NCBI GenBank assembly: GCA_013003425.1
Contig: JABDJB010000081.1
Location: forward strand, 1-47,786
Source of the DNA: Gammaproteobacteria bacterium
GTDB lineage: Bacteria; Pseudomonadota; Gammaproteobacteria; Steroidobacterales; JABDKV01
Reading direction: 5' to 3'
DNA: 47,786 nt
Shown here: piece by piece, positions 1 through 47,786 of the stretch
How the letters are laid out: the number at the start of each line of letters is the position of its first letter
How positions within the stretch are numbered: the first letter of the stretch is position 1
Made by a program: the position numbers and the translations under genes
The notes under the pieces: generated by a model
Told to the model about the DNA's origin: nothing
The model's database searches: none
Seen by the model: only the letters and a program-made list of their open reading frames with translations

Positions 1-37
1 CCCACCGAGCACGAAGGCACTGCCGCGATGGTATGAA

Positions 38-1123
38 TCAGGAGCCGGCGGCGGAAGAGGGTGCGCCAGCGGGCGCGCCGCCGCCGTTGTTTATCATGAC
101 GTCCTGGCCAGGCCGCAGTCGCTCGGCACCACGAATCACGACAGTGTCGCCGACCTGGATATCGCCGGCGATGGCAATCATCTCGCCTGCACCAACGCCA
201 GGCTGCACCGGTACGCGTTCGGCCTTGTTCTCGCTATTGACGCGAAATACTGCTGCACCGTCAGCGCGCAGCACCAGCGCGTCGCGCGGCACGGCAAGTA
301 CCTCCTGGTACGCTGCCGTCGGCACCTGCACCCGTACACTCTCGCCCACGATCCAGGCATCTGCCGGTACGTCAATGCGCATCTCGAACATGTGGGTGCG
401 CGCATCGCCGTAGGGAACAACGGCCCTGATGATGCCGCTGCCGCTGGTGCGCTCGCTGGCAACGGCAATCGAAGCGCCTTCCTCGAGAAAACTCACGGCG
501 CTAAGCGGGGCGCGAGCCACCACTTCGAGGCGATCGAGGTTGATCAGGCGCACGACGTCACCACCAATGCTGGCGCGCTCTCCAGTATTGACGAAACGTT
601 CGGTGACCCGCCCGGAAAAAGGCGCACGCACTGCGGACTTGTACAAACCGATCTCGATCTGCGCCAGCCGCGCCTGCGCAACGCGCAGCTCGCTGCGGGC
701 AATGCTGAGGTCAGACTCGGTCTGGTCCAGCTGGCTGCGGGCAGCGTTGTTTTGTGCGGCCAGCTTGCGCAGACGGGAAACTTCGCGCTGCAGGAAGGCG
801 ATTCGCGACCGTGCGCTTGAGACCAGTCCTTCGTTCTCTGCCTTTTGCTGCAACAATAACGCGTCTTCCATTTTTGCAACGACGTCACCGGAAGCGACGC
901 GATCGCCGATTTCGGCGATCGTCACGATTAGTCCGGCGACTTCAGCTGAAAGCCTCGCATCGTCGCGACTGATGACAGTCCCGGAGACCTGTACCTGTGG
1001 CGCCAACTGCCTCATCTCTGCCTTGGCAACGGCGACCGGCGCAGGAAAGCCGCCGCCCTGCGCATGCGCCGTACCGGCAGCCAGCGCGAACGCCATAGTC
1101 AAAATTCCAAACTTCAATTTCAT
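38..1123 (-). CDS. RND efflux periplasmic adaptor subunit (membrane fusion protein)
   Basis: A 361-residue adaptor that would link an inner-membrane RND pump to an outer-membrane channel. An N-terminal signal peptide ends near AHA|Q (about residue 21), with no lipobox. It is followed by a biotinyl-lipoyl-like half (SAEVAGLIVTI, about 60-70), an alpha-helical hairpin rich in Arg, Gln and Leu (about 90-155), the second lipoyl half (VRAPFSGRVTERFV, about 165-178) and beta-barrel regions ending in a Gly/Ala/Pro-rich tail. The ATG overlaps the TGA of the upstream permease gene (ATGA), so the two are probably translationally coupled. The order permease-then-adaptor is the reverse of the usual one. 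Substrate unknown; no TolC-type gene is visible in the window. Confidence 0.93.
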   Translation of the reverse strand: MKLKFGILTMAFALAAGTAHAQGGGFPAPVAVAKAEMRQLAPQVQVSGTVISRDDARLSAEVAGLIVTIAEIGDRVASGDVVAKMEDALLLQQKAENEGLVSSARSRIAFLQREVSRLRKLAAQNNAARSQLDQTESDLSIARSELRVAQARLAQIEIGLYKSAVRAPFSGRVTERFVNTGERASIGGDVVRLINLDRLEVVARAPLSAVSFLEEGASIAVASERTSGSGIIRAVVPYGDARTHMFEMRIDVPADAWIVGESVRVQVPTAAYQEVLAVPRDALVLRADGAAVFRVNSENKAERVPVQPGVGAGEMIAIAGDIQVGDTVVIRGAERLRPGQDVMINNGGGAPAGAPSSAAGS

Positions 1124-4100
1124 CCTCCGTCTCCGCGCACCCGGTCTGACAGGCCGCCGCCGGCGCCCGCAGCTGCTGGCGCGGGTTGTTCCAGACCAAA
1201 AAGCCGGCCGAGACGCGCCAGCAAATCATCAAGGAAAGTCGCGCGTAGCAGGCTGGGTAGCAGCACCAGTGTGAACACCGTACTCACGCTGAGGCCGCCG
1301 ACGATAACGGCAGCCAGTCCGCGATACAACTCGGTGCCGGGCCCGGGAATCAGCAGCAGCGGCAGCATGCCGAACAGGCTTGTCAGCGTGCTCATCAGAA
1401 TTGGTCGCAGGCGGATCCGTACCGCGCCGCGCACCGCATCGTCGCGTGATGATCCGCCGCGTTCAAAGGCGCGTGTCTGGTGCACCAGCAGGATCGCGTT
1501 GTTCACCACCAGGCCGAGCAGCGTGATAAAGCCGATCATCGTCAGCAGGTCCATTGGCTGATAGCTGCCAAGCTGGCCCGTGAAAGCCTTGCCAATCCAC
1601 TCCAGCAGCGAACCGTCGCGTCGCTGGAAGGCAAGCAGCGTGTTGGTCATGTGCAGGCCCAGAACGCCACCTACTGTTGCCAGCGGCAGCGCCAGCACGA
1701 CCAGTAAACCATCCTTGAAAGAGCGGAACAGGGCGCAGATCAGCAGGTACAGAATCGCGACAGCGAGCAGCAGGCTGTTGCGCATGTTTTCCAGCGCGAT
1801 GCGCAGGTTGTCAGCGCTGCCGTAGTAGCTGACCTCGCCGTCCTCCGGCAGGATATTCAATATCACCGGCTCGACTTTTTCTTTCAGCGTGTCGATCGAC
1901 TCCTGCAGCGACATGTCTTCCGGCGGGGTGATTTGCAGCGTGATTGCCCGGCGCCGGTCGACCCGCCTGATCTGGTCAGGCCCGACGGTACGCGACATTT
2001 TTGCCAGCTCACTCAACGGCACTACGCCCAGTTGCGGCGTCGCCAGTGGCATTGCCTCGAGTTCCTCGGGTGTCAGCCAGGGCGCCGCGCGCAGGACGAT
2101 GTCGCGGCGTCGGTCGCCATCGAAATAATCACCAACGTAAAGGCCGTCGCCGAGGGAGCGAATGATCCGGGCCATCGTCTGCCGGTTCCAGCCGGCCTCG
2201 ACGATCAGGCGCTCGTCGGGTACGAACCGTAATTCCGGTTCGGCCAGTTCCAGTCCCGGATCGGGGCGCACCTGGGCGCCGGGCAGAGCCTGCATCGTGA
2301 CCCCGAACGCCGCCTGTGCCGCGGACAGCATGGCGTCGAGGTCGCGGCTCTGGATATTGAGCTCTATGCCGCGACCAGCGCCGACATTGCTGAATATGCC
2401 GCGCCGCGAGGCAAAGGCCATGGTGTCAGGAAAGCCGCGCAGCACCTGCCCGTTGAGTGCCGCGACTGCCTGCTCAACCGGGTCGTCCGCAAACATCTGG
2501 CCAAACTGGCACAGCGAGCGCCTGACCGCGCTGAGGACAAAAACCGGATCCTCCGGCGGCTGGCAGGGCTGGGTGACACGCGCACCCATGAAGCCGAAGC
2601 GACCGAACACACCAAGGAAGTACATGTCGAGGCTGGGTTCCTGCTCGCCGTTGATGTAAGGCATCAGGCGTTGGTCGACAACCTTTGCGAATTCCTTTTC
2701 GGCCGTATCGACGCTCTGGCCCGGCGGCGGGATGATGAAACCAAAAACAAAGTTCTGCTTGCCGGTTGGCAGGTAGTCGGGTTTTGGCAACAGCAGCAGG
2801 CTGAGGCCGATTGCCGCCGAGAACAGGCCAATAAACCAGACGGTGCGTCGCAGCGGCGTAGCGGTCAACTTCATGATCAGGTTGGTGCCGCCTTCCCACC
2901 AGTTGGTATGAGGGTCGACCAGCTCGGTATTGCGCAGCCAGGTTCGCGCAGCAGTGGGGATAACGGTTACGGCGATTATCAGCGAAATCACGACGGCCGT
3001 TGCCAGGGTGAATGCCAGGTCGGCAAACAGCTGACCGGAGACGTCTTTAAGAAAGATGATCGGGAGAAAGATCGCGACCGTCGTCGCCGTCGAAGCAAGT
3101 AACGCACCCCACACCTGGGTCGCACCATGCTCGGAAGCAACCGGGCCGGACTCGCCCTGTTCGCGCAGCCGTACGATGTTCTCCAGAACAATAATGGCCG
3201 AATCGAGCACCATGCCCATGGCGAAGGCGAGGCCGGCCAGCGAAATGATATTTAGTGTCCTGCCGCTGATCTCCAGCGCGGTAAATGCAACGAACAGGGA
3301 GATTGGAATGGCCAGGGCAACCACCAGCGTGGCCCTGAACTTGCGCATGAACCACCACAGGATGGTTACGGCCAGGCCAATGCCGATGAGCAGGTTTGTG
3401 CGCAGCATGCTGACAGAGTCATCGATGTAGACGGTCTCGTCGTAGACCTGCTGGATGCGCATGCCGGCGCGCGTCACCGGACCATTATTGAGCTCCTCCA
3501 CAGCGATCTTGAGCTCATCCATGACTTGCAGCACGTTTACGCCAACCTCGGCCTGCGCATTGAAAGCAATCGACGCGCCACCGTTCTGGCTGAGAATGCC
3601 GCCACGGTCGACCAGCGTACGCTCGACCGTTGCGATATCGCGCAGCCGCACCGGACTGCCGTCGCGCCACGCCAGCACCATGTTGGAAAAATCATCCAAC
3701 GCGTATTTGCCGGCATAGCGCACGGTGTAGTTGCGCCGGCCGACTTCGCTGGAGCCGGCCGAGATATCCACGTTGTTGCCGGTGAGCGTTGCCAGGGTGG
3801 GAATGTCGATGTTGTAAGCGGCGGCGCGATAAGGGTCGAATGTAATTCGAATTTCACTCGGCCGGCCGCCATAGACATCGGAATTGGCGATACCGGCGAC
3901 CCTTTCGACGCGCGGCTGGATGACTTCCTCAACAAAGTCCTGCTGCTCTGACATATTGATATCAGTGCGATCGGCCAGTGGCCGTATGGCAAACCAGGCG
4001 ATGGCGTTACCGAATTGCCCGCGGCCGGCATAGATTATTGGCTCGGTAACGTCAGGCGGGTAATTGGCGACCCGGTTCAACCGGTTCATAACCTCGATGA

Positions 4101-4413
4101 GCGCGCGTTCCAGCGGCATGTCCACTTCGAAGGTGATGGAGATGCTGGCAGAACCACTGGAAGCGCTGGCTTCCATCTTGCGGGCTCCGGGCAGGCCGCG
4201 CAGCGCATCTTCCTGAGGTTCGAGTATCTCTGCCTCGACTTCCTCCGGGGCCGCAGCGCGCCAGCCGGTGTTGATCTGGATCAGCGGGCGCTCGATATTT
4301 GGAATCATCTGCACCGGCAGCCGGAACAGGCTGACGACACCGAACAGCAGCACGAGCAGGATCGCGGCGACGACCGCGACCGGGTTGGATAGGGCCAGAC
4401 GTGTCAGATTCAA
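1120..4413 (-). CDS. RND efflux permease, HAE1/AcrB family
   Basis: A 1097-residue inner-membrane proton-driven transporter with the usual duplicated plan: TM1 near residues 10-30, a large periplasmic loop, TM2-6 (about 335-490), TM7, a second periplasmic loop, and TM8-12 at the C-terminus. The TM4 signature is present as AFAMGMVLDSAIIVLENI, giving one Asp where AcrB has Asp-Asp. The position of the AcrB TM10 lysine reads VVNNAILL. An SD-like GGAGGAG lies about 11 bases upstream of the ATG. The gene heads a two-gene operon with the adaptor at 38-1123 and is divergent from the acetyltransferase at 4518. Specificity cannot be read from sequence; an antimicrobial, metabolite or lipid exporter are all possible. 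Confidence 0.95.
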   Translation of the reverse strand: MNLTRLALSNPVAVVAAILLVLLFGVVSLFRLPVQMIPNIERPLIQINTGWRAAAPEEVEAEILEPQEDALRGLPGARKMEASASSGSASISITFEVDMPLERALIEVMNRLNRVANYPPDVTEPIIYAGRGQFGNAIAWFAIRPLADRTDINMSEQQDFVEEVIQPRVERVAGIANSDVYGGRPSEIRITFDPYRAAAYNIDIPTLATLTGNNVDISAGSSEVGRRNYTVRYAGKYALDDFSNMVLAWRDGSPVRLRDIATVERTLVDRGGILSQNGGASIAFNAQAEVGVNVLQVMDELKIAVEELNNGPVTRAGMRIQQVYDETVYIDDSVSMLRTNLLIGIGLAVTILWWFMRKFRATLVVALAIPISLFVAFTALEISGRTLNIISLAGLAFAMGMVLDSAIIVLENIVRLREQGESGPVASEHGATQVWGALLASTATTVAIFLPIIFLKDVSGQLFADLAFTLATAVVISLIIAVTVIPTAARTWLRNTELVDPHTNWWEGGTNLIMKLTATPLRRTVWFIGLFSAAIGLSLLLLPKPDYLPTGKQNFVFGFIIPPPGQSVDTAEKEFAKVVDQRLMPYINGEQEPSLDMYFLGVFGRFGFMGARVTQPCQPPEDPVFVLSAVRRSLCQFGQMFADDPVEQAVAALNGQVLRGFPDTMAFASRRGIFSNVGAGRGIELNIQSRDLDAMLSAAQAAFGVTMQALPGAQVRPDPGLELAEPELRFVPDERLIVEAGWNRQTMARIIRSLGDGLYVGDYFDGDRRRDIVLRAAPWLTPEELEAMPLATPQLGVVPLSELAKMSRTVGPDQIRRVDRRRAITLQITPPEDMSLQESIDTLKEKVEPVILNILPEDGEVSYYGSADNLRIALENMRNSLLLAVAILYLLICALFRSFKDGLLVVLALPLATVGGVLGLHMTNTLLAFQRRDGSLLEWIGKAFTGQLGSYQPMDLLTMIGFITLLGLVVNNAILLVHQTRAFERGGSSRDDAVRGAVRIRLRPILMSTLTSLFGMLPLLLIPGPGTELYRGLAAVIVGGLSVSTVFTLVLLPSLLRATFLDDLLARLGRLFGLEQPAPAAAGAGGGLSDRVRGDGG

Positions 4414-4517
4414 GCGGGATCTCCTCCGTACAGCCCGTCATTGTAGCTTTATTCTGTAACGATGCACTGCCGCGCGGCCTGTCTGATATGAGATCATTGC
4501 GGGCCTGAAAGGTTGCA

Positions 4518-5054
4518 GTGAACATGGCAAAAGCGCGATTCAAGGTCTGTGCAGCAACGGATGCCGACGCCGCGGAGGTCCGGGCGCTGGTATTTCCCAT
4601 CATGGAGGAGTTCGGCCTCGGGCTGGCACCGGCCGGTGCTGATGCTGATCTTTACAAGATTGAGGCAAGCTACCAGGCTCGTGGGGGCTGGCTGGACCTG
4701 GTCAGATCCGACGACCAGCTGGTAGGTACGGTCGGCATGTACCCGCTGGACGATCACACCATCGAGTTACGCAAGATGTACCTGCGCGCTGACCAGCGTG
4801 GCAGCGGGCTGGGTAAGGCGCTGTTGGCGCGCTCGATTCGCAGGGCGGCGGCTGCCGGATACGGCGAAATCGTGCTGGAAACCGCCACCGTGCTGAAAGC
4901 TGCCATCGGCCTTTATCGCAGTTTCGGGTTTGAACGCGACGACGGTAACCGGCCGGGTTGTGGCAAGCAGTCCTGCGACCAGGTCTGGCGGTTGCGTCTG
5001 GACCAGTTCCAGCTGCCGCAAATCGAGACACCACACCTGGAGGAATGCGCATGA
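4518..5054 (+). CDS. GNAT family N-acetyltransferase
   Basis: A 178-residue acyl-CoA-dependent N-acetyltransferase, probably cytoplasmic. The acetyl-CoA pyrophosphate-binding motif is visible as ADQRGSGLGKALLARSI (about residues 93-109), preceded by the beta4 strand IELRKMYLR and followed by YRSFGFE, typical of the GNAT C-terminal half. The GTG at 4518 is preferred because AAAGG lies about 8 bases upstream; an ATG at 4524 is the alternative. The gene ends in an ATGA overlap with the lipoprotein gene at 5051. Substrate unknown. Confidence 0.9.
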   Translation: MNMAKARFKVCAATDADAAEVRALVFPIMEEFGLGLAPAGADADLYKIEASYQARGGWLDLVRSDDQLVGTVGMYPLDDHTIELRKMYLRADQRGSGLGKALLARSIRRAAAAGYGEIVLETATVLKAAIGLYRSFGFERDDGNRPGCGKQSCDQVWRLRLDQFQLPQIETPHLEECA

Positions 5055-5950
5055 GATCTATGCTGTGGCTTGCATTGTTGCTGGCGGGATGTGCCGCTAC
5101 GGGTAATGGTCCGGCCGCGGACGCCAATCGTGCAATTGCTGCCGATGCGCCAGGCAGCGAGGTCTGGCTGGGCCGTCTGCAGCGTGGCAGTAACTGGGCA
5201 ATCAAAGGCCTGAAAAATATTTCGACGCGGCAGGGCTACGACAACCAGCCGGGATTTGTCGCCAACAGCAGCGGCGTCTATTACACATCGATTCGCGATG
5301 GTGAACAGGCAGACATATATCTGTACGAGCCGGCGGTCGGTGGCCGTCATCGTCATACAGCGACGCCGCAGAGCGAGTTCTCCGCCCAGGCGATGCCGCT
5401 TGGGCAGGGTTTTTCTGTTGTCAGGGTTGAACAGGACGGCAGTCAGGGGCTGTGGAGTTATGCCGGTGGCAGACCGTTCAACCTGTTGGCCAACGTTACC
5501 AACGTCGGTTATTACACCTGGCTCGATCCCCAGACTGTGGCCGTCTTCCAGGTGACCGAGCCGCCACAACTGGCGATTGCGACGGTGCCCAACGGCTCGC
5601 TGGAGACCGTCCGTGCCGTGCCTGGCCGGTCGCTGCACCGTCTGCCCGGGACTGGTGACCTGACGTTTGTCGACAAGACCGATGCGGATGCCTGGTGGAT
5701 AAGCCGCTACGAACGGGCGACTCGCAGAATCAGCCGGATCGCTCCGGCGTTGCCGGACAGCGAAGATTTTGCCTGGACCCCGGACGGGCAGTTGCTGATG
5801 GCAAGCGGCCGGAAGATTTTTGTCTGGCGTGATGAATGGCAGCTGGTTGCGGACCTGGGCGATACCGTGGCGGGGAAGATCACCCGCATTACGGTCGCAC
5901 CTGACGGCAGGCAGATCGCACTGGCAGCTGCCGAGGGTGGCGGCGGTTGA
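5051..5950 (+). CDS. Lipoprotein with TolB/WD40-like propeller repeats
   Basis: A predicted lipoprotein of 299 residues. The N-terminus MRSMLWLALLLAGC carries a lipobox with lipidated Cys14. The ATG at 5051 overlaps the TGA of the GNAT gene; an ATG two codons upstream (5045) is also possible. The mature part has repeated short beta-strand units such as FAWTPDGQLLMASG and ITVAPDGRQIALAAA, the pattern of TolB/PD40 beta-propeller blades. The enzyme or partner is not identifiable. It ends with Gly-Gly-Gly-Gly and its stop overlaps the TTG start of the next gene. I infer a periplasmic binding or scaffold role only from the fold. Confidence 0.8.
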   Translation: MRSMLWLALLLAGCAATGNGPAADANRAIAADAPGSEVWLGRLQRGSNWAIKGLKNISTRQGYDNQPGFVANSSGVYYTSIRDGEQADIYLYEPAVGGRHRHTATPQSEFSAQAMPLGQGFSVVRVEQDGSQGLWSYAGGRPFNLLANVTNVGYYTWLDPQTVAVFQVTEPPQLAIATVPNGSLETVRAVPGRSLHRLPGTGDLTFVDKTDADAWWISRYERATRRISRIAPALPDSEDFAWTPDGQLLMASGRKIFVWRDEWQLVADLGDTVAGKITRITVAPDGRQIALAAAEGGGG

Positions 5951-6342
5951 GCGCATTACTCGAACATACCGGTGGCTGTCACTGTGGTGCCGTGCGTTTT
6001 GTCGCAAAGGCGCCGGCTGATGCGGTGGTGCAGACGTGCAATTGTTCGATTTGCAGCATGACCGGTTTTGTACACCTGATTGTGCCGGCGGCGCGTTTTC
6101 ACCTGCTCGAGGGTGAGGATGCCCTGACGACCTATACATTTAACACCGGTGTGGCAAAACACATGTTCTGCCGGCTTTGCGGTATCAAGTCGTTTTACGT
6201 GCCGCGATCAAATCCCGACGGTTACAGCATCAACGTCAACTGTATCGACAGCGATACTACTGCGGGCTTCAACAAGGAAAATTTCGACGGGCGCAACTGG
6301 GAGCAGAACGCCGCTGGTCTGCGCCACCTGAGCGAGGATTAG
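5947..6342 (+). CDS. GFA/CENP-V family zinc protein
   Basis: A 131-residue protein of the glutathione-dependent formaldehyde-activating enzyme (GFA) fold. The seven family cysteines are in place: C11 and C13 (GGCHCGAV), C31, C33 and C36 (CNCSIC), and C75 and C78 (FCRLCG); these bind two zinc ions in characterised members. Many members are not formaldehyde enzymes, so the substrate is open. The start is TTG at 5947, overlapping the TGA of the lipoprotein gene, which suggests translational coupling. The 3' end overlaps the convergent gene at 6339 by 4 bp. Confidence 0.88.
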   Translation: MSALLEHTGGCHCGAVRFVAKAPADAVVQTCNCSICSMTGFVHLIVPAARFHLLEGEDALTTYTFNTGVAKHMFCRLCGIKSFYVPRSNPDGYSINVNCIDSDTTAGFNKENFDGRNWEQNAAGLRHLSED

Positions 6343-6715
6343 TCTGCCGGCGGTCTGGATTCCCGCACCACCCGGTCAAGCGCCGAATCAACAGCCTGTC
6401 GTGCCGATGCGGTAATACCGCCCTTGCGATACTGCTCGGCGATCAGCGCTTCAATGCGATCGACAGCCTCATCAATGCCGCTGCCGCCACCGTAGTTACC
6501 AAACAGGTTTATCCATACATCGGTCCGCCGGCCCAGCGACAGCAGGTTGTAAAATCGGTTACCGCCGGTCACCAGGTCAGCCAGCGTCAGGAAAAAAGAA
6601 AGCGGGGACAAAATAAGGTCACGCATGCCATCGGCAAACAGCTTGACCTGGAAGACGGCAGCGTCGCGGATGAGCTGCCAGCGTCCCGGGCTGGTATCGC
6701 CACTGCTTTGTTCGG

Positions 6716-6719
<4 letters not shown>
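6339..6719 (-). CDS. Small conserved protein downstream of ppsA, unknown function
   Basis: A 126-residue protein I do not recognise as a named family. The N-terminus is polar; a hydrophobic stretch at about residues 33-50 ([18 protein letters not shown]) could be a membrane-associated helix. It is followed by the aromatic/glycine motif [11 protein letters not shown] (69-79) and an amphipathic C-terminal helix rich in Arg, Glu and Ala. The start codon overlaps the ppsA stop (ATGA), so it is almost certainly translated with PEP synthase. The coupling suggests, but does not show, a role linked to PpsA. Confidence 0.75.
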
Positions 6720-9094
<2,375 letters not shown>

Positions 9095-9134
9095 AACTTA
9101 ATGAGCCAGTTGGTGACATTGTGATACGAACAGT

Positions 9135-9959
9135 ATGAACAGACGCACTGTTTTTTTCGTTTCCGATCAGACGGGGATTACCGCTGAAACGCTGGGCCGC
9201 AGCCTGCTCACGCAGTTCGATGCGCTCGATTTCAGGCAGGTGACTTTGCCATTTATCTCTACTGAAGACAAGGCGATGGAGGCCGTCAGGCGGATCAAGT
9301 TGACCGCACAGGTCGAGGGGCGCCGGCCGGTTGTGTTTGCCACCTTCGCGAGCGGTGAACTGGGCGACCTGATCCGCCAAAGCGGCGCGTTATTTCTGGA
9401 TTTTTTTGACGCGTTTATCGAGCCGCTGGAAAAGGAATTTGAAACCCGCTCTTCGCATACGATCGGCCGTACACATGGCGTGTCCGGCGACGAATCCTAC
9501 CAGCGCCGGATTGACGCGATGAACTTTGCGCTGTCTACGGACGATGGCACGGGTATGCGTAGCTATGAGGAAGCAGAGGTAATTCTCATTGGCGTTTCAC
9601 GCACCGGCAAGACACCAACCTGCATTTACCTGGCACTGCATTACGGTGTGTATGCGGCGAATTATCCACTCACCGACGAGGACTTCGAGATGTCGGGTCT
9701 GCCAAAGACAGTGCAGCGATACCGCAACAAGCTGTTCGGATTGACCATCGACGCAGACCAGCTGCGTCGCATTCGTGAGGAGCGCCGCCCCGACAGTCGT
9801 TACGCATCAATGCAACAGATAAATTTCGAGTTGCGTGAATCGATGGCAATGTTCCGGCGTAACGGAATATCCTATGCCGACACGACTGACAGTTCGATCG
9901 AGGAAATATCCAGTACTATCCTCGATACCATGGAAATAGACCGCGCCGATCGCCGCTAG
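9135..9959 (+). CDS. ppsR: PEP synthase regulatory protein (bifunctional kinase/pyrophosphorylase, DUF299)
   Basis: A 274-residue regulator that in characterised relatives inactivates PEP synthase by ADP-dependent phosphorylation of a Thr next to the catalytic His, and reverses this by phosphate-dependent dephosphorylation. The DUF299 P-loop GVSRTGKTP is at residues 153-161. The N-terminal FFVSDQTGITAETLG is a family hallmark. The target sequence GGRTCHA, with Thr next to Cys-His, is present in the adjacent divergent PpsA. The two share a 40-bp divergent promoter region, consistent with co-regulation. Confidence 0.97.
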   Translation: MNRRTVFFVSDQTGITAETLGRSLLTQFDALDFRQVTLPFISTEDKAMEAVRRIKLTAQVEGRRPVVFATFASGELGDLIRQSGALFLDFFDAFIEPLEKEFETRSSHTIGRTHGVSGDESYQRRIDAMNFALSTDDGTGMRSYEEAEVILIGVSRTGKTPTCIYLALHYGVYAANYPLTDEDFEMSGLPKTVQRYRNKLFGLTIDADQLRRIREERRPDSRYASMQQINFELRESMAMFRRNGISYADTTDSSIEEISSTILDTMEIDRADRR

Positions 9960-10084
9960 TGATGCTACAGGCCGGTGGAGTGTGAACTCCGTCGCAGAAT
10001 TTACCGCACGCTTGCCGCACAGTGCTTATTGACCATAAATGGCCGGGCCGGTGACCTTGCATGCGTGTGGTATAGTGATTTTCA

Positions 10085-10564
10085 GTGGATTTACAGACAT
10101 TAAGCGTACGCAAATCAGACAGCGCAGTGGTGTTGCCGAGGGCAACAAGACCGCTGAGTTTTGCTGGTCTGATGACCCTGTACGAAAGCAATTATGTTCG
10201 TCTTGGCTGGCTGGTACCGGAGTTGCCGGAGCAGGGCAGCAGCCTGGTTTCACGGCCCGGAACGGACATGCCGCTGCATCTGTCGGTGCAGGAAGTCGCA
10301 CGTTACACGACCACATTGCGCCTCACCTATTACTTCAGGGACGGCGGCGCGCTGATTGCCGATCCGGATCTGCTGGTGCGGGTTTACCACGATGCCGGGC
10401 TGGTCGAGGCGATGGCCTGCAGTCACGAGCACCGGCACGAATTACTGCGTGCCTACCCGACCGGTCGTGGCAGCGAGCTGGAGCGGCGCTGGGTTCGCAA
10501 CATGATGCTCAACAAATGGTTGGAGTATTGTGCGGACCAGGGTCACTCCTTCAGTCGCGACTGA
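10085..10564 (+). CDS. DUF1249 (YqiB-like) protein
   Basis: A 159-residue cytoplasmic protein resembling E. coli YqiB. The family core begins at LMTLYESNYVRLGWLVPEL and continues through VARYTTTLRLTYYF, DPDLLVRVYHDAGLVEAMAC and a C-terminal NKWLEYCADQGHSF. Its biochemical role is not established. The GTG at 10085 has no Shine-Dalgarno. A TATAGT box at 10071-10076 would put transcription start at about 10083, so a leaderless mRNA is possible; the alternative start is the ATG at 10171. The coiled-coil gene follows after 30 bp and is probably cotranscribed. Confidence 0.85.
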   Translation: MDLQTLSVRKSDSAVVLPRATRPLSFAGLMTLYESNYVRLGWLVPELPEQGSSLVSRPGTDMPLHLSVQEVARYTTTLRLTYYFRDGGALIADPDLLVRVYHDAGLVEAMACSHEHRHELLRAYPTGRGSELERRWVRNMMLNKWLEYCADQGHSFSRD

Positions 10565-10594
10565 CACCAGGCACCGTCGAGGGAGTACTCCAAA

Positions 10595-11656
10595 GTGGGA
10601 ATTAGCCAGACAGTGGGCCTTAACCCCGGCGACGAAGTTCCGGCAAAGACGACCGAGGAAGATCGTCTACTCAACCTGTTCTGGAACCGCGCTGAGCTCA
10701 AGAAAGAATTTTCCAACCTGCGTGATGATCGCGATCACCTGATCGAGCGCCTGCAGGAGCAGGAAAAGCAGACAGAGCGCGAACGCAAGCGTATGCGCGA
10801 TATGGAGAAGCTGCTCGCCAACCCCGATTCGGGTTACCGCGCGATCGTTTACTTCCAGCTGCGTGCATTGTGGGGCAAATGCCACCGCCAGCTGGAGAAG
10901 TTTTGCGACCAGCTGAAAAAGCAGCAGCAGGACCGTGAGCGCAAGCGCCAGATCATGGAGTTCAACCAGGAACGACAGAAGCGCCTGCAGGAAATCAATG
11001 GTCGCATTGTTTCGACCAAGGCAGAGGCAGATGACATGAAAAATGTCATTGCCGGGTTCGAGCGCCAGCGTGACAACCTGCGTGGCTTCTGGAATTACTT
11101 CAAGCGGCGCAATATGCAGGCGACTGTCGACGAGCACAAGACAAAGCTGGCTGCGATCCGGTCTCGCCTGGAAGACCTGTTCGACCGCCGCATCAAGATC
11201 GAAAGTGAGCCATGGCCCGAGTACCCGGGGCTTGGTATTTCCGGCAAGCGCGCCATCAACGTAGCCATGCTCGCCTTGTCGCAGCATCTGTTTGTGCAGC
11301 TGTCAGACGGCACCGTTGCCAACCTGGCCCGCACTGCCAAGCACAAGAAAGTGCAGGATGTCGATTATGGCACGCGCTCGGACTGCGAGTACAAGATGAA
11401 AAAGATTGACGAGCTGGCCAATGCGCTGATGTCCAACCGCAACTATGCGGATGAGCTGCGCGCTCGCACCGACATGCTGAACAAGCAGGTGGAGTTCAAG
11501 AGCAACACGGAGACTGTGCCGGCAGCGACCTCAGTTGCACGGCTGGCCTCGGCCGTTCCCGGATTCGACCCGGGACGTACCGTTGCATCGATTCCGCTGG
11601 AGATAAATGTGCTGGCGGACGACTACTGGGATATCCAGAAGCTGCTGATGAAGTAA
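10595..11656 (+). CDS. Coiled-coil protein of unknown function
   Basis: A 353-residue protein without a signal peptide or membrane segment. Residues about 20-200 are long charged heptad-like stretches (for example LIERLQEQEKQTERERKRMR and QQQDRERKRQIMEFNQERQK), interrupted by the aromatic motifs YRAIVYFQLRALWGKCH and RGFWNYFKRRNM. A globular part (about 205-270, with GISGKRAINVAMLALSQHLF and LARTAKHKKVQDVDYG) and a second helical stretch follow. GTG start with GGGAG about 9 bases upstream. No function can be assigned; the arrangement suggests an elongated scaffold or filament-like protein. Confidence 0.8.
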   Translation: MGISQTVGLNPGDEVPAKTTEEDRLLNLFWNRAELKKEFSNLRDDRDHLIERLQEQEKQTERERKRMRDMEKLLANPDSGYRAIVYFQLRALWGKCHRQLEKFCDQLKKQQQDRERKRQIMEFNQERQKRLQEINGRIVSTKAEADDMKNVIAGFERQRDNLRGFWNYFKRRNMQATVDEHKTKLAAIRSRLEDLFDRRIKIESEPWPEYPGLGISGKRAINVAMLALSQHLFVQLSDGTVANLARTAKHKKVQDVDYGTRSDCEYKMKKIDELANALMSNRNYADELRARTDMLNKQVEFKSNTETVPAATSVARLASAVPGFDPGRTVASIPLEINVLADDYWDIQKLLMK

Positions 11657-11683
11657 CGCAGCCGGCTTGTCATCAGTTACGAG

Positions 11684-11706
11684 AAGGGGCCGCAGAGGCC
11701 CCTTTT
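11684..11706 (+). terminator. Rho-independent terminator after the coiled-coil gene
   Basis: Perfect 8-bp stem AAGGGGCC (11684-11691) with GGCCCCTT (11697-11704), loop GCAGA, followed by TTCTGTTT. It sits 27 bases after the coiled-coil gene stop and just before the end of the convergent RND operon, so it separates the two transcripts. Confidence 0.85.
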
Positions 11707-11710
11707 CTGT

Positions 11711-14700
11711 TTATTTGATTGCAGCAGGCGTGGAGCCGGACGTGCCTCTTGCGGTACTGAGTACCTTGCGCCACCAGCGGGCGAGCCCGTCAAACCAGAC
11801 GTAAACCGTTGGCACCACCAGCAGCGAGGTGATGGTAGAGAATGCCAGCCCGCCGATAATGGCACGTGCCATCGGGTAGTAGGGTGGCCCACCGCCACCG
11901 ATCTGCGTATTGCCAACGGCTAACGGCATCAGCCCGAGGATGGTTGTAGCCACCGTCATCAGGATCGGACGCAGTCTGTCACGCGCACCCTGCAGTATGG
12001 CCTCGTGCCTGGTGTGTCCTTCGCGACGCAGGTTATTGATGTGGTCGATCAGCACGATGCCGTTATTAACCACAACGCCGATAAGGATCATGATGCCGAT
12101 CGAAGCCATGAAGGAAAACGTGGTGCCGGTGATCAGGAAAAACCAGAACACGCCGAATATTGACAGCGCAATAGAGGTAACGATCGAAATCGGGTAAAGC
12201 GACGATTCGAACAGCGCCGCCATAACAATAAAGATAAGCATTATGCCAAGCAGGATATTTACTGCCATGATCTGCTGGGTTTCGTCGTTGCGATCAAAGC
12301 CGCGGCCGAATTTCCACGAGTAGCCCGGTGGTAACTCAAACTCTTCCATCAACGATTTTATTTCTGGTCGTACCTCGTCCATGGTTGTATCGTCGAGGTT
12401 TGCGTTGATAATGACGGCAGTCTGTCGGTCGACCCGCGTGATTTGACGCGCACCGCGCGTTACATGGAATGACGCAACGCTGCCCAGCGTAATGCGTTCG
12501 CCGGCGCCGCTCCACAGCGGCAGATTGGCCAGATCCTCGATGGTCTGCCGGTCGTTTTCCCTGAAAGCCAGCCGCACGTCGACCTCACCTTCGGCGCCGC
12601 GAAATTCCCGCAGGTTGTCACCACGCATGGCAATGCCGACGGAGGTCGCCACCTCGCCGGCCGTCAGGCCGACCCTGCTGGCCCGTTCACGGTCAACAAT
12701 GACCTGTACTTCGTTTTCGCCGTTGGCCATATCGGCACGAATGCCTTCCAGGCCATCAACGGAGCGCAATATGCGTGTCACATCCTGTGCGATCACTGCC
12801 AGTTGCTCGGTCGAGTCCCCGCTGATCTGCAGGCTGAAGCCTTCGCCGCCGCCTTCCTGGTCGAAATCGAAACTCGGCTTGCCGATGATTATCTCGGGCA
12901 GATTTTCTTCGACAAACTCGATAACATCTTCGGTGCTTATAGTCGCGTCTTCGCGTTCGGTCAGCAGGATAGTCGACTCGGCCCGGCCTGGTTCGAAGTA
13001 GCTGTATACTGCGACGATATCCAGCTTTTCACGATTGTCGTAAAGGAAGCCCTCGACCTTGTAGACAGCTTTCTCCACTTCATCCAGCGGGTGCTGGTTC
13101 TCGATATGGAATGGCAGGAATAACCGTCGTGCCGCGGCCTGCGGGAAGGTCTCGAATTCGACGAGTTTGCCCGGAAACGCGATGCTCAGCCCGATGACCG
13201 CACTGCCACTGGCAACGATCAGGACGATGCCGAGCAGCGTCCACCAACGATGATGCAAGGTCCAGTCCAGCAGGTCGGCATACCCGTGCGACAACCGGGC
13301 CATCAGCGACCCGGTACGCGGTACGGGCGGGGAAGGCACCCTGGCGGCCAGCATTGGCACCAGCGTCTGGGCAATGACCAGCGAAGCCAGCATGGCGACA
13401 GAGATTGTCACCGCAACATGCGTCAGGAAAACAGTAATGTCGGTTTTTGTGCCAAACATCACCGGCACAAACACGATAATTGATGTGGCGGTGCCGGCAA
13501 TGACCGCAACGCCGACTTCACGCACGCCCATCAGCGTGGCCTTATGGGGCTCGTCGGGGTACATCTGGCGGTAGCGGAAAATGCTCTCGGTAACCACGAC
13601 AGCATTGTCGACGAGCATCCCGACGCCGAGCATCAGCCCCATCATGGACAGGATGTTAAGGCTGAGCCCGCTGAAATACATAACTGCCAGAGAAATCAGC
13701 AGGGAGAAGGGCACTGACAATGTCACGATGAGGGTCGTCGTCCAGTGACGCAAAAAAGCGTACAGCACGATGATTGCCAGCACCGCGCCGATCAGGCCGG
13801 ACCTCAGAAGGTCGCTGAGCGACGAGCGTACGCCGTCTGCCTTGTTATCGAGCGTGAAGATATTGACCCCGCGCATCTGAGGCAAGGTACGGGCTTTCTC
13901 CACTTCCTCCATTACCCGGTCGGCGACTTCGACCATATTGGCGCCGGTAGTTTTAAACACGCTGATCCCGATTGCATACTGTTGGTCGAGATGACGGCCA
14001 AAATTGCGTTCCGGCGTGTGTAAGGATACGTCTGCTATATCGCGCAGCCGGAGCCCCTGGCTGCCGATGACCAGGTCGCGGATTTCTTCAAGTGATTGAA
14101 ACTCGCCGCGGGGGCGAATACTGAAGCGTTGCCCGGCGTCAGTGATACGACCTGCGCTGACGGCAAAATTGCTGCGTTCCAGCTGCTCGCGCACCACGCG
14201 CACATCCAGCCCATGCGCCGCTATCCGGTTAGCATCAAGCAGGATACGAATCTCGCGCGGCATAACGCCCTGCAGTTCGACCCTGGATACACCTTCGATG
14301 CGTTCGATACGCCGTTTGAGCAGCCGGTCGAGCATGTCGTAGGAGTCTTCGAGATTGCGCGAATCGCTGGAGATTCGCAGCACGAGTATCGGCTGGTCAC
14401 CCAGGCTGCCGGTGAAGATGAATATCCGTCGTATATCGGCCGGCAGGTCGCCACGGATTGCATCGACCTTGGCGCGCGCTTCGATGCCCTTGGCAGACAC
14501 CTCTTTGTTCCAGCCGAACTGCACGAAGATTTGTGCCTGGCCCTCACTGGTCTGTGACTGGATCCTTTCGATGCCGCTGAGTGTCGCCAGTGCTTCCTCC
14601 ACCGGTCGGGTGATCATCGTTTCTACTTCCTCGGCAGTAGCGCCGGGGTAGGGGATCTGCACGAAGATGCCGGGGAATTCGATGTCCGGAAACTCTTCCA

Positions 14701-14800
14701 GAGGCAGCAGCTGCGAGCCAATCAGGCCGACTACGCCCAGCGCCAGGAAAACCATCACCGTGCCGATGGGACGGCGCAGCGCAAGGGCGGTGTGTCTCAT
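11711..14800 (-). CDS. RND efflux permease, second of a tandem pair (HAE1 family)
   Basis: A 1029-residue RND transporter with the standard two-fold plan: TM1 (RPIGTVMVFLALGVVGLIG), a periplasmic porter domain, TM2-7 (about 335-540), a second porter domain and TM8-12 (about 850-1010). The TM4 signature is LGVGMLVDNAVVVTESI, one Asp followed by Asn where AcrB has Asp-Asp. The TM10 site reads VVVNNGIVLIDHI, with Asn in place of the AcrB lysine. Its ATG overlaps the stop of the upstream permease gene (ATGA). Tandem permeases behind one adaptor suggest a heteromeric pump, as in MdtABC, which is inference. Confidence 0.95.
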   Translation of the reverse strand: MRHTALALRRPIGTVMVFLALGVVGLIGSQLLPLEEFPDIEFPGIFVQIPYPGATAEEVETMITRPVEEALATLSGIERIQSQTSEGQAQIFVQFGWNKEVSAKGIEARAKVDAIRGDLPADIRRIFIFTGSLGDQPILVLRISSDSRNLEDSYDMLDRLLKRRIERIEGVSRVELQGVMPREIRILLDANRIAAHGLDVRVVREQLERSNFAVSAGRITDAGQRFSIRPRGEFQSLEEIRDLVIGSQGLRLRDIADVSLHTPERNFGRHLDQQYAIGISVFKTTGANMVEVADRVMEEVEKARTLPQMRGVNIFTLDNKADGVRSSLSDLLRSGLIGAVLAIIVLYAFLRHWTTTLIVTLSVPFSLLISLAVMYFSGLSLNILSMMGLMLGVGMLVDNAVVVTESIFRYRQMYPDEPHKATLMGVREVGVAVIAGTATSIIVFVPVMFGTKTDITVFLTHVAVTISVAMLASLVIAQTLVPMLAARVPSPPVPRTGSLMARLSHGYADLLDWTLHHRWWTLLGIVLIVASGSAVIGLSIAFPGKLVEFETFPQAAARRLFLPFHIENQHPLDEVEKAVYKVEGFLYDNREKLDIVAVYSYFEPGRAESTILLTEREDATISTEDVIEFVEENLPEIIIGKPSFDFDQEGGGEGFSLQISGDSTEQLAVIAQDVTRILRSVDGLEGIRADMANGENEVQVIVDRERASRVGLTAGEVATSVGIAMRGDNLREFRGAEGEVDVRLAFRENDRQTIEDLANLPLWSGAGERITLGSVASFHVTRGARQITRVDRQTAVIINANLDDTTMDEVRPEIKSLMEEFELPPGYSWKFGRGFDRNDETQQIMAVNILLGIMLIFIVMAALFESSLYPISIVTSIALSIFGVFWFFLITGTTFSFMASIGIMILIGVVVNNGIVLIDHINNLRREGHTRHEAILQGARDRLRPILMTVATTILGLMPLAVGNTQIGGGGPPYYPMARAIIGGLAFSTITSLLVVPTVYVWFDGLARWWRKVLSTARGTSGSTPAAIK

Positions 14801-17800
14801 GCGCTGACCTCCGGCTGGCTGTGTAACTGTGGTTGTCGTGCACGGCCGCGATCGAGCAATGAATACACGACCGGAATGACCAACAGGGTAAGAACGGTCG
14901 ATACCAGCAGCCCGCCTATCACGGTGATGGCCATGGGTGCACGCACTTCCGCCCCTTCACCAAAACCGATCGCCATGGGTAACAGACCCAGAGCGGTGGT
15001 CAGGGTGGTCATCAGAATCGGGCGCAGGCGGGTACGACCGGCTTCCATCAGTGCGCTGGTTTTGTCAGCGCCGCGGGCACGCAGCTGGTTGACCAGGTCG
15101 ATGAGCACAATGGCATTGTTCACCACGATGCCGGCCAGCATGATCACGCCGATCAATACAACTACGTTAATCGGCGTATTTGTCAGCGTGAGGCCCAGTA
15201 CCGCGCCAACCAGCGCCAGGGGAATAGTGAAAAGGATCACGAACGGGTGGATGATGGATTCGAACTGGGCCGCCATCACCAGGTAAACGAGAAAAACTGC
15301 CAGCGCCAGGGCAAAACGCATCGAGTCAAACGATGTCTCCATGTCACTGCTCTGCCCGCCCACGACAGCGCCGATCTCGGCAGGCAGGGGCGTGGCAGCC
15401 AGGATCTGTTCGACTTCAGCGACAGCGCTGCCCAGGTCGCCGTAGCGAGTATCGGCAGAAATGACAATAACGCGTTCCTGGTCGACGCGGCGGATTTCCG
15501 TCGGTCCCTGGGCAATAATGATATCGGCTACTGCATCAAGGGTAACGGGGCGTTTGCTCTCCGGGTTAACGATCAGGCGCCGGATATCGTCAAGCGTGGC
15601 ATTGCGCTCATCGATACCACGCACCAGGACCGGAATTTTCCGGTCACGCCACGTGTAGCGTGTTGCCAGTTCGCCGCGTACCTTGGCCACCACCCGGTCG
15701 GCAATATCGCGCACCGCCAGGCCCAGTTTCGCAGCCCGTTCCTGGTCAAAAACAATCTGCACTTCCGGATTTCCGGTTTCCAGCGAGGTCCGCAGGTCGG
15801 TAAACCGGTCGGATTGTTCCATTGCCGCATAGATGCGCTCGCTGACCGCTTCGATCGCCGTCAGGTCATAGCCGCTTACTTCTATTTCCAGCGGACTGGC
15901 AAAGCTGAACAACTCGGGCCGGCCAAATTCGTACTGCAATCCCGCCAGTTCGTCCAGCTGTCGCCGCACATCGTTCATGACGCGGGTTTCATCGTCTCTC
16001 GATGCCGAGGTCTTGAGCTTGACGCTGAGTGAACCACTGTTTTCACCGGCATCGACCGGGCTGGCGTCGAGCCGGTTACCGGTTCCGGCGACCGAAAAGG
16101 TCAGCTCGACGTCGGCAAGGTCGCGCGTGGCCAGCTGGGCGCGCTGAATCATTTCATCGGTGCGTTCCAGCGGGGCGCCCGGTGCGAGGCGCAGGTCGAT
16201 ACGAAACTCACCCTGCGACAGCTGTGGAATCAACTCGGTGCCCAGGCGAGGCACCAGCGTCATGGTGCCGGCGAAAATTGCCGCCGCGACGAGGACGACA
16301 AACAGCCTGTTGCGCAGTGCCCATGCCAGCGTCGGGTCGTAAACGCGTGCGGCGATTGCATTCAGCGCCTGGAATACAGCTACAACCGGAGTGAAAGCCA
16401 GGCGCAACAATTTGCCGACAAACAGGGCCGCGCCAAGGACCATGCGCACCAGCCAGGCGATTGCCCGGGTAAACCGGGCCGGCTCGGTGTGACTCTCGGC
16501 ATCGCTGAACGCATGTCCGGCACCCCATGCGGCCAGCATGGGTATGAGCGTCAGCGCCACGAGCAGTGAGAACAGCAGGGCAAAGGTGACGGTCAGGGCC
16601 TGATCGCGAAACAGCTGCCCGGCAATGCCGTGCACGAATACCATCGGGAAGAACACGGCAATGGTCGTCAGCGTTGCGGCAATGACAGCGGATGTCACCT
16701 CACCGGTGCCCTCACGCGCAGCGGTGCGGACATCAGCACCGCCTTCACGCTTGCGCACGATGTTTTCCAGCACCACGATGGCATTGTCTACAAGCAGGCC
16801 GACTGCCAGTGCTATACCGCCAAGCGACATGATATTGAGCGTCAGGTCCGAGGCATACATCAGTACAAAGGTACCGATGACCGAAACCGGTATAGCCGTG
16901 CCGATGATCATCGTTGCACGAATATCGCGCAGGAAGGAATACAGCACGATTATCGCCAGGATTCCGCCGATAAGCGCGGCAGAGAGTACCTGGTTGATTG
17001 CTTGCGAAATAAATACTGATTGATCGTAAATCTGTTGCAGTTCGACGCCAGCTGGCAGGTTTTCCTCGATACCGTCCAGGCGTGACTTGACCCGGCGCGC
17101 CACCTGCACCGTGTTGGCGTCGCCTTCCTTGTATACGGCGAGCTCGACCGATTCCTGACCATTGACCCGGGTGATCGCCTGGCGCTCCTTGTACCCGCGT
17201 TCGACCATTGCAATATCACGCAGGTAGACAGGTTGTCCGGCGGAGGAGGTGATGATGGCGTCGGCAATTTCCTCTACCGAGCGGAATTCGTTCAGGGTGC
17301 GGACAAGAAACCGCTGCGAGCCCTGTTCCAGTCTGCCGCCGGCAAGATTGACATTTTCCCGACGCAGCCGCTGCGCCACCTCATTGATCGGAATGCCAAG
17401 TTGCGCCAGGCGCTGCTGGTCGACGAGGATGCGGATCTCATCTTCGAGGCCACCACTGATCTTGACAGCAGCGGTGCCCTCGATCGCCTCGATTTCATTT
17501 TTCAGCTGTTCTTCGGCATAGCGGCGCAGGTTTTTCAGGCCGGCTATCCGCGCGACTTCATTGTCTGCTGCCTCACGCACCAGAGCGAGGCGAACTATCG
17601 GTTCATTCGACGGATCGAAACGCAATAAGATCGGGCGGTCTGCCTCCAGCGGCAGTTCGAGCAGGTCGAGCTTTTCGCGCACATCGACACTGGCAATGTC
17701 CATGTCGGTGCCCCACAGAAACTCCAGGATGACATCCGACTGACCTGACCGGGATACTGATCTGACACGGCGCACGTTCTTGATGATGCCAACCGATTCC

Positions 17801-18003
17801 TCGATCGGTTTGGTAATCAGGTTTTCTATTTCCAGCGGCGCGGTGCCGCTGAGTTCCGTGCGTACTGTGATGGTGGGATACGACAGGTCAGGCAGCAGGT
17901 TTACCTTCAGTCGTGTCAGTGAGACCACACCGAACAAAGTGATGGCAAGCGTGAACATCAGCACCGTGATGCGCCGCTCCGTTGCCAGTTTCACCAGGCC
18001 CAT
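14797..18003 (-). CDS. RND efflux permease, first of a tandem pair (HAE1 family)
   Basis: A 1068-residue RND transporter. TM1 is RRITVLMFTLAITLFGVVSL; TM4 carries ALAVGLLVDNAIVVLENI; TM10 has IVVNNAIVLIDLVNQL. As in the neighbouring permease, the AcrB Asp-Asp/Lys relay is replaced by Asp-Asn and Asn. A long cytoplasmic/TM6-TM7 linker (about 500-560, SDAESHTEPARFTR and a hydrophobic stretch) makes it somewhat longer than AcrB. It starts 2 bp after the adaptor stop and overlaps the second permease by 4 bp, so adaptor, permease and permease form one operon. Confidence 0.95.
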   Translation of the reverse strand: MGLVKLATERRITVLMFTLAITLFGVVSLTRLKVNLLPDLSYPTITVRTELSGTAPLEIENLITKPIEESVGIIKNVRRVRSVSRSGQSDVILEFLWGTDMDIASVDVREKLDLLELPLEADRPILLRFDPSNEPIVRLALVREAADNEVARIAGLKNLRRYAEEQLKNEIEAIEGTAAVKISGGLEDEIRILVDQQRLAQLGIPINEVAQRLRRENVNLAGGRLEQGSQRFLVRTLNEFRSVEEIADAIITSSAGQPVYLRDIAMVERGYKERQAITRVNGQESVELAVYKEGDANTVQVARRVKSRLDGIEENLPAGVELQQIYDQSVFISQAINQVLSAALIGGILAIIVLYSFLRDIRATMIIGTAIPVSVIGTFVLMYASDLTLNIMSLGGIALAVGLLVDNAIVVLENIVRKREGGADVRTAAREGTGEVTSAVIAATLTTIAVFFPMVFVHGIAGQLFRDQALTVTFALLFSLLVALTLIPMLAAWGAGHAFSDAESHTEPARFTRAIAWLVRMVLGAALFVGKLLRLAFTPVVAVFQALNAIAARVYDPTLAWALRNRLFVVLVAAAIFAGTMTLVPRLGTELIPQLSQGEFRIDLRLAPGAPLERTDEMIQRAQLATRDLADVELTFSVAGTGNRLDASPVDAGENSGSLSVKLKTSASRDDETRVMNDVRRQLDELAGLQYEFGRPELFSFASPLEIEVSGYDLTAIEAVSERIYAAMEQSDRFTDLRTSLETGNPEVQIVFDQERAAKLGLAVRDIADRVVAKVRGELATRYTWRDRKIPVLVRGIDERNATLDDIRRLIVNPESKRPVTLDAVADIIIAQGPTEIRRVDQERVIVISADTRYGDLGSAVAEVEQILAATPLPAEIGAVVGGQSSDMETSFDSMRFALALAVFLVYLVMAAQFESIIHPFVILFTIPLALVGAVLGLTLTNTPINVVVLIGVIMLAGIVVNNAIVLIDLVNQLRARGADKTSALMEAGRTRLRPILMTTLTTALGLLPMAIGFGEGAEVRAPMAITVIGGLLVSTVLTLLVIPVVYSLLDRGRARQPQLHSQPEVSA

Positions 18004-18005
18004 GT

Positions 18006-19118
18006 CTAGCTGGCCGGGTCGGTTTGCGGTGTTTCCTCGACAGCGGTCCGCGTATCGGGAGGCTCAGCACCGATTACCCGTACCTTGCCGCCATCCTTCA
18101 GCGAGTTCTGGCCGATCACGACAACCTGCTCATCGCCGGACAGGCCATCGGTAACTTCGACGCTGGCTCCGTTGGCGTAACCCAGCGTTACCTCGCGGCG
18201 CCGCGCTACACCATCTTCCACGACAAAAACCGCGGTTTCCGCATCGGTATCGACCAGGGCAGCGCGCGGGACCAGCATGCTGTTCTGACGCGTGTCATAG
18301 ACCACGCTGATGCGTCCGAACATTCCCGGTTTCAGTTCGCCATCGCCGGAGTCGATTTCAACGGTTACCTTGAAGGTTCCGGTGCCGGCATCCACTACCG
18401 GGCTGATGCGAATTATCCGGGCCGGATACAGCTGATCCGGTCTTGCATCGATCTGGACTGCAGCCTGCTGGCCCGCCTTGATCTTGTTGAACTCTTTCTC
18501 GGGTACATGCAGATAGGCCAGTAACGGATCGAGGTCGGTAATTTTGAACAATGGCTGGTTGACGGTAATGGTATTGCCACGTTTCACGTAACGTTCGGCA
18601 ATCACACCGCTGAACGGTGCTTTTATTTCCGTGTAACCCAGTTCGAGTCTTGCCAGCCGCAGTGCCGCACGCAGGGACTCCAGCTCGTACTTCATGCCTT
18701 CGAAAGCACCGGCGCTTACCAGGCCCTTCGAGTTGAGCTCGATATTGCGGCGGTAGTCCTGCTCGAGGCGTCGCACGTTGGCAAGCTGGCGCGCGACTTC
18801 AAGCCGCAGCCTTTCACCGTCGAGCCGAGCCAACACCTGGCCTGATTCGACCTGGTCGCCTTCCTCCACCAGCAATTCGACGATCTCGCCGGCAACTTTG
18901 GCGCTTACATCCGCCTCGGCATCAACCTCGAGGGCAGCGGTGCCGGAATAGACTGCAGTGATTTCGCCGCGTTCGACCAGCCGGGTTTCGACCGGTATCG
19001 GGGTTGCCTCTTCATCTTCTTCGGCGGTTTTCTCGCCTTCGCCGCCGATCTTGCAGGCGGTTATGAATGTGACTGCTGCGAGCAGGCCAATAAAACGAAG
19101 CAAACGTGTAGTGCTCAT
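18006..19118 (-). CDS. RND efflux adaptor lipoprotein
   Basis: A 370-residue adaptor. The start at 19118 (MSTTRLLRFIGLLA) is chosen because it gives a lipoprotein signal ending in FITAC; an in-frame codon at 19154 would bury the signal behind 12 residues. An acidic linker (EEDEEA) is followed by the split lipoyl domain (SAKVAGEIVELLVEEGDQV and IKAPFSGVIAERYVKRG), an alpha-hairpin between them, and beta-barrel/membrane-proximal regions (ARIIRISPVVDAGTGTFKV). It is the first gene of the operon with the two permeases and lies downstream of the perfect inverted repeat at 19189-19214. Confidence 0.94.
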   Translation of the reverse strand: MSTTRLLRFIGLLAAVTFITACKIGGEGEKTAEEDEEATPIPVETRLVERGEITAVYSGTAALEVDAEADVSAKVAGEIVELLVEEGDQVESGQVLARLDGERLRLEVARQLANVRRLEQDYRRNIELNSKGLVSAGAFEGMKYELESLRAALRLARLELGYTEIKAPFSGVIAERYVKRGNTITVNQPLFKITDLDPLLAYLHVPEKEFNKIKAGQQAAVQIDARPDQLYPARIIRISPVVDAGTGTFKVTVEIDSGDGELKPGMFGRISVVYDTRQNSMLVPRAALVDTDAETAVFVVEDGVARRREVTLGYANGASVEVTDGLSGDEQVVVIGQNSLKDGGKVRVIGAEPPDTRTAVEETPQTDPAS

Positions 19119-19188
19119 AATCCCCAAATTCCCCAACGTGCCACCACAGGTCAACTGCGACCGGAACGGCCATTTGCACCGAGGGTCA

Positions 19189-19230
19189 TAGTGTTATAGT
19201 AGAGTATAACACTAAAGGGGCTAAGCACAA
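19189..19230 (-). promoter_or_regulatory. Promoter of the tandem RND operon overlapped by a perfect inverted repeat
   Basis: Perfect inverted repeat with 10-bp arms TAGTGTTATA (19189-19198) and TATAACACTA (19205-19214) and a 6-bp spacer. Read on the minus strand, a -10-like TATACT (19208-19203) lies inside it, with a weak -35 TTGTGC (19230-19225) at 16-bp spacing. A dimeric repressor of the TetR or MarR kind, bound here, would cover the -10 box. Predicted transcription start is near 19196, leaving a leader of about 78 bases before the adaptor ATG. No regulator gene is adjacent. Confidence 0.65.
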
Positions 19231-19274
19231 CCACCGGCTGGAAGGGCCTGTGCTAGACTAAAACGCTTTTACTT

Positions 19275-21380
19275 TCAATTAGTTCCAACGTCTTTGCTGG
19301 CATCGTCGGCGCGGGCAATCACTGGCCCGGCGACAATGTCAGCAACAATCTCGGCGGTTTCGTGCAGCAGCACATCGACCGGCTCGACTTCATCCAGGTC
19401 TTCCGGCTTCTCCAGTGGCTCGAGATTGAGAGCGGCCCGCCGCTCATTTTCGCGCTCCAGGCGCCGCATGAGTTCTGCTTCACGTTCTTTCTCACGCGCT
19501 TCCCGATGCAGCGAGACCGAGCGGTCCTCGCTGTTGGCGTGAGCGATGCTGTCGAGCAGGAAACGAAAATCAGGATCGGTATCTATGCGGTCGGAGTGGC
19601 GATTGATCAGCGAGGGCACAAATTGAGCCGGCGCGCCGTACAAATCGTAACCGGTCGTGGCAATTTCATCCCAGGGCAATGCCGTTTCGCGGGCTGACTC
19701 GCCCACCTTGGAAACATCGACAGAGGAGGGCAGCTCAATGTCCGGTAACACTCCACGGTGCTGCGTACTGCCGCCGTTAACGCGGTAATACTTACCGATG
19801 GTCACGGTCAGCTGACCGAAGTCATCCTGGCCCGGTCGTGCAGAGTAACGGTTCAGGTCATAGAGGTTTTGTACCGAACCCTTGCCGTAGGTACGCTGGC
19901 CGATCACCAGGCCGCGTCCGTAATCCTGTATTGCTGCGGCTAGTATTTCCGATGCCGAAGCGCTGAAGCGGTCGACCAGAATCACCAGGGGGCCATCCCA
20001 GGCGATACCACGCTGTTTGTCGCGCAGGATTTCAACACGTCCGCTGGAGTCTTTCAGCTGCACTACCGGGCCGTTATCAATAAACAGACCGCTGAGTGCC
20101 GTTGCTTCAGAAAGATGACCACCGCCATTGCCGCGCAGGTCGAGTACCAGTCCTTCGATGCCATCTTTGCGCAGCTCACCAATCAGGCGTTCGACATCGC
20201 GTGTGGTGCTGGTGAAATTCTTGTCGCCGGAAGTCTTGGCCTGGAAATCCTGGTAGAAGCTCGGGATATCAATCACGCCTATTGGCACCTTGCGACCGTC
20301 GCGGTCGACTTCGATGGTGCTTTTCTGGGCGGCCTGGGCCTCGAGCTTGACCTTGTCGCGGCGCAGTTCGATGACTTGTTCGGGGTCACCAGGGGCAGCG
20401 CCGCCGGGCAGAACCTGCAGGCGCACAACGGTGCCGCCGGGTCCCCGGATCAGCTGGACTACATCGTCCAGTCGCCAGCCGACCACATCGGTGATTTCAG
20501 GCTTGTCGCCCTGGCCGACGCCGGTGATCCGGTCCTGGCGTTTCAGCTGGCCGTCAATTGAGGCCGGGCCGCCTGGAATGATATCGAGCACTGTCACGTA
20601 ATCATCGGTGAGCTGCAGCGAGGCGCCGATGCCGTCGTAGGACAGGCTCATTTGTATGCGGTATTCCTCGGAGTTACGCGGCGAGAAGTAGTTCGAGTGC
20701 GGGTCGAGTGTATCCGCATACGAGTTCATGAAGGTCTCAAAAACCTCATCGCTGTTGAGCTGGTCGGTGCGCTTGAGGACGCGGTTGTAGCGCTTGCGCA
20801 GGATGTCGGCAGCTTCGGTCCATTCCTTGTTGGTCAGGACCAGGCTCAGCATGTCGTTCTTGACACGTTTGCGCCACAACTCACGCAGCTCCTGCTCGTC
20901 TTTAGCCCATTCGGCTTCGCTGCGATCGAAATAGTAGCGCTCGTCGATGGTGAAATCCGGTTCCTCATCGAGCTGGGCGAGAGCATTCTCGATGGAATTG
21001 CGTAGCCGAACGCGGTATGTCCTGAAAATATCAAACACCGGATCCATGTCGCCGCGTTTGACTGCTTCGTCCAGGCTGAAGCGATACTTCTCGAAGCGGT
21101 CGATATCGTCGGCAGTCAAATACAGCCGGTTCGAATCCAGCGCTTTAAGGTAGCGATCGAGAATCTTGGATGACAGGGCATCGTCGACCCGCGCATTGCG
21201 GTAATGTGATCGCTCAAACAGGGTGGTCACGAGGCGGGAAACCTTCTCGTGGCGGGGGCTGGGTTCCAGCACGCTTGTCTGCGGCAGGGAAACACCAGTA
21301 CTGGGAACAAGTACCGTTGCCGGTATTGCCAGGAAACAGGCCGCAAGCAGCGGTGTGTAGAATCGCGTCATCTTTGTCAT
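19275..21380 (-). CDS. prc: Tail-specific (C-terminal processing) protease, peptidase S41A
   Basis: A 701-residue periplasmic protease that degrades proteins from their C-termini. An N-terminal signal/anchor (FYTPLLAACFLAIPATVLV) is followed by the Prc N-terminal helical domain (about 40-230), a PDZ domain (YDGIGASLQLTDDYVTVLDI to about 340), the S41 catalytic domain and the DUF3340 C-terminal helical domain. The catalytic Ser is in RFSASASEILAAA and the Lys in QRTYGKGSVQ; the oxyanion region LDLRGNGGGHLSEA is intact. The length fits the long Prc type, not the short CtpA type. It is monocistronic, divergent from the small membrane gene at 21495. Confidence 0.96.
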   Translation of the reverse strand: MTKMTRFYTPLLAACFLAIPATVLVPSTGVSLPQTSVLEPSPRHEKVSRLVTTLFERSHYRNARVDDALSSKILDRYLKALDSNRLYLTADDIDRFEKYRFSLDEAVKRGDMDPVFDIFRTYRVRLRNSIENALAQLDEEPDFTIDERYYFDRSEAEWAKDEQELRELWRKRVKNDMLSLVLTNKEWTEAADILRKRYNRVLKRTDQLNSDEVFETFMNSYADTLDPHSNYFSPRNSEEYRIQMSLSYDGIGASLQLTDDYVTVLDIIPGGPASIDGQLKRQDRITGVGQGDKPEITDVVGWRLDDVVQLIRGPGGTVVRLQVLPGGAAPGDPEQVIELRRDKVKLEAQAAQKSTIEVDRDGRKVPIGVIDIPSFYQDFQAKTSGDKNFTSTTRDVERLIGELRKDGIEGLVLDLRGNGGGHLSEATALSGLFIDNGPVVQLKDSSGRVEILRDKQRGIAWDGPLVILVDRFSASASEILAAAIQDYGRGLVIGQRTYGKGSVQNLYDLNRYSARPGQDDFGQLTVTIGKYYRVNGGSTQHRGVLPDIELPSSVDVSKVGESARETALPWDEIATTGYDLYGAPAQFVPSLINRHSDRIDTDPDFRFLLDSIAHANSEDRSVSLHREAREKEREAELMRRLERENERRAALNLEPLEKPEDLDEVEPVDVLLHETAEIVADIVAGPVIARADDASKDVGTN

Positions 21381-21494
21381 AATTTATTCGTCTCGCCCAA
21401 TTCGAGGCTCGCCTCAGCCTAGTAGGGCAGGGTTCTCATCGCAAGGGCCGGAGCCACATTTTCCGCGTCCCTACAAGGCGTTAAGGCAAATTGT

Positions 21495-21779
21495 ATGCGT
21501 CCACTGGCCATTCTGACCGGTTTCGTCCTCGGCACGTCAGCGTCCATAACGCTCAGCCTGGCTGTAGTCGGACTGATTTTTACGGTCCTGGCCCCCGAGT
21601 ACGAACAGGTACGGGCGGAAATCCGGCCATTTCTGGCCACCGCCGGCCTGTTCCTATGTCTGACCGTCGCCGCGGCGCTCAGTTTCGTCAGTATGTTGCG
21701 CGAATTGCGGTGGCGCTGGCTGGCGCAGGCCGCTATGTGGGCGATCATTGCCGCCACGGTGTTTTATTTTCTGCCGTAA
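21495..21779 (+). CDS. Small three-helix membrane protein, unknown
   Basis: A 94-residue hydrophobic protein with three predicted membrane helices (about residues 5-31, 46-66 and 72-92) and few charged residues, mostly in the turn LRELRWRW. It is divergent from prc with a 114-bp gap. No family recognised. It could be an auxiliary or membrane-stress protein, but nothing in the sequence decides this. Confidence 0.65.
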   Translation: MRPLAILTGFVLGTSASITLSLAVVGLIFTVLAPEYEQVRAEIRPFLATAGLFLCLTVAAALSFVSMLRELRWRWLAQAAMWAIIAATVFYFLP

Positions 21780-21992
21780 GCTGCGACAGCATAAGGTGCT
21801 CGTCAGCCTGTTTCTGCCACAACACGAGCAGCCTGCCGGTTTTTCGGGCCATTGCGCCAGGCTGGCCCGGTTGTCATCATGGGATGCAACGGAACTGTCG
21901 CCTGAAGCGTCTATCTATAGCCCTTACAGGGTAAATTTCCCGGTTTGGGGTGAGACGCGGTGATTGCGACTTCAGGCAGAGTCGGGGGCCCG

Positions 21993-24173
21993 ATGAACAG
22001 CGCTTTATCGTCGATGAAGCGAATGATGGATGACTTGCGGCGGCGCAAGGTCTTTCGCGCTGCTGCGGCATACACAGTAACGGCCTGGCTGGTCATTGCT
22101 ATCGCCGATGTTGTCGTGCCGGTTCTGCGTCTGCCGGACTGGACCATGAACCTGGTCATCCTGCTGGCTATCGCCGGTCTCCCGATCGCAGTCGTGCTGT
22201 CCTGGCTGTTTGATTTCTCACCCGACGGGGGGGTCGTGCGCACCACGACGCAGATGCCGTCCGCAGCTGCGTCCGCCGGCCCGGGTAGTTTCGTCATCGC
22301 CGCCCTGACCGGGGCGCTGGTTGTTGTTGCAGGATTCTGGCTATGGCGGCCGTTCAGCCCGGTAGCTGCATCCGACATCAGGTCCATAGCTGTCCTGCCA
22401 TTCGTGGATTTCAGCGAGCAGCACGATACCGGCTATCTCGGTGACGGCCTGGCCGAAGAATTGCTCAACGCCCTGGTTGGCCTGGACGGGCTGCGGGTAG
22501 CAGCGCGGACCTCGTCGTTTGCATTCAAGGGCCTGAACGAAGACGTGCGTTCGATCGGCCAGAAGCTCAATGTCGATACCGTGCTGGAGGGCAGTGTGCG
22601 GCGCTCGGGCGACCGCGTTCGTGTTACCGCGCAGCTGATCAATGTCAGCGATGGCTTTCATTTGTGGTCACAAACCTACGATCGTCAACTGAACGACATA
22701 TTTGCGATCCAGGACGAGATCGCACTGGCGATTGTCGATGCATTGCGAGTCAAGCTGGGTGCCGGCGAAGACCGTCGTGTCGCACGCGCCAGCAGCACGA
22801 GCTTTGCCGCGTATGACCTGTATCTGCTCGGTCGACATCACTGGCACCAGCGCACCCCGGCGTCCCTGCAGCGTGCGGTAGACCTGTTCGAGGAGGCGGC
22901 CGGGCAAGACCCGGAGTTTGCGCTTGCCTACAGCGGGCTGGCCGATGCCTACCTGTTGCTGCGCGACTATGGCGACCTTGATAACAGCGTTGCACAGGCC
23001 AGGGCCGAAGCCGCCATCGCCCGTGCCCTGCAGCTGGATAACGAGCTGGCAGAGCCGTATGCCTCGCTTGGGTTGTTGCGCATGAGTCGCGACGAACTTA
23101 CCGGTGCCGAGCTGGCGTTTCGCAACGCGATCGAACTTGATTCCAGTTATTCGATGGCGCACATGTGGCTTGGCCTGGTACTGGACCGTACCCAGGGGCC
23201 GCTGGCAGCAGTGACGGAGTATCGCGCGGCATATCGCAGCGATCCGCTGCATCCGGTTATCAATGGCAACCTGGCGGGCGCACTGGCGCGTATGGGCGAA
23301 TACGAACAGGCGCGTCGCTACCTGCAGCAATCCGAAGCGGCCAATCCGGATTCGGCAAGCCTCAGAGTGCACCTGTCATGGCTGGAGTCTTACTACGGCC
23401 GGCTGGATGAGGCCGTCAGATGGGCTTTGGGCGTCAACCGTTCACAGCAGGAACTTGCGGAAAAAACTCAGCCGTTGCTGGCAACAAGTTTTGCCACGAT
23501 GGGCGACCTGAACCAGGCAATGACTTATCTCGGCGCGCAGGATCCGGCAACCGAGTCCGCGCGGGCATTCGGGGCACGGGCGCAAGTACTTTTTGCCGGC
23601 GGCGAATATGCCCGGCTCCTGACGCTGGCCAGCTCACGTATTGAGCAGAAACCGGCTGATGATGAAATTGCGGTGACAGAGCGCATATGGTCGGGTATCG
23701 CGAGAATGGCGCAGAGCGACTACGCCGGTGCAATAGTCGATTTTGAAGCTGTGCTGGATTTTGCTGCAAAAAAAGGTCTCGATGCCCCTGTGCACATCGA
23801 TACGCTGGGAATGCTCGCGTTTTCGTATGGCAAGCTGGGCAACACCGTGGAACGCGACAGTCACCTGGCGCTAAGCCAGGAAGTGCTGGAGCGGGAACGG
23901 CAGCGCGGCTGGAACAGCCCGGCGTTCAGGGTCGCCGCAGCAGGCACTTTTGCGCTACAGGGGGATAGCCGTCGAGCGTTGGCGGAGCTTGCGGCGGCAA
24001 TCGATAGCGGGTTTCGTGATTATCACTGGCTAAGTTTTGATCCGCGCTTCGAAAATTTGCGTGATGAATCGCAGTTTCAGCAAAGCATTGCCGGTGTGCG
24101 TAGCGAGCTCGACAGGATGCTGGGACGGTCAACCGAACTGATCAAGGCGACAGTTGCCGCCAGCTTGCGCTAA
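21993..24173 (+). CDS. Membrane-anchored TPR protein with FlgO-like domain
   Basis: A 726-residue protein. The cytoplasmic start (DLRRRKVFRAAAAY) leads to TM helices at about 25-43 and 52-72 and a third at about 101-118. The soluble part begins with a FlgO/TolB-N-like domain (SIAVLPFVDFSEQHDTGYLGDG through LINVSDGFHLWSQTYDRQ, about 130-256), known from the C-terminal half of many TPR-type adenylate-cyclase-like and winged-helix regulators. About ten TPR-like helical pairs follow. No cyclase or HTH domain is present. ATG 21993 is preferred (GGGGG just upstream); in-frame alternatives are GTG 21960 and ATG 22014. The 3' end overlaps the convergent gene at 24170 by 4 bp. Confidence 0.85.
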   Translation: MNSALSSMKRMMDDLRRRKVFRAAAAYTVTAWLVIAIADVVVPVLRLPDWTMNLVILLAIAGLPIAVVLSWLFDFSPDGGVVRTTTQMPSAAASAGPGSFVIAALTGALVVVAGFWLWRPFSPVAASDIRSIAVLPFVDFSEQHDTGYLGDGLAEELLNALVGLDGLRVAARTSSFAFKGLNEDVRSIGQKLNVDTVLEGSVRRSGDRVRVTAQLINVSDGFHLWSQTYDRQLNDIFAIQDEIALAIVDALRVKLGAGEDRRVARASSTSFAAYDLYLLGRHHWHQRTPASLQRAVDLFEEAAGQDPEFALAYSGLADAYLLLRDYGDLDNSVAQARAEAAIARALQLDNELAEPYASLGLLRMSRDELTGAELAFRNAIELDSSYSMAHMWLGLVLDRTQGPLAAVTEYRAAYRSDPLHPVINGNLAGALARMGEYEQARRYLQQSEAANPDSASLRVHLSWLESYYGRLDEAVRWALGVNRSQQELAEKTQPLLATSFATMGDLNQAMTYLGAQDPATESARAFGARAQVLFAGGEYARLLTLASSRIEQKPADDEIAVTERIWSGIARMAQSDYAGAIVDFEAVLDFAAKKGLDAPVHIDTLGMLAFSYGKLGNTVERDSHLALSQEVLERERQRGWNSPAFRVAAAGTFALQGDSRRALAELAAAIDSGFRDYHWLSFDPRFENLRDESQFQQSIAGVRSELDRMLGRSTELIKATVAASLR

Positions 24174-24466
24174 CGCCCGAAGCTGTAACGAAAGCCCACC
24201 GTGCCATCGGCCTCAACGCCGATAAACAGTTCGTGTTTATGCGATTGAATCAGTTGTAGTACCGGCATGGCGCGCTGTTTGCGCAGTCGCTGCCAGAAGT
24301 TGCCATTGGAAAATGCCCGTCTTATTTTTCCAGGTTCTATTTTTTTTCCGGCTGGTTCCGGCTGGGCCAGGACCATGGTGGATGCAGCGGCAGGAGTGGT
24401 CAGTTCGGCAGACAAAGACAGGCCCGGCAGGGCAAGTAATCCGATCGCAACCCACTTATGCATCAT
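24170..24466 (-). CDS. Small secreted protein, unknown
   Basis: A 98-residue protein with a clear signal peptide (KWVAIGLLALPGLSLSA, cleavage near residue 20). The mature part is basic (KKIEPGKIRRAFSNGNFWQRLRK) and ends in a beta-rich segment (HELFIGVEADGTVGFRYSF). No family recognised. It is convergent with the TPR gene, sharing 4 bp, and divergent from the GGDEF-EAL gene. Confidence 0.6.
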   Translation of the reverse strand: MMHKWVAIGLLALPGLSLSAELTTPAAASTMVLAQPEPAGKKIEPGKIRRAFSNGNFWQRLRKQRAMPVLQLIQSHKHELFIGVEADGTVGFRYSFGR

Positions 24467-24501
24467 GTTGACGATGTTATTGCGGTCAGTCGCGGCGGAT
24501 C

Positions 24502-24517
24502 AGTGACATGCGTCACA
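24502..24517. promoter_or_regulatory. CRP-like site, 9 of 10 half-site positions
   Basis: AGTGA-N6-TCACA matches the consensus TGTGA-N6-TCACA at nine of ten positions with correct spacing. It lies 36 bp upstream of the small secreted gene's ATG and about 280 bp upstream of the GGDEF-EAL gene, so the secreted-protein gene is the nearer target. Confidence 0.4.
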
Positions 24518-24673
24518 GGATGAATTTGACAGAATACGTTGCATGGCGCATCGATCGGCGCAGAGTCAAGCCTGGCCGGCGCAATAGACCTGAAGTTGCT
24601 CAAATTATCGCGTCTAACCGCCTGTGCCGCATTGGGTTACAACTTATGTCACACGAGTAAAATCCAGTGAAAG

Positions 24674-24692
24674 TGTGGCTGTGATCACAGCC
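24674..24692. promoter_or_regulatory. Perfect 16-bp palindrome overlapping a CRP-like site
   Basis: GGCTGTGATCACAGCC at 24677-24692 is a perfect palindrome without spacer. The overlapping TGTGG-N6-TCACA (24674-24689) also matches a CRP site at nine of ten positions. It lies about 100 bp upstream of the GGDEF-EAL GTG start, a plausible operator position. The spacer-free palindrome may instead be the site of another dimeric regulator. Confidence 0.45.
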
Positions 24693-24792
24693 GAAAAAGC
24701 CCCAAGCCTCTAATCTCACGCGATACCGATAAAGCGCCGGGGCTCGAGGCCTGCCGGCGCCTGGTGAAATTGCGCGAGGTAACAGGAAAGTC

Positions 24793-27162
24793 GTGAGTCG
24801 CGGGTTCTACAGCTACAGCCTTGTAACCCTGATTGCCATTACCGTGGTTACGGTAGGGCTAACGGTAGCGCTTGCCATATTTTCAGCGCGCAGTACCGCT
24901 CTGGAAATGACCGATAACAGGCTCGCCAGTGCACACGAAATGACTCGAGCACTGCTGGCCGTGCGTAACGACCTGCTGCGCGAGACCGCGCTGAGTCTGT
25001 CACTGGACCCGCGTGTGGCCAATGCGCTGCGCTCGTCCGATCCTGCGCAGATTGGCGGTGTGCTGGCCCTGCATGGCAATGCCATGGTGCAGGCGATCAT
25101 TCTCTTTGTGAATGAAGATGGTTCCGTTCGTGCTCACACTGGTCCGCGCGGCGTCGCCCGGCAACTGGATCCGCAGTTGTTGTATGCAACTGACACGGCA
25201 AACTTTCTGTCGCTCGGAGAACAGGTACACCAGGTTTCCTTTGCACCATTGCGTGCAAACAGGGACAGCTCCTGGGTTGGAGTCGCTGTTCCGCTGGATC
25301 GGGAATTTCTTGGTCGGGTGCGAAGTACAACCGGCGTCGACATAGCAATTGGCCTCTCCGGGTCGAGCGTCGCGACCTCGACGGTCCTTGGTGAGAAACT
25401 GCCATCGGACCGGAAGCTGAACGTGGTCCTTGACCAGCAAGGCGGTAGTCTCACCCTGGCTTATTCATTGCCGACGCAGGAGGCGCTTAGGGAATTCAGG
25501 GGATTTGCCTCCCGTCTGGCCGCGATAGGTTTTGCAGTGAGTGCGCTGGCAATCTTTTTCGGCGCGCTGGTGCTTGGCGGAATCGCCAGCCGCCTGGTAA
25601 CCCGACCGGTGCGGATGCTGCGTGATGGCGTCGAGCGGGTGCGCAAGGGTGTTTATGGCGAGCCCGTCACGATTGCCGGCGATGATGGGCTGGCGCGAAT
25701 GGCACGGGCATTCAACGAGATGCAGGCTGAGATCGCCGAGCGTGAGTCAAGGATCGTCCACCACGCCGAGTACGATTCCCTGACCGGACTTACCAATCGA
25801 ACCGTCGTTGCCGACCGCCTGAAGGCGTTGCTGGGCCGTACATCGCGTAACGGCTCGACTGCGGCGGCAATGGTGATCGACATCGAGCGCTTCGGCGACA
25901 TCAACGGCAACCTCGGCAACGAGATCGGCGATGCGGTTCTGCAGGAAGTCGCACGCCGGCTTGCCAGCAATACGCGTGCAACCGACCTGCTGGCCAGGGT
26001 TGGTGGTGATGAATTCCTGATTGTCGTCGAAGACATGGAAGAGCGACTGGCTGTTCATATTTCGCAATTCCTGGCGGAAACGCTGGAGAAGCCCATTGAA
26101 GTGAAGGGTCGTGCGGTCAACCTGCGGGTTCACATCGGTACGGCAATGTATCCGCATCACAGCGATTCACCGGAGGGGCTGCGGCGACTGTCCAACGTGG
26201 CCCTGGTCACGGCAAAGGAGACTGCCCAGCGGGTCGTCATGTACGAGCCGGGTCAGGATGAGCGCCACCTGCGTGAGCTGGCAGTGCTCAATGACCTCGA
26301 TGAAGCCATAAAAAATGGCGACCTGTTCCTCAAGTACCAGCCGAAAATCGAAATGAAGACGCGTAACGTTGATTCGGTGGAAGCACTGGTGCGCTGGCAG
26401 CACCCGCAGCTGGGATTGATACCACCCGATGAGTTTATCGGCCTGCTGGAAGAGAACAACAAGATTCACAAGCTGACCGACTGGGTCCTGAAGACAGCAG
26501 TCGCGCAGGTACGCGACTGGACTGGCAAGGGTTTCGATTTAAGCGTCGCTGTGAACATATCAGCCAATGACCTGCTCGACCTCGGCCTGTCACAGCGGAT
26601 CGGCAACCTGTTGCATCATTATCTTGTAGATCCCAAACGTCTCGTCGTCGAAGTGACCGAGAGCGCCGTCATGCAGGATCCGGAGCAGGCCAGTCGCGTG
26701 CTGCAGACCCTGCGGGAGCTGGGCATCAAGGTCTCGATTGATGATTTCGGTACCGGTCAGACCTCGCTGTCATTGCTGAAGAAGCTGCCGCTCAACGAAC
26801 TCAAGATCGACCAGTCGTTTGTACGAAACCTGCGAGCCGATTCGGGCGACGGCATCATCATCAAGTCGACCGTCGATCTCGGGCACAATATGGGCTTGCT
26901 GGTGGTCGCTGAAGGCGTCGAGAATACTTACGCCTGGAACCTGCTGAAGTCCTATGGCTGCGATTCGGTGCAGGGCTACCTCATTGCCAAGCCCCTGAGC
27001 AGCATCGAACTGGAGGCCTGGTACCTGAAGTTACAGGCCAGGAACAGCAGCAAGCTGGACCTGGCCTTTGTCGACAGCCAGGCGGCCGAACAGCCTTCCA
27101 GCAAGCCCGAACCTCAGCCGCGGCCAGAGACCGATATCCTCAGCGAAATCCTCGGCGGTTAG
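24793..27162 (+). CDS. Membrane GGDEF-EAL protein (c-di-GMP synthesis/hydrolysis)
   Basis: A 789-residue sensor. TM1 is at about 8-31, a periplasmic domain at about 35-235, TM2 at about 242-265 and HAMP at about 266-318. The GGDEF domain (about 325-485) has an intact GGDEF (404-408) and a preceding RxxD inhibitory site (395-398); the upstream metal-site region reads DINGNLGNEIGD, where the usual ND...GH pair is changed. The EAL domain (about 505-750) keeps all catalytic motifs: EALVRW (530), NIS (588), EVTES (620), DDFGTG (650), LKID (670), AEGVE (706) and QGYL (727). Phosphodiesterase activity is therefore likely; cyclase activity is possible. The signal sensed is unknown. GTG start. Confidence 0.95.
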   Translation: MSRGFYSYSLVTLIAITVVTVGLTVALAIFSARSTALEMTDNRLASAHEMTRALLAVRNDLLRETALSLSLDPRVANALRSSDPAQIGGVLALHGNAMVQAIILFVNEDGSVRAHTGPRGVARQLDPQLLYATDTANFLSLGEQVHQVSFAPLRANRDSSWVGVAVPLDREFLGRVRSTTGVDIAIGLSGSSVATSTVLGEKLPSDRKLNVVLDQQGGSLTLAYSLPTQEALREFRGFASRLAAIGFAVSALAIFFGALVLGGIASRLVTRPVRMLRDGVERVRKGVYGEPVTIAGDDGLARMARAFNEMQAEIAERESRIVHHAEYDSLTGLTNRTVVADRLKALLGRTSRNGSTAAAMVIDIERFGDINGNLGNEIGDAVLQEVARRLASNTRATDLLARVGGDEFLIVVEDMEERLAVHISQFLAETLEKPIEVKGRAVNLRVHIGTAMYPHHSDSPEGLRRLSNVALVTAKETAQRVVMYEPGQDERHLRELAVLNDLDEAIKNGDLFLKYQPKIEMKTRNVDSVEALVRWQHPQLGLIPPDEFIGLLEENNKIHKLTDWVLKTAVAQVRDWTGKGFDLSVAVNISANDLLDLGLSQRIGNLLHHYLVDPKRLVVEVTESAVMQDPEQASRVLQTLRELGIKVSIDDFGTGQTSLSLLKKLPLNELKIDQSFVRNLRADSGDGIIIKSTVDLGHNMGLLVVAEGVENTYAWNLLKSYGCDSVQGYLIAKPLSSIELEAWYLKLQARNSSKLDLAFVDSQAAEQPSSKPEPQPRPETDILSEILGG

Positions 27163-27225
27163 TCGCGCCCCTTTCCGGGGCTGAACTCTATTACAATGAG
27201 CCCGCATCCGGTGGATTGGGCAACG

Positions 27226-28320
27226 ATGAATCGTATTTCCGAATGGTTTCGCAGGAACCTCGCCGACCAGCAGGTGGTGCTGCTGGTTGCAGTCCTTGCC
27301 GCTGTATCTCTGGCAATTTACGTTACCGGCAGGATGCTGGCCCCGGTATTCGCTGCGCTGGTGATCGCCTACCTGCTGCAGGGTATCGTGATTCGTCTCG
27401 AGCGCGTCGGGACCCCGCACCTGGTGGCAGTGATTTGTACATTTGCGATTTTCCTGACAGTGCTGCTGTTCCTCATAATCGGTCTGCTGCCGCTGCTGAT
27501 TAACCAGCTCAAGCAATTGTTCCAGCAGGCGCCGCAAATGCTGAACGAAGCCCAGAAAGCTCTGATAAAGCTGCAGTCTGAATACCCTACCGTCATTTCC
27601 GAGGAGCAGGTGCGCGATGTCATCTCGAATGTCGGGGGTGAAGTTGTCGGTTATGCCCGCGGTTTGCTGTCCTACTCGGTTGCGTCCGTTGTGGGACTGA
27701 TCACTGTTGTCGTTTACGTGATACTTGTGCCGTTCATGGTCTTCTTCCTGATACGTGACAAGGATAAGTTGATTGGATGGTTCAGTCGTTTTCTGCCGCA
27801 GGATCGCCAGCTGACGGCCCAGGTCTGGCGCGAAGTAGATGACCAGATAGGTAATTACATTCGCGGCAAGGTGTGGGAGATATTTATCGTCGGCGGCTCG
27901 AGCTACGGCGTATACACCGTGCTTGACCTCGATTACGCGCTGCTGCTGGCTTTCCTGACCGGAACCTCGGTGATCATCCCCTATGTCGGCGCTGCTGTTG
28001 TCACTTTCCCGGTAGCGCTGGTTGCCTTTTTCCAGTTCGGTCTGGATGCGGGTTTCTACTATGCGCTTATTGCCTACGGCATCATCCAGGCGCTTGACGG
28101 GAATGTCCTGGCACCGTTGCTGTTCAGCGAGGCGGTCGACCTGCATCCGGTTGCCATAATCGTGGCAATATTCTTTTTTGGTGGCCTGTGGGGTTTCTGG
28201 GGCGTGTTCTTCGCTATACCGCTGGCCACCGTGATCCAGGCGGTACTGCGCGCATGGCCTGCGGCATCCCGGGGTGGCGAGCCGGCGCCTGCCGCGGCGG
28301 CCGGCGAAAGCCCGTCCTGA
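27226..28320 (+). CDS. AI-2E family transporter (PerM-like)
   Basis: A 364-residue membrane protein with about eight hydrophobic segments and the family features YLLQGIVIRLERVG, LPLLINQLKQLFQQAPQML (amphipathic loop), LVPFMVFFLIRDKDKL, LTGTSVIIPYVGAAVVTFPV and IIQALDGNVLAPLLFSE. Family members include the autoinducer-2 exporter TqsA and sodium/proton antiporters; the substrate here cannot be stated. The ATG at 27226 (MNRISEWFRR) fits family N-termini; an in-frame ATG at 27196 adds ten residues and has no clear SD. It lies 63 bp after the GGDEF-EAL gene, with only a weak GC hairpin between, so cotranscription is possible. Confidence 0.92.
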   Translation: MNRISEWFRRNLADQQVVLLVAVLAAVSLAIYVTGRMLAPVFAALVIAYLLQGIVIRLERVGTPHLVAVICTFAIFLTVLLFLIIGLLPLLINQLKQLFQQAPQMLNEAQKALIKLQSEYPTVISEEQVRDVISNVGGEVVGYARGLLSYSVASVVGLITVVVYVILVPFMVFFLIRDKDKLIGWFSRFLPQDRQLTAQVWREVDDQIGNYIRGKVWEIFIVGGSSYGVYTVLDLDYALLLAFLTGTSVIIPYVGAAVVTFPVALVAFFQFGLDAGFYYALIAYGIIQALDGNVLAPLLFSEAVDLHPVAIIVAIFFFGGLWGFWGVFFAIPLATVIQAVLRAWPAASRGGEPAPAAAAGESPS

Positions 28321-28399
28321 CTGTAATTCACGCCGAAAAGACCCTATAGTGGGTCAAATAATTCCAAAAATGGCAGCAGGGTCCTGCCGCAGTGATCAG

Positions 28400-29233
28400 A
28401 TGGCCGATACCAGAACCGCAATAATAAAGGCGTGTCGCAAGCTGCTGAGGCCGGTTGTGCGCATACTGCTGCGCAGCGGCCTGACCTTCCCACAATTCTC
28501 CAAGCTGGCCAAAGCCACCTACGTCGCGGTAGCCAGCGATGAGTTTGGTATTCGTGGCCGGACCACCAACGTGTCCAGGGTAGCCCTGCTGACCGGGCTG
28601 TCGCGGCGCGACGTGCGGCGCCAGCGCGAGTTACTGCAGGAGCTGGGTACGCCCGGTGCTGACAAGGCCAGCAACATCGCGCGCGTGCTGCATGGCTGGT
28701 ATACGGACGCGCAGTTTCTCGACGATGGCGAGCCCGCCGTGCTCCAGCTGAACGGTGAACGAAGTTTTGACAGTCTCTACCAGCAATATGGGGGCGGCGA
28801 CGTGCCGTGTTCCACGGCGTTGAAGGAGCTGCTCAACAGTGGATCTGTAGAGCAGCTCGATGGCGGCCGCGTGCGTGCCCTGAGCCGAACATTTGTACCG
28901 GTCAGAAGCAACCCGGTAGCAGTCGAGCGAGCAGGAGAGGTACTCGCTGATCTGGGTAACACAGTGGCAGAGAATCTCTACAGCGATAGTGATCTCACTT
29001 TGTTCGAAGGCAGGGCGACAAGCCGGCGCATCCCGGATGAGCAGCTGTTCGAGTTCCGCGAATTTTTGGAAGCGGAAGGACAGCGTTTTCTTGAACGGGT
29101 GGATGATTGGCTGACAGCACGCGAAAACCCCGCGCACCGGTCCGATGTCCGGCTGGGAGTAGGGCTTTATCAGATTCAGGTTGCACAAGACAAACCAGAT
29201 AACAACGACAGAGGTCCTGACGATGAAAACTAG
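28400..29233 (+). CDS. DUF6502 family protein
   Basis: A 277-residue soluble protein. The start MADTRTAIIKACRKLLRPVV at 28400 is chosen over upstream in-frame codons, which would run back into the AI-2E gene. The N-terminal half (LRSGLTFPQFSKLAKATYVA, then VALLTGLSRRDVRRQRELL) looks like a winged-helix or HTH region and matches the DUF6502 pattern; the C-terminal half is helical. The function is unknown; a DNA-binding role is inference. Its 3' end overlaps the DUF5666 gene by 11 bp, a pairing I recall as recurring in Gammaproteobacteria. Confidence 0.8.
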   Translation: MADTRTAIIKACRKLLRPVVRILLRSGLTFPQFSKLAKATYVAVASDEFGIRGRTTNVSRVALLTGLSRRDVRRQRELLQELGTPGADKASNIARVLHGWYTDAQFLDDGEPAVLQLNGERSFDSLYQQYGGGDVPCSTALKELLNSGSVEQLDGGRVRALSRTFVPVRSNPVAVERAGEVLADLGNTVAENLYSDSDLTLFEGRATSRRIPDEQLFEFREFLEAEGQRFLERVDDWLTARENPAHRSDVRLGVGLYQIQVAQDKPDNNDRGPDDEN

Positions 29234-30209
29234 ATTTGCGTTCGCAGTAACGGGCTGCCTGATTGCTGCCCTTGCATCGGGCGAGATTGATCGTGGTGGC
29301 ATTACTCGCGGCGTACTGCAGTCTCAGATGACCATTGCGGGAATAGTCTTCAATGCAGACAGTGCCGCTGTCACCCGCAATGGCACTGCCGTTGCGCTGG
29401 AGCGGCTGCAACGAGGGCAGGTCCTTGAGGTCCACGGCCTGCTGGATCCGGCAGCCGAAAACGGGCTGGCCGCAAGCATCCACTATGACGCCGCCCTGAT
29501 CGGTCCGGTGCAGCAGGTTACACCCGGTGAGATTACCGTCCTGGGTCAGCGGGTGCTGCTTTCGGCCGATACGGTGCTGGCCGATGGCCTCGTGCCACAT
29601 CGCCTCCTGCCGGGGGCAACGGTAGAGGTCAGCGGGTTTCACGCTGCGGGCGGTTCAGCCATATACGCGACCTGGATCGGCGAGGGCCACGATGCGACTC
29701 GCGTCAGCGGATTGCTGGACGGGCTTGATGACGTAACCGGCGAGTTTTCGATCAATGGCCTGACTGGTGTGGTACCGGCGGATCTGCGGGCAACGTTGGG
29801 CGATGCTGGCTGGGTGCGACTGAGCGGGGATTTGTTCGATGGCCGGTTCTACGTCAGTTCGGCCGAGGCAGTGTTGGCACCGGCAGCGGGCGGCCAAATG
29901 GTCGTCTTCGAGGGCGCCGTCACGGCGGCAGGCCCTGATTCGTTTCATATCGGCGAAGCGGTGTTTGAAGTCGATGCATTCACTCGCCTGACTGGCGCGG
30001 CATTTGTGGCTGCGGGCGACCTCGTTGTGGTAACCGGCGCAGGCCGTCCCGATGGGTCAGTGCTGGCGTACGATATTTTCATTAATAACAGCGTGATAGC
30101 CTCTGAACCTCACACTGATTCCAGTGATGATGATGACGTCGATGACGACGACAGCGGTGATGACGACGACGATGGGGATGACGACGACGATGGGGATGAC
30201 GATGACTAG
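29223..30209 (+). CDS. DUF5666-type secreted protein with Asp-rich tail
   Basis: A 328-residue exported protein. ATG 29223, with GAGGT upstream, gives a signal peptide (KTRFAFAVTGCLIAALASG). The mature part consists of several tandem small beta domains of the DUF5666 type (LERLQRGQVLEVHGLLDP; LLPGATVEVSGFHA; DLVVVTGAGRPDGSVLAYDI). The last 30 residues are almost wholly Asp with a few Gly and Ser, encoded in part by an 18-bp tandem repeat. Such a tail could bind calcium, which is inference. Cotranscribed with the DUF6502 gene. Confidence 0.82.
   Translation: MKTRFAFAVTGCLIAALASGEIDRGGITRGVLQSQMTIAGIVFNADSAAVTRNGTAVALERLQRGQVLEVHGLLDPAAENGLAASIHYDAALIGPVQQVTPGEITVLGQRVLLSADTVLADGLVPHRLLPGATVEVSGFHAAGGSAIYATWIGEGHDATRVSGLLDGLDDVTGEFSINGLTGVVPADLRATLGDAGWVRLSGDLFDGRFYVSSAEAVLAPAAGGQMVVFEGAVTAAGPDSFHIGEAVFEVDAFTRLTGAAFVAAGDLVVVTGAGRPDGSVLAYDIFINNSVIASEPHTDSSDDDDVDDDDSGDDDDDGDDDDDGDDDD
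30159..30206 (+). repeat. 18-bp tandem repeat coding the Asp-rich tail
   Basis: Two exact copies of GATGACGACGACGATGGG (30159-30176 and 30177-30194) and a partial third copy, encoding Asp-Asp-Asp-Asp-Asp-Gly units at the end of the DUF5666 protein. The unit length is a multiple of three, so copy-number change would lengthen or shorten the tail without a frameshift. Confidence 0.85.
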
Positions 30210-30240
30210 GGTGCCGGAGCAGGCCTGAAGCAAATATCGC

Positions 30241-30272
30241 TTGACATCGCTGCATTTGAGACAAAAGATACC
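30241..30272 (+). promoter_or_regulatory. Candidate promoter for a structured RNA
   Basis: A perfect -35 TTGACA (30241-30246) is followed, after a 17-20 bp spacer, by AT-rich AAAGATACC, a weak -10 match. It lies in the gap between two convergent genes, where no mRNA promoter is expected on this strand, and directly upstream of the hairpins at 30288-30411. Confidence 0.35.
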
Positions 30273-30274
30273 AG

Positions 30275-30411
30275 CGAGTGTTGAGATGTTGCAGTTCGCT
30301 GCAGCACGCTTCTGCCACCGTCGCGGCACCGCTCCCGCCGTATAGTGAGCGAACCCAGCACTCGCCCCGATGCGGACCTTGGTGTTCGGCGGTTGGCAGA
30401 AGCTTTTTTTT
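30275..30411 (+). ncRNA. Candidate structured small RNA or long-stem terminator
   Basis: After the TTGACA promoter candidate comes a hairpin with a UUCG tetraloop (GTTGCAG/CTGCAGC-like, 30288-30305). Next is a perfect 10-bp closing stem, GCTTCTGCCA (30308-30317) with TGGCAGAAGC (30394-30403), enclosing 76 bases that can themselves pair (CGCTC with GAGCG, CACC with GGTG). Eight T residues follow at once (30404-30411). The layout fits a stable RNA of about 100-135 bases ending at an intrinsic terminator. It lacks the GGAA tetraloop of SRP RNA. It may instead be only an elaborate terminator of the DUF5666 operon. Confidence 0.35.
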
Positions 30412-30417
30412 GGCGCG

Positions 30418-31860
30418 TCAGATCCCGAACAGGTGGCTGATGCGGCGCGCAAGGTGCAGCGCCCGCGAGCGGAAGTCCTCACTCTCCTCTGTCACTTCAT
30501 TGCTGTCATTGCTGTGTTCGTTCAGATACTGGCGGCGTGCCATGATCTGGCCAAGCTCTTCGGCAATTGCGGGACGCGCCCGTAGTATGGGTTCGAGGTC
30601 TTCGCGCCTGATCTCAAGTACATAAACATCCGTGATCGCGCGCACTGTCGCAACGCGCGGTGAGCCTGTCAGCAACGACATTTCGCCGAAAGCCTGCCCC
30701 GGCTGGATCTTTCCGACCGAGCCATCCTTGCCATCCTCGTTGCGGGTAAAGACCTCCAGCACGCCTTCGACCAGCACATACAGACTGCTGCCGATGTCGT
30801 CCTGACGCACCACATCGCGGCCGGTGTCGTACTCCTTGGCAACTGCCACGGCAGCAAGTTGTTCCAGCTCGTCGTCGGTGAGCATCTCCAGCCAGCTGAC
30901 TCGTGAAAGCAGGCGGCGCGCATTGATGCGCCGTTCCTTACGCGGCTTGCGCTCGCGCGTGAGAACAATTTCGTGTTGCGCGTACGGGATGGAGATACCT
31001 GCCTGGCTGATAAATTCCAGCACGTTGGCAGCCAGCCGGTGACGCAGCCTGACCTTGTCAGTGTAGTCATTGACCCAGAACCGTATCTGGTAGACCACGC
31101 CGCGCTCCTGGAAACCGGTAATCCTCACGTCGTGGCGCTGTGTTGCCAGGCCCTCGGTCGCGTGAATTGCCGCAAGCAGGATGTTTTCAATACGCGCGGG
31201 GTCGGTCGTGTAGTTGAGCACCAGCTCGAGTGATTCGCGGTAATAGCGTTCCGGCCGGCTGATATTGGCAAACTGCCGTACGGCAAGGTTGTTATTGGGT
31301 ACTACAACAGTCTTGCGCGACTGCGTAATGAGTCGCGTTGCGCGCCAGTTCATTTCAGTTACGCGAGCGACCACGCCATCGAGTTCCAGCCAGTCACCAA
31401 TCCGGTAGGGCTGTTCGATGTTCATTGCGAGGCCGGAGAAAAAGTCGGCGATCATGTCGCGTATTGCAAAGCCGATAATCACGGTGACTATGCCGGAAGT
31501 TGCCAGCAGTCCACCTACCGGGCGTTCAAAGACGAACTTGATGATGCAGAAAACTGTCGCGACGAACAGCGTGGCCGATACGACGTTTGAAAGAATACTC
31601 GGGGCTGGCGCGCCAGTGCGACTGCGGATAACCGGGTTGAGCACCAGGGTGTCGATGGCTCGTCCGGCAAGCCAGGCGCCGCTGAGCCATAGCGCCACGC
31701 CGACAAAGCGGGTAGCGAACAGATCGCTGTCAGGCAGCAGCTGGCTGAACAGGCTGGCTACCAGGCTGGCCTGGCTGTGCACAAAGGCGAGCAACAGGAA
31801 CGCAATCAGGGGCGCTCCCAGCGACGTTATGCGGCTGCTGTTTATCGAGTCTTCTTTCAT
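30418..31860 (-). CDS. MscS-type mechanosensitive channel with cyclic-nucleotide-binding domain
   Basis: A 480-residue inner-membrane protein. TM helices are at about 15-35, 50-70 and 90-112; the pore helix follows (VGGLLATSGIVTVIIGFAIRD, 115-135) with the MscS beta domain (IGDWLELDGVVARVTEMNWR; VVVPNNNLAVRQFANIS) and alpha/beta domain to about 305. A C-terminal cNMP-binding domain (about 320-435) keeps the phosphate-binding cassette FGEMSLLTGSPRVATV (391-406) with Arg402. Such fusions are known as bacterial cyclic-nucleotide-gated MscS homologues, in which ligand rather than tension gates the pore. ATG 31860 is chosen; an upstream in-frame TTG (31869) is less likely. A CRP-type site lies about 90 bp upstream. 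Confidence 0.93.
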   Translation of the reverse strand: MKEDSINSSRITSLGAPLIAFLLLAFVHSQASLVASLFSQLLPDSDLFATRFVGVALWLSGAWLAGRAIDTLVLNPVIRSRTGAPAPSILSNVVSATLFVATVFCIIKFVFERPVGGLLATSGIVTVIIGFAIRDMIADFFSGLAMNIEQPYRIGDWLELDGVVARVTEMNWRATRLITQSRKTVVVPNNNLAVRQFANISRPERYYRESLELVLNYTTDPARIENILLAAIHATEGLATQRHDVRITGFQERGVVYQIRFWVNDYTDKVRLRHRLAANVLEFISQAGISIPYAQHEIVLTRERKPRKERRINARRLLSRVSWLEMLTDDELEQLAAVAVAKEYDTGRDVVRQDDIGSSLYVLVEGVLEVFTRNEDGKDGSVGKIQPGQAFGEMSLLTGSPRVATVRAITDVYVLEIRREDLEPILRARPAIAEELGQIMARRQYLNEHSNDSNEVTEESEDFRSRALHLARRISHLFGI

Positions 31861-31945
31861 CAATTTCAATCACAGAAGACCTATTTGTCATAACAAGAGG
31901 ACGTGGAATTCTGCTTATGAAAAGTGTCGCAGTAACGGCAATTTG

Positions 31946-31969
31946 CTTCTGTGAATGTGTTCACAGAAG
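31946..31969. promoter_or_regulatory. Perfect CRP/Vfr-type binding site
   Basis: Perfect inverted repeat with 10-bp arms CTTCTGTGAA and TTCACAGAAG and 4 central bases, containing the full consensus TGTGA-N6-TCACA (31950-31965). It is centred at 31957.5, about 97 bases upstream of the MscS-cNMP channel ATG on the minus strand and about 42-46 bases upstream of the candidate small RNA start on the plus strand. A further half-site TCACAGAAG lies at 31870-31878. Binding by a CRP-family protein is inferred from the match. Confidence 0.7.
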
Positions 31970-31999
31970 GCAATGGCGCTTTTGTCGGAAGATACTCGG

Positions 32000-32072
32000 G
32001 CCCTCCTCAATTGGTTGGTATCTCTCCCCCGAGATGTCACCACGGCCGGTCTTTGATCGGCCGTTTTTTTTT
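32000..32072 (+). ncRNA. Candidate CRP-controlled small RNA with C-rich loop
   Basis: No plus-strand gene lies upstream, yet a strong plus-strand terminator ends at 32072. A -10-like GATACT (31991-31996) would start an RNA of about 70 bases near 32000-32003. Its 5' part reads CCCTCCTC, an anti-Shine-Dalgarno sequence. Hairpin 1 (about 32013-32041) has the stem ATCTC/GAGAT, extended by weaker pairs, and the loop TCCCCC. Hairpin 2 is the terminator with nine U. C-rich loops that pair with ribosome-binding sites are known from Xanthomonas sX13 and staphylococcal RNAs. The exact 5' end is a guess. Confidence 0.4.
32042..32072 (+). terminator. Strong Rho-independent terminator on the plus strand
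   Basis: Stem ACGGCCG (32042-32048) with CGGCCGT (32058-32064), a 9-base loop, and nine T (32064-32072). On the minus strand the hairpin is preceded by A residues and followed by GGTGACA, so it is not a good terminator for the minus-strand gene ending at 32071. It must serve a plus-strand transcript starting in the 31870-32040 gap. Confidence 0.8.
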
Positions 32073-32544
32073 ACTTTTGTAACACCTTGCGATCGCGCTT
32101 GTCCGGGCCGGTTGCGGCATCTGCCGGCTGCCAGGCCGAAAAGGCTGCAATAGCCGCCGCTGTGATCAGCAGCAAGGCGCCGATCGGCACCAATACTATT
32201 GCCAGCGATGGGTCCGTTTCGGGATTCCCGATACCGCCAAGAAAGAATCCGGCCGGCATGAGTACCGCTGCTGTTCGCAGCGCTGCCGAAGCCCGGTGTG
32301 CTGCAGTGGCCGTCAGCTGCGAACCGTATAGCCCGAATACAACATTGACCAGGCCAAGCAATGTTCCATGGGCGTGCGCGAGGGTCCAAAGCTCACGACG
32401 AATCTGCGCCTCCATGTACAGTGGCAACTTGACCAGGTGCAGGCTTTCCAGCAGCAACCCGAGACAGGCAAAAACCAGCACGGCGGCCCAGCCAAAGCGC
32501 AGGCACTTACGGGCAGGTGAAGTTTCCGTCAAGTTACTCTCCAA
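32071..32544 (-). CDS. Small integral membrane protein in cytochrome operon
   Basis: A 157-residue protein with four predicted membrane helices (about 18-36, 56-75, 88-106 and 113-136). Conserved-looking polar positions occur in the second helix region (ELWTLAHAHGTLLGLVN), where two His residues in AHAHG could face a heme or quinone; this is inference. The 5' end overlaps the octaheme cytochrome gene by 11 bp, so the two are coupled. Family not recognised. Confidence 0.72.
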   Translation of the reverse strand: MESNLTETSPARKCLRFGWAAVLVFACLGLLLESLHLVKLPLYMEAQIRRELWTLAHAHGTLLGLVNVVFGLYGSQLTATAAHRASAALRTAAVLMPAGFFLGGIGNPETDPSLAIVLVPIGALLLITAAAIAAFSAWQPADAATGPDKRDRKVLQK

Positions 32545-34417
32545 TTGCTATTTGCTTGCGATGACTGCGCCCGGCATCCAGCAGAGTGCCGGTTGCAGGC
32601 TGCGCGGGCTGCCAATGCGTATCCAGTAATGCGCCGGCTGGTGGCGGCGGCAGGCGAGTCTTGTCTGCACGTTGCCACGCCTCGCGCATCCCGGCAATCA
32701 ATACGGCTCGATCTGCCGCATCACCAATGAAATCGAACTGGCGGGCGAGGGCGCCGATGCCGGTATCAATGCCCGCAGTTTGCAGCCCGCCGTCAATCAC
32801 GAGCAGACTCTTGCGAGCCAGGTTGCGCGTCGACGGATAATTGTCCTGCATGGCCAGCAACAGGTGAGGAATAAGCCAGGCACGTTCGCTGTCGGGCACG
32901 GTGCCGGCCTGGTGTGCAGCGACGGCACGCTCGACCGGGTCACCGCCATGCAGCGATTCGAGTAAATAGGACGCACCTGCTACTGCGGGGCGCGGGCGGT
33001 TACGCCATAGCGTGTCAATCTGTGCAACAGCCCAGCCGATTGATTGATCGACGTGACAGTTTGTGCACGCACTGGGACGCTCATTGGCTGCATCGCTGGC
33101 AGGCCGCGGGACCTCGATGCGATGGCTGCGGTGTATCCCCGTCACGCCAAACACCAGTTTTGGCATGTGGCAGTCATAGCAAAGTGAGCCGCTGCTGTCC
33201 GCAGCATGCATCGTGTGGGCGCTGACATCGTCGGCAAACTCCGTATGACAGGCCAGGCACGGCCCGTTTCCGCGGTTAGCATTGGAAATGTTGCCGCGTA
33301 TGTCGCCGGAGTGAAGCGTGTGACAGCTGATGCAGGTAAGCGCCTTGTCGGTGTAACACGCCGATTGCACCAGGCCCTGGTACTCGTAGGCTGTGAGGCG
33401 GGCAGTTCCGTCATTCCAGAAACGTAACCGAAAGAGGTCGGGGTCAATACCGGGCGGAACCGCCGTGTCACGGAAAACAGGTACGACATGTTCTTCGAGC
33501 TCTGCGCCGGCCCGAAAGGTGGGGCCGCTGTCGATCCATTGCAGCAGATGAGCGCGTGATGGTGGCGTGCGCTGGCCATGACATTGTCCGCAAATGGCAA
33601 CGCTTTTTGCCTGGCTGACCTTTTGTGGATGAACAATGGTCGGATCACGCTCGTCAGTCAGGTGTAGCGCAATGCGCCTTAGCGGATTGCGGTTGCGACG
33701 TGCGTGCTCGGCGCCGGGTCCATGGCATGCTTCGCAGGCGATGCCCAGCTCTGCAACGCGCGAGTCATAGCGCGCCTCGAGCGCGGAATTGACCTGCTCA
33801 CCGGCCAGCTCGCGCAGTGCGAGTTCATCCATGTTAACCACGTTTGGCTGTGGGCCGGTGTTGTGACAGAAAATGCAGTTGTGATTCCACACCGCGACCC
33901 GGTCATCAAAGCCCTGCTCATCGGGACGCAGAAACACGCCATTGATATGCATCCAGCGCTCGTCCTCCATGTGCCACAGCAGATGTATGCGAAAGTAGGT
34001 TTCGCCTCCGTTTGGTGTTTGTGTGAGGTATTGCTGGTAACGGTGTGAGCCAACGGTGCGCAGCACCGGCAGGCGCACACTGACTTCGTCGTGCTCGTTT
34101 AGATACTCAAAGTAGTAGCGGCCCGCTTCCCTGACCGGTCGCACGCCGATGCCCCAGTAACGGAATGTCTCGCCATTGAAATCGCCAAGCACTGACTCCT
34201 CGTCAGCTTCCTGCGTCATGGTGCGATGAAAGGTGCGATACCAGGAGGCATGTTGGTCCTGGTGGCAGGCCCGGCACGTCGCCGAGCCAGCCCAGTTGTG
34301 CGGCGCAGGCGAATATTCCTGTGTCAGTTCGTCCTGGTACATCGACGGAATCGTCGTTGTGGCCAGCAGGGCCAGGGTCATGGCAGCAGCAAGGCTGCCC
34401 AACAACACAAAGCGCAT
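32534..34417 (-). CDS. Octaheme c-type cytochrome
   Basis: A 627-residue exported multiheme cytochrome. A signal peptide or N-terminal anchor is at about residues 1-25. There are eight CXXCH heme-attachment motifs: 48 (CRACH), 181 (CIFCH), 228 (CEACH), 276 (CGQCH), 362 (CISCH), 387 (CLACH), 413 (CYDCH) and 451 (CTNCH). The arrangement resembles cytochrome c554/multiheme TPR-type proteins. After the last heme there is a helical, HEAT-like C-terminal region of about 150 residues. It probably carries electrons in the periplasm; the substrate is unknown and a reductase activity is not shown. It starts 3 bp after the SAM hydrolase stop. Confidence 0.92.
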   Translation of the reverse strand: MRFVLLGSLAAAMTLALLATTTIPSMYQDELTQEYSPAPHNWAGSATCRACHQDQHASWYRTFHRTMTQEADEESVLGDFNGETFRYWGIGVRPVREAGRYYFEYLNEHDEVSVRLPVLRTVGSHRYQQYLTQTPNGGETYFRIHLLWHMEDERWMHINGVFLRPDEQGFDDRVAVWNHNCIFCHNTGPQPNVVNMDELALRELAGEQVNSALEARYDSRVAELGIACEACHGPGAEHARRNRNPLRRIALHLTDERDPTIVHPQKVSQAKSVAICGQCHGQRTPPSRAHLLQWIDSGPTFRAGAELEEHVVPVFRDTAVPPGIDPDLFRLRFWNDGTARLTAYEYQGLVQSACYTDKALTCISCHTLHSGDIRGNISNANRGNGPCLACHTEFADDVSAHTMHAADSSGSLCYDCHMPKLVFGVTGIHRSHRIEVPRPASDAANERPSACTNCHVDQSIGWAVAQIDTLWRNRPRPAVAGASYLLESLHGGDPVERAVAAHQAGTVPDSERAWLIPHLLLAMQDNYPSTRNLARKSLLVIDGGLQTAGIDTGIGALARQFDFIGDAADRAVLIAGMREAWQRADKTRLPPPPAGALLDTHWQPAQPATGTLLDAGRSHRKQIAIGE

Positions 34418-34420
34418 ACG

Positions 34421-35221
34421 TCAGCCTGCCGGCTTCACCACGACGGGAGCGCCGCGACCGAGTCCCAGTGCTGCTGCCGCGCTGCGTTCGGCCTGAGCGA
34501 TTTCAATCACGTCAAAGGAGTTGATCAGGGCCAGAAATTCGCCTGGCTGAACGTCGCTGTAGGTGCGGTGCAGCCTGAATTTCTGGCCGCCGGCCAGCAC
34601 CACGGGTGAAGCTATCTGATTGACCAGTCCGCCGTCGATGTTGGTGATCAGGTTGCCGAACGTATCGGCCGTCAGCACAACACCGGCAATTGCTCCGTCG
34701 TCGACCCGGGGTGCATCGTGCCAGCGGCGAACGATATCGTCGATCTGCGGGCCGAGTCCCTCGGGGCTGATTCGGCCTGCGGCGAGTTCGGCAGCCAGCG
34801 GTGCAAAAATATCCCGGCCGTGAAATGTGGCGCTGGGAGCATCGATACCAAAATCAGCAAGACGGCCGGTATCAAGCCGAAAAAACTTCGCCGGATACTT
34901 TTCCACCAGCATGCCCAGTAATCCGTTGTCCGGGGCCAGGAATAGCTGTGACTCTACAGCCGCACCGATGATGTCGCGGCGCGAGCCGACACCGGGGTCG
35001 ACTACCGCGACATGTACCGTGCCGTCAGGGAAATAGGGGAAAGCGCGTGCCAGCCAGAAACCTGCCTCGTCGGGCCAGTGCGCCGCGATTTCGTGAGTAA
35101 TATCGACGATCCGGGCCGCAGGAAAGCGCTTTAGCATCTGCCCCTTCATGGTGCCGGCGAAAACGCCCTTGTGGCCAAAATCAGTTGTCAGCGTGATAAC
35201 GCCAGACGGCACAAAACCCAT
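34421..35221 (-). CDS. SAM hydrolase / SAM hydroxide adenosyltransferase (DUF62)
   Basis: A 266-residue enzyme of the family that splits S-adenosylmethionine into adenosine and methionine, related to fluorinase and chlorinase. Family motifs are ITLTTDFGHKGVFAGTMKG near the N-terminus, VHVAVVDPGVGS (about 70-81), APDNGLL, and the C-terminal domain TADTFGNLITNI. The start at 35221 is set by GGGGAGG seven bases upstream; an in-frame codon at 35242 would lie across this SD. It is the first gene of the apparent operon with the octaheme cytochrome and the membrane protein. Confidence 0.9.
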   Translation of the reverse strand: MGFVPSGVITLTTDFGHKGVFAGTMKGQMLKRFPAARIVDITHEIAAHWPDEAGFWLARAFPYFPDGTVHVAVVDPGVGSRRDIIGAAVESQLFLAPDNGLLGMLVEKYPAKFFRLDTGRLADFGIDAPSATFHGRDIFAPLAAELAAGRISPEGLGPQIDDIVRRWHDAPRVDDGAIAGVVLTADTFGNLITNIDGGLVNQIASPVVLAGGQKFRLHRTYSDVQPGEFLALINSFDVIEIAQAERSAAAALGLGRGAPVVVKPAG

Positions 35222-35283
35222 GTATTGCCTCCCCGTCGGCAAATTATGCCTGTTTTTCAGTCGTCAGCCGCAGGAATCAAGAA

Positions 35284-35299
35284 TGTGAAGCAGTTCTCA
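35284..35299. promoter_or_regulatory. CRP-like site, 9 of 10 half-site positions
   Basis: TGTGA-N6-TCTCA, differing from the consensus at one position with correct spacing. It lies between the divergent SAM hydrolase-cytochrome operon (start 35221) and the outer-membrane barrel gene (start 35363), 63 and 64 bp from the two start codons. Confidence 0.4.
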
Positions 35300-35362
35300 C
35301 TATTTACCATAAGTCTGGGCTAGCCTAGCATCGTCCTGATACCCGCTTTCGAGGAGTCGATC

Positions 35363-35950
35363 ATGAAGATTCGCGACCTGCTGTTGGCCGCCCTGGCTGG
35401 CCTGGTAACGAGTATGGCCAGCGCTGAAATCAGCTACGACTACGCCGAGCTCGGCTTTGGCGCCATTGATGTGGACGTCGTGCTGCCCCAGAACGGCGAG
35501 GGGACCGGACCGGCCGGATTCGTCTCTTACCAGTTCTACGGCCCGTTTGTGGCATTTGCCGGAACCGGCCTGATCGATTTCGAAGACGACAATATTGAGC
35601 TGTCTGACAGCCAGGTGGGGCTTGGCTGGACACTACCCATGGGTAAGAACGCCAGCAGTTTTGTCAACGTGGCCTACCTGCACAATGATGTCGAGCCCGC
35701 AGGGCAGCGTTCCTTCGCACAGGATGGTTACGGCGTAACGCTGGGTTACCGTGCGGAAAATCACTCGCCATGGGAGTTCATCGGCACCGTCGACTATGTC
35801 AATGTCGAGAGCGGCGTCGAGTTCGGTGGCGGCATGTCGCTGGTCTATGACGCGACGCGGAGATTCAGCGTCGTTGGTGGTTTCAGCTACTTCGATGCCT
35901 CGATGAGCGCATTTCTCGGTGCGCGGTTCTTTTTCGACCACAATCACTGA
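35363..35950 (+). CDS. Outer-membrane beta-barrel protein, unknown
   Basis: A 195-residue exported protein. The signal peptide KIRDLLLAALAGLVTSMASA ends near residue 21. The mature chain alternates short strands with aromatic ends (ISYDYAELGFGAI, FVSYQFYGPFVAFAG, VGLGWTLPMG, GYGVTLGYRAE, FSVVGGFSYFD, FLGARFFF), the pattern of a small eight-strand porin-like barrel. AGGAG precedes the ATG and a terminator follows, so it is monocistronic. The function is unknown. Confidence 0.82.
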   Translation: MKIRDLLLAALAGLVTSMASAEISYDYAELGFGAIDVDVVLPQNGEGTGPAGFVSYQFYGPFVAFAGTGLIDFEDDNIELSDSQVGLGWTLPMGKNASSFVNVAYLHNDVEPAGQRSFAQDGYGVTLGYRAENHSPWEFIGTVDYVNVESGVEFGGGMSLVYDATRRFSVVGGFSYFDASMSAFLGARFFFDHNH

Positions 35951-35972
35951 TCGGGCCCTATTAACGTATGTC

Positions 35973-36003
35973 AACGGCGGCCATCCGGCCGCCGTTTGCT
36001 TTT
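35973..36003 (+). terminator. Rho-independent terminator after the barrel gene
   Basis: Perfect 10-bp stem AACGGCGGCC (35973-35982) with GGCCGCCGTT (35987-35996), loop ATCC, followed by TGCTTTT. It lies 22 bases after the stop of the outer-membrane barrel gene. Confidence 0.85.
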
Positions 36004-36116
36004 ACGCCCTGCTGCTGCGTTAATCCAGACCGGAAGTTGCGGATTTTGCGTATTACTCTTTGTCACGGGTGATGGGACTATCTGCACGATACCGTTTGGC
36101 GGATGGGGGATTACTG

Positions 36117-36581
36117 ATGCGATTTTTGTTGATGTTCATTACGCTGGCGTTGCTCGCTGGCTGCAGCGGTGCACCTGTCAATGATGACGAGATACCGACC
36201 ACCGGCAAGGCGTCGTCTGACTGCATCGATAACAAGGACTGGGCCTACACGGCCAACCGGGGAGCGACGGTGTATGCCGATAACTGCTCTTACTGTCACC
36301 AGGGCAACGGCACGGGCAAGGCTGACGGTGTGCCGCCGCTGGCTGGTAACGCGGCGCTGACCAGTGATCCCGAGCGCGGGATACGCATGATCCTTGTAAC
36401 CCGTTCGCCTGATGTCGGCATGCATGGCATGGAATACGACGAGATGGTCGGTCTTTTTGATGAGCTGAGCGAGCGCGATATCGCTGACGTCATGACCTAT
36501 GTGCTGAGCAGCTGGGGTAATTGCACCGGCCCGGTGACGCAGGACCAGGTGCGTTCGGTGATCGCGGCCGTCGAGGGCTGA
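36117..36581 (+). CDS. Lipoprotein cytochrome c, class I
   Basis: A 154-residue monoheme cytochrome anchored by lipid. The ATG at 36117 gives MRFLLMFITLALLAGC with a lipobox at Cys16; upstream in-frame codons from 36060 would hide this signal. The heme motif is CSYCH (57-61) in NRGATVYADNCSYCHQGNG. The distal Met ligand is probably in VGMHGMEYDEM, and the C-terminal helix (LSERDIADVMTYVLSSW) is typical of cytochrome c. It probably shuttles electrons at the periplasmic face. It has its own terminator-bounded transcript upstream. Confidence 0.9.
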   Translation: MRFLLMFITLALLAGCSGAPVNDDEIPTTGKASSDCIDNKDWAYTANRGATVYADNCSYCHQGNGTGKADGVPPLAGNAALTSDPERGIRMILVTRSPDVGMHGMEYDEMVGLFDELSERDIADVMTYVLSSWGNCTGPVTQDQVRSVIAAVEG

Positions 36582-36647
36582 GCGCCGGCGCACGCCGCGG
36601 AAAAACATCTCACAAGGTTGCCGGTCTGATTGGTACACTGCCGCGCA

Positions 36648-38315
36648 GTGCTGCCAACGACCAAAACTTTTAAATGCCTTGCGCCTGCGACTACCGTCGC
36701 GGCTGCGGTGTGCCTGTTTGTGCTGGTGTTTAACCCGGTCTCTGCCGCCGAGGCTAAGGAAGCATGCGGCGTTCCGGTCGCCGATAGTGCTTTGAGCGAA
36801 GGTGCGCTGATTGGTGACATCGTTTTCGACCGGCGCCAGGTTTTCGATACAAGCCTGCCGGACGAAGACAAGTGGCTGTATCGGCTGGCGAATCGTTACC
36901 ATGTCCTGACGCGTACAGCGACAATTCGCGACCAGCTGTTGCTCAAGCCGGGCGATCGCTATTCCGCCCGACTGGTGGCCGAGACGGAGCGAGGCCTGCG
37001 CAACCGTAACTACCTTTACGATGCCTCGATTGTGCCTGTCCGTCCTGCAGCAGGGCAGGTCGACCTCTGTGTAACAACCCGCGACGTATGGACACTGCTC
37101 CCCGGCATATCGCTCGAGCGTGCCGGCGGCGAAGACGAAGTTTCAATCCAGCTGGAAGAGCTGAACCTGAGGGGAACCGGCGTTGCAGTCGGCATTGAAT
37201 ACGAAGAAGACGTCGAGCGTGATTCGCTGCAGTTCTGGTATTCCGACAGGCAGCTCGGCAGCAGCCGCGTGGCGATGAATGTTTCCTACCAGGACAACAG
37301 CGATGGCGACAGCGTTGCTTTCGCGCTGCAACGTCCATTCTTTGCCCTGGACACGCGCTGGAGTGCCGGTGGCGATGTACTTGTAGATGACCGGGTCCGG
37401 CCGTTGTACGACCGTGGCACGACAAAAGCAGAGTTTCGCCAGCAGCGGGAACTCCTGCGCGTGACCGGTGGCCGCTCGGCCGGGCTGGTCGACGGGTGGG
37501 TAAGGCGGTGGACTGTCGGCATGGTCTACGACGATTCCCGCTTCGGGCCCGGCGACACGCCGGCACTGGCCGGCCCGGTACCCGCCGATCGTCGCTTTGT
37601 TTACCCGTTCGTCGGCTTCGACCTGATCGAAGACCGTTTCGACACCACCAAAAACCAGGATCAGATGGGGCGGGTCGAAGACCTGTTTCTGGGTACCCGG
37701 TTAAGCGCCAGCCTGGGGTGGTCGGGATCGACCTTTGGCGGCGATGATGCTGCGCTGTTTGACGTGCGCTGGAGTACCGGCGTGGGTGTATCGGAGAAAG
37801 CCTTGTGGCGACTGCGTGCCGGCTTGCAGGGGCGCTATGAAAACAGCAGTCTGGGTAACGCAATTTTCAGCACCGCGGTACGTTTTACCCGGCGGCATAC
37901 AAAGCGCAGGATGTTCTACGCCGCACTCGCTGCCGATGCCGGCAGACGTCTCGACATCGACAATCCGCTGCGCCTCGGTGGCGAAAGCGGCCTGCGTGGC
38001 TATCCGCTGGCCTATCAGAATGGTGAATCGCGCGCGCTGGTGACCCTCGAAGAGCGCTATTTCACAGACTGGTATCCGCTGCGGTTATTCCGTGTCGGTG
38101 CCGCGGTATTTGTCGATGCCGGCCGGGTGTGGGGCCGAAGCGCAGTAAGCGGGCCAGGTCAGGGCTGGCTGGCCGACGCCGGATTCGGTCTGCGGTTGAG
38201 CCCGACACGTGGTGGATTCGGCAAGGTGCTGCACATCGACATCGCATTCCCGCTCAATGGCGATGACTCCATCGACAGCGTACAGCTGCTGCTGGAAGGT
38301 CGCCGCAGCTTCTGA
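36648..38315 (+). CDS. BamA/TamA-like outer-membrane protein (POTRA plus barrel)
   Basis: A 555-residue protein. GTG 36648 gives a signal peptide (TTVAAAVCLFVLVFNPVSAAEA); an in-frame TTG at 36630 is the alternative. A POTRA-like region (IRDQLLLKPGDRYSARLVAETERGLR) is followed by a 16-strand-type Omp85 barrel. RLGGESGLRGYPLAYQNGESRALVTLEERYF contains the (V/I)RG(Y/F)-like signature of Omp85 loop 6, and the chain ends in Arg-Arg-Ser-Phe with the expected terminal aromatic residue. With only about one POTRA it resembles the shorter surface-antigen family rather than BamA itself. The role is probably outer-membrane assembly or secretion; the partner is unknown. Confidence 0.85.
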   Translation: MLPTTKTFKCLAPATTVAAAVCLFVLVFNPVSAAEAKEACGVPVADSALSEGALIGDIVFDRRQVFDTSLPDEDKWLYRLANRYHVLTRTATIRDQLLLKPGDRYSARLVAETERGLRNRNYLYDASIVPVRPAAGQVDLCVTTRDVWTLLPGISLERAGGEDEVSIQLEELNLRGTGVAVGIEYEEDVERDSLQFWYSDRQLGSSRVAMNVSYQDNSDGDSVAFALQRPFFALDTRWSAGGDVLVDDRVRPLYDRGTTKAEFRQQRELLRVTGGRSAGLVDGWVRRWTVGMVYDDSRFGPGDTPALAGPVPADRRFVYPFVGFDLIEDRFDTTKNQDQMGRVEDLFLGTRLSASLGWSGSTFGGDDAALFDVRWSTGVGVSEKALWRLRAGLQGRYENSSLGNAIFSTAVRFTRRHTKRRMFYAALAADAGRRLDIDNPLRLGGESGLRGYPLAYQNGESRALVTLEERYFTDWYPLRLFRVGAAVFVDAGRVWGRSAVSGPGQGWLADAGFGLRLSPTRGGFGKVLHIDIAFPLNGDDSIDSVQLLLEGRRSF

Positions 38316-38424
38316 TCCGGAAGGCACCAGGTTGTATTTGTATTCGCACAAGGCTGTCGGGGCCGGTTGGAAGTTATCATAAAGGGGCGAGGCGGAACCG
38401 GTCGATGGTGGCAACGGAGAAACT

Positions 38425-39360
38425 ATGCGCGATATAGAGTCGCCACTGGGCTTGAAAGAGCGGGTCCTGTTAAGTTTGATCGATGTTTCTGGTTACCTGA
38501 CCAGGCCATTGGACTATCGCGGTTATTACATTCTGAATAAGTGGATTGGCCGCGCGATGTCACCTGGCACAACTGCGCAAATCCGACTTAACTCTGACGC
38601 ACTCTTCGAATTTGTCATCAGTGACCCTTATTGGAATCGACTGATACACAGGGGTTATTGCTACGAAGCCGAGATCTTTTATTTTCTTGAGCTGCTTAAA
38701 GGCGATACGTTTTCCTTCGTTGATGGTGGTTCCAATTGGGGCTACTGGAGCATCATGGCTTCGTCATCGGTCTACGGCGCGACAGAAACTGTTGCCTACG
38801 AACCGATGCCGCAGGCGTATTCCATGCTCGTTAGAAATTCCGCCATCAATAACAACCGCTTTCGAACAATCAACAAAGCGATTGCGGGACAAGACATGGC
38901 AAACGTCGCTATGACGATTGCAGACGTCGCCGAACTGAGTGCTGTCGGGGCCTCGATTTCTGCCCCGGTTGGCGACGACAACTCAACGATTCTGGTAGAG
39001 GCGGTTGGCATCGACAGGGTGCTTGGCGAGCTGACGAGCTCTGCTCCTGCTGTAATCAAGCTTGACCTGGAGGGGGTAGAGCGTGATGTCATCGAAGCGG
39101 CAACCTGGATCAATGATCATGATTGCGTTCTGGTTTTCGAGGACCACGGTGCCGATACTGAACACAAGGTAGCCGCTGCTGTTATGGCTCGTGACTGGCC
39201 AGTCTATTTTTTCCACCGGGATGGTCGTTTGGCGAGGGTTAATTCCCTGGACCACGTTGCTGCACTGAAGACGGTATCCCACCGTGGCTATAATTTTTTT
39301 GGCGCGCATCCTGGCGGCAAGTTCGATCGATTGCTTGCTGCCCATGCCGGTGACCGGTAG
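38425..39360 (+). CDS. FkbM family methyltransferase
   Basis: A 311-residue SAM-dependent O-methyltransferase of the FkbM type. SAM-binding motif I is FSFVDGGSNWGYWSI (about 96-110), followed by VAYEPMPQAYSMLVRNSAINN and the second hallmark VIKLDLEGVERDVIEAA (about 212-228). CGGAG precedes the ATG. It opens a run of five same-strand glycan genes, so a sugar or lipid-linked glycan is the likely acceptor. A TATCAT box at 38375-38380 may be the promoter -10. Confidence 0.9.
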   Translation: MRDIESPLGLKERVLLSLIDVSGYLTRPLDYRGYYILNKWIGRAMSPGTTAQIRLNSDALFEFVISDPYWNRLIHRGYCYEAEIFYFLELLKGDTFSFVDGGSNWGYWSIMASSSVYGATETVAYEPMPQAYSMLVRNSAINNNRFRTINKAIAGQDMANVAMTIADVAELSAVGASISAPVGDDNSTILVEAVGIDRVLGELTSSAPAVIKLDLEGVERDVIEAATWINDHDCVLVFEDHGADTEHKVAAAVMARDWPVYFFHRDGRLARVNSLDHVAALKTVSHRGYNFFGAHPGGKFDRLLAAHAGDR

Positions 39361-39591
39361 CCGGCGACAGGATGCGACCTGAGGTGATCCAGGGCAGGTC
39401 TTGGGCCATCAGGCCGAACGATGGGGGAGCGTTGCCCGCGGTCGGCTGTGCTTCGAAGCCGGCGGCTGTCGGCAGAAAATGAGCTTCAGGTCACCAGGCG
39501 TTGGCCCCGGCCACCTCTGATAGCCAGAGCCTGAATTGTGCGACAATTGGCGATTGACCCCACTTTCCAACATCAATGAAGAGCGCTGATC

Positions 39592-40332
39592 ATGCCAAGC
39601 ACGCCTTACTCTGAGCAATTCAAATCAGAGGACTTTGTCAACAACTACGAGACGGTCGAATATTCGCCAGGCAGCTATGCCAGCTCGATCTGGGAAATTC
39701 AAAAGCCGGTGATGGTGGAATGGATTGAGCGTATTCAGAAAGGCAAAGGAGGGGTAAAGCTCCTCGACTTTGCCTGCGGCACCGGCCGTGTCCTGTCCGA
39801 GCTCGAAAACAAAGTCCGGCAAACGACTGGTGTGGATCTTTCTGATCAGATGGTCGCCCTTGCAGAACAAAAATGTGCGTCTTCGGAACTGCTGGTTGGC
39901 GATATCGTCAATGATGCAAACCTGGCGAACGAAGATTTTGACATTGTTACCTGCTTTCGCTTCTTCCTGAACGTGGACATGACTACGCGCGAGCAGGTAT
40001 TGAGTCAGCTGAGAGAAAGACTAATCCGGAAAGATGGTGTGCTTGTTACCAATTTCCATGGCAATCGGAACTCATTACGCCATTTTTCATTGATGTACCG
40101 AAAATCGGTGCGTGGCGAATCCCACTCGGAGCTCTCGCCTGCGGAAATTGAATCACTGTTTGCTCGTACCGGATTCGAAATTACTACGATGGCCGGTTTT
40201 GGAATCTTGCCCCCGACGCTTTATCGAACGCCCCTGCGCGGTTTGGCGTTTGCTGTTGACCGTGTCTGCAGCAAGCTGCCCTTCCTGCGGCGATTCTCTA
40301 TTGACCTGATGTATATCTGCAAGCCCAGGTAA
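39592..40332 (+). CDS. Class I SAM-dependent methyltransferase
   Basis: A 246-residue methyltransferase. Motif I LLDFACGTGRVLSEL (about 57-71) and the acidic end of beta2, TGVDLSDQMVALAEQK, are intact, as is the post-motif DIVTCFRFFLNV. The C-terminal part VNRSFHGNRNSLRHFSLMYRK-like region and a basic end suggest a small-molecule or sugar acceptor. It is separated from the FkbM gene by 231 bp without coding potential and precedes the APH-like kinase by 13 bp. Confidence 0.88.
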   Translation: MPSTPYSEQFKSEDFVNNYETVEYSPGSYASSIWEIQKPVMVEWIERIQKGKGGVKLLDFACGTGRVLSELENKVRQTTGVDLSDQMVALAEQKCASSELLVGDIVNDANLANEDFDIVTCFRFFLNVDMTTREQVLSQLRERLIRKDGVLVTNFHGNRNSLRHFSLMYRKSVRGESHSELSPAEIESLFARTGFEITTMAGFGILPPTLYRTPLRGLAFAVDRVCSKLPFLRRFSIDLMYICKPR

Positions 40333-40345
40333 ACAATACCGGGTC

Positions 40346-41377
40346 ATGCGGTTTCGTAGTTACTGGGTGGGCGGCGTAGACCGTGTTGCAATTCCGGATA
40401 GCGTCAGCAACGCAGCCCGGACGAGGATGCTTGCCTTGTATCAGCCGCAACGGACCATGTCGCGAGTGTTCTGGGGAATACTGAGACGCGTGCCTCCGGG
40501 TGTTGCCATTCCCAAACACCTGAAGAATGCCAACTCACCTTCGGATCGGTTGCGGCACTTTGACTGGCAGAAGTGGGTAGAGCGTATAGCAGGAGATATC
40601 GGCGCGACGGGGTTGTACCCTGCGTTTTACTTCCCGCCAGATTTCCAACGATTTCAATGTGCCGCAATGCTGCTGGACCGGGACGGTCGCCAGGGCGTTT
40701 TTGCAAAGCTGTCCTGGGGCGAGAATGCAAAAGCGCGGCTGGCGCGGGAGTATCGCGGGCTGGAGTTCGCCGCGGGGCACCTGAAGTCTGTCTCCACTCC
40801 ACGAGCACTGGCGCTTGGCGAGCAGGATTCCACGCACTATCTGCTGTGTAGCCTGATGCCGCCTGAAACTGAGGCGCCCCCGGTCAGGTGGGGATGGCCT
40901 TATGTTGATTTCTGCAATGAGCTGCAGTCCGGATTTGGTACACAGCGACGTCTGGAATCGATGCACTGGTGGCAACCGGACCAGATGAGCAGCGCGTCGC
41001 GCGCAGCCGCTGTATTCCTGGAGAAGAATGAGCCCCCTGACGGGTATCGCCTGAACCCTTCACACGGAGATCTCGCGCCATGGAATGCGCGGGTGCAGGA
41101 CGGTAACCCCATTCTGTTCGACTGGGAGTGGTTCGAACCCCTGGCGCCCAGGCTGGTCGACCCTTACCATTTTGCGCTGACCAATGCGGTTCTGATTCAG
41201 AAATATCGTGATGCGTCTGATCTTCAGCAAGCGGTCCGGAAGATCCTGCAGACGATTCCGCACGCTCCGGAAGAGCTGTTACTGGCTCAGGTATATCTTG
41301 CGCTGATACTTCCTGCAAACATAGTTCGGGATTTGATCGAGATACAGATTGCAGCCGCGATGTCGGGCGAGGGCTGA
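40346..41377 (+). CDS. APH-like kinase family protein
   Basis: A 343-residue protein with the aminoglycoside-phosphotransferase/choline-kinase-like catalytic motifs. SHGDLAPWNARV (about 250-261) holds the HGDxxxxN loop, and ILFDWEWFEP (about 266-275) the metal-binding Asp. A nucleotide-binding lobe precedes it (QGVFAKLSWGENAKARLAREYRG, with the Lys in FAKLSW). In glycan clusters such kinases often phosphorylate a sugar or a lipid head group; a drug target is not implied. It is 5 bp from the flippase gene. Confidence 0.78.
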   Translation: MRFRSYWVGGVDRVAIPDSVSNAARTRMLALYQPQRTMSRVFWGILRRVPPGVAIPKHLKNANSPSDRLRHFDWQKWVERIAGDIGATGLYPAFYFPPDFQRFQCAAMLLDRDGRQGVFAKLSWGENAKARLAREYRGLEFAAGHLKSVSTPRALALGEQDSTHYLLCSLMPPETEAPPVRWGWPYVDFCNELQSGFGTQRRLESMHWWQPDQMSSASRAAAVFLEKNEPPDGYRLNPSHGDLAPWNARVQDGNPILFDWEWFEPLAPRLVDPYHFALTNAVLIQKYRDASDLQQAVRKILQTIPHAPEELLLAQVYLALILPANIVRDLIEIQIAAAMSGEG

Positions 41378-41382
41378 TTGTC

Positions 41383-42747
41383 GTGTCTGATACGTCCCGT
41401 CAGCAGATGATCGCACGACGCCTCCTCGGCGGTGGCTTGTTTGCGTTCTGGGGCCGTGTCTTCTCGTCACTGATTGCGTTTGTCATTGGCATTATTCTTG
41501 CGCGCTTGCTGAGCCCGGAATCCTTTGGCAGTTATTCCCTCGCGCTGTCCGTCGTGACCCTGATGGCGCTGATAGGGGGTCTTGGTGCTGACCAGGCTGT
41601 CGTGCGGCTCATTCCCTCGGCCAGCGACGCGGCGAAGATTGTCTTTGCCCGGACTGGTCTGGTAATCGCGAGCATCGGCGGGTTACTTGCCGGAATAGTG
41701 ATCTGGCTTGGTGCCGCGACACTTTTTCAGGGACCCATCGACGCACCGCTGCTGGCAGAAAATGCGTTTCTGCTGGGGCTCTGGTGCCTGTTCCTGGTGC
41801 TGCAGCGACAGCTGTCTGAAACCTTTCGTGCAAATCACAACATTCGCAACGCCGAGCTCTTTGCCGGGATGGGACGCACCGGGGTGCTGTCGGGAAGCCT
41901 GTTCCTGCTGGCGGTTCTGGTGACTAACTCACTCGGAATGATGAATTATCGGGTTGCGGTGCTTTGCGCGCTGTTCTCCGTCGCGGCGACTGCTATCGCT
42001 GCATTTGTATTTTTGCTCAACAGCATTCGCGGTAAGTTCAGCCTGGCACTTAACAAGTCAATTTTTTCAATTGCGATTCCGTTAGGGTTTTCTGCGCTGA
42101 TGATAACAATGCGCGGCCAGGTGGATCTGTGGCTGGTTGCTGGTATCAGTGGCACCAGCGATACGGCTTTGTACACGGCCGCATGGCGTCTCGCCGTGCT
42201 GGTGTTGATGCCGACATGGATCGTGAATGCCGTGGTACCACCGATGATCGCCGAGCTGTTCAAGTCACGGGAAATTCCCCTGATGGAATCACTGGTCAGA
42301 TCGGTTGCCACGGTAGCCTGCATTCCGGCATTTCTCCTGTGCCTGGTCCTGATACTGGGTGCCGAACCGCTGTTGCAGCTGCTGTACGGTGAGTTTTATG
42401 GTGATGCATCAACGATGCTGATCTTCCTGGTTATCGCGCAATTCGCTGCCGTGCTGTCCGGGCCGGCCGCAGTGGGGATGGCTATGACTGGCGGCGAGCG
42501 CGCGCTGGTAGGCATTTCGACGCTTGCGGTCCTGTTTGCACTGGTTGCTGGGTATTTCGCGGGCATGGCGTACGGCGCCAATGGTGTAGCAGCGAGTTCG
42601 GCGGCGACCTTGATATTGCAGAGCAGCGCAATGGCGTGCTGGTTCCGTATGCATCTGGGAATCTGGCCGATTGCGACATTGTCTCCGAGACGCCTGATGG
42701 TGCTTGGACGACACTATCTGCCGGGAACTCAACAGCGGGATATGTGA
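41383..42747 (+). CDS. Polysaccharide flippase (MOP/Wzx-like)
   Basis: A 454-residue integral membrane protein with about twelve hydrophobic segments. The N-terminal LLGGGLFAFWGRVFSSLIAFVIG and RLLSPESFGSYSLALSV are typical of the MOP/oligosaccharide flippase family, as is GQVDLWLVAGISGTSDTALYTAAWR. GTG start. It is the likely inner-membrane exporter of the lipid-linked product of this cluster. Confidence 0.9.
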   Translation: MSDTSRQQMIARRLLGGGLFAFWGRVFSSLIAFVIGIILARLLSPESFGSYSLALSVVTLMALIGGLGADQAVVRLIPSASDAAKIVFARTGLVIASIGGLLAGIVIWLGAATLFQGPIDAPLLAENAFLLGLWCLFLVLQRQLSETFRANHNIRNAELFAGMGRTGVLSGSLFLLAVLVTNSLGMMNYRVAVLCALFSVAATAIAAFVFLLNSIRGKFSLALNKSIFSIAIPLGFSALMITMRGQVDLWLVAGISGTSDTALYTAAWRLAVLVLMPTWIVNAVVPPMIAELFKSREIPLMESLVRSVATVACIPAFLLCLVLILGAEPLLQLLYGEFYGDASTMLIFLVIAQFAAVLSGPAAVGMAMTGGERALVGISTLAVLFALVAGYFAGMAYGANGVAASSAATLILQSSAMACWFRMHLGIWPIATLSPRRLMVLGRHYLPGTQQRDM

Positions 42748-42757
42748 GCAGAATTTG

Positions 42758-43942
42758 ATGCGAGTCCTGGTCGGGCACAATCGCTATACGCAGCACGGTG
42801 GCGAAGACGCGGTCTTCAATGCCGAAGTCGCAATGCTCGAATCCAACGGGCATGAAGTTATTGTCTTCGAAAAATCAAATAATCAAATCGCGTCGATGAG
42901 CAAGGCCAGCGCTGCGATGTCTTTTGTCTGGTCCCGGGAGAGTAAAAGAGAGTTACAGGAAGTTATTGGCAGGAGAAGGCCGGAAATAGCGCATTTTCAC
43001 AATACGTTTCCGCTGATTTCGCCATCTGCTTACTACGCCTGTAAGGAAGCAGGCATTCCGGTTGTACAGACGCTCCACAATTATCGCTTGTTGTGCCCGG
43101 CCTATACCTTGGTGAGGAACGGTGAGGTTTGCGAGATTTGTATCAACAAATCGTTCGCCTGGCCGGCGATCAGGTACCGTTGTTATCGAGGCTCTGCAAT
43201 GCAGTCGGCAGGTGTCGGGGCAATGTTGACCATCCACCGACTGATGAAAACCTGGAGCGAAACCGTCAGCGCCTACATTGCTTTGACGCAGTTCTCGCGC
43301 GGGAAATTTATCGAGGGCGGTTTCCCTGCAGAAAAGATGCATGTGAAACCCAATTTTATGGTGCCGGCGCAAAGTTCGACGCCCGCGCTGCATGAACGAA
43401 ATTACCTGCTGTTTGTCGGCAGGCTTTCGCATGAGAAGGGCACCGATGTTTTACTGCATGCCCTGACCCGGCTCAGGCACATACCTGTAAAAATAATTGG
43501 CGATGGCCCATTAGCGGAGCAGCTGGACTCATTTATCCAGGACAACGGGCTGACCAATGTTGAGCGCATCGGGCAGCTGCCACACGATGAGGTGCTGCCT
43601 TTTGTGGAAGCTGCTGCCTGCCTGGTGGTGCCGAGCCGCTGGTACGAAGGCTTCCCGATGACGATAGTCGAGGCATTTTCGCGGGCGGTACCGGTCATAG
43701 CCGCCCGGCTGGGCAGCCTCGCCGAGATTGTGGATGACGGAACTACCGGATTGCACTTCGACAGTGGCAGCAGCGAGGACCTGGCAAGGAAACTGGACTG
43801 GGGATGGTCCAACAAAGAGGCCATGCGTGCGATGGGTGATAATGCGCTGCGGGAATTTCGTGACAATTACCTTCCGCAACGCAATCACGAAATACTGATG
43901 ACAATATACAAGAGCGCAATAGGTACCGGGGACCCAACGTAG
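42758..43942 (+). CDS. Glycosyltransferase family 4
   Basis: A 394-residue GT-B enzyme. The start MRVLVGHNRYTQHGGEDAVF at 42758 follows the flippase stop by 10 bp; an in-frame codon at 42704 lies inside the flippase gene. The N-terminal GT4 domain (HFHNTFPLISPSAYYACKEAG) and the C-terminal nucleotide-sugar domain with the EX7E motif (EGFPMTIVEAF, about 293-303) are clear; FVGRLSHEKGTDVLLHAL is the usual start of the C-terminal domain. The sugar donor is unknown. The last gene of the glycan cluster. Confidence 0.93.
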   Translation: MRVLVGHNRYTQHGGEDAVFNAEVAMLESNGHEVIVFEKSNNQIASMSKASAAMSFVWSRESKRELQEVIGRRRPEIAHFHNTFPLISPSAYYACKEAGIPVVQTLHNYRLLCPAYTLVRNGEVCEICINKSFAWPAIRYRCYRGSAMQSAGVGAMLTIHRLMKTWSETVSAYIALTQFSRGKFIEGGFPAEKMHVKPNFMVPAQSSTPALHERNYLLFVGRLSHEKGTDVLLHALTRLRHIPVKIIGDGPLAEQLDSFIQDNGLTNVERIGQLPHDEVLPFVEAAACLVVPSRWYEGFPMTIVEAFSRAVPVIAARLGSLAEIVDDGTTGLHFDSGSSEDLARKLDWGWSNKEAMRAMGDNALREFRDNYLPQRNHEILMTIYKSAIGTGDPT

Positions 43943-44162
43943 CTTATTTGCAGGTATCTTCGGCTCCGGAATTGGCGCAAACGAGCTGCCCTTTCAGGGC
44001 GCCCGGCACCTTTTACGCGGGGCTGTTGCGCGTCGTGTCACGCTACCGCAAAGGCCTTGTCAACAAACAGGTCAGCTGCGGAAGCCTGTACCGTTTGGCT
44101 TTGACTCCGTGGGGTATGCTGGCAGGCGCTAACTCACTCACTCAGCGATACAGAGGCAAGTC

Positions 44163-45003
44163 ATGCACGTCGTCAATACCGGAAGCTTCAGTTACCAGGG
44201 CCACGAGCTTCACTACGAGGAGCACGGGTCCGGCGACCGCGTCGTCGTGCTGCTTCATGGCCTTTTGCTGGATGCCAACGTCAATCGCGGACTGGCCCGC
44301 GGGTTTGCAGACCGCGGTTACCGGGTAATTCTGCTCGATCTGCTGGGTCACGGGCGCAGCGACAAGCCGGAGGATGCGAGGCTGCATCGTTTCGACCGTT
44401 ATGCCGAACAGGTCGTTGAACTGCTGGATCATCTGAGCATCGACAAAGCAGTCATCGGTGGCGTGTCCCTCGGTGCCGACGTGAGCCTGCAGGTCGCCGT
44501 CATGGCGCCGGAACGCCTGCACGGGCTGATCGTCGAGATGCCGGTGATGGAAAACGCCACGCCGTTTGCGGCTTTGCTGTTCGTGCCGCTGCTGCTGGGC
44601 GTCCAGTTTGGTGGTCCCGTCGCGCGTTGGACCAGCAAGCTATGGGGCCGGGTACCCCGCACACGCTACGAAACAGCAAACAGCGTGCTCAACATGTTGT
44701 CCGCGCCGCCCAGGGTCACCGCCGCCGTGCTGCACGGCATCCTTGGTCGGGCCAGTGGCGCCTGACATCAAGCGGCGCCGCGGAATTTCTGTTCCCACGC
44801 TCGTGATCGGCCACAAGCGCGACATGCTTCACCCGTTTGCAGACGCTACCAACCTGGTCGAAGAAATCCCCGGCGCACGGTTCCTCGAAGCCAATTCGCT
44901 TCTGGAGCTGCGCACGCGGCCGGGGCGTTTGATGCCCCGGATCGTGGAGTTCCTCGACGAAGCCGTTTTCGACAATGGCAGGAATCGAGCGAACCACGCC
45001 TGA
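44163..45003 (+). pseudogene. Alpha/beta hydrolase, interrupted by a frameshift
   Basis: The frame starting at 44163 (GAGG six bases upstream) encodes about 197 residues of a typical hydrolase: VVLLHGLLLDA, ILLDLLGHGRSDKP and the nucleophile elbow GGVSLGADV. It stops at TGA 44763-44765. The expected C-terminal part continues in the +1 frame from about 44755 (VPTLVIGHKRDMLHPFADATN, with the acid residue) to the stop at 45003. Joined, the product would be about 279 residues, the normal size. The expected catalytic His near the end is replaced by NSLLELR. A real frameshift or a sequencing error in GGTCGGGCC are both possible. Confidence 0.8.
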
Positions 45004-45018
45004 TTGTAAGAGGGAACG

Positions 45019-45498
45019 ATGAGCTATTTGCTTTGGAAGCTGGTCCATGTCGTTTCGGTGGTGGTATTCCTCGGCAACATATCCACCGGGTTGTTCTGGG
45101 CTGCACGCGCCCACAGGAGCCGCAACCTGGATCAGGTAGCGTCCACATTCGATAGCATCATTGTGAGCGACCGCTGGTTGACCGTTCCCGGAGTAATCGG
45201 GATTGTTGTCAGCGGCATTGCAGGAGCCATGGCGGGCGGATTTCCAATCCTTAGCACTGGCTGGATACTTTGGCCGGCGCTGCTTTTCATCGCTTCAGGC
45301 CTGGTTTTTGGAGTCTGGGTTGGACCGTTGCAACGGAAGATCCTGACGTTTGCACAATCCGCCGACGCTTCCGCGCAATCCTGGGCGACCTACTGCAAGC
45401 TGTACAAGAGCTGGGAGCTCTGGGGACTTGCGGCTCTGCTGACACCTGTTGCCGCCCTGGTCATCATGGTGTTGAAGCCCGCGCTGCCCGGTATGTAA
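45019..45498 (+). CDS. DUF2269 family membrane protein
   Basis: A 159-residue integral membrane protein with four helices (about 5-28, 53-73, 82-103 and 133-153). The N-terminal LWKLVHVVSVVVFLGN is the usual start of DUF2269/YraN-neighbour-type proteins of unknown role; a histidine in the first helix is conserved in the family. AGAGGGA lies close to the ATG. It is 15 bp from the hydrolase and 24 bp before recQ. Confidence 0.85.
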   Translation: MSYLLWKLVHVVSVVVFLGNISTGLFWAARAHRSRNLDQVASTFDSIIVSDRWLTVPGVIGIVVSGIAGAMAGGFPILSTGWILWPALLFIASGLVFGVWVGPLQRKILTFAQSADASAQSWATYCKLYKSWELWGLAALLTPVAALVIMVLKPALPGM

Positions 45499-45522
45499 CG
45501 CACAATAAGTACCGGGTATTGA

Positions 45523-47328
45523 ATGAACAAAACCCCAATCGATCTGCTGCGCGACGTTTTCGGATTTGACTCTTTTCTTGGCCAGCAAAGCCAGGTAATC
45601 GATGCGGTTCTCAATGGCCAGGATGCGATGGTCTTGATGCCAACCGGTGGCGGCAAATCGCTGTGTTACCAGATACCTGCAATGTTGGGTACGGGAACCG
45701 GCATGGTGGTGTCGCCGCTGATTGCATTAATGCAGGATCAGGTCAGTGCATTGCGCGAAGTGGGTATTCGCGCCACGTTCCTGAATTCTACGCTGAACGC
45801 AAAACGACAGCGCCAGGTATTTGAGCAACTCGAAGCCGGTGAGCTGGATTTGCTTTATCTTGCGCCGGAACGGCTGGTGCAGGCCGATACGCTGGACCGC
45901 CTCACTGCACTGAATTGGTCTGTTATCGCAATTGACGAAGCGCACTGTGTATCGCAGTGGGGCCATGATTTTCGTCATGACTATCTGTCATTGGGGCAAT
46001 TGCGTGAACGCTTTCCGGGCGTGGCGCGCATTGCATTAACGGCAACGGCAACGATGGCAACGCGAAATGACATTGTTGAGCGATTGCAACTGGACCATCC
46101 GGCATGGTTTGTCAGCTCTTTCGACCGGCCTAATATTCGTTATCAGGTCGATATCAAGACTGATTCACGTGTTCAGTTAAAACATTTTCTGGCCGCTCAC
46201 CGGGGTCATGCGGGTATTGTTTATTGTCTGTCACGCAAAAAAACCGAAGAGATTGCAGCCTGGCTGGTGGGCGAGGGCGTCGATGCGTTGCCTTACCACG
46301 CCGGACTGGACGCAGATGTTCGTGCCGCAAACCAGTCTCGTTTTATTAATGAAGATGCAGTCGTCATGGTTGCGACGATTGCGTTCGGCATGGGCATTGA
46401 TAAGCCCGATGTCCGCTTCGTTGCGCATCTGGATTTGCCAAAAAATATTGAATCGTACTATCAGGAAACCGGGCGGGCTGGTCGCGATGGCGAACCGGCC
46501 GATGCATACATGGTATACGGCCTGCAGGACGTCGTGCGCCTGGGGCAAATGGTTGAGCAGTCCGAGGCCAGCGGCGAGCACAAGCAAAGCCAGCGCAGCA
46601 AGCTTGATGCCGTTTTGGGTTGGTGTGAAGTAACGACCTGTCGTCGCCGACACCTGCTGGCGTACCTCGGCGAAAAAACGGATGCCGATTGCGGCAATTG
46701 TGATATCTGCCTGGTGCCACCGGAAACATGGGATGGGACCGTTGCTGCACAAAAACTGTTATCCGCAGTGTATCGAACCGGCCAACGCTTCGGTGCCGCC
46801 CATCTGATCAATGTGCTGCGCGGTGCCGATACCGACAAGATTCGACAGCATGGTCACGACAATCTGAGTGTGTATGGCATCGGCAGAGATCGCGACATGA
46901 TGCAATGGCGGTCGGTACTGCGACAACTTGTCGTGCGAGGCTATTTAAGATCAGACCACACGCGCTACGGCGCCTATGTTCTGACCGACAGCAGCCGCCC
47001 ATTGCTTGTCGGTGAAGAAACGCTGTTGCTGCGTAATGATCCGGAACGAAAAAGGGGCGGGAAAAAGGCGCGCCGTGTGGCGCCCGAGCTTAGCGATGAA
47101 GACATACCCCTGTGGGAGGAATTACGTGCGTGCCGCAAACGCCTGGCCGACGAGCACAATGTTCCACCGTATGTCATTTTTCACGACTCAACCCTAAAAG
47201 CGATGCTCAAAGCGCGGCCCACTACTGAGGACGAACTGCTGGCAATCAATGGCGTCGGGCAAACCAAGCTTGAGCGTTACGGGGACGATTTCCTGGCAGC
47301 CATTGCCCTTGCCCCGGCATCTGAATAA
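45523..47328 (+). CDS. recQ: ATP-dependent DNA helicase RecQ
   Basis: A 601-residue 3'-to-5' superfamily 2 helicase for recombination and repair. Motif I TGGGKS (41-46), the DEAH box (138-141) with the aromatic-rich loop [11 protein letters not shown], and motif [14 protein letters not shown] (313-324) are present. The zinc-binding cysteines C373, C390, C393 and C396 are in place. The winged-helix domain (about 400-490) and a C-terminal HRDC domain (about 520-595, [19 protein letters not shown]-like) follow. The size matches E. coli RecQ. All active-site motifs are intact. Confidence 0.97.
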
Positions 47329-47374
47329 AAGAGGTCACCTGCGCGTTTGGCCAAGGGTGATAAACAGGGATCAT

Positions 47375-47400
47375 AAAAAAAGCCGTCCTGGGACGGCTTT
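47375..47400 (-). terminator. Rho-independent terminator for the right-edge minus-strand gene
   Basis: Stem of about 8-10 bp (AAAGCCGTCC and GGACGGCTTT) with a minimal loop. On the minus strand it is followed by seven T; on the plus strand only three T follow, so it also gives at best a weak stop for recQ, 47 bp downstream of its end. Confidence 0.75.
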
Positions 47401-47559
47401 GGTAGTGGTGTTGGTGGAGGCGGCGGCCACCGAAAAGCACGCCTAAAAATTTTGCGTAATTCTTGTCGTTTACTTGAGGTCAGTTGCCCCCATAAATGCC
47501 CCAAGCTTCCCTTTCGTCCCGCAATGTTGAGCCACAAATGGTTTTTAAGCGCCAGCCAA

Positions 47560-47786
47560 TTAATCGCAAGTGCCGCTTCCCGCAACGTTGTTCCATGTGC
47601 CGTCAAGATAAACGCACAATGCACTGGAAGAATCGACATATATGTCGCCATTCGTCGGGCCCGCAGGTGGTGTAGACCTTGGAGAGAGCTTGAAAGCATA
47701 GGTTTCGATCAAGTTTCCCTCCAGAACGGAACCGGCGTACAACACACTGTCGAGAATAGGTCCGCTGCATACCCACGGATCAATTG
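47560..47786 (-). CDS. Partial CDS, 3' end of a protein with C-terminal Cys loop
   Basis: The frame is open to the window edge, so the start is missing. The last 75 residues contain NGDIYVDSSSALCVYLDGTWN and end in GSGTCD; two Cys near the end (LCVY and GTCD) could form a disulfide, as in the C-terminal loops of pilin-like or tail-like surface proteins. An internal GTG at 47745 is not the likely start. A minus-strand terminator lies about 160 bp further downstream. The family is not recognised. Confidence 0.65.
   Translation of the reverse strand, partial: IDPWVCSGPILDSVLYAGSVLEGNLIETYAFKLSPRSTPPAGPTNGDIYVDSSSALCVYLDGTWNNVAGSGTCD

Follow-up and report, generated by a model that had tools for sequence, protein, structure and literature searches.

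What transcript ends at a plus-directed intrinsic terminator that has no plus-strand gene before it? The question is raised by ~210 bp without a plausible plus-strand gene in the 47.8 kb of DNA analysed here (the window), flanked by a minus-strand mscS gene (30418-31860) and by another minus-strand gene, for a small unknown protein, whose stop codon lies at 32071. Within these ~210 bp are a 24-nt palindrome, two adjacent hairpins and the terminator with its nine T. A first-pass annotation had described the terminator, its U tail and the lack of a preceding plus-strand gene, and had proposed an independent small RNA gene; the former are confirmed in the sequence (32042-32072), and the latter is supported by conservation in relatives. 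Very probably this is a separate small RNA (sRNA) gene, switched on by the cAMP sensor CRP, in an uncultured gammaproteobacterium. As to its function, 32000-32072 (+) probably encodes a trans-acting anti-Shine-Dalgarno (anti-SD) sRNA, activated by CRP at a weak class II promoter and probably held by Hfq, with a 5' end that would block translation initiation.

It is comparison with relatives that turns a guess into a well-supported gene. Among 59 related genomes searched at the DNA level, the region was recovered from G002 and G003, two species of the same genus, and from G004, a member of a sister genus in the same family. The operator-RNA unit lies upstream of mscS in all three of the other family members that keep the channel gene (two genera). 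The family's fifth genome, G001, has neither the RNA nor the channel gene, and its assembly is 70% complete. In the four genomes that have the unit, 24 of the 25 bases of 32000-32024 (GCCCTCCTCAATTGGYTGGTATCTC) are invariant, compared with 20/162 fourfold-degenerate sites in mscS (12%), and this implies strong selection on RNA and operator. The intervening stretches have few invariant columns: 4/18 in 31970-31987, 3/13 in 31933-31945 and 0/19 in 31895-31913. The right-hand neighbour in G003 is a different gene while the RNA still adjoins the channel gene, which means that the RNA is neither the leader nor the 3' UTR of the right-hand gene.

The fold of 32001-32073 has an energy of -27.5 kcal/mol (z = -5.05), and no shuffled sequence folds equally well. 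RNA positions 1-12 are unpaired with a probability of at least 0.79 in all four folds, followed by hairpin 1 and then the terminator hairpin, ACGGCCGGTC-TTT-GATCGGCCGT at 32042-32064, with T continuing to 32072. Both hairpins are kept in the four genomes, 96% of the pair cells being standard, and all four RNAs have a U8-9 tail. Three stem pairs, one in hairpin 1 and two in the terminator, are changed on both sides, and none is when the partners are slid; 24 of 500 pair shuffles reach the observed covariation score, so that with only four sequences this support is modest. Two plus-strand ORFs span the region (31418-31954 and 31917-32153) but are mechanical only: the length of the hairpin-1 loop (6, 5, 3 and 8 nt) does not vary in steps of three. 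The locus thus has what an sRNA gene would be expected to have: a predicted promoter of its own and an intrinsic terminator, no conserved ORF, and a conserved unpaired region and structure.

Table 1. Features of the sRNA locus and its divergent neighbour (window coordinates)
Feature	Position	Strand	Evidence
MscS-family channel with C-terminal cyclic-nucleotide-binding domain	30418..31860	-	Pfam PF00924 and PF00027; adjoins the RNA in 4/4 genomes
Second block of conservation before mscS; TTTGTCATAAC on +	31884..31894	-	11/11 invariant; variable distance to block 31914-31932
Conserved block, candidate mscS promoter	31914..31932	-	17/19 invariant; fixed distance from palindrome; promoter role putative
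CRP-type operator CTTCTGTGAA-TGTG-TTCACAGAAG	31946..31969	.	Between mscS and sRNA gene; 22/24 columns invariant in four genomes
Probable -10 element GAAGAT	31988..31993	+	GAnnAT in 4/4 genomes; 4/6 invariant
Predicted transcription start, invariant G	32000	+	Spacing to -10 and to CRP centre
Small RNA gene, ~73 nt	32000..32072	+	Covariance model scores of 83-94 bits in four family members; z -5.05 for 32001-32073
Unpaired 5' end GCCCUCCUCAAUUG, probable anti-SD seed	32000..32013	+	14/14 invariant
Hairpin 1, stem conserved	32013..32041	+	95% of cells paired; one compensatory pair with changes on both sides
Intrinsic terminator hairpin and nine-T tract	32042..32072	+	Among relatives, both partners differ in two pairs

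The palindrome before the RNA has a core, TGTGAATGTGTTCACA at 31950-31965, that is the sole perfect TGTGA-N6-TCACA in the window, compared with ~0.05 expected from base frequencies; with one mismatch allowed there are five against 1.25 expected. Both 10-nt arms of the 24-nt near-perfect palindrome around it, CTTCTGTGAA-N4-TTCACAGAAG, are identical in the four aligned genomes. Counted from the predicted start at G32000, the operator centre is at -41.5 in the three relatives and one base off, at -42.5, in the window. The first-pass annotation was thus correct in seeing a perfect CRP-type site at a class II-like position. Promoters activated by CRP commonly carry their TGTGA-N6-TCACA 41.5 bp before the start (PMC10328515), and the spacing to the predicted start here is that of a CRP class II promoter. 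The likely activator of such a promoter is also encoded in the genome: a CRP ortholog (C11:21123) scores 322 bits against the NF008732 equivalog (cut-off 266), and its recognition helix, GCSREMAGRVLK, is almost unchanged from the GCSRETVGRILK of E. coli CRP. A CRP-like paralog (G000:C56:99928-100131), with 238 bits to NF008732 and so under the 266 cut-off, has the same SRE recognition helix and might be a competitor for this operator. In Yersinia it is established that CRP controls many sRNAs (PMC4376681). CRP is predicted to activate the sRNA promoter in the window.

The promoter itself is weak. A promoter scan found no sigma-70 hexamer pair and no -35 hexamer at the sRNA promoter, as expected for an activator-dependent promoter, and the -10 element is a poor one that reads GAAGAT, GAACAT, GAAGAT and GATTAT across the four genomes. 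Between this GAnnAT and the invariant G32000 lie six variable bases. The -10 had previously been placed at GATACT, a sequence that is present at 31991-31996 yet is not conserved, whereas GAnnAT at 31988-31993 is. GATACT aligns with CATGAC, GATGTG and TATGAT in the relatives; as a -10 it would move CRP to -44.5 or beyond, and it was rejected. GAAGAT is the more likely -10 on this alignment, which places the earlier -10 and start 3 bases too far downstream.

Could the CRP site serve only the divergent channel gene, with the small RNA made from a constitutive promoter or one controlled by another factor? G008, G022 and G035, which belong to another family of the order, encode channel orthologs (54-56% identity), and each of these cyclic-nucleotide-binding MscS genes is preceded by a perfect TGTGA-N6-TCACA (L118, L119, L120), with no CCTCCT motif or terminator found there. 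In G035, a TTGACG-N17-TATAAC promoter stands at class I spacing upstream of the channel gene. The window's family likewise has a conserved block at a fixed distance from the operator on the mscS side (31914-31932), in which a GACACT is at class II spacing from the sRNA's operator; the second block, TTTGTCATAAC, is possibly a second mscS promoter or a leader element. Against a channel-only site, operator and RNA start keep a spacing of -41.5 in three genomes despite diverging bases between, and no -35 hexamer was found for the sRNA; both genes may use the operator. We consider exclusive service to the channel unlikely; the operator in the window may act in both directions, on the sRNA and on mscS. 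As the second family has the CRP site without the RNA, the link between operator and channel may predate the RNA or be independent of it. It is a tentative possibility, which we do not favour strongly, that a single operator here places a cyclic-nucleotide-gated channel and an anti-SD sRNA back to back, the sRNA having been added to an older CRP-channel arrangement in one family. If true, cAMP would control channel gating, channel transcription and a programme of translational repression from one site. The family with CRP site and channel but without the RNA offers a before-and-after comparison of the gain of an sRNA gene at an existing CRP site.

For the sRNA as a CRP-activated regulator, we propose the following course of events. 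When cAMP rises, cAMP-CRP would occupy the palindrome at 31946-31969 and recruit RNA polymerase in class II fashion to a weak promoter with -10 GAAGAT and its start at G32000. Transcription would end at the U-rich terminator, and the RNA would probably be held by Hfq; Hfq is present in G001-G006, but a search of the window's draft genome did not find it. The 5' end of the RNA, unpaired and invariant (GCCCUCCUCAAUUGG), would pair with purine-rich ribosome-binding sites (GAGGAGG, best after CCAAUU) and block translation initiation there; this conserved stretch is complementary to the extended ribosome-binding site CCAAUUGAGGAGGGC. Hairpin 1 would be a spacer or stability element with a loop that has no pairing role. 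On its other side, the operator may drive the divergent gene for the cyclic-nucleotide-binding channel as well. At high cAMP, translation initiation on mRNAs that have GAGGAG-type sites is predicted to be blocked, probably with the help of Hfq.

A conserved 5' end of this kind might instead make the RNA a general SD decoy or competitor, an anti-SD mimic, or a binder of protein. Its CCCUCCUC resembles the 16S anti-SD core CCUCC, pairing is predicted to be good with several strong SDs, those of rpmA and groEL for example, and there is weak, below-threshold similarity to the Betaproteobacteria toxic sRNA (16 bits, gathering score 50) and to other C-rich sRNAs. Conservation, however, does not stop at the SD-like core but continues into AAUUGGYUGG, a hint at more specific pairing, and no family match indicates a protein ligand; a decoy or protein binder is accordingly improbable. 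Specific pairing as a trans-acting repressor has so far yielded target leads only: a lipoprotein gene in G004 (12-bp match) and, for G000, rpmA, groEL and a gene with a fasciclin domain, all biased towards genes with strong SDs. In the three or four genomes searched with strict seeds of 7-9 nt, no gene with ATTGAGGAG or TTGAGGA before its ATG was shared between genomes.

The first-pass annotation had also anticipated a translation block by SD pairing, and that likely role stands. It had, however, made the exposed loop of hairpin 1, TCCCCC, the active part, as in sX13 of Xanthomonas, and had mentioned GCCCUCCUCAAUUG, now the conserved pairing region, only in passing. TCCCCC is indeed exposed in the window's own fold, and the C-rich loops of sX13 repress G-rich mRNAs (PMC3771888). 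In the relatives that keep the flanking gene the hairpin is conserved but its loop is not: none of the six positions of 32025-32030 is invariant, the counterparts being CTGAT, ATA and CCAACTAA, so that loop sequence and length differ in every relative while the 5' end is invariant. The C-rich loop was rejected as the active site, and action through it is very unlikely. No more credible is the absence of any separate RNA, with a leftover terminator or an antisense of the flanking genes in its place: the terminator does abut the stop codon of the opposite-strand gene, but there is no T tract on the minus side, operator and 5' end are extremely conserved, and the RNA is retained in G003 beside a different right-hand gene.

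How widely is this RNA distributed? Searched over 396 genomes of the order, a covariance model scores the four family members at 83-94 bits and everything else at 35 bits or less, mostly through terminator similarity; no match exceeds 36 bits outside the four. When 84,980 species genomes were scanned for the pattern of CRP palindrome plus CCTCCTCA, 14 matches emerged. Three are known family members (JAHEKH010000067, JAOTXU010000021 and JABDKV010000246), metagenome-assembled genomes all titled Gammaproteobacteria bacterium. The other eleven look unrelated, less clearly so for two Crenobacter loci. Within the genomes sampled, the RNA thus appears confined to one family. In the window every Rfam family stays below its gathering score; among the closest are suhB/mmgR (RF00519; 21 bits, gathering score 41) and the Betaproteobacteria toxic sRNA (RF02278; 16 against 50).

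Several other loci were noted in the course of these searches. In the two Crenobacter species (L074:1985-2048, L083:338-401), TGTGA-N6-TCACA is followed ~45 bases later by CCGCCCTCCTCATCAGGAAC, perhaps as part of an RNA or of a leader, and in an uncultured proteobacterium (L078:3405-3460, minus strand) a TGTGA-N6-TCACA palindrome is followed by repeated hairpin-like units of GCGCCTCCTC/GCGCCTCCCCC. A conserved C-rich candidate RNA, with ACCTGGCAAGACCCCCCA..., GCCCCCTCCAGG and a strong terminator of T7-8, occurs in three genomes of another family (L053, L060 and L062, ~1420-1555, in G020, G005 and G033). L052:1501-1564 (G176) has a hairpin with loop TCCCCCCC and a terminator directly after, resembling the sRNAs with C-rich loops, and L041 and L043 (~1495-1560; G069, G155) have a CACGCCC-TCCTGA-CGGGCGTG hairpin and a terminator, possibly an RNA that displays CCUCCU.

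CRP-activated sRNAs that block SD sequences are best known from enterobacteria. An unrelated family of such sRNAs probably occurs in an uncultured gammaproteobacterial lineage too, with a predicted promoter and seed that are precise and testable. Among known RNAs, the present one would work most like CyaR (RyeE) of the enterobacteria, which has a CRP-dependent promoter, an intrinsic terminator and a conserved region that pairs with SD sequences, and which targets that of ompX in an Hfq-dependent manner (PMC11795201). It is not a CyaR member and is unrelated to it: the seed of CyaR is internal and its 5' end variable (PMC11795201), whereas here the very 5' terminus is the conserved seed; neighbours and lineage are different; and the CyaR Rfam model finds no match even at an E of 10. 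NfeR1 / alpha-r14 of rhizobia share the C/U-rich anti-SD motif in unpaired RNA, and their CCUCCUCCC motifs silence translation initiation regions (PMC10746234). They differ in having three hairpins with three identical motifs, where there is a single motif in a linear 5' end here, and in their regulators, LsrB and NtrC. The sX13 RNA is likewise a C-rich RNA with a terminator from a gammaproteobacterium, but it acts via its C-rich loops 2 and 3, has a dispensable 5' region and is Hfq-independent (PMC3771888), whereas here it is the 5' end that is conserved and not the loop. The likeness to suhB/mmgR and the Betaproteobacteria toxic sRNA is below threshold, lies in the U-rich terminator and C-rich stretches, and does not make this RNA a member of either. 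The RNA family itself is undescribed; its kind is already known from other bacteria.
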